Shown here: positions 1 to 64,000 of the stretch, one piece after another
Layout: every line of letters starts with the position of its first letter
How positions within the stretch are numbered: position 1 is the first letter of the stretch
Assembly: GCF_011046735.1 (NCBI RefSeq)
Contig: NZ_CP049258.1
Span: 6,218,001 to 6,282,000 of the forward strand
Source: Nordella sp. HKS 07
GTDB lineage: Bacteria > Pseudomonadota > Alphaproteobacteria > Rhizobiales > Aestuariivirgaceae
DNA: 64,000 nt
Direction: 5' to 3'
The notes under the pieces: generated by a model
Told to the model about the DNA's origin: nothing
The model's input: only the letters and a program-made list of their open reading frames with translations
Databases searched by the model: none
Program-made: the position numbers and the translations under genes

Positions 1-2679
1 TCGCCCGCCATCTCCATCGAGCAGAAGACGACCAGCCGCAATCCGCGCTCGACGGTGGGTACCGTCACCGAGATCTACGACTATATGCGGCTTCTCTTCG
101 CCCGCGTCGGCGTTGCCTATTCGCCCGCCACCGGCCTTCCCATCGAGAGCCAGACGGTCACCCAGATGGTCGACCGGGTAATGGAACTCCCCGAGGGCAC
201 CCGCCTCTATCTGCTGGCGCCGATCGTGCGCGGCCGCAAGGGCGAATACAGGAAGGAGCTGGCCGAGCTCCAGAAAAAGGGTTTCCAGCGCGTCAAGGTC
301 GACGGCAAGTTCCATGAAATCGAGGCTGTCCCCGCCCTCGACAAGAAATTCAAGCACGATATCGACGTGGTCGTCGACCGCATCGTGGTAAAGCCCGATC
401 TCGGCAACCGCCTCGCCGACAGCTTCGAGACGGCGCTCAAGCTCGCCGAAGGCCTCGCCGTCGCCGAATATGCCGATAAGCCGCTGCCGCCGTCGCGCAC
501 CTCGGAGGAAAGCGCCAACAAGTCGAAGAACGAGACGCATGAGCGCATTCTCTTCTCGGAGAAATTCGCCTGTCCCGTATCGGGCTTCACCATCGAGGAG
601 ATCGAGCCGCGCCTGTTCTCCTTCAACAATCCTTTCGGCGCCTGTCCCAAATGCGACGGCCTCGGCACCGAGCTGCGCTTCGAGCCCGAGCTCGTCGTGC
701 CCGATGCGACGCTGTCCCTGCGCGACGGGGCGATCCTGCCCTGGGCCAAGACCGGCAACACCTCGCCCTACTACACCCAGACGCTCGAGGCGCTCGCCAA
801 GTTTTACAAATTCTCGATGACCGCGGCCTGGAAGGATCTGCCGAAAAAGGCGCGCGACGCCATTCTCTTCGGCACCGGCGAGGACGAGATCACCTTCGTC
901 TATGACGACGGGCTTCGCACCTACAAGACCAAGAAGACCTTCGAGGGCGTCATCGGCAATATCGAGCGGCGCTGGCGCGAGACGGATTCGCAATGGATGC
1001 GCGAGGAGCTGTCGCGGTACCAGTCGGATCATCCGTGCGATGCCTGCGGCGGCTATCGCCTGAAACCGCAGGCGCTGGCCGTCAAGATCGACAAGCTGCA
1101 TATCGGCCAGGTCTCCGACATGTCGATCAACGGCGCCAATGACTGGTTCGAGAAGCTCGAAGGCAAGCTCAAGCCGAAGGACCGCGAGATCGCCGCACGC
1201 ATCCTGAAGGAAATCCGCGCCCGCCTGCGCTTCCTCGTCGATGTCGGCCTCGACTACCTCAATCTGTCGCGCGTCTCAGGTTCGCTGTCGGGCGGCGAGA
1301 GTCAGCGCATCAGGCTCGCCTCGCAGATCGGCTCAGGCCTCACCGGCGTGCTCTATGTGCTGGACGAACCTTCGATCGGCCTGCATCAGCGCGACAATGC
1401 GCGCCTGCTCGAGACCCTCGTGCATCTGCGCGACATCGGCAACACCGTCATCGTCGTCGAGCATGACGAGGATGCGATCAGGCTCGCCGACTATGTCGTC
1501 GATATCGGCCCCGGCGCCGGCGTCCATGGCGGCGAGATCGTGGCGCAAGGGTCCCCCGACCAGATCATGGCCAATCCGCGCTCGCTCACCGGGCAATATC
1601 TCGTAGGCCTGCAGCAGGTTCCCGTGCCGCAACGCCGCCGCCGGCCGGAAAAGGGCCGCCGCATCAAGGTCACGGGGGCTCGTGCCAACAACCTCAAGGA
1701 TGTGACGGCGGAAATCCCGCTCGGCCTCTTCACCTGCGTGACCGGCGTGTCGGGCGGTGGCAAATCGACTTTGCTGATCGACACGATCTACCGCGCCATC
1801 GCCCGCAAGCTGATGGGCACGCGCGAGCAGCCGCTCGAGCACGACAGGATCGAGGGCCTCGAATTCCTCGACAAGATCATCGACATCGACCAGTCGCCGA
1901 TCGGTCGCACGCCGCGCTCGAATCCGGCGACCTATACCGGCGCCTTCACGCCGATCCGCGATTGGTTCGCCGGCCTGCCTGAGGCCAAGGCGCGCGGTTA
2001 TGAGCCCGGGCGCTTCTCCTTCAACGTGAAGGGCGGGCGTTGCGAGACCTGCCAGGGCGACGGCGTCATCAAGATCGAGATGCACTTCCTGCCCGACGTC
2101 TATGTCACCTGCGATGCCTGCCACGGCAAGCGCTATAACCGCGAGACGCTGGAGATCAAATTCAAGGACAAATCGATCGCCGACGTGCTCGACATGACGG
2201 TGGCGGAGGGTGCCGAGTTTTTCCGCGCCGTGCCGTCGGTGCGCGACAAGATGGAGACGCTGGAACGCGTGGGGCTCGGCTATATCCATATCGGCCAGCA
2301 GGCGACGACGCTCTCCGGCGGCGAGGCCCAGCGCGTCAAGCTCGCCAAGGAACTGTCCAAGCGCGCCACCGGACGCACCATCTATCTGCTCGACGAGCCG
2401 ACCACCGGGCTCCATTTCCACGATGTGCGCAAGCTCCTCGAAGTGCTGCATGAGCTGGTCGAACAGGGCAACACGGTGGTCGTCATCGAACACAATCTCG
2501 AGGTGATCAAGACGGCCGACTGGATCATCGACATGGGTCCGGAAGGCGGCGACGGCGGTGGCGAGGTCGTCTTCGCCGGAACGCCGGAAGACTGCGTGAG
2601 GGAGAAGCGCTCCTATACCGGCCAGTTCCTCAAGGACGTGCTGCGCCGGGCGCGGACCAAGACCGAAGCGGCGGAGTGA
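1..2679 (+). CDS. uvrA: UvrA, excinuclease ABC subunit A (5' end outside the window)
   Basis: DNA-damage recognition ATPase of UvrABC nucleotide excision repair. The frame is open from base 1 and the residues before the GTG at 55 ([20 protein letters not shown]) are already conserved UvrA sequence, so this is the C-terminal ~892 residues of a longer gene. Visible: zinc-finger cysteines (CPKCDG and CDACGG), ABC signature [13 protein letters not shown] with Walker [14 protein letters not shown] in the first ATPase, second Walker [10 protein letters not shown], second zinc module CETCQGDG...CDACHG, second signature [15 protein letters not shown] and Walker [13 protein letters not shown]. All catalytic elements in the visible part are intact. 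The stop TGA is at 2677-2679. The N-terminal Walker A lies outside the window. Confidence 0.98.
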
Positions 2680-3142
2680 GATCGCCGGCCTGCGGCAAAC
2701 GCTACTGCCCAGGAGAACGGTCAGCACGGAACGGATATGGCCTTAGCGCGGGATGCGATTAACGCGCGACGACGGCCAGGACCGGGCTGATCGTAACGTC
2801 ACTTTGACCAATTGGTCGAATTCCTCCTGACACGGATCTGTCATGGCGGGCCTTCCTGGGCGCCAGAGCGCCGGACGCTCACATGGAATCGGGCCGGCGC
2901 TCTAACTCTTTGATTTGCGCATCGGATTATCCGAAAACCGCTTCGCACTTTTCGGTCCGATGCTCTAGATTAAACTCGTGTAATGAGACAAGACTCCTTG
3001 ATTTGATCATACATTTCGAATTAACAGAAAATTGTTTGGAAAGCTTTGCAACTTTTCAGCGCTTTTTGAGTAGAACCCATTCTGGGTATCAGCCACCTGA
3101 CCGGGAACATCTTGGCTGAATAGAAGTCTGACTCCCGAAGGA
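2680..3142. other. Intergenic region with palindrome remnants
   Basis: There are 463 bases between uvrA and the SDR gene. Around 2744-2765 is a half-arm (ttagcgcgggatgcga) of the two-palindrome repeat found elsewhere in the window, and at 2919-2963 there is a complete related palindrome. A 78-codon open frame at 2883-3119 has no recognisable domain and overlaps the palindrome, so no gene is called. The part from ~2985 to 3075 is clearly AT-richer than its surroundings and may hold the promoter of the SDR gene, but no convincing -35/-10 pair was found. Confidence 0.5.
2919..2963. repeat. Palindromic element, type F (GCATCGGA arms)
   Basis: Imperfect palindrome with outer arms GCATCGGA/TCCGATGC and inner arms CCGAAAA/TTTTCGG, followed by ctctag. 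Its centre (AAAACCG...CACTTTT) matches the centre of the second palindrome of the two-part repeats at 5436-5486 and elsewhere, but the outer arms are different and still complementary. Similar elements are common between genes in rhizobia. Confidence 0.7.
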
Positions 3143-3889
3143 ATGTCGTTTTACATGTCCAACTTGCCTCTCGCCTTGATCACCGGCGGCTCGCGGGGTC
3201 TAGGCTTTGAAACCGCACGACAAATGGGAAGGCTCGGCTATCGCCTGTTCATCGCCAGCCGCACATCGCCTAGTCTCGAGCAGGCGGCGCAGTCCTTGCG
3301 CGCCGACGGGTGTCTCGTCACCGCGCATGCCTTCGATATGCAGGATCCGCAGTCGATCCAGTCGCTCGTAGAAGAGGTGAAGAAAAAGGACGTACCCATC
3401 GATGTCCTGATCAACTGCGCCGGTGTCATGTACGAGGCCGGCAAGGGCAGTGATCCGCAGACGGAATATGGCTCGACGGCGAGCGTTCTGAGAAGTGCGG
3501 AGAAGAACGTCACCGACACGATCGCAATCAACATGATCGGCACCTGGAGCGTCACCCGGGCGCTGGCGCCGCACCTGGCGCGCGGCGCCCGTATCGTCAA
3601 CGTTTCGTCCAGCATGGCTTCGCTCGGCGAAATGGGACCCGGCTATTACGGCTATCGCGCCTCCAAGGCAGGCATCAATGTGTTCACCCGCACGCTTGCC
3701 TATGAGCTGAGGCCGCGCGGCATATTGGTCAACTCGGTCTGCCCGGGCTGGGTCAAGACGAATATGGGCGGCCCAGGTGCTACACGCGATGTGGCGGAAG
3801 GTGCGGCCGGCATCGTCTGGGCGGCGACGCTGCCGCCTGACGGGCCGACCGGCGGCTTCTTCCGCGACGGCCAGGCGATCCCCTGGTAA
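3143..3889 (+). CDS. Short-chain dehydrogenase/reductase (SDR) family oxidoreductase
   Basis: Cytoplasmic NAD(P)-dependent oxidoreductase of the classical SDR family, 248 residues, the usual length. Visible: the nucleotide-binding motif TGGSRGLG at residues 14-21, NCAG at 91-94, serines of NVSSS around 155-157, and catalytic Tyr171 and Lys175 in YRASK. The C-terminal PGWVKTNMGG segment also fits the family. Two starts are possible: ATG 3143, directly behind GAAGGA, or ATG 3155, 12 bases behind it and starting MSNLPLALITGG; neither spacing is ideal. The substrate cannot be inferred. It stands alone between uvrA and a palindrome, with no operon partner. Confidence 0.9.
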   Translation: MSFYMSNLPLALITGGSRGLGFETARQMGRLGYRLFIASRTSPSLEQAAQSLRADGCLVTAHAFDMQDPQSIQSLVEEVKKKDVPIDVLINCAGVMYEAGKGSDPQTEYGSTASVLRSAEKNVTDTIAINMIGTWSVTRALAPHLARGARIVNVSSSMASLGEMGPGYYGYRASKAGINVFTRTLAYELRPRGILVNSVCPGWVKTNMGGPGATRDVAEGAAGIVWAATLPPDGPTGGFFRDGQAIPW

Positions 3890-3911
3890 CCGCGCCTCCT
3901 TACGTTTTTTT

Positions 3912-3959
3912 GAGCGCTTCCTTGTCGCGAAAGTCGAACAACTTTCGCGGGAAGCGCTC
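3912..3959. repeat. Palindromic element, type B, copy 1
   Basis: A 48-base palindrome with outer arms gagcgcttc/gaagcgctc and inner arms cgcgaaagt/actttcgcg. A second copy, differing by one base in the loop, is at 6902-6949. The bases directly after it (ctctag) form the stop codon of the minus-strand MBL-fold gene. Confidence 0.85.
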
Positions 3960-4690
3960 TAGCTCAAGGCCAGACGGATCCGGCGGTCATAGTCATCGGC
4001 CAAGGCCGTCAGCGCCTGCGCCCCGTCACCGGTAAATGACGGTCCGTGCATCAACGCCAGCGTCTTCGGTGCAAGCTCTGCCAGCCGGCGGATCGTCTTG
4101 CCCATGCCGGGATTGAGGCTGGAAAAGCGGAACATGTCTTCGGCGGCGATGGCGGGTCCGACGATGTCGCTCTCCGTCAGCGGCGCGCCGTCTCCGATCT
4201 GGGTGAAGAGATCGCCGCACAGCAAGGTGCCGCTCCTTTCCTCATAGAGAACGCCCGCGTCCCACCCATGCGGGATATGCGGCGTATCGAGATAGCGCAC
4301 GCTTTTGCCCTTCCCCAGCCCGATCACTTCTTCATGCTCGAGGACACGCGGCGGGCGGTCCGACATGTCGTTGAGAGAGACGTAGCAACCGGTCCGGCCA
4401 TGCGCCACCTGGGCTCTGGGCGCGATGGCCTGCCATTCGTTCATCGCGCCACATTCATCGGCTTCATAATGTCCGAAGGCGATCCAGCGCAGCTCTGCTG
4501 GCGCGATGATCCGGCTGACCGCGCTGCGAGCGCTCTGAAACATGGTCCTGAGGCCGGTGTGAAAGAGCAGAGGTTCCTCGCCCAGGATGAGAAACTGGTT
4601 GAAGGTGAACCCGGCGGGAGGCGCGATATCCGGCACGAAGGTCGAGAGCCGGTAAATGCCGTCGGCGATCTCGTTGATCCTTGTTTCCAT
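3959..4690 (-). CDS. MBL-fold metallohydrolase-like protein with an altered metal motif
   Basis: Metallo-beta-lactamase-fold protein of 243 residues. The start was set at the ATG at 4690 because GGAGGA lies five bases upstream; longer readings have no such site. Its layout resembles the oxygen-sensing/flavodiiron (ODP) branch, where the first metal motif is HxExDH. Here residues 74-80 read HYEADEC, so the second His position is Glu. Later ligand-like residues are His138, His141, Asp160 (LLCGDLF) and a C-terminal ALMHG. No flavodoxin domain follows. It is divergent from the tetR gene at 4806 across a shared promoter/operator, so it is probably controlled by that regulator. Its TAG stop is supplied by the adjacent palindromic repeat. 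The reaction is unknown and the altered ligand may mean lost or changed metal chemistry. Confidence 0.8.
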   Translation of the reverse strand: METRINEIADGIYRLSTFVPDIAPPAGFTFNQFLILGEEPLLFHTGLRTMFQSARSAVSRIIAPAELRWIAFGHYEADECGAMNEWQAIAPRAQVAHGRTGCYVSLNDMSDRPPRVLEHEEVIGLGKGKSVRYLDTPHIPHGWDAGVLYEERSGTLLCGDLFTQIGDGAPLTESDIVGPAIAAEDMFRFSSLNPGMGKTIRRLAELAPKTLALMHGPSFTGDGAQALTALADDYDRRIRLALS

Positions 4691-4711
4691 GAAATCCTCC
4701 ATTGGCAGGGA

Positions 4712-4740
4712 TCGACAGGAACGGGATTTAGAAGTACAAT
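4712..4740 (+). promoter_or_regulatory. Candidate sigma-70 promoter of the tetR-family gene
   Basis: TCGACA (4712-4717) and TACAAT (4735-4740) are spaced by 17 bases and point towards the regulator gene at 4806. The -10 box overlaps the inverted repeat at 4733-4750, which would allow autorepression. Confidence 0.5.
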
Positions 4741-4750
4741 AGTGTGTACT
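4733..4750. promoter_or_regulatory. Candidate TetR-type operator
   Basis: Perfect inverted repeat AGTACA-N6-TGTACT midway between the divergent MBL-fold and TetR genes. It overlaps the -10 boxes of both candidate promoters. A second inverted repeat, GCACA-N4-TGTGC, is at 4780-4793. Assignment to the neighbouring regulator is inference from position and symmetry. Confidence 0.55.
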
Positions 4751-4771
4751 GAAATTCTTGCCTTCCGTCAA
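4743..4771 (-). promoter_or_regulatory. Candidate sigma-70 promoter of the MBL-fold gene
   Basis: On the minus strand TTGACG (4771-4766) and TACACA (4748-4743) are 17 bases apart and face the MBL-fold gene. The -10 box lies inside the palindromic operator candidate. Confidence 0.45.
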
Positions 4772-4805
4772 TATTGGACGCACATTACTGTGCAATTAAA
4801 ATCTC

Positions 4806-5384
4806 GTGAACCGAACTTACACCCTTAAACGCCGCGCCGACCAGCAGGCCCAGACCCGGCAACGCATCGTGGAAGCCGCGGTCGAGTTGCATGGCAGCGT
4901 TGGCCCCGCTTTCACCACGATCAGCATGGTGGCGGAACGTGCCGGCGTTCAGCGTCACACCTACTATGCGCATTTTCCCACGGAGCGGGATCTGTTGCTG
5001 GCCTGCTCGGGCCTAGCCGCGGATCGCGATCCTTTGCCGGATGCGGAGCTTTGGCGGTCCGTGGCTGATCCCAGGCAACGGCTCCAGGCCGGGCTTGGCG
5101 CCCTCTATGACTGGTACGCGCGCAATGCCGGCCTGATCGGCTGCGTGCTGCGCGATGCCGAACATCATGCGTTGACAAAGGAGGTCATCCAGCTGCGCAT
5201 GGGGCCTCCCATGGCGGTCTATCAAGACGTGCTGGGACAAGGGCTGAATGCCCGGCAGCGCGCCCTGCTCGGCCTCGCTTTCGACTTCTTCACCTGGCGG
5301 ACGTTGACACGGGACAGCAAATTGCCGCGCGACGAAGCTGTCGCGACGATGGTCCAGGCCATCGCCGCTGCTAGATCACGATGA
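4806..5384 (+). CDS. TetR/AcrR family transcriptional regulator
   Basis: DNA-binding repressor-type regulator of 192 residues. The N-terminal helix-turn-helix follows the TetR pattern (RQRIVEAAVEL...TTISMVAERAGVQRHTYYAHF, about residues 18-56); the C-terminal half is the variable ligand-binding domain with an aromatic-rich stretch near 155-165. The start is GTG at 4806. It is divergent from the MBL-fold gene, with the candidate operator between them, so autoregulation and control of that gene are likely. The last four residues (ARSR) and the TGA stop are encoded within the start of the palindromic repeat at 5374, so the repeat has become part of the coding sequence. Confidence 0.92.
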   Translation: MNRTYTLKRRADQQAQTRQRIVEAAVELHGSVGPAFTTISMVAERAGVQRHTYYAHFPTERDLLLACSGLAADRDPLPDAELWRSVADPRQRLQAGLGALYDWYARNAGLIGCVLRDAEHHALTKEVIQLRMGPPMAVYQDVLGQGLNARQRALLGLAFDFFTWRTLTRDSKLPRDEAVATMVQAIAAARSR

Positions 5385-5487
5385 GTTTGGATTGAATCAA
5401 TCCAAACTCATAAACGTGATCGATTCTTATATGTTAGCGCGGGATTCTTGCGAAAAACCGGTGTCCACTTTTTCGCATCCCGCGCTA
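5374..5487 (+). repeat. Two-palindrome RIME-like element, copy A1
   Basis: First palindrome 5374-5421: gatcacg/cgtgatc outer arms, atgagtttggatt/aatccaaactcat inner arms. Second palindrome 5436-5486: agcgcgggat/atcccgcgct with gcgaaaaa/tttttcgc. The length of about 114 bases and the two-palindrome plan match the Rhizobium-specific intergenic mosaic elements. The first bases encode the C terminus and stop of the TetR gene. Confidence 0.85.
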
Positions 5488-5498
5488 CCTGACCGGGG

Positions 5499-6812
5499 TC
5501 AGCTCTCCCCGCGGTCGCGTCGGAGCTTGCTCCAGTAGTCGAGCCGCTTGCGGATCTCGCGCTCGAAGCCGCGCTCCGGCGGATCGTAATAGCGCTCGCG
5601 TTTCATCTGCTCGGGGAAATAGTTTTGACCCGAGAAAGCATCCGGCTCGTCATGGTCATAGTGATAGCCGGCACCATATTCCTGCTCCTTCATGAGCTTC
5701 GTCGGCGTATTCAGGATGATCTTGGGCGGCGACAGCGACCCCGTCTCCCGGGCCCGCTTCATGGCAGCCTTGTAGGCGACATAGCCGGCATTGGATTTGG
5801 GCGCGGTGGCGAGATAGATGATGGCCTGCGCCAGAGCGAGCTCGCCTTCCGGGCTGCCGAGGAAATCATAGGCCTCCTTCGCGGCGAGGGCCTGCTGCAG
5901 CGCCTGCGGATCGGCGAGACCGATATCCTCGACCGCCATGCGCACCATGCGGCGCGTGATGTAGAGCGGATCTTCGCCGGCGGTGAGCATGCGGGCGAGA
6001 TAATAGAGCGCCGCGTCGGGATCGGAGCCGCGCACCGTCTTATGCAGCGCCGAGATCAGATTGTAATGGCCGTCCTGCGACTTGTCATAAAGCGGCACCC
6101 GTTTCTGTATGACTTCGGCGAGCCTCGCCGCATCGAGCGCACCGCCGCCCTCCGGCACGGTCGCGAAGATGTCCTCGACCAGATTGAGCAGATAGCGGCC
6201 ATCGCCATCGGCAAGCCCGGCCAGCACCTGGCGCGCCTCCGCATCGAGCGGCAGCGCCCGCTTTTCATGCAGCTCGGCACGCGAAATGAGTTTCTCGAGC
6301 GCTTCCGCATCGAGCCGGTTGAGTACCAGCACCTGCGCGCGCGACAACAGCGCGCCGTTCAATTCGAAAGAGGGATTCTCCGTCGTCGCGCCAACCAGAG
6401 TGATCGTGCCGTCTTCCATCACGGGCAGGAAGCTGTCCTGCTGTGATCGGTTGAAGCGATGGATTTCGTCGACGAAGAGTAGCGTGCCCTTGCCCTGGTC
6501 GCGCCGGGACCGCGCCATATCGAAGGCCTTTTTCAGATCGGCGACACCTGAGAAGATCGCCGACATCTGCTCGAAGACGAGGCCGGTGGCGCCAGCGAGC
6601 AGCCGCGCGATCGTCGTCTTGCCGGTGCCGGGCGGCCCCCAGAAGATGACTGAAGGCACCCTGCCCGCGGCGATCATGCGGGTGAGGACGCCGTCAGGAC
6701 CGGTAATATGCTCCTGGCCCACCACATCGGCGAGCTTCTGCGGCCTGAGGCGATCGGCCAGCGGCCGCGGCGCTTCCTTGTCCAATCCGGCCGCCTGGAA
6801 GAGATTGGCCAT
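5499..6812 (-). CDS. rarA: Replication-associated recombination protein RarA (MgsA), AAA+ ATPase
   Basis: Clamp-loader-like AAA+ ATPase that acts at stalled replication forks, 437 residues, the normal length. Visible: the N-terminal PLADRLRPQKLADVVGQEH region, Walker A GPPGTGKTT at 59-67, Walker B LLFVDEIHRFN at about 111-121, sensor 1 GATTENPSFELN, and the C-terminal tetramerisation part with the EDIGLADPQAL and PKSNAGYVAYKAA signatures typical of RarA rather than RuvB. ATG start at 6812; the ribosome-binding site is weak. Upstream on the same strand is the HtrA protease gene, but about 250 bases of stacked palindromes lie between them, so rarA may have its own promoter. Confidence 0.96.
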   Translation of the reverse strand: MANLFQAAGLDKEAPRPLADRLRPQKLADVVGQEHITGPDGVLTRMIAAGRVPSVIFWGPPGTGKTTIARLLAGATGLVFEQMSAIFSGVADLKKAFDMARSRRDQGKGTLLFVDEIHRFNRSQQDSFLPVMEDGTITLVGATTENPSFELNGALLSRAQVLVLNRLDAEALEKLISRAELHEKRALPLDAEARQVLAGLADGDGRYLLNLVEDIFATVPEGGGALDAARLAEVIQKRVPLYDKSQDGHYNLISALHKTVRGSDPDAALYYLARMLTAGEDPLYITRRMVRMAVEDIGLADPQALQQALAAKEAYDFLGSPEGELALAQAIIYLATAPKSNAGYVAYKAAMKRARETGSLSPPKIILNTPTKLMKEQEYGAGYHYDHDEPDAFSGQNYFPEQMKRERYYDPPERGFEREIRKRLDYWSKLRRDRGES

Positions 6813-6828
6813 CCCGATCCGTCGTTTA

Positions 6829-6886
6829 GAGCCTTTCCCGTTTTGATCGAATCAATGGATTCGATCAAAACGGGATAAAGAGGCTC
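6829..6886. repeat. Palindromic element, type C
   Basis: A 58-base palindrome: outer arms gagcct/aggctc, inner arms cccgttttgatcgaatc/gattcgatcaaaacggg around a four-base loop. It starts 16 bases upstream of the rarA start codon (minus strand) and abuts two further palindromic repeats. No second copy is in the window. Confidence 0.8.
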
Positions 6887-6901
6887 GATTAAATATACCT
6901 G

Positions 6902-6949
6902 GAGCGCTTCCTTGTCGCGAAAGTCGAGCAACTTTCGCGGGAAGCGCTC
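6902..6949. repeat. Palindromic element, type B, copy 2
   Basis: Same 48-base palindrome as at 3912-3959 (gagcgcttc/gaagcgctc arms), with one changed base in the loop region. It is followed without a gap by the two-palindrome element at 6952. Confidence 0.85.
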
Positions 6950-6951
6950 TA

Positions 6952-7065
6952 GATCACGATGAGTTTGGATTGAATCAATCCAAACTCATTAACGTGATCG
7001 ATTTCCATATGTTGGCGCGGGATTCTTGCGAAAAACCGGTGCCCACTTTTTCGCATCCCGCGCTA
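6952..7065 (+). repeat. Two-palindrome RIME-like element, copy A2
   Basis: Nearly identical to copy A1 and in the same orientation. Its terminal gcgctag contributes the stop codon (TAG, minus strand, 7065-7063) of the HtrA protease gene. It is the third of three palindromic units stacked between htrA and rarA. Confidence 0.85.
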
Positions 7066-8463
7066 GCCGCCGAGCTGCATACGAATGACGCGGCCGCCAC
7101 GATTGACCGCGAATTGCCAGAAACCGTCGCCGGTCTTCACCGCCGAATTCAGCGTGTCGACGTTGTCGATGATCACCCCGTTCACTTCCAGGATGACATC
7201 GCCTTTGCGGAAGATGCGCTTCGCCGGTCCGCCCCTGACGTCGGACGCGACGACTCCCGTCGAGCCGGACGGCAGGCCCAGCTCGTCGGCGACCGCCGGA
7301 GACAGGTTGGCGACAACAAGTCCGGTGAAAGGCGTATTGCCTCCCAACAGAGTTTCGTCGCGCGCGGTGGTTTCGGGCGCGGCGATGAGCTCGATGCGCG
7401 TCTCGCGCCTTTCGCTGCCGCGCTGATACTCGACGATCGCCGAGGAGCCGATCTGCGCGGTTGCGACCCGGTAGGTCAGTTCCTTGGCGTTCTCGACCGG
7501 CTTGCCGTCGATGCCCAGGATGACATCGCCGCGCTTGAGGCCGGCGACGGCGAGCGGGCTTTTCGGGTGAAGCCCGGCGATCAGGGCACCTTCCGGCCGG
7601 GCAAAGCCCAGAGAGTCGGCGATCTCCGCCGTCACATCCTGCGTCTCGGCGCCGATCCACGGGCGCTGGATGCGCCCACCCGTCTCGGCCGACTGCACCA
7701 CGGTCTTGACCATATTGGCGGGGATGGCGAAGCCGATGCCGATCGAGCCGCCCGAGCGCGAGAAGATCGCCGTGTTGATGCCGACGAGATTGCCTTTGAG
7801 ATCGATGAGCGCGCCGCCGGAATTGCCCGGATTGATCGCGGCATCCGTCTGGATGAAGAACTGATAGTCGGTGATGCCGACCTGGGTGCGCGCCAGCGCC
7901 GAGACGATGCCGCTCGTCACCGTCTGGCCGACGCCGAAGGGATTGCCTATGGCGAGCACGAGATCGCCCACTTCGAGATTGTCGGAATCGCCCATGGTGA
8001 GCGCCGGCAGTTCCTCGTCCTGGGGGTCGATCTTCAAGACCGCGAGATCGGTGCGCTCGTCGGCGACCAGGAGCTTGGCTTCAAATTCGCGCCGGTCGGC
8101 CAGTACGACGCGGATGTCGCTGCCGCCCAGGATGACGTGGTTGTTGGTGACGATAAGGCCCTTGCCATCGACGATGACACCCGAACCCAGCGAGTTCTGC
8201 ACCCGTTCGCGCGGCGCCCCGGAGGCCCCTTCGCCACCGAAGAACCGGCGGAAGAACGGATCGGCGAAGAGCCCTTGGTCGCGTTGCGAGACGAGACGGC
8301 GGGCATAGACGTTGACGACCGCCGGCGAGGTCTCCTTGACGACGGGGGCGAAGGACAACTGGATTTGGCTGCGCGACTGCGGAACCGTCTGCGCGCCGCC
8401 CGCCGGCAGCGCCGCGAGGCTCGCAAGGATGAGGCCAGCAGCAAAAAGAAATTTCGACTTCAT
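7063..8463 (-). CDS. Periplasmic HtrA/DegP-type serine protease with two PDZ domains
   Basis: Trypsin-like protease/chaperone of envelope protein quality control, 466 residues. The start was set at ATG 8463, seven bases after AGGA; a longer TTG reading at 8469 is less likely. Signal peptide about residues 1-25 (KSKFLFAAGLILASLAALPA, then GGAQ). Catalytic triad: His109 in TNNHVILG, Asp139 in ERTDLAVL, Ser215 in NPGNSGGALID. Two PDZ domains follow (about 250-345, and 370-460 with DVILEVNGV). It lies nine bases downstream of the Lrp/AsnC gene, whose stop codon overlaps the AGGA site, which suggests co-transcription and coupled translation. The stop codon is provided by a palindromic repeat. Confidence 0.94.
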   Translation of the reverse strand: MKSKFLFAAGLILASLAALPAGGAQTVPQSRSQIQLSFAPVVKETSPAVVNVYARRLVSQRDQGLFADPFFRRFFGGEGASGAPRERVQNSLGSGVIVDGKGLIVTNNHVILGGSDIRVVLADRREFEAKLLVADERTDLAVLKIDPQDEELPALTMGDSDNLEVGDLVLAIGNPFGVGQTVTSGIVSALARTQVGITDYQFFIQTDAAINPGNSGGALIDLKGNLVGINTAIFSRSGGSIGIGFAIPANMVKTVVQSAETGGRIQRPWIGAETQDVTAEIADSLGFARPEGALIAGLHPKSPLAVAGLKRGDVILGIDGKPVENAKELTYRVATAQIGSSAIVEYQRGSERRETRIELIAAPETTARDETLLGGNTPFTGLVVANLSPAVADELGLPSGSTGVVASDVRGGPAKRIFRKGDVILEVNGVIIDNVDTLNSAVKTGDGFWQFAVNRGGRVIRMQLGG

Positions 8464-8472
8464 TCTCAAGTC

Positions 8473-8904
8473 CTAACGCCGATCGACTTTGGTCGACAGG
8501 ATAATGGCAGATTCTGTCCGCGTTACGCCGGGAATTAGACCGACACCGTCGAGCATGCGATCCATGTCCTCGGCGGTCGCGGTACGCGCCAAGGCCACGA
8601 GATCGAACTTGCCCGCCACGGTATGCAGGGATTCGATCTGCGGCAGCTTGCTCAGGGCCCGCCCGACATCAACCTGCCGGCGCGGCTCAACCGCAATAGT
8701 CACATAAGCGCGAATGCCGCTCTTGTCGACCGCGCTGGCGAGCCGGACGGCATAGCCGGCAATGACGCCTTGCTCCTCGAGGCGCGGGATCCGGTCCTGA
8801 ACTGTCGTTCGGGAAAGTTTGAGCTTCCGGGCCAGAGAGGCCACGGGCTCCCGCGCATTAACGCGCAATAAAGCGAGGAGATCCTCGTCCTTCTGGGTAA
8901 ACAT
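8473..8904 (-). CDS. Lrp/AsnC family transcriptional regulator
   Basis: Leucine-responsive-type regulator of 143 residues. The N-terminal winged helix-turn-helix is clear (DEDLLALLRVNAREPVASLA, then LSRTTVQDRIPRLEEQGVI), followed by the AsnC/RAM ligand-binding domain (IRAYVTIAVEP...VAGKFDLVALARTATAEDM...TESAIILSTKV). Start ATG at 8904, with an in-frame GTG directly before it. The gene is immediately upstream of, and nearly touching, the HtrA protease gene. Lrp-type proteins usually respond to amino acids, so a role linking amino-acid state to envelope proteolysis can be imagined but is not shown. A possible promoter (TTGCGC-N17-TATGCA) lies upstream. Confidence 0.92.
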   Translation of the reverse strand: MFTQKDEDLLALLRVNAREPVASLARKLKLSRTTVQDRIPRLEEQGVIAGYAVRLASAVDKSGIRAYVTIAVEPRRQVDVGRALSKLPQIESLHTVAGKFDLVALARTATAEDMDRMLDGVGLIPGVTRTESAIILSTKVDRR

Positions 8905-9072
8905 CACGTGCCGTCACCTTGCCGGGAAACTGATCAAATCGACGATAAAACCGGCATTTGGCTGCATAACGCCGTCTGCGTTCCGGCGCAACCGTGAAGG
9001 ACATATGGGCCAGGTTTTGCAACACGCTGCCCGGGCGATCCGCCCATAAAGGCGGTGATGGCGCAAAAGCGA

Positions 9073-9099
9073 GAAAAGCGGGCCGCTGGTCCGCTTTTC
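9073..9099. repeat. Perfect 9-bp inverted repeat
   Basis: GAAAAGCGG and CCGCTTTTC around a nine-base loop. Neither side has a T-run beyond the stem, so it is at best a weak terminator; it may be another small palindromic element. Confidence 0.45.
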
Positions 9100-9125
9100 G
9101 ATTCTTGGCCCTCTCTCAAGCGATA

Positions 9126-9209
9126 TTTCGTAAGAATCCCGCGCCAACATATAAGAATCGATCACGTTTATGAGTTTGGATTGCTTCAATCCAACTCATC
9201 GTGATCTAG
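9126..9209 (-). repeat. Two-palindrome RIME-like element, truncated copy A3
   Basis: Reverse orientation. The gatcacg/cgtgatc palindrome is present (with one base lost in the inner arm), but only the outer arm (aatcccgcgc) of the second palindrome remains. It is fused at its right end to the D element at 9206, sharing ctag. Confidence 0.75.
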
Positions 9210-9370
9210 TGTCCCGAATCCGAAGTTCGCCACAGCCAGCGTGACCTTCCGAGCGAACTTCGGATTCGGAAGGACACTAGAAAATCTAATATTTCTAGTG
9301 TGCTTTTGAACGCGAAGTTCCTGTCGGTGCGAGCCGCCTGATATCAGGAACTTCGCGTTCAGCACACTAG
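9206..9370. repeat. Paired palindromic element D, copy 1
   Basis: Two adjacent palindromes: 9206-9280 with ctagtgtcc/ggacactag outer arms and gaatccgaagttcg/cgaacttcggattc inner arms, and 9295-9370 with ctagtgtgct/agcacactag outer arms and gaacgcgaagttcctg/caggaacttcgcgttc inner arms. A near-identical 165-base copy is at 31869-32033. No open reading frame lies inside, so it is a MITE- or RIME-like non-coding element. Confidence 0.85.
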
Positions 9371-9404
9371 CATCGGCATTCGTGACCCTTCCCAGATGGT
9401 TGCA

Positions 9405-9433
9405 ACAAAAAAGCGGGCCCCGAAGGCCCGCTT
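9405..9433 (-). terminator. Rho-independent terminator after rplQ
   Basis: On the minus strand AAGCGGGCC-TTCG-GGCCCGCTT is followed by TTTTGTTG. It ends the long ribosomal-protein transcript 27 bases after the rplQ stop codon. Confidence 0.9.
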
Positions 9434-9459
9434 GATTCATTCCGGTAACGTGCCGTCGA

Positions 9460-9891
9460 TCAGGCGGCGGCGCTTTCGCTCGCTTCTTCGCCCGTCTTCA
9501 TGGTCGGACCCGAATCGAGGCCCTTGGCATTGACGTCGCGATCGACGAATTCGATCACGGCACGTGGCGCCGAGTCGCCATAGCGGAAGCCGGCCTTGAG
9601 CACCCGCGTATAGCCGCCCTTGCGTTCGGCATAGCGCTTGGCCAGCACGTCGAAGAGCTTCTTGACCTGGGCCTCGTCGCCGATCTGAGCGATGGCCTGG
9701 CGGCGCGCCGCGAGATCGCCCTTCTTGCCGAGTGTCACCAGCTTCTCGACCACCGGACGCAGGTCCTTGGCCTTGGGCAGCGTGGTGACGATCTGCTCAT
9801 GCTTGATCAGCGATGCCGCCAGATTGGCGAGCATCGACTTCCTGTGTGAAGCCGAGCGGTTGAAGCGGCGGCCGGCAAATCCGTGACGCAT
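9460..9891 (-). CDS. rplQ: 50S ribosomal protein L17
   Basis: Large-subunit protein near the peptide exit tunnel, 143 residues. The N terminus [20 protein letters not shown] and the [18 protein letters not shown] segment are characteristic of L17. The C-terminal extension ([13 protein letters not shown]) is acidic and variable, as in other alphaproteobacteria. It is the last gene of the operon, 20 bases after rpoA, and is followed directly by a strong terminator. Confidence 0.98.
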
Positions 9892-9911
9892 GATTACGTC
9901 TCCTCAAATTC

Positions 9912-10934
9912 TCAGTAATGCGTTTCGTATTTCTTGGCGAGCTCGTCGATGTTCTCGGGCGGCCAGTTCGGCACTTCCATGCCGAGATGGAGCCCCATCT
10001 GCGCGAGCACTTCCTTGATCTCGTTGAGCGACTTGCGCCCGAAGTTCGGGGTACGGAGCATCTCCGCCTCGCTCTTCTGGATGAGGTCGCCGATATAGAC
10101 GATGTTGTCGTTCTTCAGGCAGTTGGCGGAGCGCACCGAGAGCTCGAGCTCGTCGACCTTCTTGAGAAGGGCGGCGTTGAATTCCAGCTCCGGACGGGTG
10201 TCCTCGTGAACGACCTTCGACGGCTCGTCGAAATTGATGAAGACCGACAGCTGGTCCTGCAGGATGCGCGCCGCATAGGCGACCGCGTCCTCGGGGCTCA
10301 TCGAGCCGTTGGTCTCGACCGTCATGATCAGCTTGTCATAATCGAGGATCTGGCCTTCGCGGGTGTTCTCGATCTTGTACGACACGCGGCGGACCGGGCT
10401 GTAGATGCTGTCGACCGGGATCAGGCCAATCGGCGCGTCCTCGGGACGGTTGCGCTCGGAGGGCACATAACCCTTGCCGTTGTTGATGGTGAACTCCATG
10501 CGCACTTCGGCACCCTCGTCGAGCGTGCAGATGACATGGTCCGGATTGAGAATCTGCACATCGGCGGTCTGCTGGATATCGCCGGCCTTGACCACGCCCG
10601 GGCCCTCCTTGCGCAGGACGAGCCGCTTCGGGCCCTCCGCATGCATGGCGAGCGCGATTTCCTTGATATTGATGACGATATCGGTGACGTCCTCGCGCAC
10701 CCCCGCGATCGAGGAAAATTCATGCAGGACACCGTCGATCTGCACCGAGCTCACCGCCGCACCCTGCAGCGAGGAAAGAAGGACGCGGCGCAGCGCATTG
10801 CCGAGTGTCGTGCCGAAGCCGCGCTCGAGCGGCTCGGCGACGAGTGTCGCCACGCGCTTGCGGTCACGCCCGGCCGAGACTTCGAGCTTGCTCGGACGGA
10901 TGAGTTCCTGCCAGTTCTTCTGATTCACATGCAT
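9912..10934 (-). CDS. rpoA: DNA-directed RNA polymerase subunit alpha
   Basis: Alpha subunit that nucleates RNA polymerase assembly and contacts activators and UP elements, 340 residues. The N-terminal dimerisation domain includes [20 protein letters not shown]; the C-terminal domain carries the helix-hairpin-helix region [19 protein letters not shown] and [16 protein letters not shown]. It lies 98 bases downstream of rpsK and 20 bases upstream of rplQ in the usual alpha-operon order. Nothing is missing. Confidence 0.98.
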
Positions 10935-11032
10935 GGTGTCATCCTGTTCAGAACCTTGCTGCCGGCGGGCCGGCGCTCAGGTCACTATTCACTGTGCTAG
11001 GGAAGCGGGCACGCCGCTTCCGGAAAATCTCG

Positions 11033-11422
11033 TCAGACGCGACGACGCTTCGGCGGACGGCACCCGTTGTGCGGGATCGGCGTCACGTCACGGATCGCGG
11101 TGACCTGAAGTCCGCAGGACTGCAGAGCTCTCAGCGCCGATTCACGGCCCGACCCCGGTCCGCTGACTTCCACTTCCACGGTCTTCATGCCGTGTTCCAT
11201 GGCCGACTTGCCGGCCTGCTCGGCCGCGACCTGAGCGGCATATGGCGTCGACTTGCGCGAGCCCTTGAAGCCGAGCTTGCCTGCCGAGGCCCAGGAAATG
11301 GTATTGCCCTGGACGTCGGTGATGGTGATCATCGTATTGTTGAACGACGCATTCACATGCACGACGCCAGAAGTGATGTTCTTGCGCTCTTTGCGGCGCG
11401 GACGGACGGGCTCTTTCGACAT
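11033..11422 (-). CDS. rpsK: 30S ribosomal protein S11
   Basis: Small-subunit platform protein, 129 residues. Signature segments: [35 protein letters not shown] and the basic C terminus [18 protein letters not shown]. The start ATG is 11 bases after the rpsM stop. Its place between rpsM and rpoA is standard for the alpha operon. Confidence 0.98.
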
Positions 11423-11433
11423 GGGGCTCTCTC

Positions 11434-11802
11434 TTACTTCTTCTTGCCGGCGATGGCCTTGGCCGGGCCTTTGCGCGTGCGGGCATTGGTGTGGGTGCGC
11501 TGGCCGCGGACCGGCAGGCTTTTGCGATGACGCAGGCCCCGATAGGTGCCGAGATCCATCAGACGCTTGATGTTCATCGAGACCTCGCGGCGGAGGTCGC
11601 CCTCGACCACATAGTCGCGGTCGATGATTTCGCGAATCTGCAGCACTTCGGCGTCAGACAGCTCATTGACGCGCTTGGACGTCGGGATGCTGACTTGCTT
11701 GCAGATCACCTTCGCATTGACCGGGCCGATGCCATGGATATAGCGAAGGGCGATTTCAACGCGCTTATTGGTCGGAATGTTAACGCCTGCGATGCGGGCC
11801 AC
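11434..11802 (-). CDS. rpsM: 30S ribosomal protein S13
   Basis: Small-subunit head protein that bridges to the 50S subunit and contacts P-site tRNA, 122 residues. It begins [20 protein letters not shown] and contains the H2TH-type region plus the [20 protein letters not shown] motif and a lysine-rich tail ([11 protein letters not shown]). About 200 bases separate it from adk, so a secondary promoter there is possible, but none was identified. Confidence 0.98.
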
Positions 11803-12001
11803 TTTATTTTCTCCTAAGCCTTACAAGGGCTTACGCCCATAGTCTCCGTCAATACTCAAACGCGGTGCCGGCGCCTAAATGGCACAAGGCCGTGCCTCCG
11901 GAGGTTTCCCCTCCTGAAGCCAGCCTTCATGTCGGTCATAACGGGGTGTATCTAAGGCTGAATCGCAGTTGCGTCAACCGCTTAGATGCCACACCCGACC
12001 G

Positions 12002-12652
12002 TCATGCCTGTCCCAGCACATCCTCGATCTGGCGGGTCACTTCCGTGATCTCCGCCATACCGTTTACCGTATGCAGCACCCCCGTCCGGCCGTAATAATC
12101 GACCAGCGGAGCAGTCTGCTTGTTATAAACTACCAGACGGTCCCTGACCGTCTTCTCATTGTCGTCGGCGCGCCGCGCGAACTCCGTCGATCCGCAGACG
12201 TCGCAAACGCCGGGCTTCTTCGGCTTCTCGAACTCGTCGTGATAGCCCTTGCCGCACTTGGCGCAGGTATAGCGACCAGCTATGCGCCTCACGAGTTCCT
12301 CGTCATCGACTTCCATTTCGATGACGGCGTCGAGCTTGTGCCCCTTCTCCCCGAGCATCCGGTCGAGCGCTTCGGCCTGTGCCGTATTGCGCGGGAAGCC
12401 GTCCAGGATAAAGCCCTTCTTGACATCAGGCTGGTCCAGTCGCTCCGAGATGATGGAGATGACGATGTCGTCGGAGACGAGTTGTCCCTTGTCCATCACC
12501 TCTTTGGCCTTGCGGCCCATTTCGGTGCCGGCGGCAACCGCGCCCCTGAGCATGTCGCCGGTGGAGAGCTGCTTGTAGCCCTTCTTGTCTTCGAGCAGCT
12601 TCGCCTGAGTGCCTTTGCCGGCGCCAGGCGGTCCGAGCAGGATCAGATTCAA
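12002..12652 (-). CDS. adk: Adenylate kinase, zinc-lid type
   Basis: Catalyses ATP + AMP = 2 ADP, cytoplasmic, 216 residues (long form). Visible: the P-loop GPPGAGKGTQ at 7-16, AMP-binding ...STGDMLR, the LDGFPRN motif, and a lid with four cysteines (CAKCGK...CDVCGS) that would bind zinc as in Gram-positive and many alphaproteobacterial enzymes. The ATG overlaps the secY stop by four bases, showing translational coupling. Position after secY is the usual alphaproteobacterial arrangement. Confidence 0.98.
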   Translation of the reverse strand: MNLILLGPPGAGKGTQAKLLEDKKGYKQLSTGDMLRGAVAAGTEMGRKAKEVMDKGQLVSDDIVISIISERLDQPDVKKGFILDGFPRNTAQAEALDRMLGEKGHKLDAVIEMEVDDEELVRRIAGRYTCAKCGKGYHDEFEKPKKPGVCDVCGSTEFARRADDNEKTVRDRLVVYNKQTAPLVDYYGRTGVLHTVNGMAEITEVTRQIEDVLGQA

Positions 12653-13980
12653 CGGCGCGCTCCCCGAAGCTTCGCCTTCTTGACCAAGCCTTCATACTGC
12701 TGGGCAAGCAGATGGCCCTGAACCTGCGCCACCGTATCCATGGTCACGCTCACTACGATGAGGAGCGACGTGCCGCCGAAATAGAACGGCATGGCGGCAT
12801 AACCGATGAGGAACTCCGGCAGCAAGCAGACGATCGCAAGATAAAGGGCGCCGAGCACGGTTATGCGGGTCAGCACATAGTCGATATATTCCGCGGTGCG
12901 CTCGCCCGGGCGGATTCCCGGAATGAAGCCGCCATACTTCTTCAGATTGTCGGCCGTGTCCTTCGGGTTGAACATGATCGACGTATAGAAGAACGCGAAG
13001 AAGACGATCAGCAGCGCGTAGAAGGTGAGAAAGAGCGGCTGTCCATGGCCCAGAAGAGCCGTAATGCGGTTGAGCCAATCCGGCCCCTGGCCCTGGGTGA
13101 AATTGGCGACCGTGATCGGCAGCAGGAGCAGCGAGGACGCGAAGATCGGCGGGATGACGCCCGACGTGTTGAGCTTGAGCGGCAGGTGCGAACTGTCGCC
13201 CTGCGTGACCTTCATACCGACCTGGCGCTTCGGATACTGGATCAGCAGCCGGCGCTGGGCCCGCTCGACGAAGACGATGAAGGCGATGACGGCGAGCGCG
13301 ATGATGAAGATGCCGAGGATGAGGAACGTCGACATCTGGCCGGTGCGACCGAGCTCGAGGAGTGCTGCGAGACCCGTCGGGAGGCCGGCGACGATGCCCG
13401 AGAAGATGATGAGCGAGGTGCCGTTGCCGATTCCGCGCGCAGTAATTTGCTCGCCAAGCCACATCAGGAAGACGGTGCCGCCGGTCAGCGTAATGACCGT
13501 GCTGGCCCTGAAGAAGAGGCCCGGATCGAGCACGATGCTCCCCTGCCCCTCGAGACCCACGGCGATGCCGTAGGCCTGCAGCGCGGCGATGACCACCGTG
13601 CCATAGCGGGTATACTGATTGATCTTCTTGCGGCCCGACTCGCCTTCCTTCTTGAGTTGCTCAAGATGCGGCGAGACGGTGGTCAGCAGCTGTATGATGA
13701 TCGATGCCGAAATATACGGCATGATGTTGAGGGCGAAGATCGCCATGCGCCCGAGGGCGCCGCCCGCGAGCCCGTTGACCCAGCCCAGAATGCCTGTGGA
13801 GTTGTGCGCCGCGAAGCGGGCGAGCTCGATCGTATCGACCCCCGGCATAGGGATATAGGTGCCGAGCCGGTAGATGATGAGGGCGCCGAGCGTGAACCAG
13901 ATACGCTTCTTGAGATCCTCGGCCTTGGCCAGGGCCGAGAAATTTATGTTGGCTGCAAGTTGTTCAGCTGCCGATGCCAT
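12649..13980 (-). CDS. secY: Preprotein translocase subunit SecY
   Basis: Channel subunit of the SecYEG translocon, inner membrane, 443 residues with ten predicted membrane helices. Conserved segments include [12 protein letters not shown] near the N terminus, the plug-proximal [28 protein letters not shown] region and the C-terminal cytoplasmic loop [20 protein letters not shown]. The N terminus overlaps the literal (frameshifted) end of rplO by 37 bases; with the L15 frame restored, the gap is about 61 bases. Confidence 0.98.
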
Positions 13981-14627
13981 GTGCTTCCCTCAGGACCCGA
14001 CCCAAATCCCCTAGATGGGGTGCCGGGCCGGCGCCCGCAACTCACTTCGACTTTACCGGCTTCTCTTCTTTCTTCGCCTTGGCCGCCGGCTTCTCTTCCG
14101 ACTTGGCGGCAGGCTTGGCGGCTTTCGCCTTGGCTTCCGCCTTGACCGGCTCGCCCTCGGGCTTCGCAGCCTTCAGCACCTTGACGCTGCCGCCGGCCTC
14201 TTTCGACCGCGGCTATTGCGCCCTTGGAGGCATGATCCACCTCAAAGGCGAGCTTTGCCTTGAACTCTCCCGAGGCGAGCAGGCGCAGACCCGCACGCGC
14301 CTTGGTGATGACGCCGGCCTTGACGAGAGCATCGAGCGTCACCGGAGCGGATACGTCGAGCTTCTTGGCATCGACCGCCTGCTGGATCCGGCCGAGATTG
14401 ATCTCGTTATACTCGACCGGGAACGGAACGTTGAAGCCGCGCTTCGGAAGACGCCGATAGATCGGCATCTGGCCGCCTTCGAAGCCCGCCTTGGCGCCGC
14501 CGGAACGGGCCGTCTGGCCCTTGCCGCCGCGACCCGCCGTTTTGCCGAGGCCCGAACCGATACCGCGGCCGAGCCGCTTACGCGGACGCCGAGCGCCTTC
14601 ATTGTCGGAAATCTGATTGAGTCTCAT
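13944..14627 (-). CDS. rplO: 50S ribosomal protein L15, C-terminal end frameshifted in this sequence
   Basis: Large-subunit assembly protein. Residues 1 to about 142 are normal L15 ([38 protein letters not shown], ending ...[11 protein letters not shown]). After that the literal frame becomes an arginine/glycine-rich stretch and runs on into secY. Removing the C at about 14200 (cctctttcgac instead of ccttttcgac) restores [15 protein letters not shown], the conserved L15 ending, followed by an alanine/lysine/glutamate-rich tail that stops at 14042 (194 residues, clear of secY). The gene is essential and the restored tail reads well, so a one-base sequencing error is the simplest explanation. 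Coordinates given are the literal reading; the likely real end is 14042. Confidence 0.88.
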
Positions 14628-14639
14628 CGCATCTATTCC

Positions 14640-14840
14640 TTACTCGACGACGCGCACAAGGTGCTGGACCTTGGCGATCATGCCGCGAACCGCGGGCGTA
14701 TCCTGCAGAGTGCTGCGCTTGTGGCGCTTGTTGAGGCCGAGGCCGATCAGCGTAGCGCGCTGGTCGGCGGGACGCCGTGCCGGGCTGTAGATCTGTTCGA
14801 CCGTCACGGTCTTGTTGGTCTTCTCTTTCGCCATGGTCAC
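14640..14840 (-). CDS. rpmD: 50S ribosomal protein L30
   Basis: Small large-subunit protein of 66 residues, the normal bacterial length. Family features: [40 protein letters not shown] and the end [13 protein letters not shown]. It sits between rpsE and rplO with spacings of 6 and 12 bases. Confidence 0.97.
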
Positions 14841-14846
14841 ACCTGA

Positions 14847-15410
14847 TTACTCTGCCGTCGCATCGATATCGCGGCGGCGGGAAAGAATATCGCTGACCTT
14901 CTTGCCGCGGCGGGCCGCGACGGCGCGCGGGCTCGCCTGCTTCTTCAGCGCGTCGAAGGTGGCGCGGACCATGTTGTACGGGTTCGAGGAGCCCTTCGAC
15001 TTGGCGACGACGTCCTGCATGCCCAGCGACTCGAAGACGGCGCGCATCGGACCGCCGGCGATGATGCCGGTTCCCGGAGGCGCCGAACGCAGCACGACCT
15101 TGCCTGCGCCCCAGCGACCGTCAACGTCGTGATGCAGCGTGCGGCCTTCGCGCAGCGGCACGCGGACGAGCCCGCGCTTGGCGCTTTCGGTCGCCTTGCG
15201 CACCGCTTCCGGAACTTCGCGCGCTTTGCCGTGGCCGAAACCGACGCGGCCCTTCTGGTCGCCGACGACGACGAGGGCGGCGAAACCGAAGCGCTTACCG
15301 CCCTTCACCACCTTGGCGACGCGGTTGATGTGCACGAGTTTGTCAAGAAACTCGGAATCGCGTTCTTCGCGATCCCTGCCGCGATCTCCGCCATGTTCCC
15401 TTGGTGCCAT
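14847..15410 (-). CDS. rpsE: 30S ribosomal protein S5
   Basis: Small-subunit protein involved in decoding fidelity and mRNA entry, 187 residues. The double-stranded-RNA-binding-like N domain ([20 protein letters not shown]) and the C domain ([20 protein letters not shown]) are intact. The N terminus is rich in charged residues ([20 protein letters not shown]), a usual alphaproteobacterial extension. Confidence 0.98.
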
Positions 15411-15434
15411 GATCCTTGCCTTCCTCGAAACGAA

Positions 15435-15797
15435 TTAGAACTTGAGGCCGCCTTCGCGAGCCGCATCGGCCAGCGCCTTGACGCGACCATGATAGAGATA
15501 GGCACCGCGATCGAAGACGACGCTGTCGATGCCGGCCTTGACCGCACGCTCGGCGACGAGCTTGCCGATCGCCGTTGCCGCAGCCTTGTCGGCACCGGTC
15601 TTGCCGCCCTTCTTGAAGCCTTCTTCCAGGGTCGATGCCGCCGCGACCGTCACGCCGCGCTGGTCGTCGATGACCTGGGCGTAGATGTTCTTCGACGAGC
15701 GAAACACCGAAAGGCGCGGACGCAGTTTGCCGGCCGCGTTGAGCGCCTTGCGCACGCGCGAACGCCGGAAATTCATTTTTACGAGCTTGGTCGACAT
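15435..15797 (-). CDS. rplR: 50S ribosomal protein L18
   Basis: 5S-rRNA-binding protein of the large subunit, 120 residues. It contains [35 protein letters not shown] and the glycine-rich [19 protein letters not shown] ending. Spacing to rpsE is 24 bases; to rplF 11 bases. Confidence 0.97.
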
Positions 15798-15808
15798 AAT
15801 GACACCCG

Positions 15809-16342
15809 TTACTTCTTCTTGCCTTCCTTGCGGAAGATGCGTTCGTCTGAATATTTGATACCCTTGCCCTTATAGGGCTCGGGACCGCGGAAATCGCGAA
15901 TCTCGGCTGCGACCTGACCGACGCGCTGCTTGTCGATGCCGCTGATCACGATCTCGGTCGGCTTCGGCGTCTTGATCTCGATGCCCTCCGGGATCGCATA
16001 GTTGACATCGTGACTAAAGCCCAGATTGAGCTGCAGTACCTTGCCCTGGATGGCGGCGCGATAGCCGACGCCGTTGATTTCGAGCGAACGGCTGTAGCCC
16101 TGCGTCACACCCTTGATCATATTGGAGATCATGGTGCGCGACATGCCCCAGCACGAGCGCGCCAGCTTCGACTCGTCGCGCGGATCGACCGCGACCTTGC
16201 CGTCTTCGAGCTTGGCCAGCACATGCTCGACCAGCACGAATTTGAGCTCGCCCTTCGGTCCTTTGACCGAGACGTTCTGGCCCGAGAGATTGACGGTGAC
16301 GCCCGTCGGAACCGGAACAGGTTTCTTGCCAATGCGCGACAT
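15809..16342 (-). CDS. rplF: 50S ribosomal protein L6
   Basis: Large-subunit protein near the factor-binding site, 177 residues. The duplicated L6 fold is recognisable: [17 protein letters not shown] at the start, [19 protein letters not shown] in the middle and the signature [19 protein letters not shown] near the C terminus. Confidence 0.98.
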
Positions 16343-16352
16343 CGTTCAGTCC

Positions 16353-16751
16353 TCAGAATACGGTGCAGATCACTTCGCCACCCACATTCTGGGCACGCGC
16401 TTCTGCATCCGACATGACACCTTTCGGCGTCGAAAGAATGGAGATCCCAAGTCCATTGTAGACGGTGGGAATGCTGTCGACCGAGGCATAGACCCGGCGC
16501 GACGGCTTCGACACACGCTGGATCTCGTGGATCACGGGCGCGCCGTCGAAATACTTGAGTTCGATTTCGATCTCAGCCTGGCCGCCATCGTGTTGAACGG
16601 TGGCGAAGCCGCGGATGAAACCTTCCTGCTGCAGCACGTTGAGCACGCGCTCGCGCAGCTTCGACGCCGGCGTCGTCACCTTCGACTTGCCGCGCTCCTG
16701 CGCATTGCGGATGCGTGCCAGCATGTCGCCGATCGGATCGGTAAAGCTCAT
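16353..16751 (-). CDS. rpsH: 30S ribosomal protein S8
   Basis: 16S-rRNA-binding assembly protein, 132 residues. It shows the S8 start [20 protein letters not shown] and the C-terminal motif [20 protein letters not shown]. In E. coli S8 represses the spc operon; whether that holds here cannot be seen. Confidence 0.98.
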
Positions 16752-16781
16752 TTGCCTGTTCTCCTTTTCCGTCCGCGTCTA

Positions 16782-17087
16782 TTACCAGCTCGACTTGACT
16801 AGGCCGGGGATCTGGCCCTTGTTGCCGAACTCGCGCAGCGCCATGCGCGACATCTTAAGCTTGCGATAATAGGCGCGCGGACGCCCGGTCAACTCGCACC
16901 GGTTGCGAATGCGGTTGGGCGAGGAATTGCGCGGCAGCACCGCAAGTTTAAGCTGCGCTGCGAAACGCTCTTCCATCGAAAGCGTCTGGTTCTTGGTGAT
17001 CGCCTTGAGACGCGCGCGCCGGGCGGCGAACTTCTTCGCCATCTTGCGCCGCTTTTCGTTCTTCTCAACCGAGCTCTTCTTCGCCAT
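16782..17087 (-). CDS. rpsN: 30S ribosomal protein S14, zinc-independent form
   Basis: Small-subunit head protein, 101 residues. This is the long form without the CxxC zinc pairs: [19 protein letters not shown], then [20 protein letters not shown] and the end [19 protein letters not shown]. The zinc-free type is standard for alphaproteobacteria. Confidence 0.98.
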
Positions 17088-17114
17088 TTGGGCTACCTCA
17101 GTTCATCGTGACCA

Positions 17115-17690
17115 TTACGCCGCCTGCCTACGGGCAGACTTGCGGAACGGGAAATTAAACGCTTCGAGCAGCGCACGGGCTTCGTCGTCGGACTTGGCCG
17201 TGGTGCAGACGATCACATCGAGACCCCAGACGCGATCGATCTTGTCGTAGTCGATCTCCGGGAAAATGAGGTGCTCTTTGATGCCCATGGCATAGTTGCC
17301 ATGGCCGTCGAAGCTGGTGGACGACAGGCCGCGGAAGTCACGTACGCGCGGCAGCGCAATGGTGATGAGCCGGTCGAGGAATTCGTACATGCGCGTCTTG
17401 CGCAGCGTAACCTTGCCGCCGATGGCCAGGTTCTCGCGGATCTTGAAGGTCGCGATGGCCTTGCGGGCCTTGGTGATGACGACCTTCTGACCGGCGATCT
17501 TCTCGAGCTCGCCGACGGCGACCTGCACCAGCTTGGAATCGGCCGTCGCTTCGCCGATGCCCATATTGAGCACGATCTTGTCGAGTTTCGGCACTTCCAT
17601 CGGGTTCGTGTAGCCGAACTGCTCGGTCAGCTTCTTGACGATCTCTTCGTCATATTGCTTGCGTAGCCGCGGCGTGTATTTGTCAGCCAT
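17115..17690 (-). CDS. rplE: 50S ribosomal protein L5
   Basis: 5S-rRNA-binding protein that contacts the P-site tRNA, 191 residues. Conserved parts: [40 protein letters not shown], and [20 protein letters not shown]. Its start codon overlaps the end of rplX by eight bases. The C terminus is slightly extended ([12 protein letters not shown]). Confidence 0.98.
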
Positions 17691-18006
17691 CGATCACTTC
17701 TCCGGAAGTCTTGGCGAACCGCACTTTCTTGCCATCCTTGAGGACCTTGTAGCCGACGCGGGTCGGCTTGCCGTCCTTGGGATCGCGCAGCGCGATGTTC
17801 GAAATGTGAATCGGCATCTCCTTGGAGACGATGCCGCCCTCCTGGCCGGGGGTCTGCTTCTGGTGCTTGCGCACCACATTGACGCCCTGGACAAGCGCGC
17901 GGTTGTCTTCAGGGAAGACGCGCAGCACTTCGCCGACCTTGCCCTTGTCGCGGCCGGTTCGGACGACGACTTTGTCGCCCTTGCGTATCTTCAGCTTCAA
18001 CGCCAT
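17683..18006 (-). CDS. rplX: 50S ribosomal protein L24
   Basis: Large-subunit assembly-initiator protein, 107 residues. KOW motif at the N terminus ([20 protein letters not shown]) and the [19 protein letters not shown] segment. The start was set at ATG 18006: GGAGGT is six bases upstream and the ATG shares one base with the rplN stop (TGATG). A GTG one codon earlier is possible but poorly spaced. Confidence 0.97.
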
Positions 18007-18374
18007 CACAGCACCTCCGGCGCCAACGAAATGATCTTCATCTGGTTCTTGGCGCGCAGCTCGCGCGGCACCGGTCCGAAGATGCGGGTGCCAACCGGCT
18101 CGCCCTGAGCATTGATCAACACCGCGGCATTGCGGTCAAAACGAATGACCGAGCCGTCGGCGCGACGGATGTCCTTGGCGGTCCGCACGACGATCGCCTT
18201 CATGACGTTGCCCTTCTTCACGCGGCCGCGCGGAATGGCATCCTTGACGGAGACGACAATCACGTCGCCGACATAGGCGTATTTCCGCTTCGAACCGCCC
18301 AGCACCTTGATGCACTGGACGCGCTTGGCGCCGGAATTGTCGGCGACATCGAGATTCGTTTCTTGCTGGATCAT
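18006..18374 (-). CDS. rplN: 50S ribosomal protein L14
   Basis: Large-subunit protein at the subunit interface, 122 residues. It starts [20 protein letters not shown] and ends REKN-type [19 protein letters not shown], both diagnostic. Its stop overlaps the rplX start by one base. Confidence 0.98.
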
Positions 18375-18437
18375 GGCTTCACCTGTCTTCTCCGGCCGGG
18401 GCGGACCCCAAGCCTAAATTTCCCTATCGATCCAAAC

Positions 18438-18686
18438 TCAGCCCTTGGCCCCGCCGACCTTCTCAAGCAAAAGCCAACGCTTCTGCTTCGATATCGGCCT
18501 GGTCTCTTCGATCCACACGACGTCACCGACCTTGGCGGTGTTGTTCTCGTCATGCGCATGGTAGTTTTTGCTCAGGCGCACGGTCTTCTTCAGAACCGGA
18601 TGGGTCAGACGCCGCTCGACCTTGACCACGATGGTCTTGTCGTTCTTGTCGCTCACCACAACGCCTTCAAGGACGCGTTTCGGCAT
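18438..18686 (-). CDS. rpsQ: 30S ribosomal protein S17
   Basis: Primary 16S-rRNA-binding protein, 82 residues from ATG 18686 (GGAGAG five bases upstream; an in-frame GTG lies one codon earlier). Family pattern: [40 protein letters not shown] and [19 protein letters not shown]. Confidence 0.97.
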
Positions 18687-18698
18687 CACATCTCTCCG

Positions 18699-18899
18699 TT
18701 ACTTCGCCGCGCTCAGGGCGCGCTGCTGCTGCGACGTCTTGATCCGCGCGATATCGCGGCGGATCTTGCGGACGCGAGCCGTGTTCTCGATCTGGCCCGT
18801 CGCCTTCTGGAAGCGCAGGTTGAACTGCTCTTTCTTCAGCTTGAGCAGCTCGTCCTTGAGCTGATCCGGGGTCATTGCTTTCACATCACTAGCCTTCAT
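18699..18899 (-). CDS. rpmC: 50S ribosomal protein L29
   Basis: Small exit-tunnel protein, 66 residues: two long helices with [20 protein letters not shown] and [20 protein letters not shown]. Located between rplP and rpsQ as in all S10 operons. Confidence 0.97.
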
Positions 18900-18913
18900 G
18901 GCGCCCTACTCCA

Positions 18914-19327
18914 TCACTCGCCAAGCCGCGCTACGAAGCGCGTCTTGATCGGAAGTTTCGCCGCCGCCAGGGCGAGCGCTTCCTCAGCGATCTGACGGCT
19001 CACGCCGTCGACCTCGAACAGGACCCGGCCCGGCTTGACCCGGCAGGCCCAGTATTCCGTCGAGCCCTTGCCGGAACCCATGCGCACTTCGGCAGGCTTC
19101 TTCGACACCGGCACGTCCGGGAAGACGCGGATCCACACGCGGCCGGCGCGTTTCATGCCGCGGGTCAGAGCCCGGCGGGCCGCTTCGATCTGGCGGGCGG
19201 TCAGCCGTTCCGGCTCCTGGGCCTTCAGGCCGAAGGCGCCAAAGTCCAGATTAGCGCAGCTCGTCGCCTTGCCATGAATGCGGCCCTTGTGGGCCTTGCG
19301 GAATTTTGTACGTTTCGGTTGCAGCAT
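18914..19327 (-). CDS. rplP: 50S ribosomal protein L16
   Basis: Large-subunit protein close to the A site, 137 residues. It starts [20 protein letters not shown] and carries the [20 protein letters not shown] signature; ITARQIEA-type [19 protein letters not shown] is intact. Confidence 0.98.
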
Positions 19328-19344
19328 GGTTCGTTACCTTAACT

Positions 19345-20058
19345 TCAGGCCGCAGTCGCTTCGCGCTCGCGGCGCGGGCGCTGACCCTCTTGGCTTTCCG
19401 CATTGCGCTTGTCCTGCGCCATCGGATCGTGCTCGAGGATCTCACCCTTGAATATCCACACCTTGACGCCATTGGTGCCATAGGCGGTGATGGCGGTCGC
19501 GGTGCCGTAATCGACGTCGGCGCGCAGCGTGTGCAGCGGCACGCGGCCCTCACGATACCACTCGGTGCGCGCGATCTCGGCGCCGCCCAGTCGGCCGGCG
19601 CAGGTGATCTTGATGCCTTCGGCCCCCATGCGCTGCGCCGACTGCACGGCGCGCTTCATGGCCCGGCGGAACGCCACGCGGCGCTCCAGCTGCTGGGCGA
19701 TGTTCTCGGCCACCAGCGTCGCATCGGTTTCGGGCTTGCGCACTTCAACGATGTTGAGGTGAACTTCCGAACCGGTCATTTCAGCGACCTTCTTGCGCAG
19801 CTTTTCGATGTCGGCGCCCTTCTTGCCGATCACCACGCCCGGACGCGCCGAGAAGATGGTGACGCGGCACTTCTTGTGCGGACGCTCGATCAGCACCTTG
19901 GAGACGCCAGCCTGCTTGAGCTGTTCCTTCAGGTAGCTGCGGATCTTCATGTCCTCATGAAGAAGCTTGCCGTACTCGCGGCGGTTGGCGAACCAGCGCG
20001 AATCCCAGGTGCGGTTGATTCCGAGTCGGAAACCGATCGGATTAACTTTCTGCCCCAT
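19345..20058 (-). CDS. rpsC: 30S ribosomal protein S3
   Basis: mRNA-entry protein with helicase activity on the 30S head, 237 residues. N-terminal [22 protein letters not shown] domain with [19 protein letters not shown], and C-terminal domain [20 protein letters not shown]. The charged tail ([17 protein letters not shown]) is variable. The start overlaps the rplV stop by one base. Confidence 0.98.
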
Positions 20059-20438
20059 CAGGCGGCCTCCTTCACTTCACGCACGACAATCGTCAGCTGG
20101 CTGAAGAATTTATGAATGTGACCGACGCGGCCGCGCGCACGCGGCGTCCAGCGCTTCATCACCAGGTTCTTGCCGACATGGGCCTCGGCGACGATCAGCT
20201 GATTGATGTCGAGGTCATGGTTGTTCTCGGCATTGGCGATCGCCGATTCGAGCGTCTTCTTGATGGTACCGGCGATACGGCGGCGCGAGAAGGTGAGCTC
20301 GGCGAGAGCCTTGTCGACCTTCATGCCGCGGATAGAAGCAGCGACGTCGTTGAGCTTGCGCGGCGATACCCGGATCGAGCAGGTCACGCAGCGCGCCTCG
20401 TTATCGGCGAGAGACCGCTTTTTGGCTTTCTTGCTCAT
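20058..20438 (-). CDS. rplV: 50S ribosomal protein L22
   Basis: Exit-tunnel protein, 126 residues. [20 protein letters not shown] and the hairpin-loop region [17 protein letters not shown] are typical; the loop is intact, so no macrolide-resistance type change is evident. It overlaps rpsS by four bases. Confidence 0.98.
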
Positions 20439-20731
20439 TTCCTCGCATCCTTAGCTGGCGCCGCCTTCTTGTCGGAGACGCTGTGGCCGTGGAAACTGCG
20501 CGTCGGCGCGAACTCGCCGAGCTTGTGCCCGACCATGTCTTCCGACACCAGAACCGGCACGAACTTGTGGCCGTTATGGACCTGGAACGTCAGGCCCACG
20601 AACTGCGGCAGAATGGTCGAACGGCGACTCCAGGTCTTGACCGGAGTGTTGCGGCTGCTCGAACGCGCCGCATCCGCCTTCTTCAAGAGATACCCGTCGA
20701 CGAACGGGCCTTTCCATAGCGAGCGTGACAC
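20435..20731 (-). CDS. rpsS: 30S ribosomal protein S19
   Basis: Small-subunit head protein, 98 residues, slightly longer than the common 92 because of the tail [14 protein letters not shown] start ([17 protein letters not shown]) with AGGTAG upstream. The [20 protein letters not shown] signature is present. Confidence 0.97.
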
Positions 20732-20742
20732 CGGACTACCTC

Positions 20743-21567
20743 TTAAGCTTTCTTGGCATGACGGCTGCGCAGGATGAGCTTCTGCGTCGCCTTGTTGTTA
20801 CGGGTCTTCTTGCCCTTGGTCGGCTTGCCCCAGGGGGTCGCCCAGTGCTTACCGCCATTGGTGCGGCCACCGTTCGGATGGTCGACCGGGTTGCGGGCGA
20901 TGCCGCGCGATACCGGACGCTCACCCTTCCAACGAGCACGGCCGGCCTTGCCGACGATCTCGTTGACGTGGTCGGGATTGGAAACGGCGCCGACGGTGGC
21001 CATGCACTCGGCACGCACCATGCGGGTCTCGCCCGACTTCAGCTTGAGCAGCGCATAGCCCTGATCGCGGCCGGCGAGCATCGCATAGGTGCCGGCCGCA
21101 CGCGCGAGCTGGCCACCCTTGCCGGGCTTCGTCTCGATATTGTGGATGATCGTGCCGACCGGCATCGCCGACAGCGGCATCGCATTGCCCGGCTTCACGT
21201 CAGCCGTGGCGCCGGAGATCACTGTGTCGCCGACCGCCAGGCGCTGCGGCGCCAGGATATAGGCCAACTCGCCATCGGTGTACTTGATCAGCGCGATATA
21301 GGCGGTGCGGTTTGGATCATATTCGAGGCGCTCGACCGTCGCCGCGACATCGATCTTGCCGCGCTGGAAGTCAACCAAGCGATAGGCCTGCTTATGGCCG
21401 CCGCCCTTGCGGCGCGACGTGATGCGGCCGGAATTGCCGCGTCCACCGCTCTTGGTCAAGCCTTCGGTCAGCATCTTGACCGGCTTGCCCTTCCACAGGT
21501 GGCTGCGATCGACCATCACCATATGGCGCTGGCCGGCGCTGGTCGGGTTATATGTTTTGAGTGCCAT
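20743..21567 (-). CDS. rplB: 50S ribosomal protein L2
   Basis: Large-subunit protein needed for peptidyl transfer and subunit joining, 274 residues. Conserved: [20 protein letters not shown], the central SH3-like domain, and the C-terminal [17 protein letters not shown]-type loop ([10 protein letters not shown]..) with the functional His. Basic tail [19 protein letters not shown]. Confidence 0.98.
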
Positions 21568-21587
21568 CTTTCAGCAATCCTTGAACC

Positions 21588-21881
21588 TTACAGACCGGTC
21601 GTCACATCGAGCTTCTGGCCTTCGGCCAGTGTCACGAAGGCTTTCTTCACGTCGCTGAGGCGCGCCGCCTTGCCCTTGAAATTCTTGAGCTTGCCCTTGC
21701 GCACCAGCGTGTTAACGGCCTTGACCTTCACGCCGAAAAGGCCCTCGACGGCGGCCTTGATCTGCGGCTTGGTTGCGGTCGAGGCGACGTTGAAAACGAC
21801 CTGGTTCCTCTCGGAAACCAGCGTGCCCTTTTCGGTGATCGCCGGCCCCCGGATGATGTCGAAGTAGTGTTCCTTGCTCAT
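21588..21881 (-). CDS. rplW: 50S ribosomal protein L23
   Basis: Exit-site protein that docks trigger factor and SRP, 97 residues. Typical segments: [51 protein letters not shown]. The start overlaps the rplD stop by four bases. Confidence 0.97.
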
Positions 21882-22498
21882 TTGAACCGCGCCTCCAGCG
21901 CTTCGACGGCCGCCTTGGTCAGCACGAGTTTCTTGTGGCGAAGAACGTCATACACATTGATGCCCTGGATCGGCAGGACGTCGATATGCGGGATGTTGCG
22001 CGCCGCCGCGGCAAAGCCCTTGTTCAATTCGGCGCCGTCGATGATCAGCGCATTGTCAAGGCCGAGCTTGACGAAGGCCGACTTGAGCGCCTTCGTCTTG
22101 GCTTCCCCGATTTCCGCCTTGTCCAGGATGATGAGCTCGGACGACTTCACCTTGGCCGAAAGCGCGTGGCGAAGGCCAAGCGCCCTGACTTTCTTCGGCA
22201 GATCGGTCTCATGGCTGCGCGAGCGCGGCCCGAAGGCCTTGCCGCCGCCGACGAAGATGCCGGAACGACGCGAACCGTGACGGGCGCCACCGGAACCCTT
22301 CTGGTTGCCGAATTTCTTGCCAGTGCGGTTGATCTCGCCGCGGGTCTTGCTGTGATGCGTGCCGGCCTGGCGCTTGTTGAGCTGCCACAGAACGACTCGA
22401 TGCAGGATATCGGCGCGCGGTTCGAGACCGAAAATGTGGTCCGCGAGATCGACCGATCCGGCCTTCTCGGCCTCGATGGTTTGGATGTCGGCTTTCAT
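21878..22498 (-). CDS. rplD: 50S ribosomal protein L4
   Basis: Exit-tunnel protein, 206 residues from ATG 22498. That start gives [20 protein letters not shown], in line with rhizobial L4, and has AAGGA eight bases upstream; an ATG nine bases earlier lies directly on AAGG and is unlikely. The tunnel loop [20 protein letters not shown] and ...[20 protein letters not shown] are intact. In E. coli L4 autoregulates the S10 operon. Confidence 0.97.
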
Positions 22499-22509
22499 GA
22501 CTGGCATCC

Positions 22510-23226
22510 TTATTCCTTGACCGCGGATTCAGCCGCGGGAGCTTGTTGGACCGGAGCCTTGAACGCGCCCGGCCGGGGCGCCTGCTGCGGGAGCTTGCGC
22601 TTGATCGCGTCGCGCACCGAGACCCAGCCGCCCTTGACGCCGGGCACGGAGCCGCGAACCATGATCAGGCCACGATCCTTGTCGGTCTTGACGACCTCGA
22701 TGTTCTGCGTCGTAACCCGTTCGGCGCCGAGATGGCCAGGCATCTTCTTGTTCTTGAAGACCTTGCCCGGATCCTGGCGGTTGCCCGTGGAACCGATCGA
22801 GCGGTGGCTGATCGACACGCCGTGCGAGGCGCGCAGACCGGCAAAGTTCCAGCGCTTCATGCCGCCGGCGAAGCCCTTGCCCATCGACGTGCCTGTCACA
22901 TCGACCAGCTGGCCGGGGACGAAGTGGTCGACAGTGATCTCAGCTCCGACCGCGATCACGTTGTCGGGGCTGACACGGAATTCCTGCACTTTGCGCTTCG
23001 GTTCGACTTTCTGCGCGGCGAAATGACCGCGTTGAGCCGCCGAGAGGCGCTTGATCTTGGGCGTGCCCACGCCGAGTTGCAGGGCTGTATAGCCATGCTT
23101 ATCGGCGGTCTTGTGGGCGACCACTTGGCAATTGTCCACCTTCAGCACGGTGACCGGCACTTGCGCACCTTCGTCCGTGTAAATCCGGGTCATGCCCAAT
23201 TTCTGTGCGATGAGGCCAGAACGCAT
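22510..23226 (-). CDS. rplC: 50S ribosomal protein L3
   Basis: Early assembly protein reaching the peptidyl-transferase centre, 238 residues. It starts [20 protein letters not shown]; the signature [20 protein letters not shown] contains the conserved glutamine-loop region. The C-terminal 30 residues ([20 protein letters not shown]) are an alphaproteobacterial extension. Confidence 0.98.
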
Positions 23227-23248
23227 CGCTTTACTCCTAATAGCTCAA

Positions 23249-23557
23249 TTAGAGCTTGATCTCGACATCAACACCCGCCGCCAGGTCGAGCTTCATCAGC
23301 GCATCGACCGTCTGCGGATTCCAATCCACGATATCCAGAAGACGCCGGTGCGTCCGCATTTCGAACTGCTCACGGCTCTTTTTGTCGACATGCGGCGAGC
23401 GGTTCACGGTGAAACGCTCGATGCGGGTCGGCAGGGGCACGGGCCCGCGCACTTGCGCGCCCGTACGTTTCGCCGTGTTCACGATCTCGCGCGTCGACGT
23501 ATCGAGGATACGATGGTCGAACGCCTTGAGACGGATGCGGATGTTGTTCGCTTGCAT
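23249..23557 (-). CDS. rpsJ: 30S ribosomal protein S10 / NusE
   Basis: Small-subunit protein and transcription-antitermination partner of NusB, 102 residues. It contains [40 protein letters not shown] and [19 protein letters not shown]. It lies only six bases downstream of the first tuf gene, so the str and S10 operons are joined here. Confidence 0.98.
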
Positions 23558-23563
23558 CTTCTC

Positions 23564-24754
<1,191 letters not shown>

Positions 24755-24785
24755 CGGACTACTCCGTCTTTGGTCTTAAACTTAA

Positions 24786-26858
24786 TTACGCGAATTTCTT
24801 CTGGACTTCCTGAGCAACTGCCGTCGGCACCTGCTCATAGTGGTCGAATTGCATCGTGTAGCTGGCGCGGCCCTGGCTCATCGAGCGCAGGCTGTTCACG
24901 TAGCCGAACATGTTAGCGAGCGGGACCATCGCGTTGACGATCTGCGCGTTACCGCGGTTGCCGGTGCCCATGATCTGTCCGCGGCGGGAGTTGAGATCAC
25001 CGATCACGCCGCCGAGATAATCCTCAGGGGTGGTGACTTCGACTTTCATGATCGGCTCGAGCAGGACCGATCCGGCTTTCTGCAGGCCTTCCCGCATCGC
25101 GGTACGCGCCGCGATTTCAAAGGCGATCGCCGAGGAGTCGACTTCGTGGTAGGCGCCGTCGGTGAGCGCGACCTTCACGTCGAGCACCGGGAACCCGGCA
25201 ACCACGCCCGAAGACATGACCGAATTGATACCCTTTTCGACGCCGGGGATGAATTCCTTCGGCACCGAACCGCCGACGACCTTGGACTCGAACTCGTAGC
25301 CGGCGCCCTTTTCATTCGGCTCGATCTCGAGAATGACGCGAGCGAACTGACCAGTACCGCCGGTCTGCTTCTTATGGGTATAATCAACTTCCGCCGCGCG
25401 GGTGATCGTTTCGCGATAAGCAACCTGCGGCGCGCCGACAGTCACTTCGACCTTGTGGGTACGCTTCAGGATGTCGACCTTTATGTCGAGATGAAGCTCA
25501 CCCATGCCCTTGATGATCGTCTGCCCGGACTCGCTATCGGTCGAAACGCGGAAGGACGGATCTTCGGCCGCAAGCTTGTACAGCGCGATCGCCATCTTTT
25601 CCTGATCAGCCTTGGTCTTGGGCTCGATCGACATGTCGATGACAGGATCCGGGAAATCCATCTTTTCGAGGATCACCGGCTTCGCGGGATCGCACAGCGT
25701 ATCGCCGGTGCGCGTATCCTTGAGGCCGACCAGAGCGACGATGTCGCCGGCATAGGCTTCCGAGATTTCCTCGCGCATATTGGCATGCATGAGAACCATG
25801 CGGCCGACGCGCTCGGTCTTCTCGCGGGTCGAATTGAGAAGCGAAGTGCCCTTCGACAGGGAGCCCGAATAGAGACGGCAAAAGGTCAAGATACCGTACT
25901 GATCGTCCATCAGCTTGAAAGCTAGGAGTGACAGCGGCTCCGAGTCCGAGGACTTGCGGACGGTCTCTTCGCCGGTCTTGACGTCGATGCCCTTGATCGA
26001 CGGGCGGTCGAGCGGCGACGGCAGATAATCGACAACCGCGTCGAGCAACGGCTGAACGCCCTTGTTCTTGAACGAGGAGCCGCACAGCACCGGGAAGAAA
26101 GCGCCGGTGACGACCGCCTTGCGCAGCAGCTTCTTGATGGTCTCGTTGGAGAGCTCTTTGCCGTTGAGGAAGTCCTCGGTCGCCTGCTCGTCGAGTTCGG
26201 CGCAGGCTTCGATCATCTCGGCACGGGCGGCTTCAGCGGCGTCCTTGAGGTCGTCCGGAATTTCCGCGTCGTTGAACTTGGCGCCGAGGGATTCCTCCTC
26301 CCAGATCACCGCCTTCATGCGGACGAGATCGATGATGCCCTTGAAATTGGATTCCGAGCCAACCGGCAGTTGGATCGGAACCGGCTTGGCGCCAAGACGC
26401 TCCCTGATATCCTTGATGCACTGCTCGAAGGACGCACCGGTCTTGTCCATCTTGTTGCAGAACACGATGCGCGGCACGTTGTACTTGTCGCCCTGGCGCC
26501 ACACGGTCTCGGTCTGGGGTTCGACGCCCTGGTTCGAATCGAGCACGCAGACGGCGCCGTCGAGGACGCGCAGCGAACGCTCGACTTCGATGGTGAAGTC
26601 CACGTGGCCGGGCGTATCGATGATGTTGAGACGCTTGCCGTTCCAGTAGGTGGTCGTGGCGGCCGAGGTGATGGTGATGCCGCGCTCCTGCTCCTGCTCC
26701 ATGAAGTCCATGGTAGCGGCGCCGTCATGGACTTCGCCGATCTTGTGGCTCTTGCCGGAGTAGTAAAGGATACGCTCGGACGTCGTCGTCTTTCCGGCAT
26801 CGATGTGGGCCATGATGCCGAAATTGCGATAGTCTTCGATGGCGTGCGTGCGGGGCAT
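24786..26858 (-). CDS. fusA: Elongation factor G
   Basis: Translocase GTPase, 690 residues. P-loop AHIDAGKTT, switch [25 protein letters not shown] motif, and the C-terminal domains IV-V with [20 protein letters not shown]. It is downstream of rpsG by 18 bases and upstream of tuf by 31, the classic str operon order. Confidence 0.98.
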
Positions 26859-26876
26859 GATCTCAGTTCCTCAGGG

Positions 26877-27733
<857 letters not shown>

Positions 27734-28286
27734 AGGGCCTTGTCTCTACCTTCGCAAAACTGTTGTGAGCCCGAGCGATGGTTCACATCGCACATGACAA
27801 AGACGCTGGCGCACCTGGCTCACAAAGGTGCACAGCGCCTCAAAACCAGAGGACCACAGCCGGCAGGCCTTGTGGTCTTGACCTTGAATGTTCAAAATGT
27901 GTTTTCCGCCAGCGTTTAGGAGCGCGAAGCACCTACTGCCTGCCGCCTGAAAACGAGCGGAACATACTGAGACACCCCACCCCCGTCAACCCCGGAACGC
28001 AAGAAAGTTTCGCTATTATGCCGCAGCTTGCGGAACCGGCGGGGCTTGAAACCCGAATTGGGGTGACATTTCCCCTCAGAGACCGGAATTCCGGGCTCGT
28101 CTCCCCCGGAAATGACCGTCAGCCGCCGCCCGACCCGCCATCGGGGCCCCGATTCTATCCAGGATCGTCCCGGGATGGGAATCAGCCGGGGCGCGACATT
28201 GCCGCAATCGCGCCATAACCTCGCCCCTTCCCCCCGACATGATGGCTATGGACGGCAAATCCAGAGATTCGAGAGGGAGAATATCG
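27734..28286. other. Intergenic region with the ribosomal operon promoter and a long 5' leader
   Basis: These 553 bases separate rpsL (minus) from the VOC gene (plus). The only clear signal is a minus-strand sigma-70 promoter at 27961-27989, which leaves an untranslated leader of roughly 220 bases. No supported reading frame or repeat was found in the rest. Confidence 0.5.
27961..27989 (-). promoter_or_regulatory. Promoter of the str-S10-spc-alpha gene run
   Basis: Minus-strand TTGACG (27989-27984) and TATGTT (27966-27961) are separated by exactly 17 bases. It is the only good match in the region upstream of rpsL. Confidence 0.65.
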
Positions 28287-28682
28287 ATGATGCTGGCCCA
28301 GCCTGCCTGGTGGCATGAACTCAATACCTGGGAACCCGAAACCGCTTTAGCTTTCTATGGCCGCACCCTGGGGTGGAAATTCGATTCGACCTCCCTGCCC
28401 AATGGCGGGACCTACTGGATCGCCCGCAAGGACAACAAGGCCGTCGGCGCCATCTTCGAACTCACCTCTCCGCAGTATACCGACATCCCGTCCCACTGGA
28501 TGACGTATCTGGCCGTGTCCGATATCGACAAGGCCGAACAGGATACGCTGCGCGAAGGTGGCGAGGTGATGCGTCCCTCCGCTCATATTCCGGGTGTCGG
28601 AAAGCTGGCGGTGGTGGCCGACTCGGCCGGTGCCCTGATCGGCCTCATCGAGCCCGAGCGCAATGTCGCCATGGCGAACTGA
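28287..28682 (+). CDS. VOC-superfamily (glyoxalase/bleomycin-resistance fold) protein
   Basis: Small cytoplasmic protein of 131 residues with a vicinal-oxygen-chelate fold. The start was set at ATG 28287, six bases after GGGAGA; the longer frame from 28239 has no such site. Visible family pattern: PAWWHELNTWEPETALAFYG at the N terminus (His as first possible metal ligand), YWIARKDNKAVGAIFEL, then MTYLAVSDIDKAEQDTLREG and the end GALIGLIEPE. Such proteins range from dioxygenases to resistance proteins, and the activity cannot be assigned. It stands alone, with a hairpin terminator behind it. Confidence 0.88.
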   Translation: MMLAQPAWWHELNTWEPETALAFYGRTLGWKFDSTSLPNGGTYWIARKDNKAVGAIFELTSPQYTDIPSHWMTYLAVSDIDKAEQDTLREGGEVMRPSAHIPGVGKLAVVADSAGALIGLIEPERNVAMAN

Positions 28683-28713
28683 AGATTATATGACGTAACG
28701 GTAATTTTGGATG

Positions 28714-28737
28714 CGGGGCCATATGGCCCCGTTTCTC
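28714..28737 (+). terminator. Probable rho-independent terminator after the VOC gene
   Basis: CGGGGCC-atat-GGCCCCG followed by tttctc, 31 bases after the stop codon. The T-run is short. Confidence 0.6.
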
Positions 28738-28786
28738 ATTCCGAATTGGTTCTAGCATCGCGTTCCAAATCTGAAAGACTGGCCTA

Positions 28787-28899
28787 GATCACGATGAGTT
28801 TGGATCGAATCGATCCAAACTCATAAACGTGATCGATCTTTATATTTAGCGCGGGATTCTCGCGAAAAACCGGTACCCACTTTTTCGCATCTCGCGCTA
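28787..28899 (+). repeat. Two-palindrome RIME-like element, copy A4
   Basis: Same plan and orientation as A1 and A2. In the first palindrome the inner stem reads ggatc/gatcc instead of ggatt/aatcc, a compensating base-pair change. The second palindrome ends atctcgcgct, one mismatch from the perfect arm. It ends about 20 bases before the aminotransferase start. Confidence 0.85.
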
Positions 28900-28920
28900 G
28901 CAAGATTGCGCGAGGGGCTC

Positions 28921-30225
28921 ATGGCGGAATTCGATACCGACTGGTCGACCGAGGCCATTATCGGGCGGCGAGACAAATATTACGCTGCCTCCCAGAGAGC
29001 GTTCGTCCCGTACAAGACTCCTCTGATCTTCTCGCGCGGCGAGCGCCAGTATCTATGGGACGAGACCGGCAAGAAATATCTCGATCTCCTCGGCATGAAT
29101 GTCTGCATTTCGGTGGGCCACGCGCACCCGACGGTGACACGCGCCGTCGAAGAGCAGATCCGTCAGCTCCAGCATTGCACCACCATGTTCTACCACCCGG
29201 TACCGGCGCACTTTGCCGAGGAACTCGCCGCCCGCATGCCCAAGGGCCAGGACTGGGTGGTCCACTTCACCAATAGCGGCACCGAGGCGATCGACCTCGC
29301 CCTCATCATGGCCCAGAGCTTCAGCGGCAATATCGACATGCTGGCCCTGCGCAACGCCTATCATGGTGCCACGATCGGCGCCCAGTCGCTGACCGGCATC
29401 AGCGGCTTCCGCCATAACATCCCCCTGCTCGGCGGCATCCATCACATCGCCAATCCGGACCCTTATCGCGGGGTCTTCGAGGGCGATACCGACGCGTATC
29501 TGGCCGAGATCGACCGCACCATCCAGTTCGCGACGCCCGGCAAGCTCGCCGGTTTCATCGTCGAGCCGATCCAGGGCTATGGCGGCATCGTCGAATTGCC
29601 CAAAGGATACCTCAAGGCCGCGACCGGAAAGATTCGCGACGCCGGCGGGGTCCTGATCGTCGATGAGGTGCAGTCGGGCTTCGGCCGGACCGGCGACAAT
29701 TTCTGGGCTTTCGAGCACCACGATGTGCTGCCGGAGATCGTCGTGATGGCGAAGGGAATCGGCAATGGCTTTCCGCTCGGCGCCGTGGTGGCGCGCCGCG
29801 ACGTCGCCGAGGTGCTGGCCAAGAAGTTCTTCTTCAACACCTATGGCGCAAGCCCGATGGCCTGCGCCGCCGGGCGCGCCGTGCTCAAAGTGATCGACGA
29901 GGAGAAGCTTCAGGAGAACTCCAAGACCGTTGGCGCGGCGCTCAAGGCGGTCCTCGACCGCCTGCACCAGAAATACGAGATCATCGGCGAAGTGCGCGCC
30001 CACGGCCTGATGCTGGCTTTGGAGCTCGTCAGCGACCGCCGCAGCAAGACGCCGGCGACGAAGGAAACGGCGGACATCTTCGAGAAGACACGCGAAAACG
30101 GCATCGTGGTCAGCAAATCAGGCGCCAGCCGAAATATCTTGCGCATGGTGCCGCCGATGTGCATCAAGCTCGACGACGTAGCCTGGGTCGAGGAGGCGCT
30201 CGACCGCTGCTTTGCAGGCTATTGA
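28921..30225 (+). CDS. Class III (PLP-dependent) aminotransferase, AGXT2-like
   Basis: Fold-type I PLP aminotransferase, 434 residues from ATG 28921 (GAGGGG just upstream; a TTG at 28906 is less likely). Visible: NSGTEAIDLA phosphate-binding region, AYHGATIGAQSLTGISGFRH, Asp248 in VDEVQSGFGRTG (binds the pyridine nitrogen) and Lys278 in VMAKGIGNGFPLGAV (Schiff base). The overall pattern resembles alanine-glyoxylate aminotransferase 2 / beta-amino-acid:pyruvate transaminases rather than ornithine or acetylornithine enzymes. The substrate is not certain. The downstream permease and AraC gene could form a small catabolic group, although 130 bases separate them. Confidence 0.92.
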   Translation: MAEFDTDWSTEAIIGRRDKYYAASQRAFVPYKTPLIFSRGERQYLWDETGKKYLDLLGMNVCISVGHAHPTVTRAVEEQIRQLQHCTTMFYHPVPAHFAEELAARMPKGQDWVVHFTNSGTEAIDLALIMAQSFSGNIDMLALRNAYHGATIGAQSLTGISGFRHNIPLLGGIHHIANPDPYRGVFEGDTDAYLAEIDRTIQFATPGKLAGFIVEPIQGYGGIVELPKGYLKAATGKIRDAGGVLIVDEVQSGFGRTGDNFWAFEHHDVLPEIVVMAKGIGNGFPLGAVVARRDVAEVLAKKFFFNTYGASPMACAAGRAVLKVIDEEKLQENSKTVGAALKAVLDRLHQKYEIIGEVRAHGLMLALELVSDRRSKTPATKETADIFEKTRENGIVVSKSGASRNILRMVPPMCIKLDDVAWVEEALDRCFAGY

Positions 30226-30355
30226 TTGATATCAACTGGATACATGCCCGCCCCGACGTGGGATCACGGTCACCTCGAACTGGCCCGACCTGACATGACA
30301 AACGTGATCGCACAATTCTATTCGGCTATTCGGCGCGTGATCGGACGGAAGACCG

Positions 30356-31099
30356 GTGCTGACTATTCCTGATCTCGCGCTCGGCTCGCTTTTCGTCTTC
30401 CTGGCCGCCATCGTTCGCGGCTATTCGGGCTTCGGCTTTTCGCTGCTGGTCATCACCTCGCTCTCGCTACTGATGCCGCCCCAGACCTTTATCCCGGCGG
30501 TCTTCATGCTCGAGATCGCCGCGAGCCTGCATATGCTCCCCGGCATCTGGAAGGACATTCATTGGCGCTCGCTGGCGCCCCTCATCGTTGGCTGCCTGGT
30601 GGGCACGCCACTCGGCGTCTGGCTTCTCACCAATGTCCCCGCCCCACCGATGCAGATCGCGCTCGCCGTCTTCGTTCTCATCATCACCGGCTTCATGTGG
30701 CGCGGCTTCACGCTGAAGAGCATGCCCGGCATGACAGCTTCGGCGGGCGTCGGCGTCGCCTCCGGTCTCTTCAACGGCGCCTTCGGCATTGGCGGGCCGC
30801 CGGTGATCCTGTTCTACTTCGCCTCGCCCGCCGGCAACATCGCGGGCCGCGCCTCGCTCATCGCCTTTTTCCTGATGACCGATCTCATCGGCCTCGCTTT
30901 CATGAGCCAAGAATCGCTTATCGGCTGGAATTCCCTCTATCTGGCGTTTATCTTCCTGCCTGCACTGTTCATCGGAATCTGGCTCGGGGCGAAGAGCTTC
31001 AAGGGCGCCGACCCCCGGGTCTTCCGCAAATGGGTGCTGGCGCTGCTCGCGTTTCTTGCCGTTCTATCCGGCCTCCAGGGCATCGCCGCCTATTGGTGA
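30356..31099 (+). CDS. TauE/SafE (TSUP) family membrane permease
   Basis: Inner-membrane transporter of 247 residues with about seven or eight hydrophobic helices. Family marks are the N-terminal half repeat (RGYSGFGFSLLVITSLSLLM) and the second repeat GLFNGAFGIGGPPVILFYFA, the conserved GxGGP(P) motif. GTG start with GGAAG upstream. The family exports or imports sulfite, sulfoacetate, taurine-derived and related anions; the substrate here is unknown. The AraC regulator starts 16 bases after its stop, so the two genes are probably co-transcribed. Confidence 0.9.
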   Translation: MLTIPDLALGSLFVFLAAIVRGYSGFGFSLLVITSLSLLMPPQTFIPAVFMLEIAASLHMLPGIWKDIHWRSLAPLIVGCLVGTPLGVWLLTNVPAPPMQIALAVFVLIITGFMWRGFTLKSMPGMTASAGVGVASGLFNGAFGIGGPPVILFYFASPAGNIAGRASLIAFFLMTDLIGLAFMSQESLIGWNSLYLAFIFLPALFIGIWLGAKSFKGADPRVFRKWVLALLAFLAVLSGLQGIAAYW

Positions 31100-31115
31100 A
31101 GAGGAGAGCCCGCTT

Positions 31116-31826
31116 ATGTCCGCCCAGATCGAGATCCGGCAGTATCGCGGCGGCGGCCGGCACGCCCACGACTTCGTCCAGATCCTGTTCCCGATGCGGG
31201 GCGCAATGCGGATCGACATCGAAGGCGAGCGCAATGTTGTGTCGAACCACCGGCTCGCCGTCATCCCGGAAGGCCACGAGCATGATTTCGTCCCCAGCCA
31301 TGACTGCCGCCTGATGGTGCTCGATGTGGACCGCAGCGAGATCGCCGGCGACCTGCCGGCCTCGATCGTCACGCAGGTCGATCCATTCCTGTGGCGATTG
31401 TTCAACCTCATCGGCGACGAGATCGCCGCCGACCAGCACCGCGCCGCCGATGCGGCGCGTCTGGCCTTGACCGGACTTCAGCTGGTCAAGCCCGTTCCTA
31501 CAGCGGCGCCGCGCGTCGACGAGCGCATCCTCGCGGCGCTCGCACGCAGCGACGAGAGTGTTGCCGGCCTGGCGCGCCGGACCGGCCTCGGTCAGAGCCA
31601 GTTCCACGCTCTCTTCCGCGCGACGACCGGGCAGTCGCCGAAACAATTCAGGCTGCGCCGACTGCTCGACCGCGCCGTAGACCGGCTGACCGGCACCCCG
31701 GATCCCATCTCCGAGATCGCCTATGATCTCGGCTATCAGAATGTCTCGTCCTTCAACCGGCTGTTCAAGCAGCGCTTCGGAGTGACGCCATCGGAATTCC
31801 GCGCCGCCGGGCGCAGGAACGGCTAA
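31116..31826 (+). CDS. AraC family regulator with N-terminal cupin-type sensor domain
   Basis: Transcription factor of 236 residues. N-terminal jelly-roll sensor (HAHDFVQILFPMRGAMRIDI, then VIPEGHEHDF, about residues 15-70) and C-terminal double helix-turn-helix with the family signature ISEIAYDLGYQNVSSFNRLF plus FKQRFGVTPSEFR. The start was set at ATG 31116 because GAGGAGA precedes it; an upstream in-frame start at 31056 lies inside the permease gene. Probably regulates the permease and perhaps the aminotransferase gene. Confidence 0.92.
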   Translation: MSAQIEIRQYRGGGRHAHDFVQILFPMRGAMRIDIEGERNVVSNHRLAVIPEGHEHDFVPSHDCRLMVLDVDRSEIAGDLPASIVTQVDPFLWRLFNLIGDEIAADQHRAADAARLALTGLQLVKPVPTAAPRVDERILAALARSDESVAGLARRTGLGQSQFHALFRATTGQSPKQFRLRRLLDRAVDRLTGTPDPISEIAYDLGYQNVSSFNRLFKQRFGVTPSEFRAAGRRNG

Positions 31827-31868
31827 GCCCGCCGGAGCTTCGGCTCATCACAACACGTATGTCTTTAG

Positions 31869-32033
31869 CTAGTGTCCCGAATCCGAAGTTCGCCACAGCT
31901 AGCGGGACCTTCCGAGCGAACTTCGGATTCGGAAGGACACTAGAAAACTTAATGATTCTAGTGTGCTTTTGAACGCGAAGTTCCTGTCGGTGCAAGCCGC
32001 CTGATATCAGGAACTTTGCGTCCAGCACACTAG
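31869..32033. repeat. Paired palindromic element D, copy 2
   Basis: Near-identical to 9206-9370: palindromes 31869-31943 and 31958-32033 with the same ctagtgtcc/ggacactag and ctagtgtgct/agcacactag arms. A few substitutions in the loops and arms distinguish the copies. It lies between the AraC gene and the HAD gene. Confidence 0.85.
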
Positions 32034-32062
32034 CCTCTTCAGCATTTGCGGAGGACCGAAAG

Positions 32063-32788
32063 ATGAAACTGACGGACTACAAGGCCCTGACCTTCGATTG
32101 CTATGGCACGCTGATCGATTGGGAGACCGGCATCTGGAATGCGCTGCAACCGCTCATCTCGGCTGGACAGCTGACGATCGCCCGCGAGGAGGCGCTCAAC
32201 CTGTTCGGCCGCCTCGAAACCGACCAGGAACTCGAGACCCCGTCGCTGCGCTACTCCACCCTGCTCGCCACCGTCCATGCGCGCCTCGCCAGGGCCTGGA
32301 GCACCGCGGTCCATTCCGATCTGCACGAGCGTTTCGGCGCCTCCGTGCCGGACTGGCCCGCCTTCCCGGACTCGGCCGAGGCGCTCAGCTATCTTAAGCG
32401 TCACTACAAGCTCATTATCCTGTCGAACACCGACCGCGTGAGCTTTGCCGCCAGCAACCGCAAGCTCGCCGTCGCGTTCGATGCAGTCTACACCGCCGAG
32501 GATATCGGCTCCTACAAGCCCGACGCCCGCAACTTCGCCTTCCTGCTAAAGCATCTCGACGCCGAGCTCGGCATCGGCAAGGCCGACATCCTGCACACCG
32601 CGCAGAGCCTGCATCACGACCATGTGCCGGCCGAGAAAGCCGGCCTCGCGCGCGCCTGGATCGACCGGCGCTTCGGCCAAGCGGGCGGCGGCGCAACGTT
32701 GCTCCCCAAGAACCCGCCCAAGGTCGATTTCCATTTCAAGAGCCTGGCCGAGCTCGCCGAGGCGCATCGCCGGCAGATCGGCGCATAG
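32063..32788 (+). CDS. HAD-superfamily hydrolase, haloacid dehalogenase type II-like
   Basis: Cytoplasmic hydrolase of 241 residues, close to the length of L-2-haloacid dehalogenases. Motif I is FDCYGTLIDW with Asp12 as nucleophile; motif II LSNTDR, motif III lysine in IGSYKPDARNF, and a C-terminal motif region ILHTAQSLHHDHVPAEKAGL in place of the usual acidic loop. GAGGA stands upstream of the ATG. The acidic motif IV residues are replaced by His-rich sequence, as in many members of this subgroup, so a phosphatase activity is less likely. It is followed by a shared bidirectional terminator. Confidence 0.88.
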   Translation: MKLTDYKALTFDCYGTLIDWETGIWNALQPLISAGQLTIAREEALNLFGRLETDQELETPSLRYSTLLATVHARLARAWSTAVHSDLHERFGASVPDWPAFPDSAEALSYLKRHYKLIILSNTDRVSFAASNRKLAVAFDAVYTAEDIGSYKPDARNFAFLLKHLDAELGIGKADILHTAQSLHHDHVPAEKAGLARAWIDRRFGQAGGGATLLPKNPPKVDFHFKSLAELAEAHRRQIGA

Positions 32789-32810
32789 GCTTTTTCTCAT
32801 GCGCGCAAGC

Positions 32811-32848
32811 AAAAGGCCCGGCGGATCGCTCCACCGGGCCTTTTTTAA
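32811..32848. terminator. Bidirectional terminator between the HAD gene and rpoC
   Basis: AAAAGGCCCGG...CCGGGCCTTTTTT forms a stable hairpin with a T-run on the plus strand and a shorter one on the minus strand. It separates two convergent transcription units. Confidence 0.9.
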
Positions 32849-32865
32849 TTTTGGTCCGCTGCCGT

Positions 32866-37036
<4,171 letters not shown>

Positions 37037-37141
37037 GGACACTGTTCTCCTTTATGCGGGCTTGCCTCCCCGCAGAGGGTGATTGTCTGGACGCGACGAA
37101 ACGAAAGTGCCGGCAGGGCGGCGGACCGCCCTGCCCGTTGA

Positions 37142-41239
<4,098 letters not shown>

Positions 41240-41290
41240 GTTATTTCCTTCGTAAGTGAACTTTTACATGCCAATTCAACAACTTACTTC

Positions 41291-41311
41291 AAACCCTCAT
41301 TTCAAGGGTTT
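41291..41311 (-). promoter_or_regulatory. Small hairpin upstream of rpoB
   Basis: Perfect 7-bp stem AAACCCT/AGGGTTT with a seven-base loop, about 50 bases before the rpoB start. It could affect transcript processing or translation; no function is shown. Confidence 0.35.
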
Positions 41312-41341
41312 CAAGCAAGCTGTTGATCATACCAGTTATGG

Positions 41342-41373
41342 ATCACGGGGCCCGCACCAACGGACCCCGTGAT
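41342..41373 (-). promoter_or_regulatory. Hairpin between rplL and rpoB (attenuator or processing site)
   Basis: 9-bp stem ATCACGGGG/CCCCGTGAT in the spacer just after the rplL stop. No T-run follows on the minus strand. In E. coli this spacer holds a partial terminator and an RNase III site that lower rpoBC expression relative to L7/L12; a similar role here is inference. Confidence 0.5.
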
Positions 41374-41380
41374 ATAGTCA

Positions 41381-41755
41381 TTACTTGAGCTCGACGGAAG
41401 CCCCCACGGCTTCGAGCTTCTTCTTCATCTCTTCGGCGTCCTTCTTGTTGACGCCTTCCTTCACGGCCTTCGGAGCGCCTTCGACCAAGTCCTTGGCTTC
41501 CTTGAGGCCCAGGCCGGTCATCGCGCGGACTTCCTTGATGACTTCGATCTTCTTGTCGCCGGCCTTGGCGAGTACGACCGTGAATTCGGTCTTCTCTTCG
41601 ACCGGAGCGGCGGCAGCGCCACCCGCAGCGGCGGCGACGGCCACCGGAGCGGCGGCGGAAACGCCCCACTTCTCTTCCAGAAGCTTCGAAAGCTCGGCGG
41701 CCTCGAGGACCGTCAAAGCGGACAGATCATCAACGATCTTGGACAGATCAGCCAT
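41381..41755 (-). CDS. rplL: 50S ribosomal protein L7/L12
   Basis: Stalk protein that recruits translational GTPases, 124 residues. N-terminal dimerisation part [20 protein letters not shown], an alanine-rich hinge around residues 36-52 and the C-terminal factor-binding domain ([33 protein letters not shown]). It follows rplJ by about 52 bases. Confidence 0.98.
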
Positions 41756-41807
41756 TTTACATTCTCTCTTTCAATCAGTTTGAACCAGGTTTTACTAAAG
41801 CGAGCCG

Positions 41808-42326
41808 TCAGGCAGCTTGGTCTTTGGTGGCATAGGCATTCAGCACCCGCGCCAGCTGACCGGCAGGCGCTTGGACCACGCCCGCGATGCGGGTGGCCGG
41901 CGTCTGGATCATGCCGATGAGCTTTGCCCTGAGCTGGTCGAGCGAGGGCAGTTCCGCGAGGGCCTTGACCGCGGCGGCGTCCATGATGGTCGTGCCGAGC
42001 GCGCCGCCGAGAATGACGAATTTCTCATTCCCCTTGGCGAATTCAGCCGCGACCTTGGGCGCTGCGACCGGATCGGCGGCGTAAGCCACCATGGTCGGAC
42101 CTGTGAACAGGTCCTTGATACCGGCTGCGGGTGTGCCATCCAGAGCAAGCTTAGCGAGACGGTTCTTCGCGACCTTGATGGTCGCGCCCGCCTGGGCCAT
42201 CCTGCCGCGCAGGTCGTTGACCTGATTGACAGTGAGGCCCTTATTGTGGGCCACAACGACAACAGTGGTGTCTTGGAACACCCTGTTGAGCGCTGTGACG
42301 AGCTCTTTCTTCTCAGCTCTCTCCAC
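41808..42326 (-). CDS. rplJ: 50S ribosomal protein L10
   Basis: Base of the L7/L12 stalk, 172 residues. The start was placed at GTG 42326 (reading [20 protein letters not shown]), because AGGAGAG lies five bases upstream and this matches the rhizobial N terminus; the open frame continues upstream without conservation. [20 protein letters not shown] and [13 protein letters not shown] are typical. In E. coli the L10-L7/L12 complex represses translation by binding the leader. Confidence 0.96.
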
Positions 42327-42655
42327 TTGCTCTCTCCTAAGTTGGCGCCCTCTCCGAGGATGAAGGCGCCGATGCACCAGCCGCCGGAACCCGACTGCGC
42401 GAGGCAGATGAGGCTCGAGCGGCGCTCATGTGCCTGTCCCCTCCGCGCATCCCGTGGCTGGGTGACGGAGGCATTGAAGGTTCAAACCGATCACTGTTCC
42501 CGAAGGGGAACACGATCTCTTTGACCTATCTCATGCGGGCTTTCATGTTTAAGCGGAGCGAAGCCCCACGCCAGCAATCTCGGACAGGTTCGCAGGAAAC
42601 TTTTAGATCTCCTGCTAACTGACTGAAAAAATTTCTCTTTTCAGCCAGAAACTTG
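42327..42655 (-). promoter_or_regulatory. Leader region of rplJL-rpoBC (possible L10 autoregulatory leader)
   Basis: The 329 bases between rplA and rplJ hold no gene. They contain a GTTCCC-CTTC-GGGAAC hairpin (about 42499-42514) and, just after rplA, a stem CTGAAAA/TTTTTCAG (42623-42644) that could be a weak terminator or processing site. Position and length fit an L10 leader, but the kink-turn motif was not verified. Confidence 0.4.
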
Positions 42656-43357
42656 TTAGGCGGTAGCCGTAAGGCTCGCAATGTCGAGCTTCAGGCCGGG
42701 GCCCATAGTCGAAGAAATAGACACTTTTTTGACGAAGGTGCCCTTGGCGCCCTGCGGCTTGGCCTTGATCACGGCGTCGACAAACGCCTTGATATTGCCG
42801 GTGATCTGCTCTTCCGAGAAGCTCGCTTTGCCGACGCCGGCCTGGATGATGCCCGCCTTCTCGACACGGAACTCGACGGCGCCGCCCTTGGCCGCCTTGA
42901 CGGCGGCCGTGACGTCCATGGTCACCGTGCCGACCTTCGGGTTCGGCATCATGCCACGCGGGCCCAGCACCTTACCCAGACGGCCGACGAGGCCCATCAT
43001 GTCGGGTGTCGCGACGCAGCGGTCGAAGTCGATCGTGCCCTTGTTGACGATCTCGAAGAGATCCTCGGCACCGACGATATCGGCTCCCGCCTTCTTCGCT
43101 TCCTCAGCCTTGGCACCCTTGGCGAAGACAGCAACGCGAACCGTACGGCCCGAGCCGTTCGGCAGGTTGCACACGCCGCGGACCATCTGGTCGGCATGAC
43201 GCGGATCGACGCCGAGATTCATCGCCACCTCGATGGTCTCGTCAAACTTGGCCGTGGCGCGCGACTTGATGAGCTTCACCGCCTCGCCGAGGCCGTAGAA
43301 CTTCTCGCGGCTCAGGCCTTCGGCGTTCTTCTTAATGCGCTTGGCAATCTTGGCCAT
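42656..43357 (-). CDS. rplA: 50S ribosomal protein L1
   Basis: L1-stalk protein and translational repressor of its own operon in E. coli, 233 residues. Start set at ATG 43357 ([20 protein letters not shown]), with GGGGGA five bases upstream and the rplK stop one base before. Signature [20 protein letters not shown] is intact. Confidence 0.98.
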
Positions 43358-43358
43358 A

Positions 43359-43793
43359 TCAGTCCCCCACCACTTCGATGCCCATCGAGCGGGCGGAACC
43401 GGCAATTTCACGCGTGGCGGCTTCAAGGTCGCGCGCGTTCATGCCCTTTATCTTCTTTTCGGCGATCTCGCGGCACTGGGCCATCGTGACCTTGCCGATC
43501 GGCGCGCCCTTGCCCGGATCCTTCGAACCGGCATTGATCTTGGCCGCCTTCTTGAGGAAATAGGACGCCGGCGGCGCCTTCATCTCGAAGGTGAACGACT
43601 TGTCCTGATAGGCGGTGATGACCACCGGCACCGGCGAGCCCGGCTCCATGCCCTGCGAGGCCGCATTGAAGGCCTTGCAGAATTCCATGATGTTAAGACC
43701 GCGCTGACCGAGCGCGGGACCGATCGGCGGAGACGGATTGGCCTGTCCCGCCGGCACTTGCAATTTAACGTAACCGACTACTTTCTTAGCCAT
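43359..43793 (-). CDS. rplK: 50S ribosomal protein L11
   Basis: GTPase-centre protein, 144 residues. N-terminal [20 protein letters not shown] with the thiostrepton-loop prolines, and C-terminal RNA-binding domain (ALTIMAGTAR-type [35 protein letters not shown]). It nearly touches rplA. Upstream, towards nusG, are two palindromic elements. Confidence 0.98.
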
Positions 43794-43860
43794 TTGCTTT
43801 CCCTCGCCGTCCGAAGACGGCAGCTGAGGTTAGTGGTCCGGCGCAATGCCTCCCACCGGA

Positions 43861-43908
43861 GATCACGATGACTTTTGACGGTCCCCGTCAAAAGTCATGA
43901 ACGTGATC
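43861..43908 (+). repeat. Single RIME-like palindrome, arm-swapped copy A5
   Basis: Keeps the outer gatcacgatga...tca.gaacgtgatcg frame of the A elements, but its inner stem is cttttgacg/cgtcaaaag instead of gtttggatt/aatccaaac. The stem is preserved although the sequence is wholly replaced. The second palindrome is missing; a different one (type E) takes its place. Confidence 0.75.
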
Positions 43909-43919
43909 GTTCTCATATG

Positions 43920-43967
43920 GAGCATAATGTCATCACCAAGACGCGAGCGTCTTGGTGCATTATGCTC
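43920..43967. repeat. Palindromic element, type E
   Basis: Palindrome with gagcataatg/cattatgctc outer arms and accaagacgc/gcgtcttggt inner arms. It stands where the second palindrome of an A element would be, 12 bases after A5, and 18 bases before the nusG stop (minus strand). Confidence 0.75.
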
Positions 43968-43984
43968 GCAGGCAGGCGATCCGA

Positions 43985-44518
43985 TCAGCGGATCTTCTCG
44001 ACCTGTCCGTATTCGAGCTCGACCGGCGTCGGCCGGCCGAAAATGGAAACTGCCACTTTGAGGCGTTCCCTCTGTTCGTCCACTTCCTCGACGAGTCCGT
44101 TGAAGGAAGCGAACGGACCATCGGCGACGCGAACCTGCTCGCCGACCTCGAATCTGATCGATGTCTTCGGCCGCTCGATGCCTTCCTGAACCTGGTTCAG
44201 GATACGCGCGGCCTCGGCATCGGTGATCGGGATCGGCTTGTTGTCCGATCCCAGGAAGCCCGTCACCTTGGGCGTATTCTTGATCAGGTGATAGGCCTGA
44301 TCGGTGAGGTCCATCTTGACCAGCACATAGCCCGGGAAGAAGCGGCGCTCGCTCTTGAACTTGCGGCCGCGGCGGATCTCGACGACTTCCTCGGTCGGTA
44401 CCATGACCGCCTCGAACAGGTCGCCCAGGCCCTTCTGCGTCGCCTGCTCCTTGATCGAGTCGGCGACCTTCTTCTCGAAGTTCGAATAGGCGTGAACGAT
44501 GTACCAGCGTTTCGTCAT
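43985..44518 (-). CDS. nusG: Transcription termination/antitermination protein NusG
   Basis: RNA-polymerase-binding elongation factor, 177 residues from ATG 44518 ([20 protein letters not shown]). NGN domain with [20 protein letters not shown] and C-terminal KOW domain [19 protein letters not shown]. The start is four bases after the secE stop. Longer upstream readings lie inside secE. Confidence 0.97.
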
Positions 44519-44522
44519 CCGT

Positions 44523-44717
44523 TCACATCCCGAAAAGCATCTTTTCGACACCCCATTTCAGGATGGCGTCGACGACCAGGAAGAAGACAGACGCCAACAC
44601 CACCATGATCAGGACCATGACGGTCGTGATCATCGTCTCGCGCCGGCTCGGCCAAGTGATCTTCTTGGCTTCCTGGCGGACTTCCTGGAGAAACTCGAGT
44701 GGGTTTGTCTTGGCCAT
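44523..44717 (-). CDS. secE: Preprotein translocase subunit SecE
   Basis: Small single-span translocon subunit, 64 residues, the short alphaproteobacterial form. Conserved amphipathic stretch [20 protein letters not shown] followed by one membrane helix ([20 protein letters not shown]). Located between tRNA-Trp and nusG as in other rhizobia. Confidence 0.97.
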
Positions 44718-44735
44718 TTGTCTCTTTCTAGAGGG

Positions 44736-44811
<76 letters not shown>

Positions 44812-44822
44812 ATGTGCCTCCG

Positions 44823-46013
<1,191 letters not shown>

Positions 46014-46049
46014 TTCTACAACCCTGTTCTAGGCTCGGACATCTTAAGT

Positions 46050-46123
46050 TGGAGCGGGTGAGGGGAATCGAACCCCCGTCATCAGCTTGGAAGGCTGTTG
46101 CTCTACCATTGAGCTACACCCGC
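46050..46123 (-). tRNA. tRNA-Gly (TCC anticodon)
   Basis: 74 bases with encoded CCA. Acceptor GCGGGTG/CACCCGC, anticodon loop CTTCCAA (TCC), T-arm GGGGTTCGATTCCC. It precedes the second tuf gene. Confidence 0.97.
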
Positions 46124-46187
46124 CCGGGAACTCGTACTCCTCAAAGCTCGGCCTCAGTCTCGGCGCTTGACCCTCCCCCGATGGCGA

Positions 46188-46272
46188 TGGTGGGGGAAGT
46201 AGGACTCGAACCTACGAAGGCGAAGCCAGCGGATTTACAGTCCGCCCCCTTTGCCGCTCGGGACATTCCCCC
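46188..46272 (-). tRNA. tRNA-Tyr (GTA anticodon)
   Basis: 85 bases with encoded CCA and the long variable arm of class II tRNAs. Acceptor GGGGGAA/TTCCCCC, anticodon loop CTGTAAA (GTA), T-arm TAGGTTCGAGTCCTA. First gene of the tRNA-tuf-secE-nusG run. Confidence 0.97.
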
Positions 46273-46301
46273 GAATCGCCGTATGAGCTTGAGCCAAACG
46301 C

Positions 46302-46330
46302 CAAGGAGCCCGGGGATTGCCCGGGCCCTT
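46302..46330 (-). promoter_or_regulatory. Leader hairpin before tRNA-Tyr
   Basis: Imperfect GC-rich hairpin (AAGG-CCCGG.../...CCGGG-CCTT on the minus strand) between the predicted transcription start and tRNA-Tyr. Perhaps a processing signal; no T-run. Confidence 0.35.
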
Positions 46331-46340
46331 GAGTGGCGGC

Positions 46341-46369
46341 TTTATGCGCGCCGCACGGGAATGTGTCAA
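46341..46369 (-). promoter_or_regulatory. Promoter of the tRNA-Tyr/tRNA-Gly/tuf/tRNA-Trp/secE/nusG run
   Basis: Minus-strand consensus TTGACA (46369-46364) and CATAAA (46346-46341) with a 17-base spacer, about 70 bases upstream of tRNA-Tyr. This is one of the best promoter matches in the window. Confidence 0.75.
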
Positions 46370-46440
46370 CCGCAAAAAGTCCTGCTTCTACAAGGCGCGC
46401 TGGGATTGAGCCGCAAAGGACTTTCTATATAAGGGCGGCC

Positions 46441-47205
46441 ATGTCCGATCACCAGAAGCACCGGCCCCATAACGACGAAATTGAGCGCCTTTACGGCGTG
46501 CATACCGTAGCGGAGGCGCTGAAGAACCCAAAACGCAAATTTATCAAGCTTCTGGCGACCAAGAACGCCGCTGATCGACTCACGGACGAGATCGCCACGG
46601 CGAGAATCACCGTCGAACCCGCCCTTCCCCGCGAGCTCGATCGTCTGCTGGGCCCCGACGCCGTCCATCAGGGCCTGGTCCTCGACTGCGAGCCCTTACG
46701 TCAACCCCGGCTCGACCAGATCCCTCGCCAGGGAATCGTCGTCCTGCTCGACCAGGTGACTGACCCCCATAATGTCGGAGCGATCATGAGGAACTGCGCC
46801 GCCTTCGGAGCGACGGCCCTCGTCGCCACCGCGCGTCATAGCCCGGAAGCCTCGGGCGTGCTGCTCAAATCGGCCTCGGGCGCCTATGAGCATGTCCCCT
46901 TCGCCAAGGTAACCAATCTCGCCCGCGCCATGGAGGAACTGAGGGAATATGGCTTCCTGTTGCTCGGCCTCGACAGCGAGGCGGCCGAGGATATCGGCGA
47001 CGCCCGGATATCGCGCCCCGTGGCACTGGTGCTGGGTGCCGAGGGCAAGGGTCTCAGGCAGTTGACGCGCAAGACCTGCGATCTGGTGGTAAGGCTCGAC
47101 ATGCCGGGCGAGATCAAAAGCCTCAACGTCTCCAATGCGGCGGCGATCGCGCTTTATGCCCTGCATCGCTCGGGTGGCTCGCCTTCCGAAAATGCGCGGG
47201 CCTGA
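46441..47205 (+). CDS. rlmB: 23S rRNA (guanosine-2'-O-)-methyltransferase RlmB-type (TrmH/SPOUT family)
   Basis: SAM-dependent rRNA 2'-O-methyltransferase, 254 residues from ATG 46441. N-terminal substrate-binding domain (RLYGVHTVAEALKNPKRKFI) and C-terminal knotted SPOUT domain with LLDQVTDPHNVGAIMRNCAA, VLGAEGKGLRQLTRKTCD and the knot IKSLNVSNAAAIALY. Upstream frames to 46333 overlap the divergent tRNA promoter and are not conserved. Divergent from the tRNA-tuf run. Confidence 0.94.
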   Translation: MSDHQKHRPHNDEIERLYGVHTVAEALKNPKRKFIKLLATKNAADRLTDEIATARITVEPALPRELDRLLGPDAVHQGLVLDCEPLRQPRLDQIPRQGIVVLLDQVTDPHNVGAIMRNCAAFGATALVATARHSPEASGVLLKSASGAYEHVPFAKVTNLARAMEELREYGFLLLGLDSEAAEDIGDARISRPVALVLGAEGKGLRQLTRKTCDLVVRLDMPGEIKSLNVSNAAAIALYALHRSGGSPSENARA

Positions 47206-47237
47206 AACAGCGGGATCGGGTAGGAAATCTCGTCCAT

Positions 47238-47354
47238 TAGCGCGGGATGCGAAAAAGTGGAAACCGGTTTTTCGCAACAATCCCGCGCTAAAACGTTAGA
47301 ATCGATCACGTTTATGAGTTTGGATTGATTCAATCCAAACTCATCGTGATCTAG
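47238..47354 (-). repeat. Two-palindrome RIME-like element, copy A6
   Basis: Complete element in reverse orientation: tagcgcggga...tcccgcgcta first, then gatcacg...cgtgatc. It fills most of the spacer between rlmB and the MFS gene. Confidence 0.85.
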
Positions 47355-47368
47355 TCGGGAACCGAGCC

Positions 47369-48592
47369 GTGACCACTGCCGAGACCACCAAAGCGCCGTC
47401 GCATGACGACACGGTCATTGCGGTTCTCTCCGCGCTCAGCATCAGCCATCTGCTCAACGACATGATGCAGTCGCTGCTGCCCTCGATCTACCCGATCCTG
47501 AAGGATTCCTATCAGCTCGATTTCAGCCAGATCGGCTTCATCACCCTCGCCTTCCAGCTCACCGCCTCACTGCTGCAGCCGCTTGTCGGCATGTACACCG
47601 ATCGCCGTCCGAAGCCCTATTCGGCGGCCGTCGGCATGGGCATGACGGTGGTGGGGCTCGGTCTCATCGCCACCGCCAACTCCTATCCACTGCTGTTGGC
47701 CGCCGCCGGCTGCGTCGGCATCGGCTCGGCGATCTTCCACCCCGAATCATCGCGCGTCGCGAGACTCGCCTCGGGCGGCCGGCACGGCTTTGCGCAGTCG
47801 CTGTTCCAGGTCGGCGGCAATATCGGCTCGGCCCTCGGCCCCCTGCTTGCCGCCCTCATCATCCTGCCCAATGGTCAGAAGAGCATCGCCTGGTTCATGG
47901 CGGCGGGCATCGTCGCCATGGGGCTTCTGACCTTCGTCGGGCGCTGGTACGCCACTCATGGCCGCGCCCGCGTCGCGAACACGACGAAGCGCGCTCATAT
48001 CGCGCATCTCTCGCCGGGGCGCATCAAGCTCGCCATTGCGGTGCTGGTGGCGCTGGTCTTCTCGAAGTTCGTCTACATGGCGAGCCTCGGCAACTATCTG
48101 ACCTTCTATCTGATCGATACCTTCGGCGTGTCGGTCCACAGTTCGCAGCTCTATCTCTTCGTGTTTCTGGCCGCGGTCGCCGCCGGCACGTTCCTCGGCG
48201 GTCCGCTCGGCGACTATTTCGGCCGGAAATATGTGATCTGGTTTTCGATCCTGGGCACGGTTCCGTTCACCCTCGCTCTGCCCTACGCCAATCTCGAATG
48301 GACGCTGGTGCTTGCCATCATCATCGGGCTCATCCTGTCGTCGGCCTTTTCGGCCATCGTCGTCTTCGCGCAGGAGCTGGTGCCTGGCCGGACTGGCATG
48401 ATCGCCGGCCTGTTCTTCGGCCTGGCCTTCGGCATGGGTGGCTTGGGCGCCGCCATTCTGGGCGAGATCGCCGACATGACCAGCATCAACTATGTCTTCA
48501 AGATCTGTTCGTTCCTGCCGCTCATCGGGCTCGTGACCTGGTTCCTGCCCAATATCGAAGGCAGCCGGCAGCGGGCCAAAGCCGCGGCCTGA
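47369..48592 (+). CDS. MFS transporter, fosmidomycin-resistance (Fsr) type
   Basis: Inner-membrane secondary transporter, 407 residues, about 12 membrane helices. The N-terminal ALSISHLLNDMMQSLLPSIY motif, the GMYTDRRPKPYSAAVGMG loop (MFS motif A variant) and GIGSAIFHPESSRVARLAS are typical of the Fsr family. GTG start 15 bases after the palindromic element. The family exports fosmidomycin and related compounds when overexpressed; the natural substrate is unknown. No regulator is adjacent. Confidence 0.9.
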   Translation: MTTAETTKAPSHDDTVIAVLSALSISHLLNDMMQSLLPSIYPILKDSYQLDFSQIGFITLAFQLTASLLQPLVGMYTDRRPKPYSAAVGMGMTVVGLGLIATANSYPLLLAAAGCVGIGSAIFHPESSRVARLASGGRHGFAQSLFQVGGNIGSALGPLLAALIILPNGQKSIAWFMAAGIVAMGLLTFVGRWYATHGRARVANTTKRAHIAHLSPGRIKLAIAVLVALVFSKFVYMASLGNYLTFYLIDTFGVSVHSSQLYLFVFLAAVAAGTFLGGPLGDYFGRKYVIWFSILGTVPFTLALPYANLEWTLVLAIIIGLILSSAFSAIVVFAQELVPGRTGMIAGLFFGLAFGMGGLGAAILGEIADMTSINYVFKICSFLPLIGLVTWFLPNIEGSRQRAKAAA

Positions 48593-48658
48593 GGCGACGG
48601 ACAGGCGATCAGGAGATTGCACTGCGATAACAGGCCAGCTATATGCGGGTCGCGCGGC

Positions 48659-48733
48659 GCCGGAATAGCTCAGCGGTAGAGCAGCGGTTTTGTAAACCGA
48701 AGGTCGGGGGTTCAATCCCCTCTTCCGGCACCA
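48659..48733 (+). tRNA. tRNA-Thr (TGT anticodon)
   Basis: 75 bases with encoded CCA. Acceptor GCCGGAA/TTCCGGC, D-arm TAGCTCAGCGGTAGAGC, anticodon loop TTTGTAA (TGT), T-arm GGGGTTCAATCCCC. Confidence 0.97.
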
Positions 48734-49084
48734 TTTAGCCAAATAAATTCATACTATTAGAGCGCTGCAACAAACGGTTCCTATCAGGATGCGTGGTCAG
48801 GGTAACGTCAGCATCGGGGAAAGGCGCGCCGCCTAAGTGTCGGCGGACCTTTATGCGGCGGTGCGTCAGCAAGCCGTTCCGGCTTTGCACCGGCAGCTAC
48901 AAATTGCGCCATCGACGGCGACACCATCGAATGCCGGGGTGTGCGAGGGCGAGAATGGCCCAGCAAAGTTTGCGTGCGGAGTATCCCCGCCTGCGGTGGC
49001 GCAATCTCCTCCCCCGAAAAATGTTAGACCGGAAGTAACATCTACTGTCACCGATGCGTACAAATGCGAAGAGGCTCTGTTACG
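48734..49084. other. Non-coding or decayed region after tRNA-Thr
   Basis: Overlapping short open frames (48793-49038 and 48837-49112) have no recognisable domain and no good ribosome-binding site. The place directly behind a tRNA 3' end is a common integration site, but no integrase, and no repeat of the tRNA end, was seen in the window. It may be remnant coding sequence. Confidence 0.4.
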
Positions 49085-49855
49085 ATGTCCCGCACTCGCA
49101 GAAGCTTGTTGACTATGATAGCTGCCACGGCTGCGGCAGGCTTTCTCGCCAAGCAATCAGAGCTTGCTGCAAATCTTCCGCAATCGATCAGAGCGGTGGC
49201 ATTTGACGGTTTTGCCATTCTCGATCCGCGCCCCGCCCTTGCCCAAGCCAAGCGGCTGCATCCGCAGGCTGGAGATGCGTTCTTGAGCCTGTTTCAAGCG
49301 CGCATGTTCGAATATCAGTGGCTCCGAGTACTTGGCGCACACTATAAGGATTTCCTGTCCATTGTTGACGATGCTCATGTGTTTGCCGCCGAGCAAACCG
49401 GCGATCGAGTGAGTGAAGAAGCGCGTGGGCGGTTGAGATGTGCTTTCTTGAACCTCAAAGCCTGGCCTGATTCCGCCGAGTCTCTGAAGAAGCTCAAGGC
49501 AAGAAGCCTTCGCCTCGGTTTGCTGTCGAACATGACGGCTGACATGCTCAATACTGGCTTAGCGAATTCAGGCCTCCAGCGTGTCTTTGAGCACGTGCTG
49601 AGTACCGACGCGATCAAATCTTACAAGCCGGATCCCAGGGCCTATCAGCTCGGGGTTAATAGCTTCGGGCTTGCAAAGGAACAGATCGCTTTTGTGGCCT
49701 CCGCGGGATGGGACGGGGCAGGTGCCGCGTGGTTTGGCTATCCAACGTTTTGGGTCAATCGGCTGGGTGGAACACCTGAACGCCTTGACGGTGAGATAAT
49801 AGCCATAGGTCGAGATCTTGCTGCTCTCGATCAATTGATACTTGAGCACGGCTGA
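49085..49855 (+). CDS. Exported HAD-superfamily (haloacid dehalogenase type II-like) protein
   Basis: 256 residues from ATG 49085. The N terminus MSRTRRSLLTMIAATAAAGF has paired arginines and a hydrophobic stretch, so it looks like a Tat-type signal; export to the periplasm is inferred. The HAD core follows: AVAFDGFAILD around residue 41 (nucleophile Asp kept, but the usual YGT is FAI), LLSNMTADML, lysine in IKSYKPDPRAYQL and VASAGWDGAGAAWFGYPTFW for motif IV, which matches dehalogenase type II proteins. Base composition seems less GC-rich than the neighbours, and the gene is close to tRNA-Thr, which could indicate transfer. Activity unproven. Confidence 0.82.
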   Translation: MSRTRRSLLTMIAATAAAGFLAKQSELAANLPQSIRAVAFDGFAILDPRPALAQAKRLHPQAGDAFLSLFQARMFEYQWLRVLGAHYKDFLSIVDDAHVFAAEQTGDRVSEEARGRLRCAFLNLKAWPDSAESLKKLKARSLRLGLLSNMTADMLNTGLANSGLQRVFEHVLSTDAIKSYKPDPRAYQLGVNSFGLAKEQIAFVASAGWDGAGAAWFGYPTFWVNRLGGTPERLDGEIIAIGRDLAALDQLILEHG

Positions 49856-50108
49856 CTCGGAGCGGCATGTGCTCCCTTCTCACGCCAAGGAGTAACGAAC
49901 TTTGTGAAGTTGGCGTGTTACTTCTGAGTGACCGGCTATTACGGTTGTCTCCGTTGCCTCGCTCTCAATTCTGTTGCGCTTTGGGGGGCGGACGAAATTT
50001 TTGGCCGATGAGTATCTCTAGGTCTTGGCTACCGGGGTGCTCAGTCGCTCAGGGACCTAATCCGAGTCACGAAATGCCACAAGCATATCAATTGGGCGCT
50101 TGATCATC

Positions 50109-52133
50109 CTAGAACCATGGATCGCGCTCATCGCCCACGCCCATTCTGGCCGGGTGCCGGTTCAGAAACGCATCCGTGTAGCGCCCTTCAGGAGTCTTGA
50201 CTAATCGAACGACTGCATGTTCATCTTCTCCGGCTTCAAGCGATGCTGGACCGTCCAAACCTAAAAGCTCAAAGACTTTGACCTTGCTGGTCCGTCCCTT
50301 GACGGGTGCCGCGCCGTGCGAGCGCGTAACAATCGCGGGACCGGCGAGCTTGCGGGTCTCATCGCTCATCAGGATCTCGGCATCGAGCTCCTTGCCCAGC
50401 GCCTCGAGGCGGCTTGCGACATTCACTACATCGCCAATGGCCGTATAGCTCAGGCGTTCGACGGATCCGACATTGCCGACAAGGGCGATTCCGCTATTGA
50501 TGCCAATGCGCACGAATTGTCCACTCATTCGACCATCCGGGCGCGCCAGTTGGCGCATGGCCTGGCGTATCGTTTCAGCCGCACGGCAGGCACTCAAGGC
50601 ATGATCCTCATTCGCTGCCGGCGCGTTCCAGATGCCCATTATGCAGTCGCCAATGAACTTGTCGACGATGCCTCCTTCCCGATGAATGGCCTTGGTCGCC
50701 AGAGTTAGAAATTCGGTCAGGAACGGTGCGACGTCGGGACCATAATCCTCCGTAAGCTGGGTAAAGCCAGGAAGGTCAGCGAACATGACAGTGATCTCGC
50801 GCAATTCGCCGCCAGGCTTGGGCTCGACCCCGTGCTGGATGAGGCTGCGCACGATATCACTCGGGACATAGAGGCGGAAAGCATTCAAGCTGCCGGCCAT
50901 CCGATGCAGAGCGTTCGACAGACTGTCGAGCTCGAATAGCCGCGTCGCGACATGCCTGACATTGGAAAGCGCGAAACTCTCGATATGCTTGAGTTCGCCC
51001 GCCACTTGTTGGATCGGCCTGGCGACAGAGTAGTGCGCAAACAGGGCGGCGAGCCCTGCGGTCAGCGCGGCGAAGAGCATGAGCGTCACGAGAAGGCGGC
51101 GCGTATTGCGATCGATCTCCGCGGTGAAGGCGGCTCGCGGTATCGCTGTAACGAGCGCCCAGCCGTTAAAGTTCAATGGCGTCCTGGTCCCATAGAACAC
51201 AGTTCCGTCGTCACTCGTGACCATGCCTTCCGGCGACTTCATGGCATTTGCCCGATTGAGCGCGGTGATGATCTGCGATTTGTCGCTTGGTTCCAGCAGG
51301 GATGCTGATTTCATTTTTGGCACCGACGAGGCAACGACCGTGCCGGTTTCGCTGACGATGACCGCCGCACCCTTTTGCGCCACATCCAGCTGCCCCAGAA
51401 AATCAGCCAGGCGATGCAGATTGAGTGAGACCATGATTACACCCTGGAAGCGGTTGTGCAGATCGAAGCGCGTCGCCGCCACGGCCGCCGGTTCGAAGCC
51501 GCTCGGCAGGACGTCAACCATGGTCCACGTCACCCCCTGTCCGCCAACGGCGCCGCGATACCATTTGCTGCCGAGCGTCACATAAGCCGACTCGCCCTTG
51601 CTGCGCTCTTCGAAGAATATGTCCTCAGGGATGGACCTGTATCTGTCACGGCGCAGGCTGCGCCTGCCATTGGCGAGGGGCGCGCCGATTTCGACCATTT
51701 CGATCTTGTTGTCGATCAGTATGTGCGAGCCAAAGAACCGACCATCGGGAAAGCCGAAGCCGATCCAGGACACGGATGGCAGCGAGCGCAGGACCGACAG
51801 GAAGACGAATTCGCGCTTGGCCTCGTCCTCGGCGCTGATGGCGCCCTGGAAAAGGATGGACCGGATGACCTCGACCGCCCCTTCCGAGGCCCGGAACGTA
51901 GTCTCGAGCTCCTTTTTCACGACACCCGCCGTCTGGACATTGATCGAGCCGACGATCGTCTCGACATTCCGGCTCGCCGTGCGCATCCAGGAGATGTGCA
52001 CGACGAGCGCGGTCGCTAGAACCGCGATGAGCACCAGCCCGGTGAGGGCTGTGCCGATTCGTACTTTGAGGCGCGGTATGACGTCAGTTTTCGCCGCCTG
52101 TGATGAGGCGGACGCCGCGGTTGAATGAGACAT
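50109..52133 (-). CDS. Membrane-bound class III adenylate/guanylate cyclase with extracytoplasmic sensor domain
   Basis: Signal-transduction cyclase of 674 residues from ATG 52133. One membrane helix at about 31-47, a large periplasmic Cache-like region (about 48-345), a second helix at about 347-370, a HAMP-like linker and a C-terminal cyclase domain. Both metal aspartates are visible (Asp452 in FADLPGFTQL and Asp496 in KFIGDCIMG), as are Lys492 and NVASRLEAL, so it should be active. It is the last gene of the bufferin-type operon: its start lies 50 bases inside the 3' end of ndh, in another frame. The stimulus is unknown; the context suggests metal or redox stress. An ATG ten codons earlier (52163) is also open. 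Confidence 0.9.
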   Translation of the reverse strand: MSHSTAASASSQAAKTDVIPRLKVRIGTALTGLVLIAVLATALVVHISWMRTASRNVETIVGSINVQTAGVVKKELETTFRASEGAVEVIRSILFQGAISAEDEAKREFVFLSVLRSLPSVSWIGFGFPDGRFFGSHILIDNKIEMVEIGAPLANGRRSLRRDRYRSIPEDIFFEERSKGESAYVTLGSKWYRGAVGGQGVTWTMVDVLPSGFEPAAVAATRFDLHNRFQGVIMVSLNLHRLADFLGQLDVAQKGAAVIVSETGTVVASSVPKMKSASLLEPSDKSQIITALNRANAMKSPEGMVTSDDGTVFYGTRTPLNFNGWALVTAIPRAAFTAEIDRNTRRLLVTLMLFAALTAGLAALFAHYSVARPIQQVAGELKHIESFALSNVRHVATRLFELDSLSNALHRMAGSLNAFRLYVPSDIVRSLIQHGVEPKPGGELREITVMFADLPGFTQLTEDYGPDVAPFLTEFLTLATKAIHREGGIVDKFIGDCIMGIWNAPAANEDHALSACRAAETIRQAMRQLARPDGRMSGQFVRIGINSGIALVGNVGSVERLSYTAIGDVVNVASRLEALGKELDAEILMSDETRKLAGPAIVTRSHGAAPVKGRTSKVKVFELLGLDGPASLEAGEDEHAVVRLVKTPEGRYTDAFLNRHPARMGVGDERDPWF

Positions 52134-53370
52134 AGGCCACGATCCAATCAAGAAAAACGACAAGACGGTTGCGAAAGCCGATCAGGAACCAGATATGGGC
52201 GAAGCACCAGATCAGCCAGGCGGGGAAGCCGGAGAGTGTGAAGCCGCCAAAGTCCGCAACAGCCGAGCTTCGGCCGAACGTCGCCAGATTCCCATAGTTG
52301 CGATATTTGAACTTGCGGCGCGGACTGCCTTTGAGATCGCCCAGGATCGATCCCGCCGCGAAATACCCCATCTGCTTGGCGGCCGGCGCTATGCCCGGAA
52401 CAGTAATGCCATTTACATCCGTCACAATCGCCGTATCTCCGATGACGAATGTATTGTCGGAGCCCGGCAAACGAAGCGTGGCGTCGACGACGACCCGCCC
52501 AGCGCGGTCGCATTGGGCCTCGAGCCACTTTCCGGCTGGTGACGCCATGACCCCAGCCGCCCAGATGATCGTTGCCGTCTCTATGCGCCGGCCATCCCTG
52601 AGGGTTATGCCGTCGTTGCCGCAGTCTGTGACGGCGGCCTCGGTCATGACCGTGACACCCAATCGGGACAGCTGTCTGGCCGCCGATTCCGATAGCTTGT
52701 CGGGAAAGGCGGGAAGAATCCGGCTTCCGGCCTCGACGAGAATGATCTGTGTCTGCGTCGGATTAATATGACGGAAATCATGTACGATGGTGCGATGCGC
52801 GAGCTCGGCAATGGCACCGGCCATCTCCACACCGGTTGGTCCGCCACCCACGACGACGAAGGTCAAGGACCGTCGGCGCTCGTTCTCATCGACCGTCGCC
52901 TCGGCTTGTTCGAAGGCGAGAAGGATGCGCCGGCGAATTTCCGTCGCTTCGTCGATCTTCTTGAGGCCCGGCGCGAATTCCTCCCACTGCTCATGGCCGA
53001 AATAGGCGTGTCGGGCGCCGGTGGCGACGATCAGGTAGTCGAAATGTATGCGGCGCTTGGATGTCACCACCTCGCTAGCGGATTTATCGATTGCGACTAT
53101 CTTGTCCATGAGCACGGTAACGTTCTTCTGCCGCGAGACGATGCGCCTGATCGGCGATGCAATCTGGGCCGGGGACAGGCCGGCGGTGGCGACCTGGTAA
53201 AGCAATGGCTGGAACAGGTGATAGTTGCGCCGATCGATCAGCGTGATATCGACCGGCGCATGGCGAAGCGCCGTGGCGGCCGAGAGGCCGCCAAAGCCCG
53301 CGCCCAGAATGACCACCTGTGGGCGGGCCAGTGCTTGTCCGGCTCGCTTGTCTGCGGGAAATTCGTCCAA
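52084..53370 (-). CDS. Type II NADH:quinone oxidoreductase-like FAD protein (NDH-2)
   Basis: Non-proton-pumping respiratory flavoprotein, 428 residues. FAD-binding GAGFGGLS at about 23-30 with NYHLFQPLLYQVATAGLSP, a second Rossmann motif VVVGGGPTGVEMAG, and the C-terminal FAD contact VIGDTA...VPGIAPAAKQMGYFAA. The hydrophobic C terminus (FPAWLIWCFAHIWFLIGFRN) resembles the membrane anchor of NDH-2. The start is TTG 53370 with AGGTGAG just before it; no better start lies before the FAD motif. It follows the DoxX gene by seven bases, so it belongs to the same transcript as the bufferin genes. Confidence 0.92.
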   Translation of the reverse strand: MDEFPADKRAGQALARPQVVILGAGFGGLSAATALRHAPVDITLIDRRNYHLFQPLLYQVATAGLSPAQIASPIRRIVSRQKNVTVLMDKIVAIDKSASEVVTSKRRIHFDYLIVATGARHAYFGHEQWEEFAPGLKKIDEATEIRRRILLAFEQAEATVDENERRRSLTFVVVGGGPTGVEMAGAIAELAHRTIVHDFRHINPTQTQIILVEAGSRILPAFPDKLSESAARQLSRLGVTVMTEAAVTDCGNDGITLRDGRRIETATIIWAAGVMASPAGKWLEAQCDRAGRVVVDATLRLPGSDNTFVIGDTAIVTDVNGITVPGIAPAAKQMGYFAAGSILGDLKGSPRRKFKYRNYGNLATFGRSSAVADFGGFTLSGFPAWLIWCFAHIWFLIGFRNRLVVFLDWIVAYVSFNRGVRLITGGEN

Positions 53371-53377
53371 GGCTCAC

Positions 53378-53851
53378 CTATTGCCCAAAAATCAGCCGTC
53401 GGCCCAGCTGGTCGAGCGACACGATACCAGCACCACGCGCAAGAAGGAGACCGAGCAAACTTGCCCACATGAGATGCTCGCCCCAATGCCCAGGATAGAC
53501 GAATATCTGAATCACTGCGACCAGGCCGAGAAGCGCCAGCGCGCCGAGACGTGTGAACAGGCCGAGAAAAATCAGTACCGAGCCGGTCAATTCGGTGGCG
53601 GTCGCCAAGGGTGCCGCGATATCCGGCGGCAGCAGCGGCACGCGATATTCCATCGCGAAGAGTTGCAGCGTCACAGGCCAACTGACCAATTTCGATTGCG
53701 CCGAATTCCAGAATACATTGGCAATGGCGACCCGCGCGGCGAGCTGAATGACCGACATCGGTATGGCATCGGCGACTGCCACGGCTTTCCTGAAGGCGCC
53801 GGTCAACGAAAAAATCGATTTGTCCGTATCCGGCAAAGAGAGATTCATCAT
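53378..53851 (-). CDS. DoxX family membrane protein (bufferin operon partner)
   Basis: 157 residues, four predicted membrane helices (for example VIQLAARVAIANVFWNSAQS, ATELTGSVLIFLGLFTRLGA, LALLGLVAVIQIFVYPGHWG). The DoxX family pattern is clear. In the gig/buf operon of Caulobacter, known from the literature, a DoxX protein is the fourth gene after DUF2282, DUF692 and DUF2063, as here. Its start overlaps the DUF2063 stop (ATGA). Its role is not established; DoxX proteins are linked to redox and thiol stress. Confidence 0.9.
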   Translation of the reverse strand: MMNLSLPDTDKSIFSLTGAFRKAVAVADAIPMSVIQLAARVAIANVFWNSAQSKLVSWPVTLQLFAMEYRVPLLPPDIAAPLATATELTGSVLIFLGLFTRLGALALLGLVAVIQIFVYPGHWGEHLMWASLLGLLLARGAGIVSLDQLGRRLIFGQ

Positions 53852-54609
53852 GATACTTGTCCTTTCAATGGCTTGTGCGCATCAGCGCGGATCACAAGCT
53901 GGTTGCGCAAAAGGAAGAGGATTTCACCCGTGAGGTCGAAGCCAGAGTCGCGTGCAAGCGCCCGGGCCGCCGCCGTTTCGATGCAGCGGCACCGGACAAG
54001 GCTACGCCAGAAGGCAAATCTCGCAGGCGTGAGCTCGAAAAACCTGATGTCATCATCATGACGGATAGTCGCAATGCGGGTGGTCCGGCGCGGCAAAGTC
54101 TGCGGAGTTTCGCTCCGATGCGCCCAAAGGCCGAGGAGCGGCCAGCGCGAGACAACGAGGCGGAGGCTTGGCTGGAGATCGAGCGTCGAGGTCTCGGCCA
54201 TTTCCGCAATTTTGAGGAAAGGCAGTTGCGTACTGATCAGGGTGCTGTGAATCGCCCATTCGAGGGAAGCCATCTCGGCGAGGATCGGCGCATGCCGACA
54301 GGCCGGAAAGCGAGACAGGAATTGCGGAAAGCGGTCGCCATAGGTGGCAAGACGCGCCTGGCGTGGCGGCGCGCGCAAAATGAACTGATGTGCCGCATAG
54401 GCGAAGAAACGCTCATCGCCGAGCCTTGCGGTGACTGGAAAGACCGTCCGCAAATGGGCCGTGAGCGACAGGACCATGTTGTTGCGATAGATCGCATAAC
54501 GGCGCGCAGGGTCGGCGTGCGCGGCGGTGAATTCGCTTTGGATATCGACGGAGCTGCCGTCGAGAAGGGCCTGCGTCATGGATGCCTGCAGTTGTGCAAG
54601 ACTACGCAT
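53848..54609 (-). CDS. bufC: DUF2063 protein, MNIO partner (BufC/HvfC type)
   Basis: 253 residues. N-terminal DUF2063 domain: RRYAIYRNNMVLSLTAHLRT, VFPVTARLGDERFFAYAAHQ and FILRAPP, about residues 36-90. The C-terminal half resembles the winged-helix-like RRE region of such partners. This protein presents the precursor peptide to the DUF692 enzyme in characterised systems. It overlaps the DUF692 gene by eight bases and the DoxX gene by four, so the three are translationally coupled. Confidence 0.9.
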   Translation of the reverse strand: MRSLAQLQASMTQALLDGSSVDIQSEFTAAHADPARRYAIYRNNMVLSLTAHLRTVFPVTARLGDERFFAYAAHQFILRAPPRQARLATYGDRFPQFLSRFPACRHAPILAEMASLEWAIHSTLISTQLPFLKIAEMAETSTLDLQPSLRLVVSRWPLLGLWAHRSETPQTLPRRTTRIATIRHDDDIRFFELTPARFAFWRSLVRCRCIETAAARALARDSGFDLTGEILFLLRNQLVIRADAHKPLKGQVS

Positions 54610-55564
54610 GGGCGAGCTCCAGCGGTTGGTAGGTCCGGCTCGGGTGATGATCGCATATGCCCACCTTCGCTATCTTCGACCGGCTTGGCGGCAAGAATGG
54701 GAGAACCGAAGGCTTGGCGTTCGCGACAGTTTCGGCGAGGAGATCGGCCCACATGGCTTCACCAAGCAGCGTAGCGAGTGGCGGGATATCCGAATCCCAT
54801 TCAATGAGCGTTGGGCGCGTCCCGATACGCTCCAGCGCGAAGCGATAGAGCGACCATACCGCCGGAGCCACGGCAGAACCGTGATTGTCGATCAGGACCG
54901 GTCCGTCGGGCGTGTCATTCGTTGCATGGCCGGCAAGATGGATCTCCTCGATGCTATCGCCCGGCAGGCGGGCGATGTAGGCTTGCGCATCAAAACCGAG
55001 ATTTCGCGCAGAAATATGGACATTGTTGATATCGAGCAGAAGGCCGCAACCGGTGCGCCTGGCGATCTCGCTGAGAAATTCAGGCTCTGCCATTGTCGAG
55101 CGCGCAAAGCCGATATAGGCAGACAGGTTTTCGATCAGAATGCGCCGACCGATCACCTCTTGCGTCTGATCGATATTGCGGCAGACGATAGCGAGCGCTT
55201 CCTCGTCATGAGGCAGCGGCATGAGGTCGTTCAGATAGATGCCGTCACCGACGCACCAGGCAAGATGCTCAGAGACCATTGCCGGCTGGAAGCGGTCGCA
55301 CACCGACTTGAGGCGCGCGAGATGGGCGGTATCGACGCCCTGCGCCGAACCCAGCGACAGACCAACGCCATGGATCGACAAGGTATAGTGCCGGCACAGC
55401 TGTTCGAGCGCCGCCGTGGCGGGGCTCGGATGCATGTAGTTTTCGGCATGGACCTCAAGCCAGCCCGCGGACGGTCGCTGCTTCAGTATTTGCGGCATAT
55501 GGGGGCCGCGCAAGCCGATGCCGGCGACGGGAGGCAGGGGAGAACGGAGGGGTTTCGTCGGCAT
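54602..55564 (-). CDS. bufB: DUF692 multinuclear non-heme iron oxidase (MNIO), bufferin maturase
   Basis: 320 residues from ATG 55564 (AAAGGG upstream; a longer frame to 55630 is not conserved). TIM-barrel DUF692 family of MbnB, TglH and BufB. Visible conserved residues: GLRGPHMPQIL, WLEVHAENYM, SIHGVGLSLG, VSEHLAW, LIENLSAY, LLLDINNVHIS, IHLAGHA and LIDNHGSAV, which carry the His, Glu, Asp and Asn ligands of the iron centre. In characterised bufferins the enzyme converts cysteines of BufA into thiooxazoles that bind copper. It lies 78 bases downstream of the precursor gene. No residues appear to be missing. Confidence 0.93.
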   Translation of the reverse strand: MPTKPLRSPLPPVAGIGLRGPHMPQILKQRPSAGWLEVHAENYMHPSPATAALEQLCRHYTLSIHGVGLSLGSAQGVDTAHLARLKSVCDRFQPAMVSEHLAWCVGDGIYLNDLMPLPHDEEALAIVCRNIDQTQEVIGRRILIENLSAYIGFARSTMAEPEFLSEIARRTGCGLLLDINNVHISARNLGFDAQAYIARLPGDSIEEIHLAGHATNDTPDGPVLIDNHGSAVAPAVWSLYRFALERIGTRPTLIEWDSDIPPLATLLGEAMWADLLAETVANAKPSVLPFLPPSRSKIAKVGICDHHPSRTYQPLELAHA

Positions 55565-55642
55565 GTCAGGACCCTTTCGTTGAACTGGCTTGAGATCTGC
55601 GAACGCGTGATCCGGTTTCCGGCGGAACACGCGCCAAGCAAA

Positions 55643-55912
55643 TTAGGATTTGGGTTCGTTGCTGCCACCGGTCAGCTTGGCGCAGCTTCCGGCGGGGAGG
55701 TAAATCCAGGCGTCGCCCTGGTTGTCGGCGCTCGCGGTCCCGGCGCAGGAATGCGTCGCCGTCTGGCAATCATTCGTTCCGGCCTTCGACACGCCGTAGC
55801 ATTTCTCGAATTGATAATCGGGTTGCGGTGCCGGACCGGCAAAGGCGCCGCTGGCCGCGAGCGTGGTGATCGCCGCGAGCGCCGAACCGACGAGAAACTT
55901 GGTATTGATCAT
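55643..55912 (-). CDS. bufA1: Bufferin-type metallophore precursor (DUF2282, BufA1)
   Basis: Small exported precursor peptide of 89 residues. Start at ATG 55912, four bases after GGAGAG. Signal peptide INTKFLVGSALAAITTLAAS with cleavage near GAFA-GPAP. The mature part has the DUF2282 pattern with four cysteines at 38, 49, 56 and 77 (EKCYGV, TNDCQT, HSCAGT, AGSCAK), matching the four-Cys bufferin 1 core in which two cysteines become thiooxazoles. First gene of the operon bufA1-bufB-bufC-DoxX-NDH-2-cyclase. Copper buffering in the periplasm is the known role of the family; whether it is copper here is inference. Confidence 0.92.
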   Translation of the reverse strand: MINTKFLVGSALAAITTLAASGAFAGPAPQPDYQFEKCYGVSKAGTNDCQTATHSCAGTASADNQGDAWIYLPAGSCAKLTGGSNEPKS

Positions 55913-56186
55913 TGGACTCTCCATTGGGAATGTTGATTTCGCACGGCTGCGATGGCCGATCGCCAAGGAGTTTCTGCCAATCGCGCGGCGAACTGAAATG
56001 CCGTATCAGCATGATAACGATAGCGCCGTTCTATGATCGCCCGCTGTCGCCTATCTATCTCTGTGTTCTCGCGTGCGGCGCGCTGACGAGAAGATGGCCG
56101 TTCAGTAAAGAGAAAGGCCGCTCTCCTTTTAGGGGAACGGCCTGAGGTGCAGCCGAGAGGGGAAGCGGGACGGCCGCGCGGGGAAG

Positions 56187-57262
56187 TCACAAATAGACAC
56201 CATGGATATCGATGGTCGATTGGTGTCCGATCTGGTCATATTTGTCGGCGAGCCACGAAGAGGCGCGCTCGCGCCCCGCGTCGCGCAGATCGGTCAAGAA
56301 CTCCCAATCGGCGTTAAGCTTGCTGGCGACGCCCAGGCCCAGCATGATGTCGTCGGCCGATATCGCGTGAATATGCATGCGCTTGAGATCGCGGGTCGGG
56401 CAAGCGCCATTGTCGATGAGCTTGCTGACGAAATCGATTGCCCGCATTTCACGCATCAGCGACGAATTGAAGCTGATCTCATTGATCCGGTTCATGATCT
56501 CAGTCGCCGTGCGCGGCAGCTCCGGCCTTGACATCGGGTTGATATGGACGACCAGGACGTCCGGCGACTCGCAGCCATAGATCAGCGGAAAGATCGCGGG
56601 ATTGCCCATATAGCCGCCGTCCCAATAGGCGTCCTCGCCGATCTCGACGGCACGGAACAGGAAAGGCAGACAGGCCGAGGCCATGACCGCATCGCAGGTG
56701 ATGTCGTCATTGTCGAACACCTTGACCTTGCCGGTACGCACATTGGTGGCACAGATGTTGAGTTTGAGCTTGCAGCGGGCTGAACGCAGCGCCTCAAAGT
56801 CCATCGACTGCTCGAGAATGCGGCGCAGCGGATTGATATCAAGCGGGTTGAACTGGTAGGGCGACATCAGCCGCGTCACCAGATCGAACAGGACGTAGGG
56901 TGGCGAGTTCTCGAGCGACCGGTTGCGAGTGAGGCGGTCGAGCGGCGTGGGCTGAATCGGCGAGAAGGCCGCAGCATGGCTTACCCGGCGCCAGAAATTG
57001 GCGAGCGCCTTCTGCGCGCCTTCGCGCCCGCCCTCGACCAGCCCATATGTCATGACCGCCGCATTCATGGCGCCGGCACTGGTCGCCACCACACCTTCGA
57101 AATCAAGCTTGGGCTCTTCGAGCAAGCGGTCCAGTACGCCCCAGGTGAAAGCGCCATGGGCACCGCCCCCTGCAAAGCGAGATTGAGTGTCTTGGTCGCT
57201 GAGCCTGAAGCTGTCCTTCGCCTTGCATGAGGTCGGGTCGTGGGGATGCTTGAGTGGTCCAT
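56187..57262 (-). pseudogene. Patatin-like phospholipase family protein, frameshifted in this sequence
   Basis: The gene starts at ATG 57262 (GGGAGAG five bases upstream) with MDHSSIPTTRPHARRRTASG and TKTLNLALQG. The frame then breaks: the run of five C at 57166-57170 lacks one base, so the oxyanion loop GGGAHGAFTWGVLDRLLEEP appears in another frame, which continues intact to 56187. With one base added the protein is about 358 residues and has the patatin GGGxxG loop, nucleophile Ser in VVATSAGAMNA and the Asp of DGGYMGNP. The homopolymer position suggests sequencing error rather than decay. It follows bdhA by 13 bases. Patatin homologues next to bdhA are recurrent in alphaproteobacteria and suggest a lipid or polyhydroxybutyrate role (inference). 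Confidence 0.82.
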
Positions 57263-57275
57263 TGTGTCTCTCCCT

Positions 57276-58103
57276 TCAATGCGCGGTCCAACCGCCGTCG
57301 ACAGGTATGGCCGCACCGGTAATCGAGCTTCCGCCATCGCTGCACAGAAAAACCGTGAGCGCGCCGATCTCTTCGACCGAGGCAAATCGCTTGTTTGGCT
57401 GGTTCTTCAGAAGGACGTCGCGAATAACTGCTTCGCGCGGAATTTTATGCGACTTTGCCTGGTCATCGATCTGCCGTTCGACGAGCGGGGTCCAAACATA
57501 GCCCGGACAGATGGCATTGCTTGTCACTCCCGCATCCGCTCCTTCGAGGGCGACTACCTTGGTGAAGCCGACGATGCCGTGCTTGGCGGCGACATAAGCC
57601 GATTTAAACGGCGAGGCGATGAGGCCATGTGCCGACGATATATTGACGATGCGACCGAAGTTGCGGGCCTTCATCCCTTCGAAGATGGCACGCACAAGAT
57701 GGAAGGCCGAGGACAGGTTGATGGCGAGGATCTGGTCCCACTTCTCGGGAGGAAAGGACTCGACCGGGGCCACGTGCTGGATGCCGGCATTGTTGATCAC
57801 TATGTCGATTTGACCGAAGCGGCGTGTGCCCTGCTCCGCCATGGAACGGATAGCGTCGGCTTGCGACATGTCGGCATCGCTATAAGCGACATCCACATCG
57901 TGCGCTTCCGCCAGCGACCGGCGCTGCATTTCGATGTCATCACGATGCCCGAACCCGTTGAGCATGACGGCACTGCCGGCTTCGGCCAGCGCTTTGGCGA
58001 TGCCAAGGCCAATGCCGCTGGTCGAACCCGTGACGATAGCGGCGCGCCCCTCGAGCGGACGGCGTGACGATTGCATATCCATTTTTCTATTCAAGACCAG
58101 CAT
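57276..58103 (-). CDS. bdhA: 3-hydroxybutyrate dehydrogenase
   Basis: NAD-dependent SDR enzyme interconverting 3-hydroxybutyrate and acetoacetate in polyhydroxybutyrate and ketone-body use, 275 residues. Start ATG 58103 with GGAG six bases before it. Motifs: TGSTSGIGLGIAKALAEAGS, INNAGIQHVAPVESFP, NISSAHGLIASPFKSAYVAA and catalytic Tyr/Lys in YVAAKHG, then CPGYVWTPLVERQIDDQAK. These, especially the QIDDQAK and HVAPVE stretches, match BdhA. Divergent from a LysR gene, and followed by the patatin gene in the same operon. Confidence 0.93.
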   Translation of the reverse strand: MLVLNRKMDMQSSRRPLEGRAAIVTGSTSGIGLGIAKALAEAGSAVMLNGFGHRDDIEMQRRSLAEAHDVDVAYSDADMSQADAIRSMAEQGTRRFGQIDIVINNAGIQHVAPVESFPPEKWDQILAINLSSAFHLVRAIFEGMKARNFGRIVNISSAHGLIASPFKSAYVAAKHGIVGFTKVVALEGADAGVTSNAICPGYVWTPLVERQIDDQAKSHKIPREAVIRDVLLKNQPNKRFASVEEIGALTVFLCSDGGSSITGAAIPVDGGWTAH

Positions 58104-58240
58104 TTCAATCTCCGACTTCCGGCGTTTTGTGGTCCTGAGCTTGAACAAAACGGCCGGCCATCGGAAATGCCGAGCGGCTATTATTTCCATGTCGAGCGTG
58201 CATTGGCGGCCGGGCGCCACCTTGGCTACGGTCCTAAGCC

Positions 58241-59141
58241 ATGGATCTACATCACATTCGCTATTTTCTCGCCGTCTGCGAGACGCTTAATTTCACTCGC
58301 GCCGCGGAGGCCTGCAATGTCACCCAACCGGCCCTCAGCCGCGCTGTCCAACAGCTTGAGGAGGAAATCGGCGGGCAACTGTTTCGCCGCGAACGCAATT
58401 TTACCCATCTAACCGACCTGGGGATGCTGATGCGCCCACGCCTGCAACAGATCCTTGAGACGGTGGGCGAGGTAAAACGCGAGGTCCGGCAGTTTCTCAC
58501 TCTCGAAAATGCGCAGATCAGACTTGGCATCATGTGCACCGTGGGTCCGACCCGATTTACAGGTCTGCTGGCCGATTTCCGCATGCGCTATCCCGGTGTC
58601 TCACTGGAGCTCATCGAAGGTATGCCGGCGGCGCTTGCGTGTAAGCTCGAACGTGGCGAGATCGACATAGCAGTAATGGCATCGGCCGACGGTTATCCCG
58701 AGCGTCTCGACCTCGAACTACTCTATCGCGAGCGCTTCCTCCTCGCCTGCCCCCCCCGGCCATCGCTTTACCCACATGAAGGCGGTGCGCATGCCGGAAG
58801 TTAATGGTGAGAACTATCTGCTTCGTCTCAATTGCGAGTATCAGAACAATATCGACGATCTCATTCGCCAATCGGGGGGCGACGTCAATGTCTGTTACCA
58901 GAGTGAACGGGAGGATTGGATCCAGAACATGGTGGCGGGCGGCCTCGGCATCTGTTTCATCCCCGAATTCAGCGCCGTGATCCCCGGCCTCGAATTGCGC
59001 CCCGTAATCGAGCCCGACGTATGGCGCGAGATCAATCTGGTCATCATGTCCGGCCGGCGCATGTCACCTGCACTGATGAGCTTCATCAAGGCGGTTCGCG
59101 AGTATCCCTGGCCGGCGAGCCGTTTCGATCTAGCGGTCTAA
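58241..59141 (+). pseudogene. LysR family regulator, frameshifted in this sequence
   Basis: The N-terminal part (helix-turn-helix NFTRAAEACNVTQPALSRAV and the first half of the effector domain, to about residue 172) is in one frame. The C-terminal part (LNCEYQNNIDDLIRQSGGDV to the end) is in another. The break lies in the C-run at 58750-58757, where one C too many replaces CPPGHRFTHMKAV with CPPRPSLY. With it removed the gene encodes about 299 residues. It is divergent from bdhA and is probably its regulator. A close paralogue starts 146 bases downstream. Either a sequencing error or a recent inactivation. Confidence 0.85.
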
Positions 59142-59287
59142 CGGCAATGGCAAGCAATCAATACCTCCCCGCGGAGGCCACAAGACCGTTGGTTATGGAG
59201 TTTTGCGCCTCCATTTCGAAAAGAACCTGTCGGATCCTTAACGAAACAACGTCAAATCTGACCTGTTCATGACAAGGTAAGGCCGTT

Positions 59288-60220
59288 ATGATTGGAACCC
59301 TAATATCGGGGTCATTCTTGGATATACATCACGTCCGATATTTTCTCGCTGTGTGCGAGACGTTGAACTTCACGCGGGCAGCGGAGAAGTGCAATGTCAC
59401 TCAGCCGGCGCTGAGCCGCGCCATTCAGCAACTCGAGGAAGAGGTCGGCGGCCTGCTTTTCCGCCGCGAGCGCAACCTGACGCATGTTACTGATCTCGGC
59501 CTTCTTATGAAGCCACGTCTGCAGCAAATCCTGGACGGCCTTACCGAGGTCAAACGTGATGCACGGCGATTCCTGACTCTCGAGGACGCCAATGTGACGC
59601 TCGGCATCATGTGCACGATCGGACCTCGCCGTTTGACCGGACTTGTCGCGGAATTTGGCCGGAAGTTTCCTGGCGTGTCGCTCAAACTCGTCGAAGGCAT
59701 CGCCAAGGAGCTTGCTACCAAGATCGAGAAAGGCGAGATCGACGTCGCCATCATGGCCAATCCGGATGGCTTCTCTGACCGCATCGAGGCCCACAGCCTC
59801 TATGGCGAGCGTTTCGTGATCGCGTTTCCCGAACAGCATCGTTTCGCCGCCATGAATGGCATCCCGATGCGCGAGATTCATGGCGAAAGCTATTTGCGCC
59901 GAATAAATTGCGAGTATCGCGACACGTTGTCCAAGATTGCCGATGAATGCCATGCCGACGCGCCCCTTGTCTTTGCCAGCGAGCGTGAGGACTGGATCCA
60001 GAATATGGTGGCAGGCGGCCTTGGAATCTGCATTATACCCGAATTCAGCGCTGTCATTCCGGGCATCCAGCTGCGCCCCCTGATCGACCCGGAAGTGTCG
60101 CGGGATGTCAGCCTCATCTGGATGGCGGGTCGGCGGCACTCCCCGGCAGTCGCGGCACTCGTCAAGCTCGCCCGCGCGCATCCCTGGCCCGAGAGCCAGT
60201 TCACGTCCGTGACTGCATAG
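59288..60220 (+). CDS. LysR family transcriptional regulator (paralogue of the preceding gene)
   Basis: 310 residues. ATG 59288 has AAGG five bases before it; a TTG at 59318 (LDIHHVRYFL) would align exactly with the neighbour's start. Helix-turn-helix NFTRAAEKCNVTQPALSRAI and effector domain with LGIMCTIGPRRLTGLVAEFG and WIQNMVAGGLGICIIPEFSA. The last motif is shared almost unchanged with the upstream LysR, so the pair arose by tandem duplication. Downstream genes (cupin, MFS) may be its targets. Confidence 0.93.
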   Translation: MIGTLISGSFLDIHHVRYFLAVCETLNFTRAAEKCNVTQPALSRAIQQLEEEVGGLLFRRERNLTHVTDLGLLMKPRLQQILDGLTEVKRDARRFLTLEDANVTLGIMCTIGPRRLTGLVAEFGRKFPGVSLKLVEGIAKELATKIEKGEIDVAIMANPDGFSDRIEAHSLYGERFVIAFPEQHRFAAMNGIPMREIHGESYLRRINCEYRDTLSKIADECHADAPLVFASEREDWIQNMVAGGLGICIIPEFSAVIPGIQLRPLIDPEVSRDVSLIWMAGRRHSPAVAALVKLARAHPWPESQFTSVTA

Positions 60221-60234
60221 CATCCAGCTACAAT

Positions 60235-60345
60235 CCTCACCCTGAGGCGCGAGCGCAGCAAGTCTCGAAGGTATGCTTCACCACTCGTATTCTAACTTAG
60301 CGGATGCTTCGAGGTCCTGCTGCGCGGGGCACTCCTGAATGAGGG
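60235..60345. repeat. Degenerate long inverted repeat
   Basis: Left arm around ctgaggcgcgagcgcagcaa and right arm around ctgctgcgcggggcactcct are imperfectly complementary (shared CGCAGCA and CTCGAAG blocks). Repeats of this kind, with AGG...CGCAGC...TCGAAGCATC arms, are widespread in Rhizobiales genomes. Confidence 0.6.
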
Positions 60346-60474
60346 GATCGAGTATCATAAGATCAGGCTATCGAATCCAAACTCTTTCGGCATTTCAGCC
60401 TTACACCGGGCTTTGGCAGTCTCAGCGCTGGAGCTGCGCCTCCTCATGTCGCGCAGCAAACATGGAGACTGTTG

Positions 60475-60951
60475 ATGAAACTTAATCTGACCGTAAGCAT
60501 CGGTATTGCTGCTTTGGCATTTGCCACGGCGGCCAATTTCGCTCAGGCCGGGGAATGCCCGTCCGGCAAGATGAAGGATAACGCCGTAACTTCGGGCGAA
60601 ATGATGCCCAAGAAGGTAACCGACCAGGTTTTGGCATCGATCGACCTCACACCCAAGGGCGAAGCCTTCAAGGGCGAAACGCTACGCCTGCGCAAGCTTG
60701 TCATCCAGCCGGGTGGCGTCGTGCCCTGGCATGATCACAAGACCCGCCCCGCCAATATCTATGTCGTGTCGGGAACAGTGACCGAATATCGGAGCACTTG
60801 CGAGGTGCCTATCATTCACAAGGCCGGCGACACCGTCGCCGAGTTCGGTGACAAGCTGGCCCATTGGTGGAAGAACACCGGCAACAAGCCAGCCGTCCTG
60901 ATCTCCGCCGACATCTTCCACAGCGCCGATATGGATGCTCATATGATGTGA
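60475..60951 (+). CDS. Periplasmic cupin-domain protein
   Basis: 158 residues from ATG 60475 (GGAGA six bases upstream). Signal peptide KLNLTVSIGIAALAFATAAN ending ...FAQA. The double-stranded beta-helix has LVIQPGGVVPWHDHKTRPAN (His86, His88) with NIYVVSGTVTEYRS and a second motif PIIHKAGDTVAEFGDKLAHW, so a metal site is likely. Ends with a His/Met-containing tail (DIFHSADMDAHMM) that could bind metal. Function unknown. It is 98 bases upstream of the MFS gene on the same strand. Confidence 0.85.
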   Translation: MKLNLTVSIGIAALAFATAANFAQAGECPSGKMKDNAVTSGEMMPKKVTDQVLASIDLTPKGEAFKGETLRLRKLVIQPGGVVPWHDHKTRPANIYVVSGTVTEYRSTCEVPIIHKAGDTVAEFGDKLAHWWKNTGNKPAVLISADIFHSADMDAHMM

Positions 60952-61048
60952 AAACCGACCGGCCCATTTTTGAGCGACCTCGGGGCCGGGATTTCAATGC
61001 GTGGCACTCTTCACCGAGTGCCACGCCAATCTATTCACGGATACACCC

Positions 61049-62245
61049 ATGACAAGCGCCGTCGAGACCGCGCCGCGCATCGCTGCGCCGCCTGTTGCCA
61101 GGCTGATCGCCATTGGCGTCATCAGCTTTCTCACCTTGGTAGATCTCTTTGCGACACAAGCCATCCTACCCTCTCTCGCCGCTGCTTATCGCGTATCGCC
61201 GGGCCTCATGGGATCGGCCGTCAATCTGTGCACCATGGGCATGGCGATCTCGGGCCTTGGCGTCGCTCTGCTCAACCATCGAATCGGACGGCGTAAGGGC
61301 GTCGTCTTGAGTCTCGCCTTGTTGACCTTCCCCACCTTGCTCCTGGCGACGATGCCGACGCTCCCATGGTTCGCCGCCCTGCGCCTCGCGCAGGGCGTTT
61401 TCATGTCAGCCGCTTTCAGCCTGACGATCACCTACATAGCTGAAACTGCGAGTCCGCATCTCATATCGGCAGCTCTTGCCGCCTATGTTACCGGAAATGT
61501 CGCGAGCAACCTCTTCGGCCGGCTGATGTCGGCTGCCATCGCCGATCATTTGGGCCTTTCCGCGAACTTTCTGATCTTCGCCGGACTGAATCTCGCCGGT
61601 GCTACCTTGGCCTTTGTCCTGCTGAGCGGCGAGGCGATGTACCGGACTGGAACCACACAGGCAAATATTCTCGTCCTCTTCCGCCGACGCTCGCTGAATG
61701 CCACCTTCGCTATCGGCTTTCTCATCCTTTTCGTGTTCATCGGCACATTCACCTATGTGAACTTCCTGCTCACCAGACCGCCTCTCGACCTTTCGGCGAT
61801 GCAACTTGGTTTCGTCTATCTCATTTTCATCCCCTCGGTCATCATCACGCCGTTTGCCGGTTTTGCCAGCACCAGGCTGGGTGCCGGAACGGTCATCATC
61901 CTGTCGCTGCTGGTTGCCCTCCTGGGTTTGACTGCGTCACTTGTCCCCAATTTGACCTTCGTTCTCGGCGCGATGGCACTCCTTGCAGCCGGCACGTTCT
62001 TCGCCCAGGCGGCCGCGACCGGCTATGTCAGCCGCAGCGCTGGCGCGGCGCGCGGCTCGGCGGGTGGTGTCTACCTCGCTTCTTATTATTCAGGCGGGCT
62101 CGTCGGCAGTATTGTGATCGGGCAAGTGTTCGATCATTTCGGTTGGACGGCGGCCGTTATCGTCCTTGGCGCGGCACTCACCGCCGCATGTCTCTTGGCG
62201 GCTTTCATGACGGAAAACGATAGCGCGCCCGCATCGCAACGATAG
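61049..62245 (+). CDS. MFS transporter (YnfM-like efflux family)
   Basis: 398 residues from ATG 61049, 12 predicted membrane helices. VDLFATQAILPSLAAAYRVS near the N terminus and HRIGRRKGVVLSLALL for the MFS loop motif, RLAQGVFMSAAFSLTITYI and a second half without unusual insertions. Similar proteins export sugars, drugs or organic anions; no substrate can be inferred. An upstream reading to 61001 is possible but has no better ribosome-binding site. It lies between the cupin and DUF302 genes. Confidence 0.88.
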   Translation: MTSAVETAPRIAAPPVARLIAIGVISFLTLVDLFATQAILPSLAAAYRVSPGLMGSAVNLCTMGMAISGLGVALLNHRIGRRKGVVLSLALLTFPTLLLATMPTLPWFAALRLAQGVFMSAAFSLTITYIAETASPHLISAALAAYVTGNVASNLFGRLMSAAIADHLGLSANFLIFAGLNLAGATLAFVLLSGEAMYRTGTTQANILVLFRRRSLNATFAIGFLILFVFIGTFTYVNFLLTRPPLDLSAMQLGFVYLIFIPSVIITPFAGFASTRLGAGTVIILSLLVALLGLTASLVPNLTFVLGAMALLAAGTFFAQAAATGYVSRSAGAARGSAGGVYLASYYSGGLVGSIVIGQVFDHFGWTAAVIVLGAALTAACLLAAFMTENDSAPASQR

Positions 62246-62324
62246 CGAGACGGCATTTCAACGGACAGAGACCATTTGCGATGGTGAGGATCAAACCCGC
62301 GTAACTCAAAACAGGAGATCAAAA

Positions 62325-62786
62325 ATGTTGAATCGCCGCAGCCTCGCCGTCGCACTGGCGATATCCGCCCTTATTCCCATCCCAGCCCAGGCTGCGCAGA
62401 ATGGCATCGTCGAAGGGAAAAGCGCCTATTCCATGAGCGAGACCATCGACCGCCTTAAGAAGGATGTCGCCGCCAAGGGCATCACATTCTTCGCCGAGAT
62501 CGATCAGACGAAGCTGGCAGCCGATGCCGGAATCAAGCTTGGACCCTCAACGCTGCTGATCTTCGGCAATCCGGCGCTCGGTTCCCAGTTCATGACGTCA
62601 AACCCGCAAGCTGGCATCGATTGGCCGGTACGCCTGCTCGTCATCGAGGACAAGAACGGCCAAGTTTGGACGATCTACAACGACTTCGGCTACATCGCCC
62701 GACGGCATCATATCAGCAATCGCGCTGCTGCCTTCAAGATGGCCTCCGAAGTCATCGCATCTATCACATCGTCGGTCAAGAAATAG
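62325..62786 (+). CDS. Exported DUF302 domain protein
   Basis: 153 residues with AGGAG seven bases before the ATG. Signal peptide LNRRSLAVALAISALIPIPA then AQAAQ. The DUF302 pattern follows: YSMSETIDRLKKDVAAKGIT, FFAEIDQTKLAADAGI, LGPSTLLIFGNPALGSQFM, DWPVRLLVIEDKNGQVWTIY. Function of the family is unknown; such proteins are often found with metal or redox genes. Its last 11 bases overlap the convergent LysR gene. Confidence 0.9.
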   Translation: MLNRRSLAVALAISALIPIPAQAAQNGIVEGKSAYSMSETIDRLKKDVAAKGITFFAEIDQTKLAADAGIKLGPSTLLIFGNPALGSQFMTSNPQAGIDWPVRLLVIEDKNGQVWTIYNDFGYIARRHHISNRAAAFKMASEVIASITSSVKK

Positions 62787-63705
62787 ACTGATCCGCCGCC
62801 GTTTCGCTGGCCGCGATTGCCTTAGCGCCGAACCATTCCTTGCGCATGGCTTCGCGGACCAGTACGCCAAGCGCGGGCGAGTGCGCCTTTTCCGTCATCG
62901 TCACCAGGCTGACGACCCGCCAGAATTCGGGCTCAATCACCGGGAGCGCGATGACGCCGGGATGATTGACGCTGTGGCGGGGCATGAAGCCAAAGCCAAG
63001 CCCCGCGGCGATCATCGCCTGCGTCCATTCCTCGCTGTCGCTGAAGTAGGCGGGCGCTACAGTGACCCCTTGCGAGTGCAATATGCCGTCGGCATAGCCC
63101 GCAAATTCGCAGTGATTGCGATGGATATAGGCTTCGCCGCCGAGGTCCTTCACCCGCACCGCCGGTTGATTGGCGAAGCGATGGTTGGGATGGATGGCAA
63201 TCACCATCTGCTCCCGGAATAGGGGCAGAAGATGGAGTTCGGGTCCCGGCTCCCTGCCTGGCAGCGCACAAATGGCGGCATCGATCTCACCGGCCGTGAG
63301 GCGGCGTTCAAGCTCGAAGGAATTCGCGTCCGAGAGCATCATGTCGACCCCGGCATAGGCACGCGGCACCGCCATGATCAGTTCCGTGAATTGGTTCGGC
63401 GCTATGGTTGTCATGATGCCGAGCTTGAGCGTGTGCTTTTCCGCGCCCGCATGTTGCCGAGCCAATTTCAAGGTCGCGTCCGATTCTCGGGCAATTAGTT
63501 CGAGATAGGGGCGCACCATCCGGCCGAGCGGCGACAGATGGGTCAGCCGACGTTCGCGGTGAAACAGCGAGCCGCCGAATTCCTGCTCGAGAAGAATGAT
63601 CGCCCGGGACAGTGCCGGCTGCGACACGCTACATTTCTCGGCGGCGCGCGAGAAGTTGAGCTCCTCCGCGACCGCCAGAAAATAGCGTACCTGATGGAGC
63701 TCCAT
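62776..63705 (-). CDS. LysR family transcriptional regulator
   Basis: 309 residues. Helix-turn-helix NFSRAAEKCSVSQPALSRAI with a C-terminal effector-binding domain (LGIMTTIAPNQFTELI, WTQAMIAAGLGFGFMPRHS). It belongs to the same subgroup as the two LysR genes at 58241-60220 but is more distant. It converges on and overlaps the DUF302 gene by 11 bases, an arrangement open to antisense interference. Confidence 0.93.
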   Translation of the reverse strand: MELHQVRYFLAVAEELNFSRAAEKCSVSQPALSRAIILLEQEFGGSLFHRERRLTHLSPLGRMVRPYLELIARESDATLKLARQHAGAEKHTLKLGIMTTIAPNQFTELIMAVPRAYAGVDMMLSDANSFELERRLTAGEIDAAICALPGREPGPELHLLPLFREQMVIAIHPNHRFANQPAVRVKDLGGEAYIHRNHCEFAGYADGILHSQGVTVAPAYFSDSEEWTQAMIAAGLGFGFMPRHSVNHPGVIALPVIEPEFWRVVSLVTMTEKAHSPALGVLVREAMRKEWFGAKAIAASETAADQSIS

Positions 63706-64000
63706 CGCCGCCTCCCGACCGGGGCAACTAGCGTAGCAAGATCATCAAAATAATGTCCAGTCGGCATTGGCGCTGCCGGTGTCGCAGCCGCAGACTGCTG
63801 GCATCAGACATCTGGATAGTGTCATGAATAGACTTTTGTGGCTTTTCTGTCGTTGGTTTCACTCATTCGGACGAGTCGGATGAGGATCTTACCCACCTTA
63901 TCAAGGGTGCCGAAGACGGCGCTCGGTTGGGGATGGTCGGATGGTATTGAGCACCCGCCGGCGAGATCCTTGCGTAGTTCATATCTCTCGGCCCAATCCG
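63706..64000. other. Region upstream of the last LysR gene
   Basis: 295 bases to the window edge. No reading frame, repeat or RNA gene could be supported; a partner gene of the LysR may begin outside the window. Confidence 0.4.

What the first reader, a model, noticed from the sequence alone, without database searches (positions are those of the whole stretch)
50109..55912. Bufferin-type RiPP operon fused to NDH-2 and a receptor cyclase
Six minus-strand genes read as one unit: DUF2282 precursor (four Cys, signal peptide), DUF692 MNIO, DUF2063, DoxX, NDH-2 and a membrane class III cyclase. The junctions are tight: 8-base overlap, 4-base overlap, 7-base gap and 50-base overlap. The first four genes match the known gig/buf copper-buffering operon. 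The addition of a respiratory NADH dehydrogenase and a sensor cyclase is the unusual part: metal buffering may be coupled to electron flow (protecting or replacing complex I under copper stress) and to cAMP signalling.
Basis: partly seen in the sequence, partly recalled or inferred. Interest (0 to 1): 0.75.

Follow-up and report, generated by a model that had tools for sequence, protein, structure and literature searches.

The report
Bufferin operon with NDH-2 and cyclase
A bacterium carries, in one tightly packed gene row, the genes for a metal-trapping modified peptide, a respiratory NADH dehydrogenase and a membrane sensor of the kind that makes cyclic AMP; the same row recurs in rhizobia and a similar set in a distant phylum, which hints that metal buffering, respiration and signalling work together.

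Summary
Six minus-strand genes (55912 to 50109) encode a four-Cys DUF2282 precursor, MNIO, DUF2063 partner, DoxX, NDH-2 and a dCache adenylate cyclase, with the stated junctions. Of 19 loci of this BufB clade found by BufB, 10 have bufABC-doxX-ndh2-cyc in this order and 9, a nested Mesorhizobium clade, lack ndh2 and cyc; six more, found by the cyclase, have the full order. In Rokubacteria 9 of 10 loci found with bufA have a cyclase beside bufA or doxX, and three an adjoining NDH-2 with a cyclic-nucleotide-binding domain. In 10 of 14 genomes of the order the cyclase lies in or near a bufferin cluster.

New here: no sigF/NrsF genes nearby; a LysR-box-like element precedes bufA in 25 of 25 loci and recurs at the LysR/3-hydroxybutyrate-dehydrogenase promoter; 3 of 4 genome-wide matches are in this locus.

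Not shown: copper response, cAMP production, replacement of complex I (which the genome has, with a second NDH-2). A 2017 paper noted a similar gene mix in Legionella in passing. New variant of a known kind.

The parts
55643..55912 (-). bufA: DUF2282 (Buf1) precursor, 89 aa, hydrophobic N-terminal stretch reading as a signal peptide, four Cys
   Evidence: (PF10048 81.9 bits, cut-off 22.4); four Cys in 37 of the 38 rows listed, the window included, and five in L062; L150 departs from my strict motif in neighbouring residues
54602..55564 (-). bufB: MNIO (DUF692) bufferin maturase
   Evidence: NF050167 366 bits, cut-off 310
53848..54609 (-). bufC: DUF2063 partner protein
   Evidence: PF09836 69.8 bits, cut-off 27.2
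53378..53851 (-). doxX: DoxX membrane protein
   Evidence: PF07681 58.7 bits, cut-off 23.6
52084..53370 (-). ndh2: type II NADH:quinone oxidoreductase, 428 aa, TTG start
   Evidence: Pyr_redox_2 174 bits; NDH2_C 30 bits, cut-off 27.7; best solved match 9mqy, 362 bits
50109..52133 (-). cyc: membrane class III cyclase with dCache sensor; adenylyl-type residues K492 and T564 kept
55995..56021 (-). LysR-box-like element (ATGC-N7-GCAT core; 82 bases between it and the bufA ATG), proposed operator of the operon
   Evidence: found upstream of bufA in 25 of 25 clade A and B loci
58164..58190 (-). same element (ATAG-N7-GCAT) between LysR and 3-hydroxybutyrate dehydrogenase
62233..62259 (+). same element (ATAG-N7-GCAT) upstream of the DUF302 gene
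   Evidence: of the clade loci scanned, also in L044 only
57276..58103 (-). 3-hydroxybutyrate dehydrogenase (SDR), conserved neighbour upstream
   Evidence: TIGR01963 366 bits, cut-off 307
56187..57125 (-). patatin-like protein, conserved neighbour; reading frame broken near its 5' end
58241..59141 (+). LysR-type regulator copy 1, divergent from SDR; read in two overlapping frames (58241-58804 and 58776-59141)
   Evidence: intact 315 aa homologue in L044
59351..60220 (+). LysR-type regulator copy 2
   Evidence: LysR_substrate, HTH_1
60475..60951 (+). cupin-domain protein
61049..62245 (+). MFS transporter
62325..62786 (+). DUF302 protein

Best explanation
It is a LysR-associated bufferin operon of which NDH-2 and a receptor adenylate cyclase are true, long-conserved members. 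Most likely working: a LysR-type regulator of the cluster binds the dyad before bufA and switches on the operon together with the 3-hydroxybutyrate dehydrogenase-patatin unit (inferred from the element). BufA is modified by BufB-BufC and exported to bind periplasmic copper or a similar soft metal (known for this family, not tested here). DoxX and NDH-2 act together at the membrane quinone pool: NDH-2 oxidises NADH and reduces quinone without Fe-S clusters, so electron flow goes on, and reduced quinone is on hand, while metal or electrophile damages Fe-S enzymes (inferred). The dCache cyclase reads a periplasmic signal (metal, bufferin state or a small ligand) and makes cAMP (active-site residues shown; activity inferred), so that the rest of the cell, and in Rokubacteria perhaps the NDH-2 itself through its cyclic-nucleotide-binding domain, follows the state of the periplasm.
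For: Full gene order in 16 loci, window included: 10 of the 19 clade loci that BufB found, and all 6 loci fetched from the Rhizobium/Sinorhizobium plasmid and G187 cyclase hits. BufB and NDH-2 trees share the main branches: window family, Mesorhizobium, Rhizobium, Ensifer (the place of L062 differs). Cyclase in or near bufferin clusters in 10 of 14 genomes of a 397-genome order search, of Buf1 and of Buf2 type. Rokubacteria: cyclase beside bufA or doxX in 9 of 10 loci; NDH-2 with cNMP-binding domain adjoining in 3, Pfam-confirmed in 3 of 3, with the residues of the phosphate-binding cassette in place (the motif is recalled). Other quinone-reductase-like flavoproteins stand near doxX elsewhere: a flavodoxin-fold NAD(P)H oxidoreductase after doxX in 5 of 9 clade-B loci (Pfam on one), an FMN reductase as well as NDH-2 in Microvirga (Pfam on one). 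Shared element before bufA, at LysR/SDR and before DUF302; 3 of 4 genome-wide matches in this locus.
Against: No expression or chemical data. Nine clade-B loci keep bufABC-doxX without ndh2 and cyc, so the core works without them. The window NDH-2 has no cNMP-binding domain. Of 26 Rokubacterial NDH-2 matches 22 were looked at, some with only 1.5 kb of flank: 4 are by the buf-type cyclase, 1 by another cyclase, 17 by neither. Unlinked NDH-2 copies persist in G001 and G003, which lack the locus. Rokubacterial cyclases have Glu where the window has the adenine-selecting Lys, so their product may not be cAMP. The element was defined from the bufA and SDR sites, so in this genome only the DUF302 site is an independent hit. 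No regulator has been shown to bind it.
Confidence: 0.62

Rival explanations
1. The locus is mainly a quinone or electrophile (redox-cycling) stress island under a LysR regulator; the bufferin is one of its tools, and copper is not the inducer.
For: No sigF/NrsF hit in any of the 25 clade A and B loci, against 26 of the 77 scorable loci of the scan. DoxX keeps company with different quinone-reductase-like proteins in different clades: NDH-2, a KefF/MdaB-like flavodoxin, FMN reductase. In Microvirga the looser element sits before the FMN reductase-doxX-ndh2 unit in 2 of 3 loci.
Against: Four-Cys bufferin and MNIO are intact, which points to a soft metal; the cyclase family is beside a 'copper chaperone' PpoB2 gene in one genome without a bufferin cluster in the fetched stretch; a second NDH-2 in the genome lies by a multicopper oxidase and a metal-dependent repressor.
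Confidence: 0.3
2. NDH-2 and the cyclase are passengers: they read through from the buf promoter but serve general respiration and cAMP signalling with no functional tie to metal buffering.
For: Clade B and most of the other bufferin loci of the scan lack them; unlinked NDH-2 copies exist in G000, G001, G003; 31 cyclase-domain matches in the genome.
Against: The order is kept in 16 loci over divergence to about 46-50% identity in the cyclase; the cyclase also recurs in other arrangements (divergent from bufA, or with Buf2 clusters) and a cyclase with another sensor stands by bufA in a distant phylum.
Confidence: 0.15
3. Alternative respiratory route: under copper stress NDH-2 takes over from complex I.
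For: NDH-2 has no Fe-S clusters (general knowledge) and is co-encoded with a bufferin of a copper-binding family.
Against: Complex I is encoded and another NDH-2 of 76% identity is present; nothing here measures electron flow.
Confidence: 0.25

Closest known systems
Buf1 bufferin clusters (sigF-nrsF-bufABCD of Caulobacter; gig operon of Cupriavidus and Legionella)
   Same: Same four core genes and order, four-Cys DUF2282 precursor, BufB over the bufferin-maturase cut-off. Seen: passages of PMC3511200; outline, one section and passages of PMC12452194.
   Different: No sigF/NrsF near the locus; LysR-box-like element instead; ndh2 and cyc follow doxX. PMC12452194 says extra conserved genes occur in 'extremely low proportions' (section 14); its main text has no occurrence of NADH, oxidoreductase, LysR or Bradyrhizobium, and 'cyclase' only in the reference list. 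Its supplements were not seen.
Legionella pneumophila H4 cluster lpg0671-lpg0676 (PMC5413113, one section and passages seen)
   Same: Four gig/buf homologues together with an NADH dehydrogenase and an adenylate cyclase; the paper mentions this in passing.
   Different: There the NADH dehydrogenase is one larger protein sharing the DoxX domain, an acetoacetate decarboxylase is present, and genes lie on both strands; the section proposes no function for it. I did not see its sequence.
Rokubacterial bufA-doxX-cyclase(-NDH-2-cNMP) loci found here
   Same: Related BufA (67-68% identity over 63-66 residues), DoxX, cyclase and, in three loci, NDH-2.
   Different: HAMP cyclase (HAMP tested in L117 and L145) with another periplasmic part and Glu in place of Lys at the base-selecting site; NDH-2 with a cyclic-nucleotide-binding domain; an ECF sigma gene in L117 and a similar one in L068.
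Type II NADH dehydrogenase
   Same: Pyr_redox_2 and NDH2_C; nearest solved relative 9mqy.
   Different: Nothing seen in the sequence; only the setting is unusual.

Membership tests
Buf1 bufferin cluster | DUF2282 precursor with four Cys | tested here: met
Buf1 bufferin cluster | MNIO enzyme of the BufB type beside the precursor | tested here: met
   NF050167 366 bits against cut-off 310
Buf1 bufferin cluster | DUF2063 partner and DoxX gene | tested here: met
   both over Pfam cut-offs. NCBIfam HvfC and HvfX models matched below their cut-offs
Buf1 bufferin cluster | central Cys turned into thiooxazoles, copper binding | not testable with these tools
   needs mass spectrometry and metal binding
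sigF/NrsF-controlled bufferin regulon | sigF and nrsF genes next to the cluster | tested here: not met
   no hit between window 46000 and 64000; sigF/NrsF-like genes are at the genome's second buf locus L046. Genes elsewhere in the genome were not searched for
type II NADH dehydrogenase | two-dinucleotide-binding fold with NDH-2 C-terminal domain | tested here: met
class III adenylate cyclase | two metal Asp, transition-state Asn/Arg, Lys and Thr/Asp for adenine | tested here: met
class III adenylate cyclase | makes cAMP | not testable with these tools
   enzyme assay needed
LysR-type regulon | 15-base interrupted dyad (T-N11-A) before the target genes | tested here: met
   the rule itself is recalled
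LysR-type regulon | regulator binds and controls the promoter | not testable with these tools
   binding and expression assays needed

The most novel reading that the evidence does not exclude
A bufferin-linked cyclic-nucleotide circuit: a periplasmic metal or bufferin state is read by a receptor cyclase whose product sets the activity or supply of a non-pumping NADH dehydrogenase, so that metal load directly tunes electron entry into the respiratory chain. The NDH-2-cNMP proteins beside cyclase and bufA in Rokubacteria would be the direct form of it, the alphaproteobacterial operon an indirect form under LysR control.
Probability: 0.3. Interest if true: 0.82.

Novelty: new variant of a known kind. 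Interest (0 to 1): 0.62.

Why it matters
Bufferins are a recently described, widespread class of metal-binding modified peptides whose sensing and wider physiology are little known. A conserved cyclase and NDH-2 in the operon, with a parallel in another phylum where NDH-2 bears a cyclic-nucleotide-binding domain, gives concrete and testable partners: it would be a route by which periplasmic metal stress speaks to respiration and to second-messenger signalling. It also points to a LysR regulator as a control other than sigma F.

Tried and rejected
Chance neighbourhood: rejected, the six-gene order stands in 16 loci. Co-transcription of bufA with the upstream patatin gene: thought less likely, since there are 274 bases between them, a G+C-rich stretch followed by T runs recurs there in many relatives and the element lies just before bufA; the consensus promoter and terminator scan gave no more hits than shuffles, so no terminator is claimed. 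A sigF-type control: genes absent near the locus. NDH-2 as sulfide-quinone reductase: rejected by NDH2_C and the solved matches. The 30% 'ndh2' hits about 9 kb upstream in clade-B loci fall on a very long branch far outside the clade-A NDH-2 (three rows in the tree) and were not counted as NDH-2 of this kind. In one search my overlap filter hid ndh2 in L049-L051; one search showed it. The NDH-2-cNMP protein as proof of linkage to bufferins: rejected in that strong form, because 17 of the 22 Rokubacterial matches looked at are by no cyclase, and a Rhodobacter plasmid homologue is also unlinked (L234). Literature searches for the gene combination; PMC5413113 is the only paper in which I saw an NADH dehydrogenase and a cyclase named together with gig/buf genes; most listed papers were seen as listings only. 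PMC9020721 was looked at by passages and set aside as unrelated. Fold of the cyclase: one model (mean pLDDT 79); Foldseek and VIA-align rows are filled by the catalytic domain, so the fold of the sensor part was not tested by structure, and rests on Pfam dCache_1.

Three to four more scan loci have an ndh2-like hit nine genes from bufB, outside my window of eight. Of the 17 Rhizobium and Sinorhizobium plasmid records I fetched 5, of the 3 Ruegeria records 2. One clade-B locus, L060, has an ECF-sigma-like hit (49.6 bits) about 3.7 kb beyond doxX.
Full report
1. The observation. bufA to bufB has a 78-base gap from an ATG start, or 12 from a GTG. Pfam assigns DUF2282, MNIO, DUF2063, DoxX, NDH-2 and a dCache-class III cyclase, all over cut-off, and NCBIfam places bufB above its cut-off for bufferin maturases. 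The precursor has four Cys, as have 37 of the 38 rows listed, itself included (L062 has a fifth; L150 departs from my strict motif in neighbouring residues).

2. Surroundings. Upstream on the same strand lie a patatin-like gene and a 3-hydroxybutyrate dehydrogenase (TIGR01963, over cut-off), and divergent from these two LysR genes, a cupin, an MFS transporter and a DUF302 protein. The set from DUF302 to cyc keeps its order in the relatives that reach so far, except L206, where the dehydrogenase-patatin pair is on the other side of the LysR gene. The genome (7.18 Mb, one contig) has a second buf locus with tandem bufA and sigF/NrsF-like genes but no ndh2 or window-type cyclase in the 19 kb looked at, a second NDH-2 of 76% identity at another site, 31 cyclase-domain matches and complex I.

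3. Conservation. By BufB I found 19 loci of this clade (window, G002, G009; 16). Ten have bufABC-doxX-ndh2-cyc (call these A): window, L044, L045, L049-L053, L056, L062. Nine do not (B, all Mesorhizobium: L054, L055, L057-L061, L063, L069): bufABC-doxX only, and in five of the nine a flavodoxin-fold NAD(P)H oxidoreductase after doxX. Through the cyclase I found six more A loci: five Rhizobium/Sinorhizobium plasmid loci, all five that I fetched of 17 such records (L166-L169, L171), and L206 from G187. One search confirms the full order in all 16 A loci. Since A is defined by this gene content, the fair figure is 10 of 19 by BufB. In a tree of 92 BufB proteins A and B (15 and 9 rows; L206 not included) form one clade (100/99) and B is nested in A, so ndh2 and cyc were most simply lost in B. 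The NDH-2 tree repeats the main branches, and the unlinked NDH-2 copies of G000, G001 and G003 nest inside the clade-A NDH-2 next to the window. Of the 77 scorable loci of the genome scan, NDH-2 lies within eight genes of bufB in 10 (7 clade A, 3 Microvirga) and a Rokubacterial one in 1 more, the window-type cyclase in 7, a Rokubacterial cyclase in 2, and sigF or NrsF within four genes in 26.

5. Another phylum. With the bufA of a Rokubacterial locus I searched 95 genomes of that phylum: 10 have a match at E 1e-12. In 9 of the 10 loci a cyclase like that of L117 is next to bufA or doxX (all but L150); in L148 and L149 the order is bufABC-doxX-cyclase, as in the window without ndh2. In L152 bufA is only a partial match. 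In three loci (L117, L145, L152) NDH-2 adjoins these genes, and all three NDH-2 proteins carry a C-terminal cyclic-nucleotide-binding domain with the cassette residues in place. A fourth, G104, probably has the same arrangement across a contig break (98.2% over 798 bases at the two contig ends). Against an over-strong reading: one search lists 26 NDH-2 matches in 22 of 94 genomes, 22 of them spanning the cNMP domain; I looked at 22 of the 26, many with only 1.5 kb of flank: 4 are by this cyclase (G104 counted), 1 by another cyclase, 17 by neither. The Rokubacterial cyclases have Glu in place of the base-selecting Lys, so the nucleotide may be cGMP or another.

6. Control. Alignment of the region before bufA shows one strongly kept block of about 30 bases with the core ATGC-N7-GCAT, the form of a LysR-type operator. 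The looser pattern AT-N7-ATRS-N7-GCATT occurs before bufA in 25 of 25 clade A and B loci and in the LysR/dehydrogenase or LysR/patatin gap of all 24 that contain it (for the alignment; in L062 the site lies in that gap though my script named no gene for it). In the whole genome the stricter pattern has 4 matches, 3 of them here: before bufA, before the dehydrogenase, and before DUF302; the reversed control pattern has none. Two of these three sites were used to write the pattern, so only the DUF302 site is an independent success; of the clade loci it is otherwise only in L044. Two of three Microvirga loci have one loose match, before FMN reductase-doxX-ndh2. No sigF or NrsF hit lies in any of the 25 loci; L060 has one ECF-like hit some 3.7 kb beyond doxX.

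7. Mechanism. Shown: gene content, order, conservation, active-site residues, element. Following from known families: bufferin modification and export, metal binding (PMC12452194 and PMC13097082, passages), NDH-2 chemistry. Inferred: LysR control, the DoxX/NDH-2 partnership at the quinone pool, a periplasmic signal for the cyclase, and any tie between cyclic nucleotide and NDH-2 in the alphaproteobacteria. Replacement of complex I is not supported beyond plausibility.

8. Known or new. The four-gene core is known. The 2025 survey of MNIO clusters calls further conserved genes extremely rare and does not name NDH-2 or a cyclase in its main text (supplements not seen). A 2017 Legionella paper notes in one paragraph a cluster with gig homologues, a DoxX-bearing NADH dehydrogenase, an adenylate cyclase and an acetoacetate decarboxylase; that section gives no interpretation. 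That makes the combination older than this report, and adds a third lineage with ketone-body-related chemistry nearby, as here (3-hydroxybutyrate dehydrogenase), which may be chance. I saw no report of the conservation, the cNMP-domain NDH-2, the cyclase family spanning Buf1 and Buf2 clusters or the LysR element in the searches listed under Tried and rejected.

Noticed in passing
window 57065-57385 and 58241-59141: The patatin gene near its 5' end and the first LysR gene each read through two frames, while L044 has longer unbroken homologues; assembly errors or decay. Left as they are.
   Followed up: partly
L048 (own genome 778000-794000): The unlinked NDH-2 copy lies near a multicopper oxidase, a ZIP-like gene (below the Pfam cut-off) and a DtxR-like repressor; genes that I read by eye as GST, amidase and pirin there also lie downstream of the buf locus in G002 (L044), as if the locus had once stood there.
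   Followed up: partly
L046: Second buf locus of the genome: two tandem bufA genes, bufBC, doxX and divergent sigF/NrsF-like genes.
   Followed up: partly
L186, L187, L190, L191: Rokubacterial NDH-2-cNMP genes outside buf loci, here next to other cNMP-domain proteins and once to another cyclase: a wider cyclic-nucleotide-linked NDH-2 family.
   Followed up: partly
L232 (Rhodanobacter denitrificans plasmid): bufABC genes inside a mercury-resistance (mer) operon.
   Followed up: no
L044 12732-13592: A Lactamase_B_2 metallohydrolase gene follows cyc in G002; in 11 of the 16 clade-A loci a DUF3307 gene follows instead.
   Followed up: no
L233 (Azospirillum brasilense plasmid): A LysR gene is divergent from bufABC-doxX with no sigF/NrsF annotated in the stretch: perhaps another LysR-controlled bufferin cluster.
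   Followed up: no
window 49064-49855: Type II haloacid dehalogenase (TIGR01428 over cut-off) convergent with cyc; not part of the unit.
   Followed up: partly
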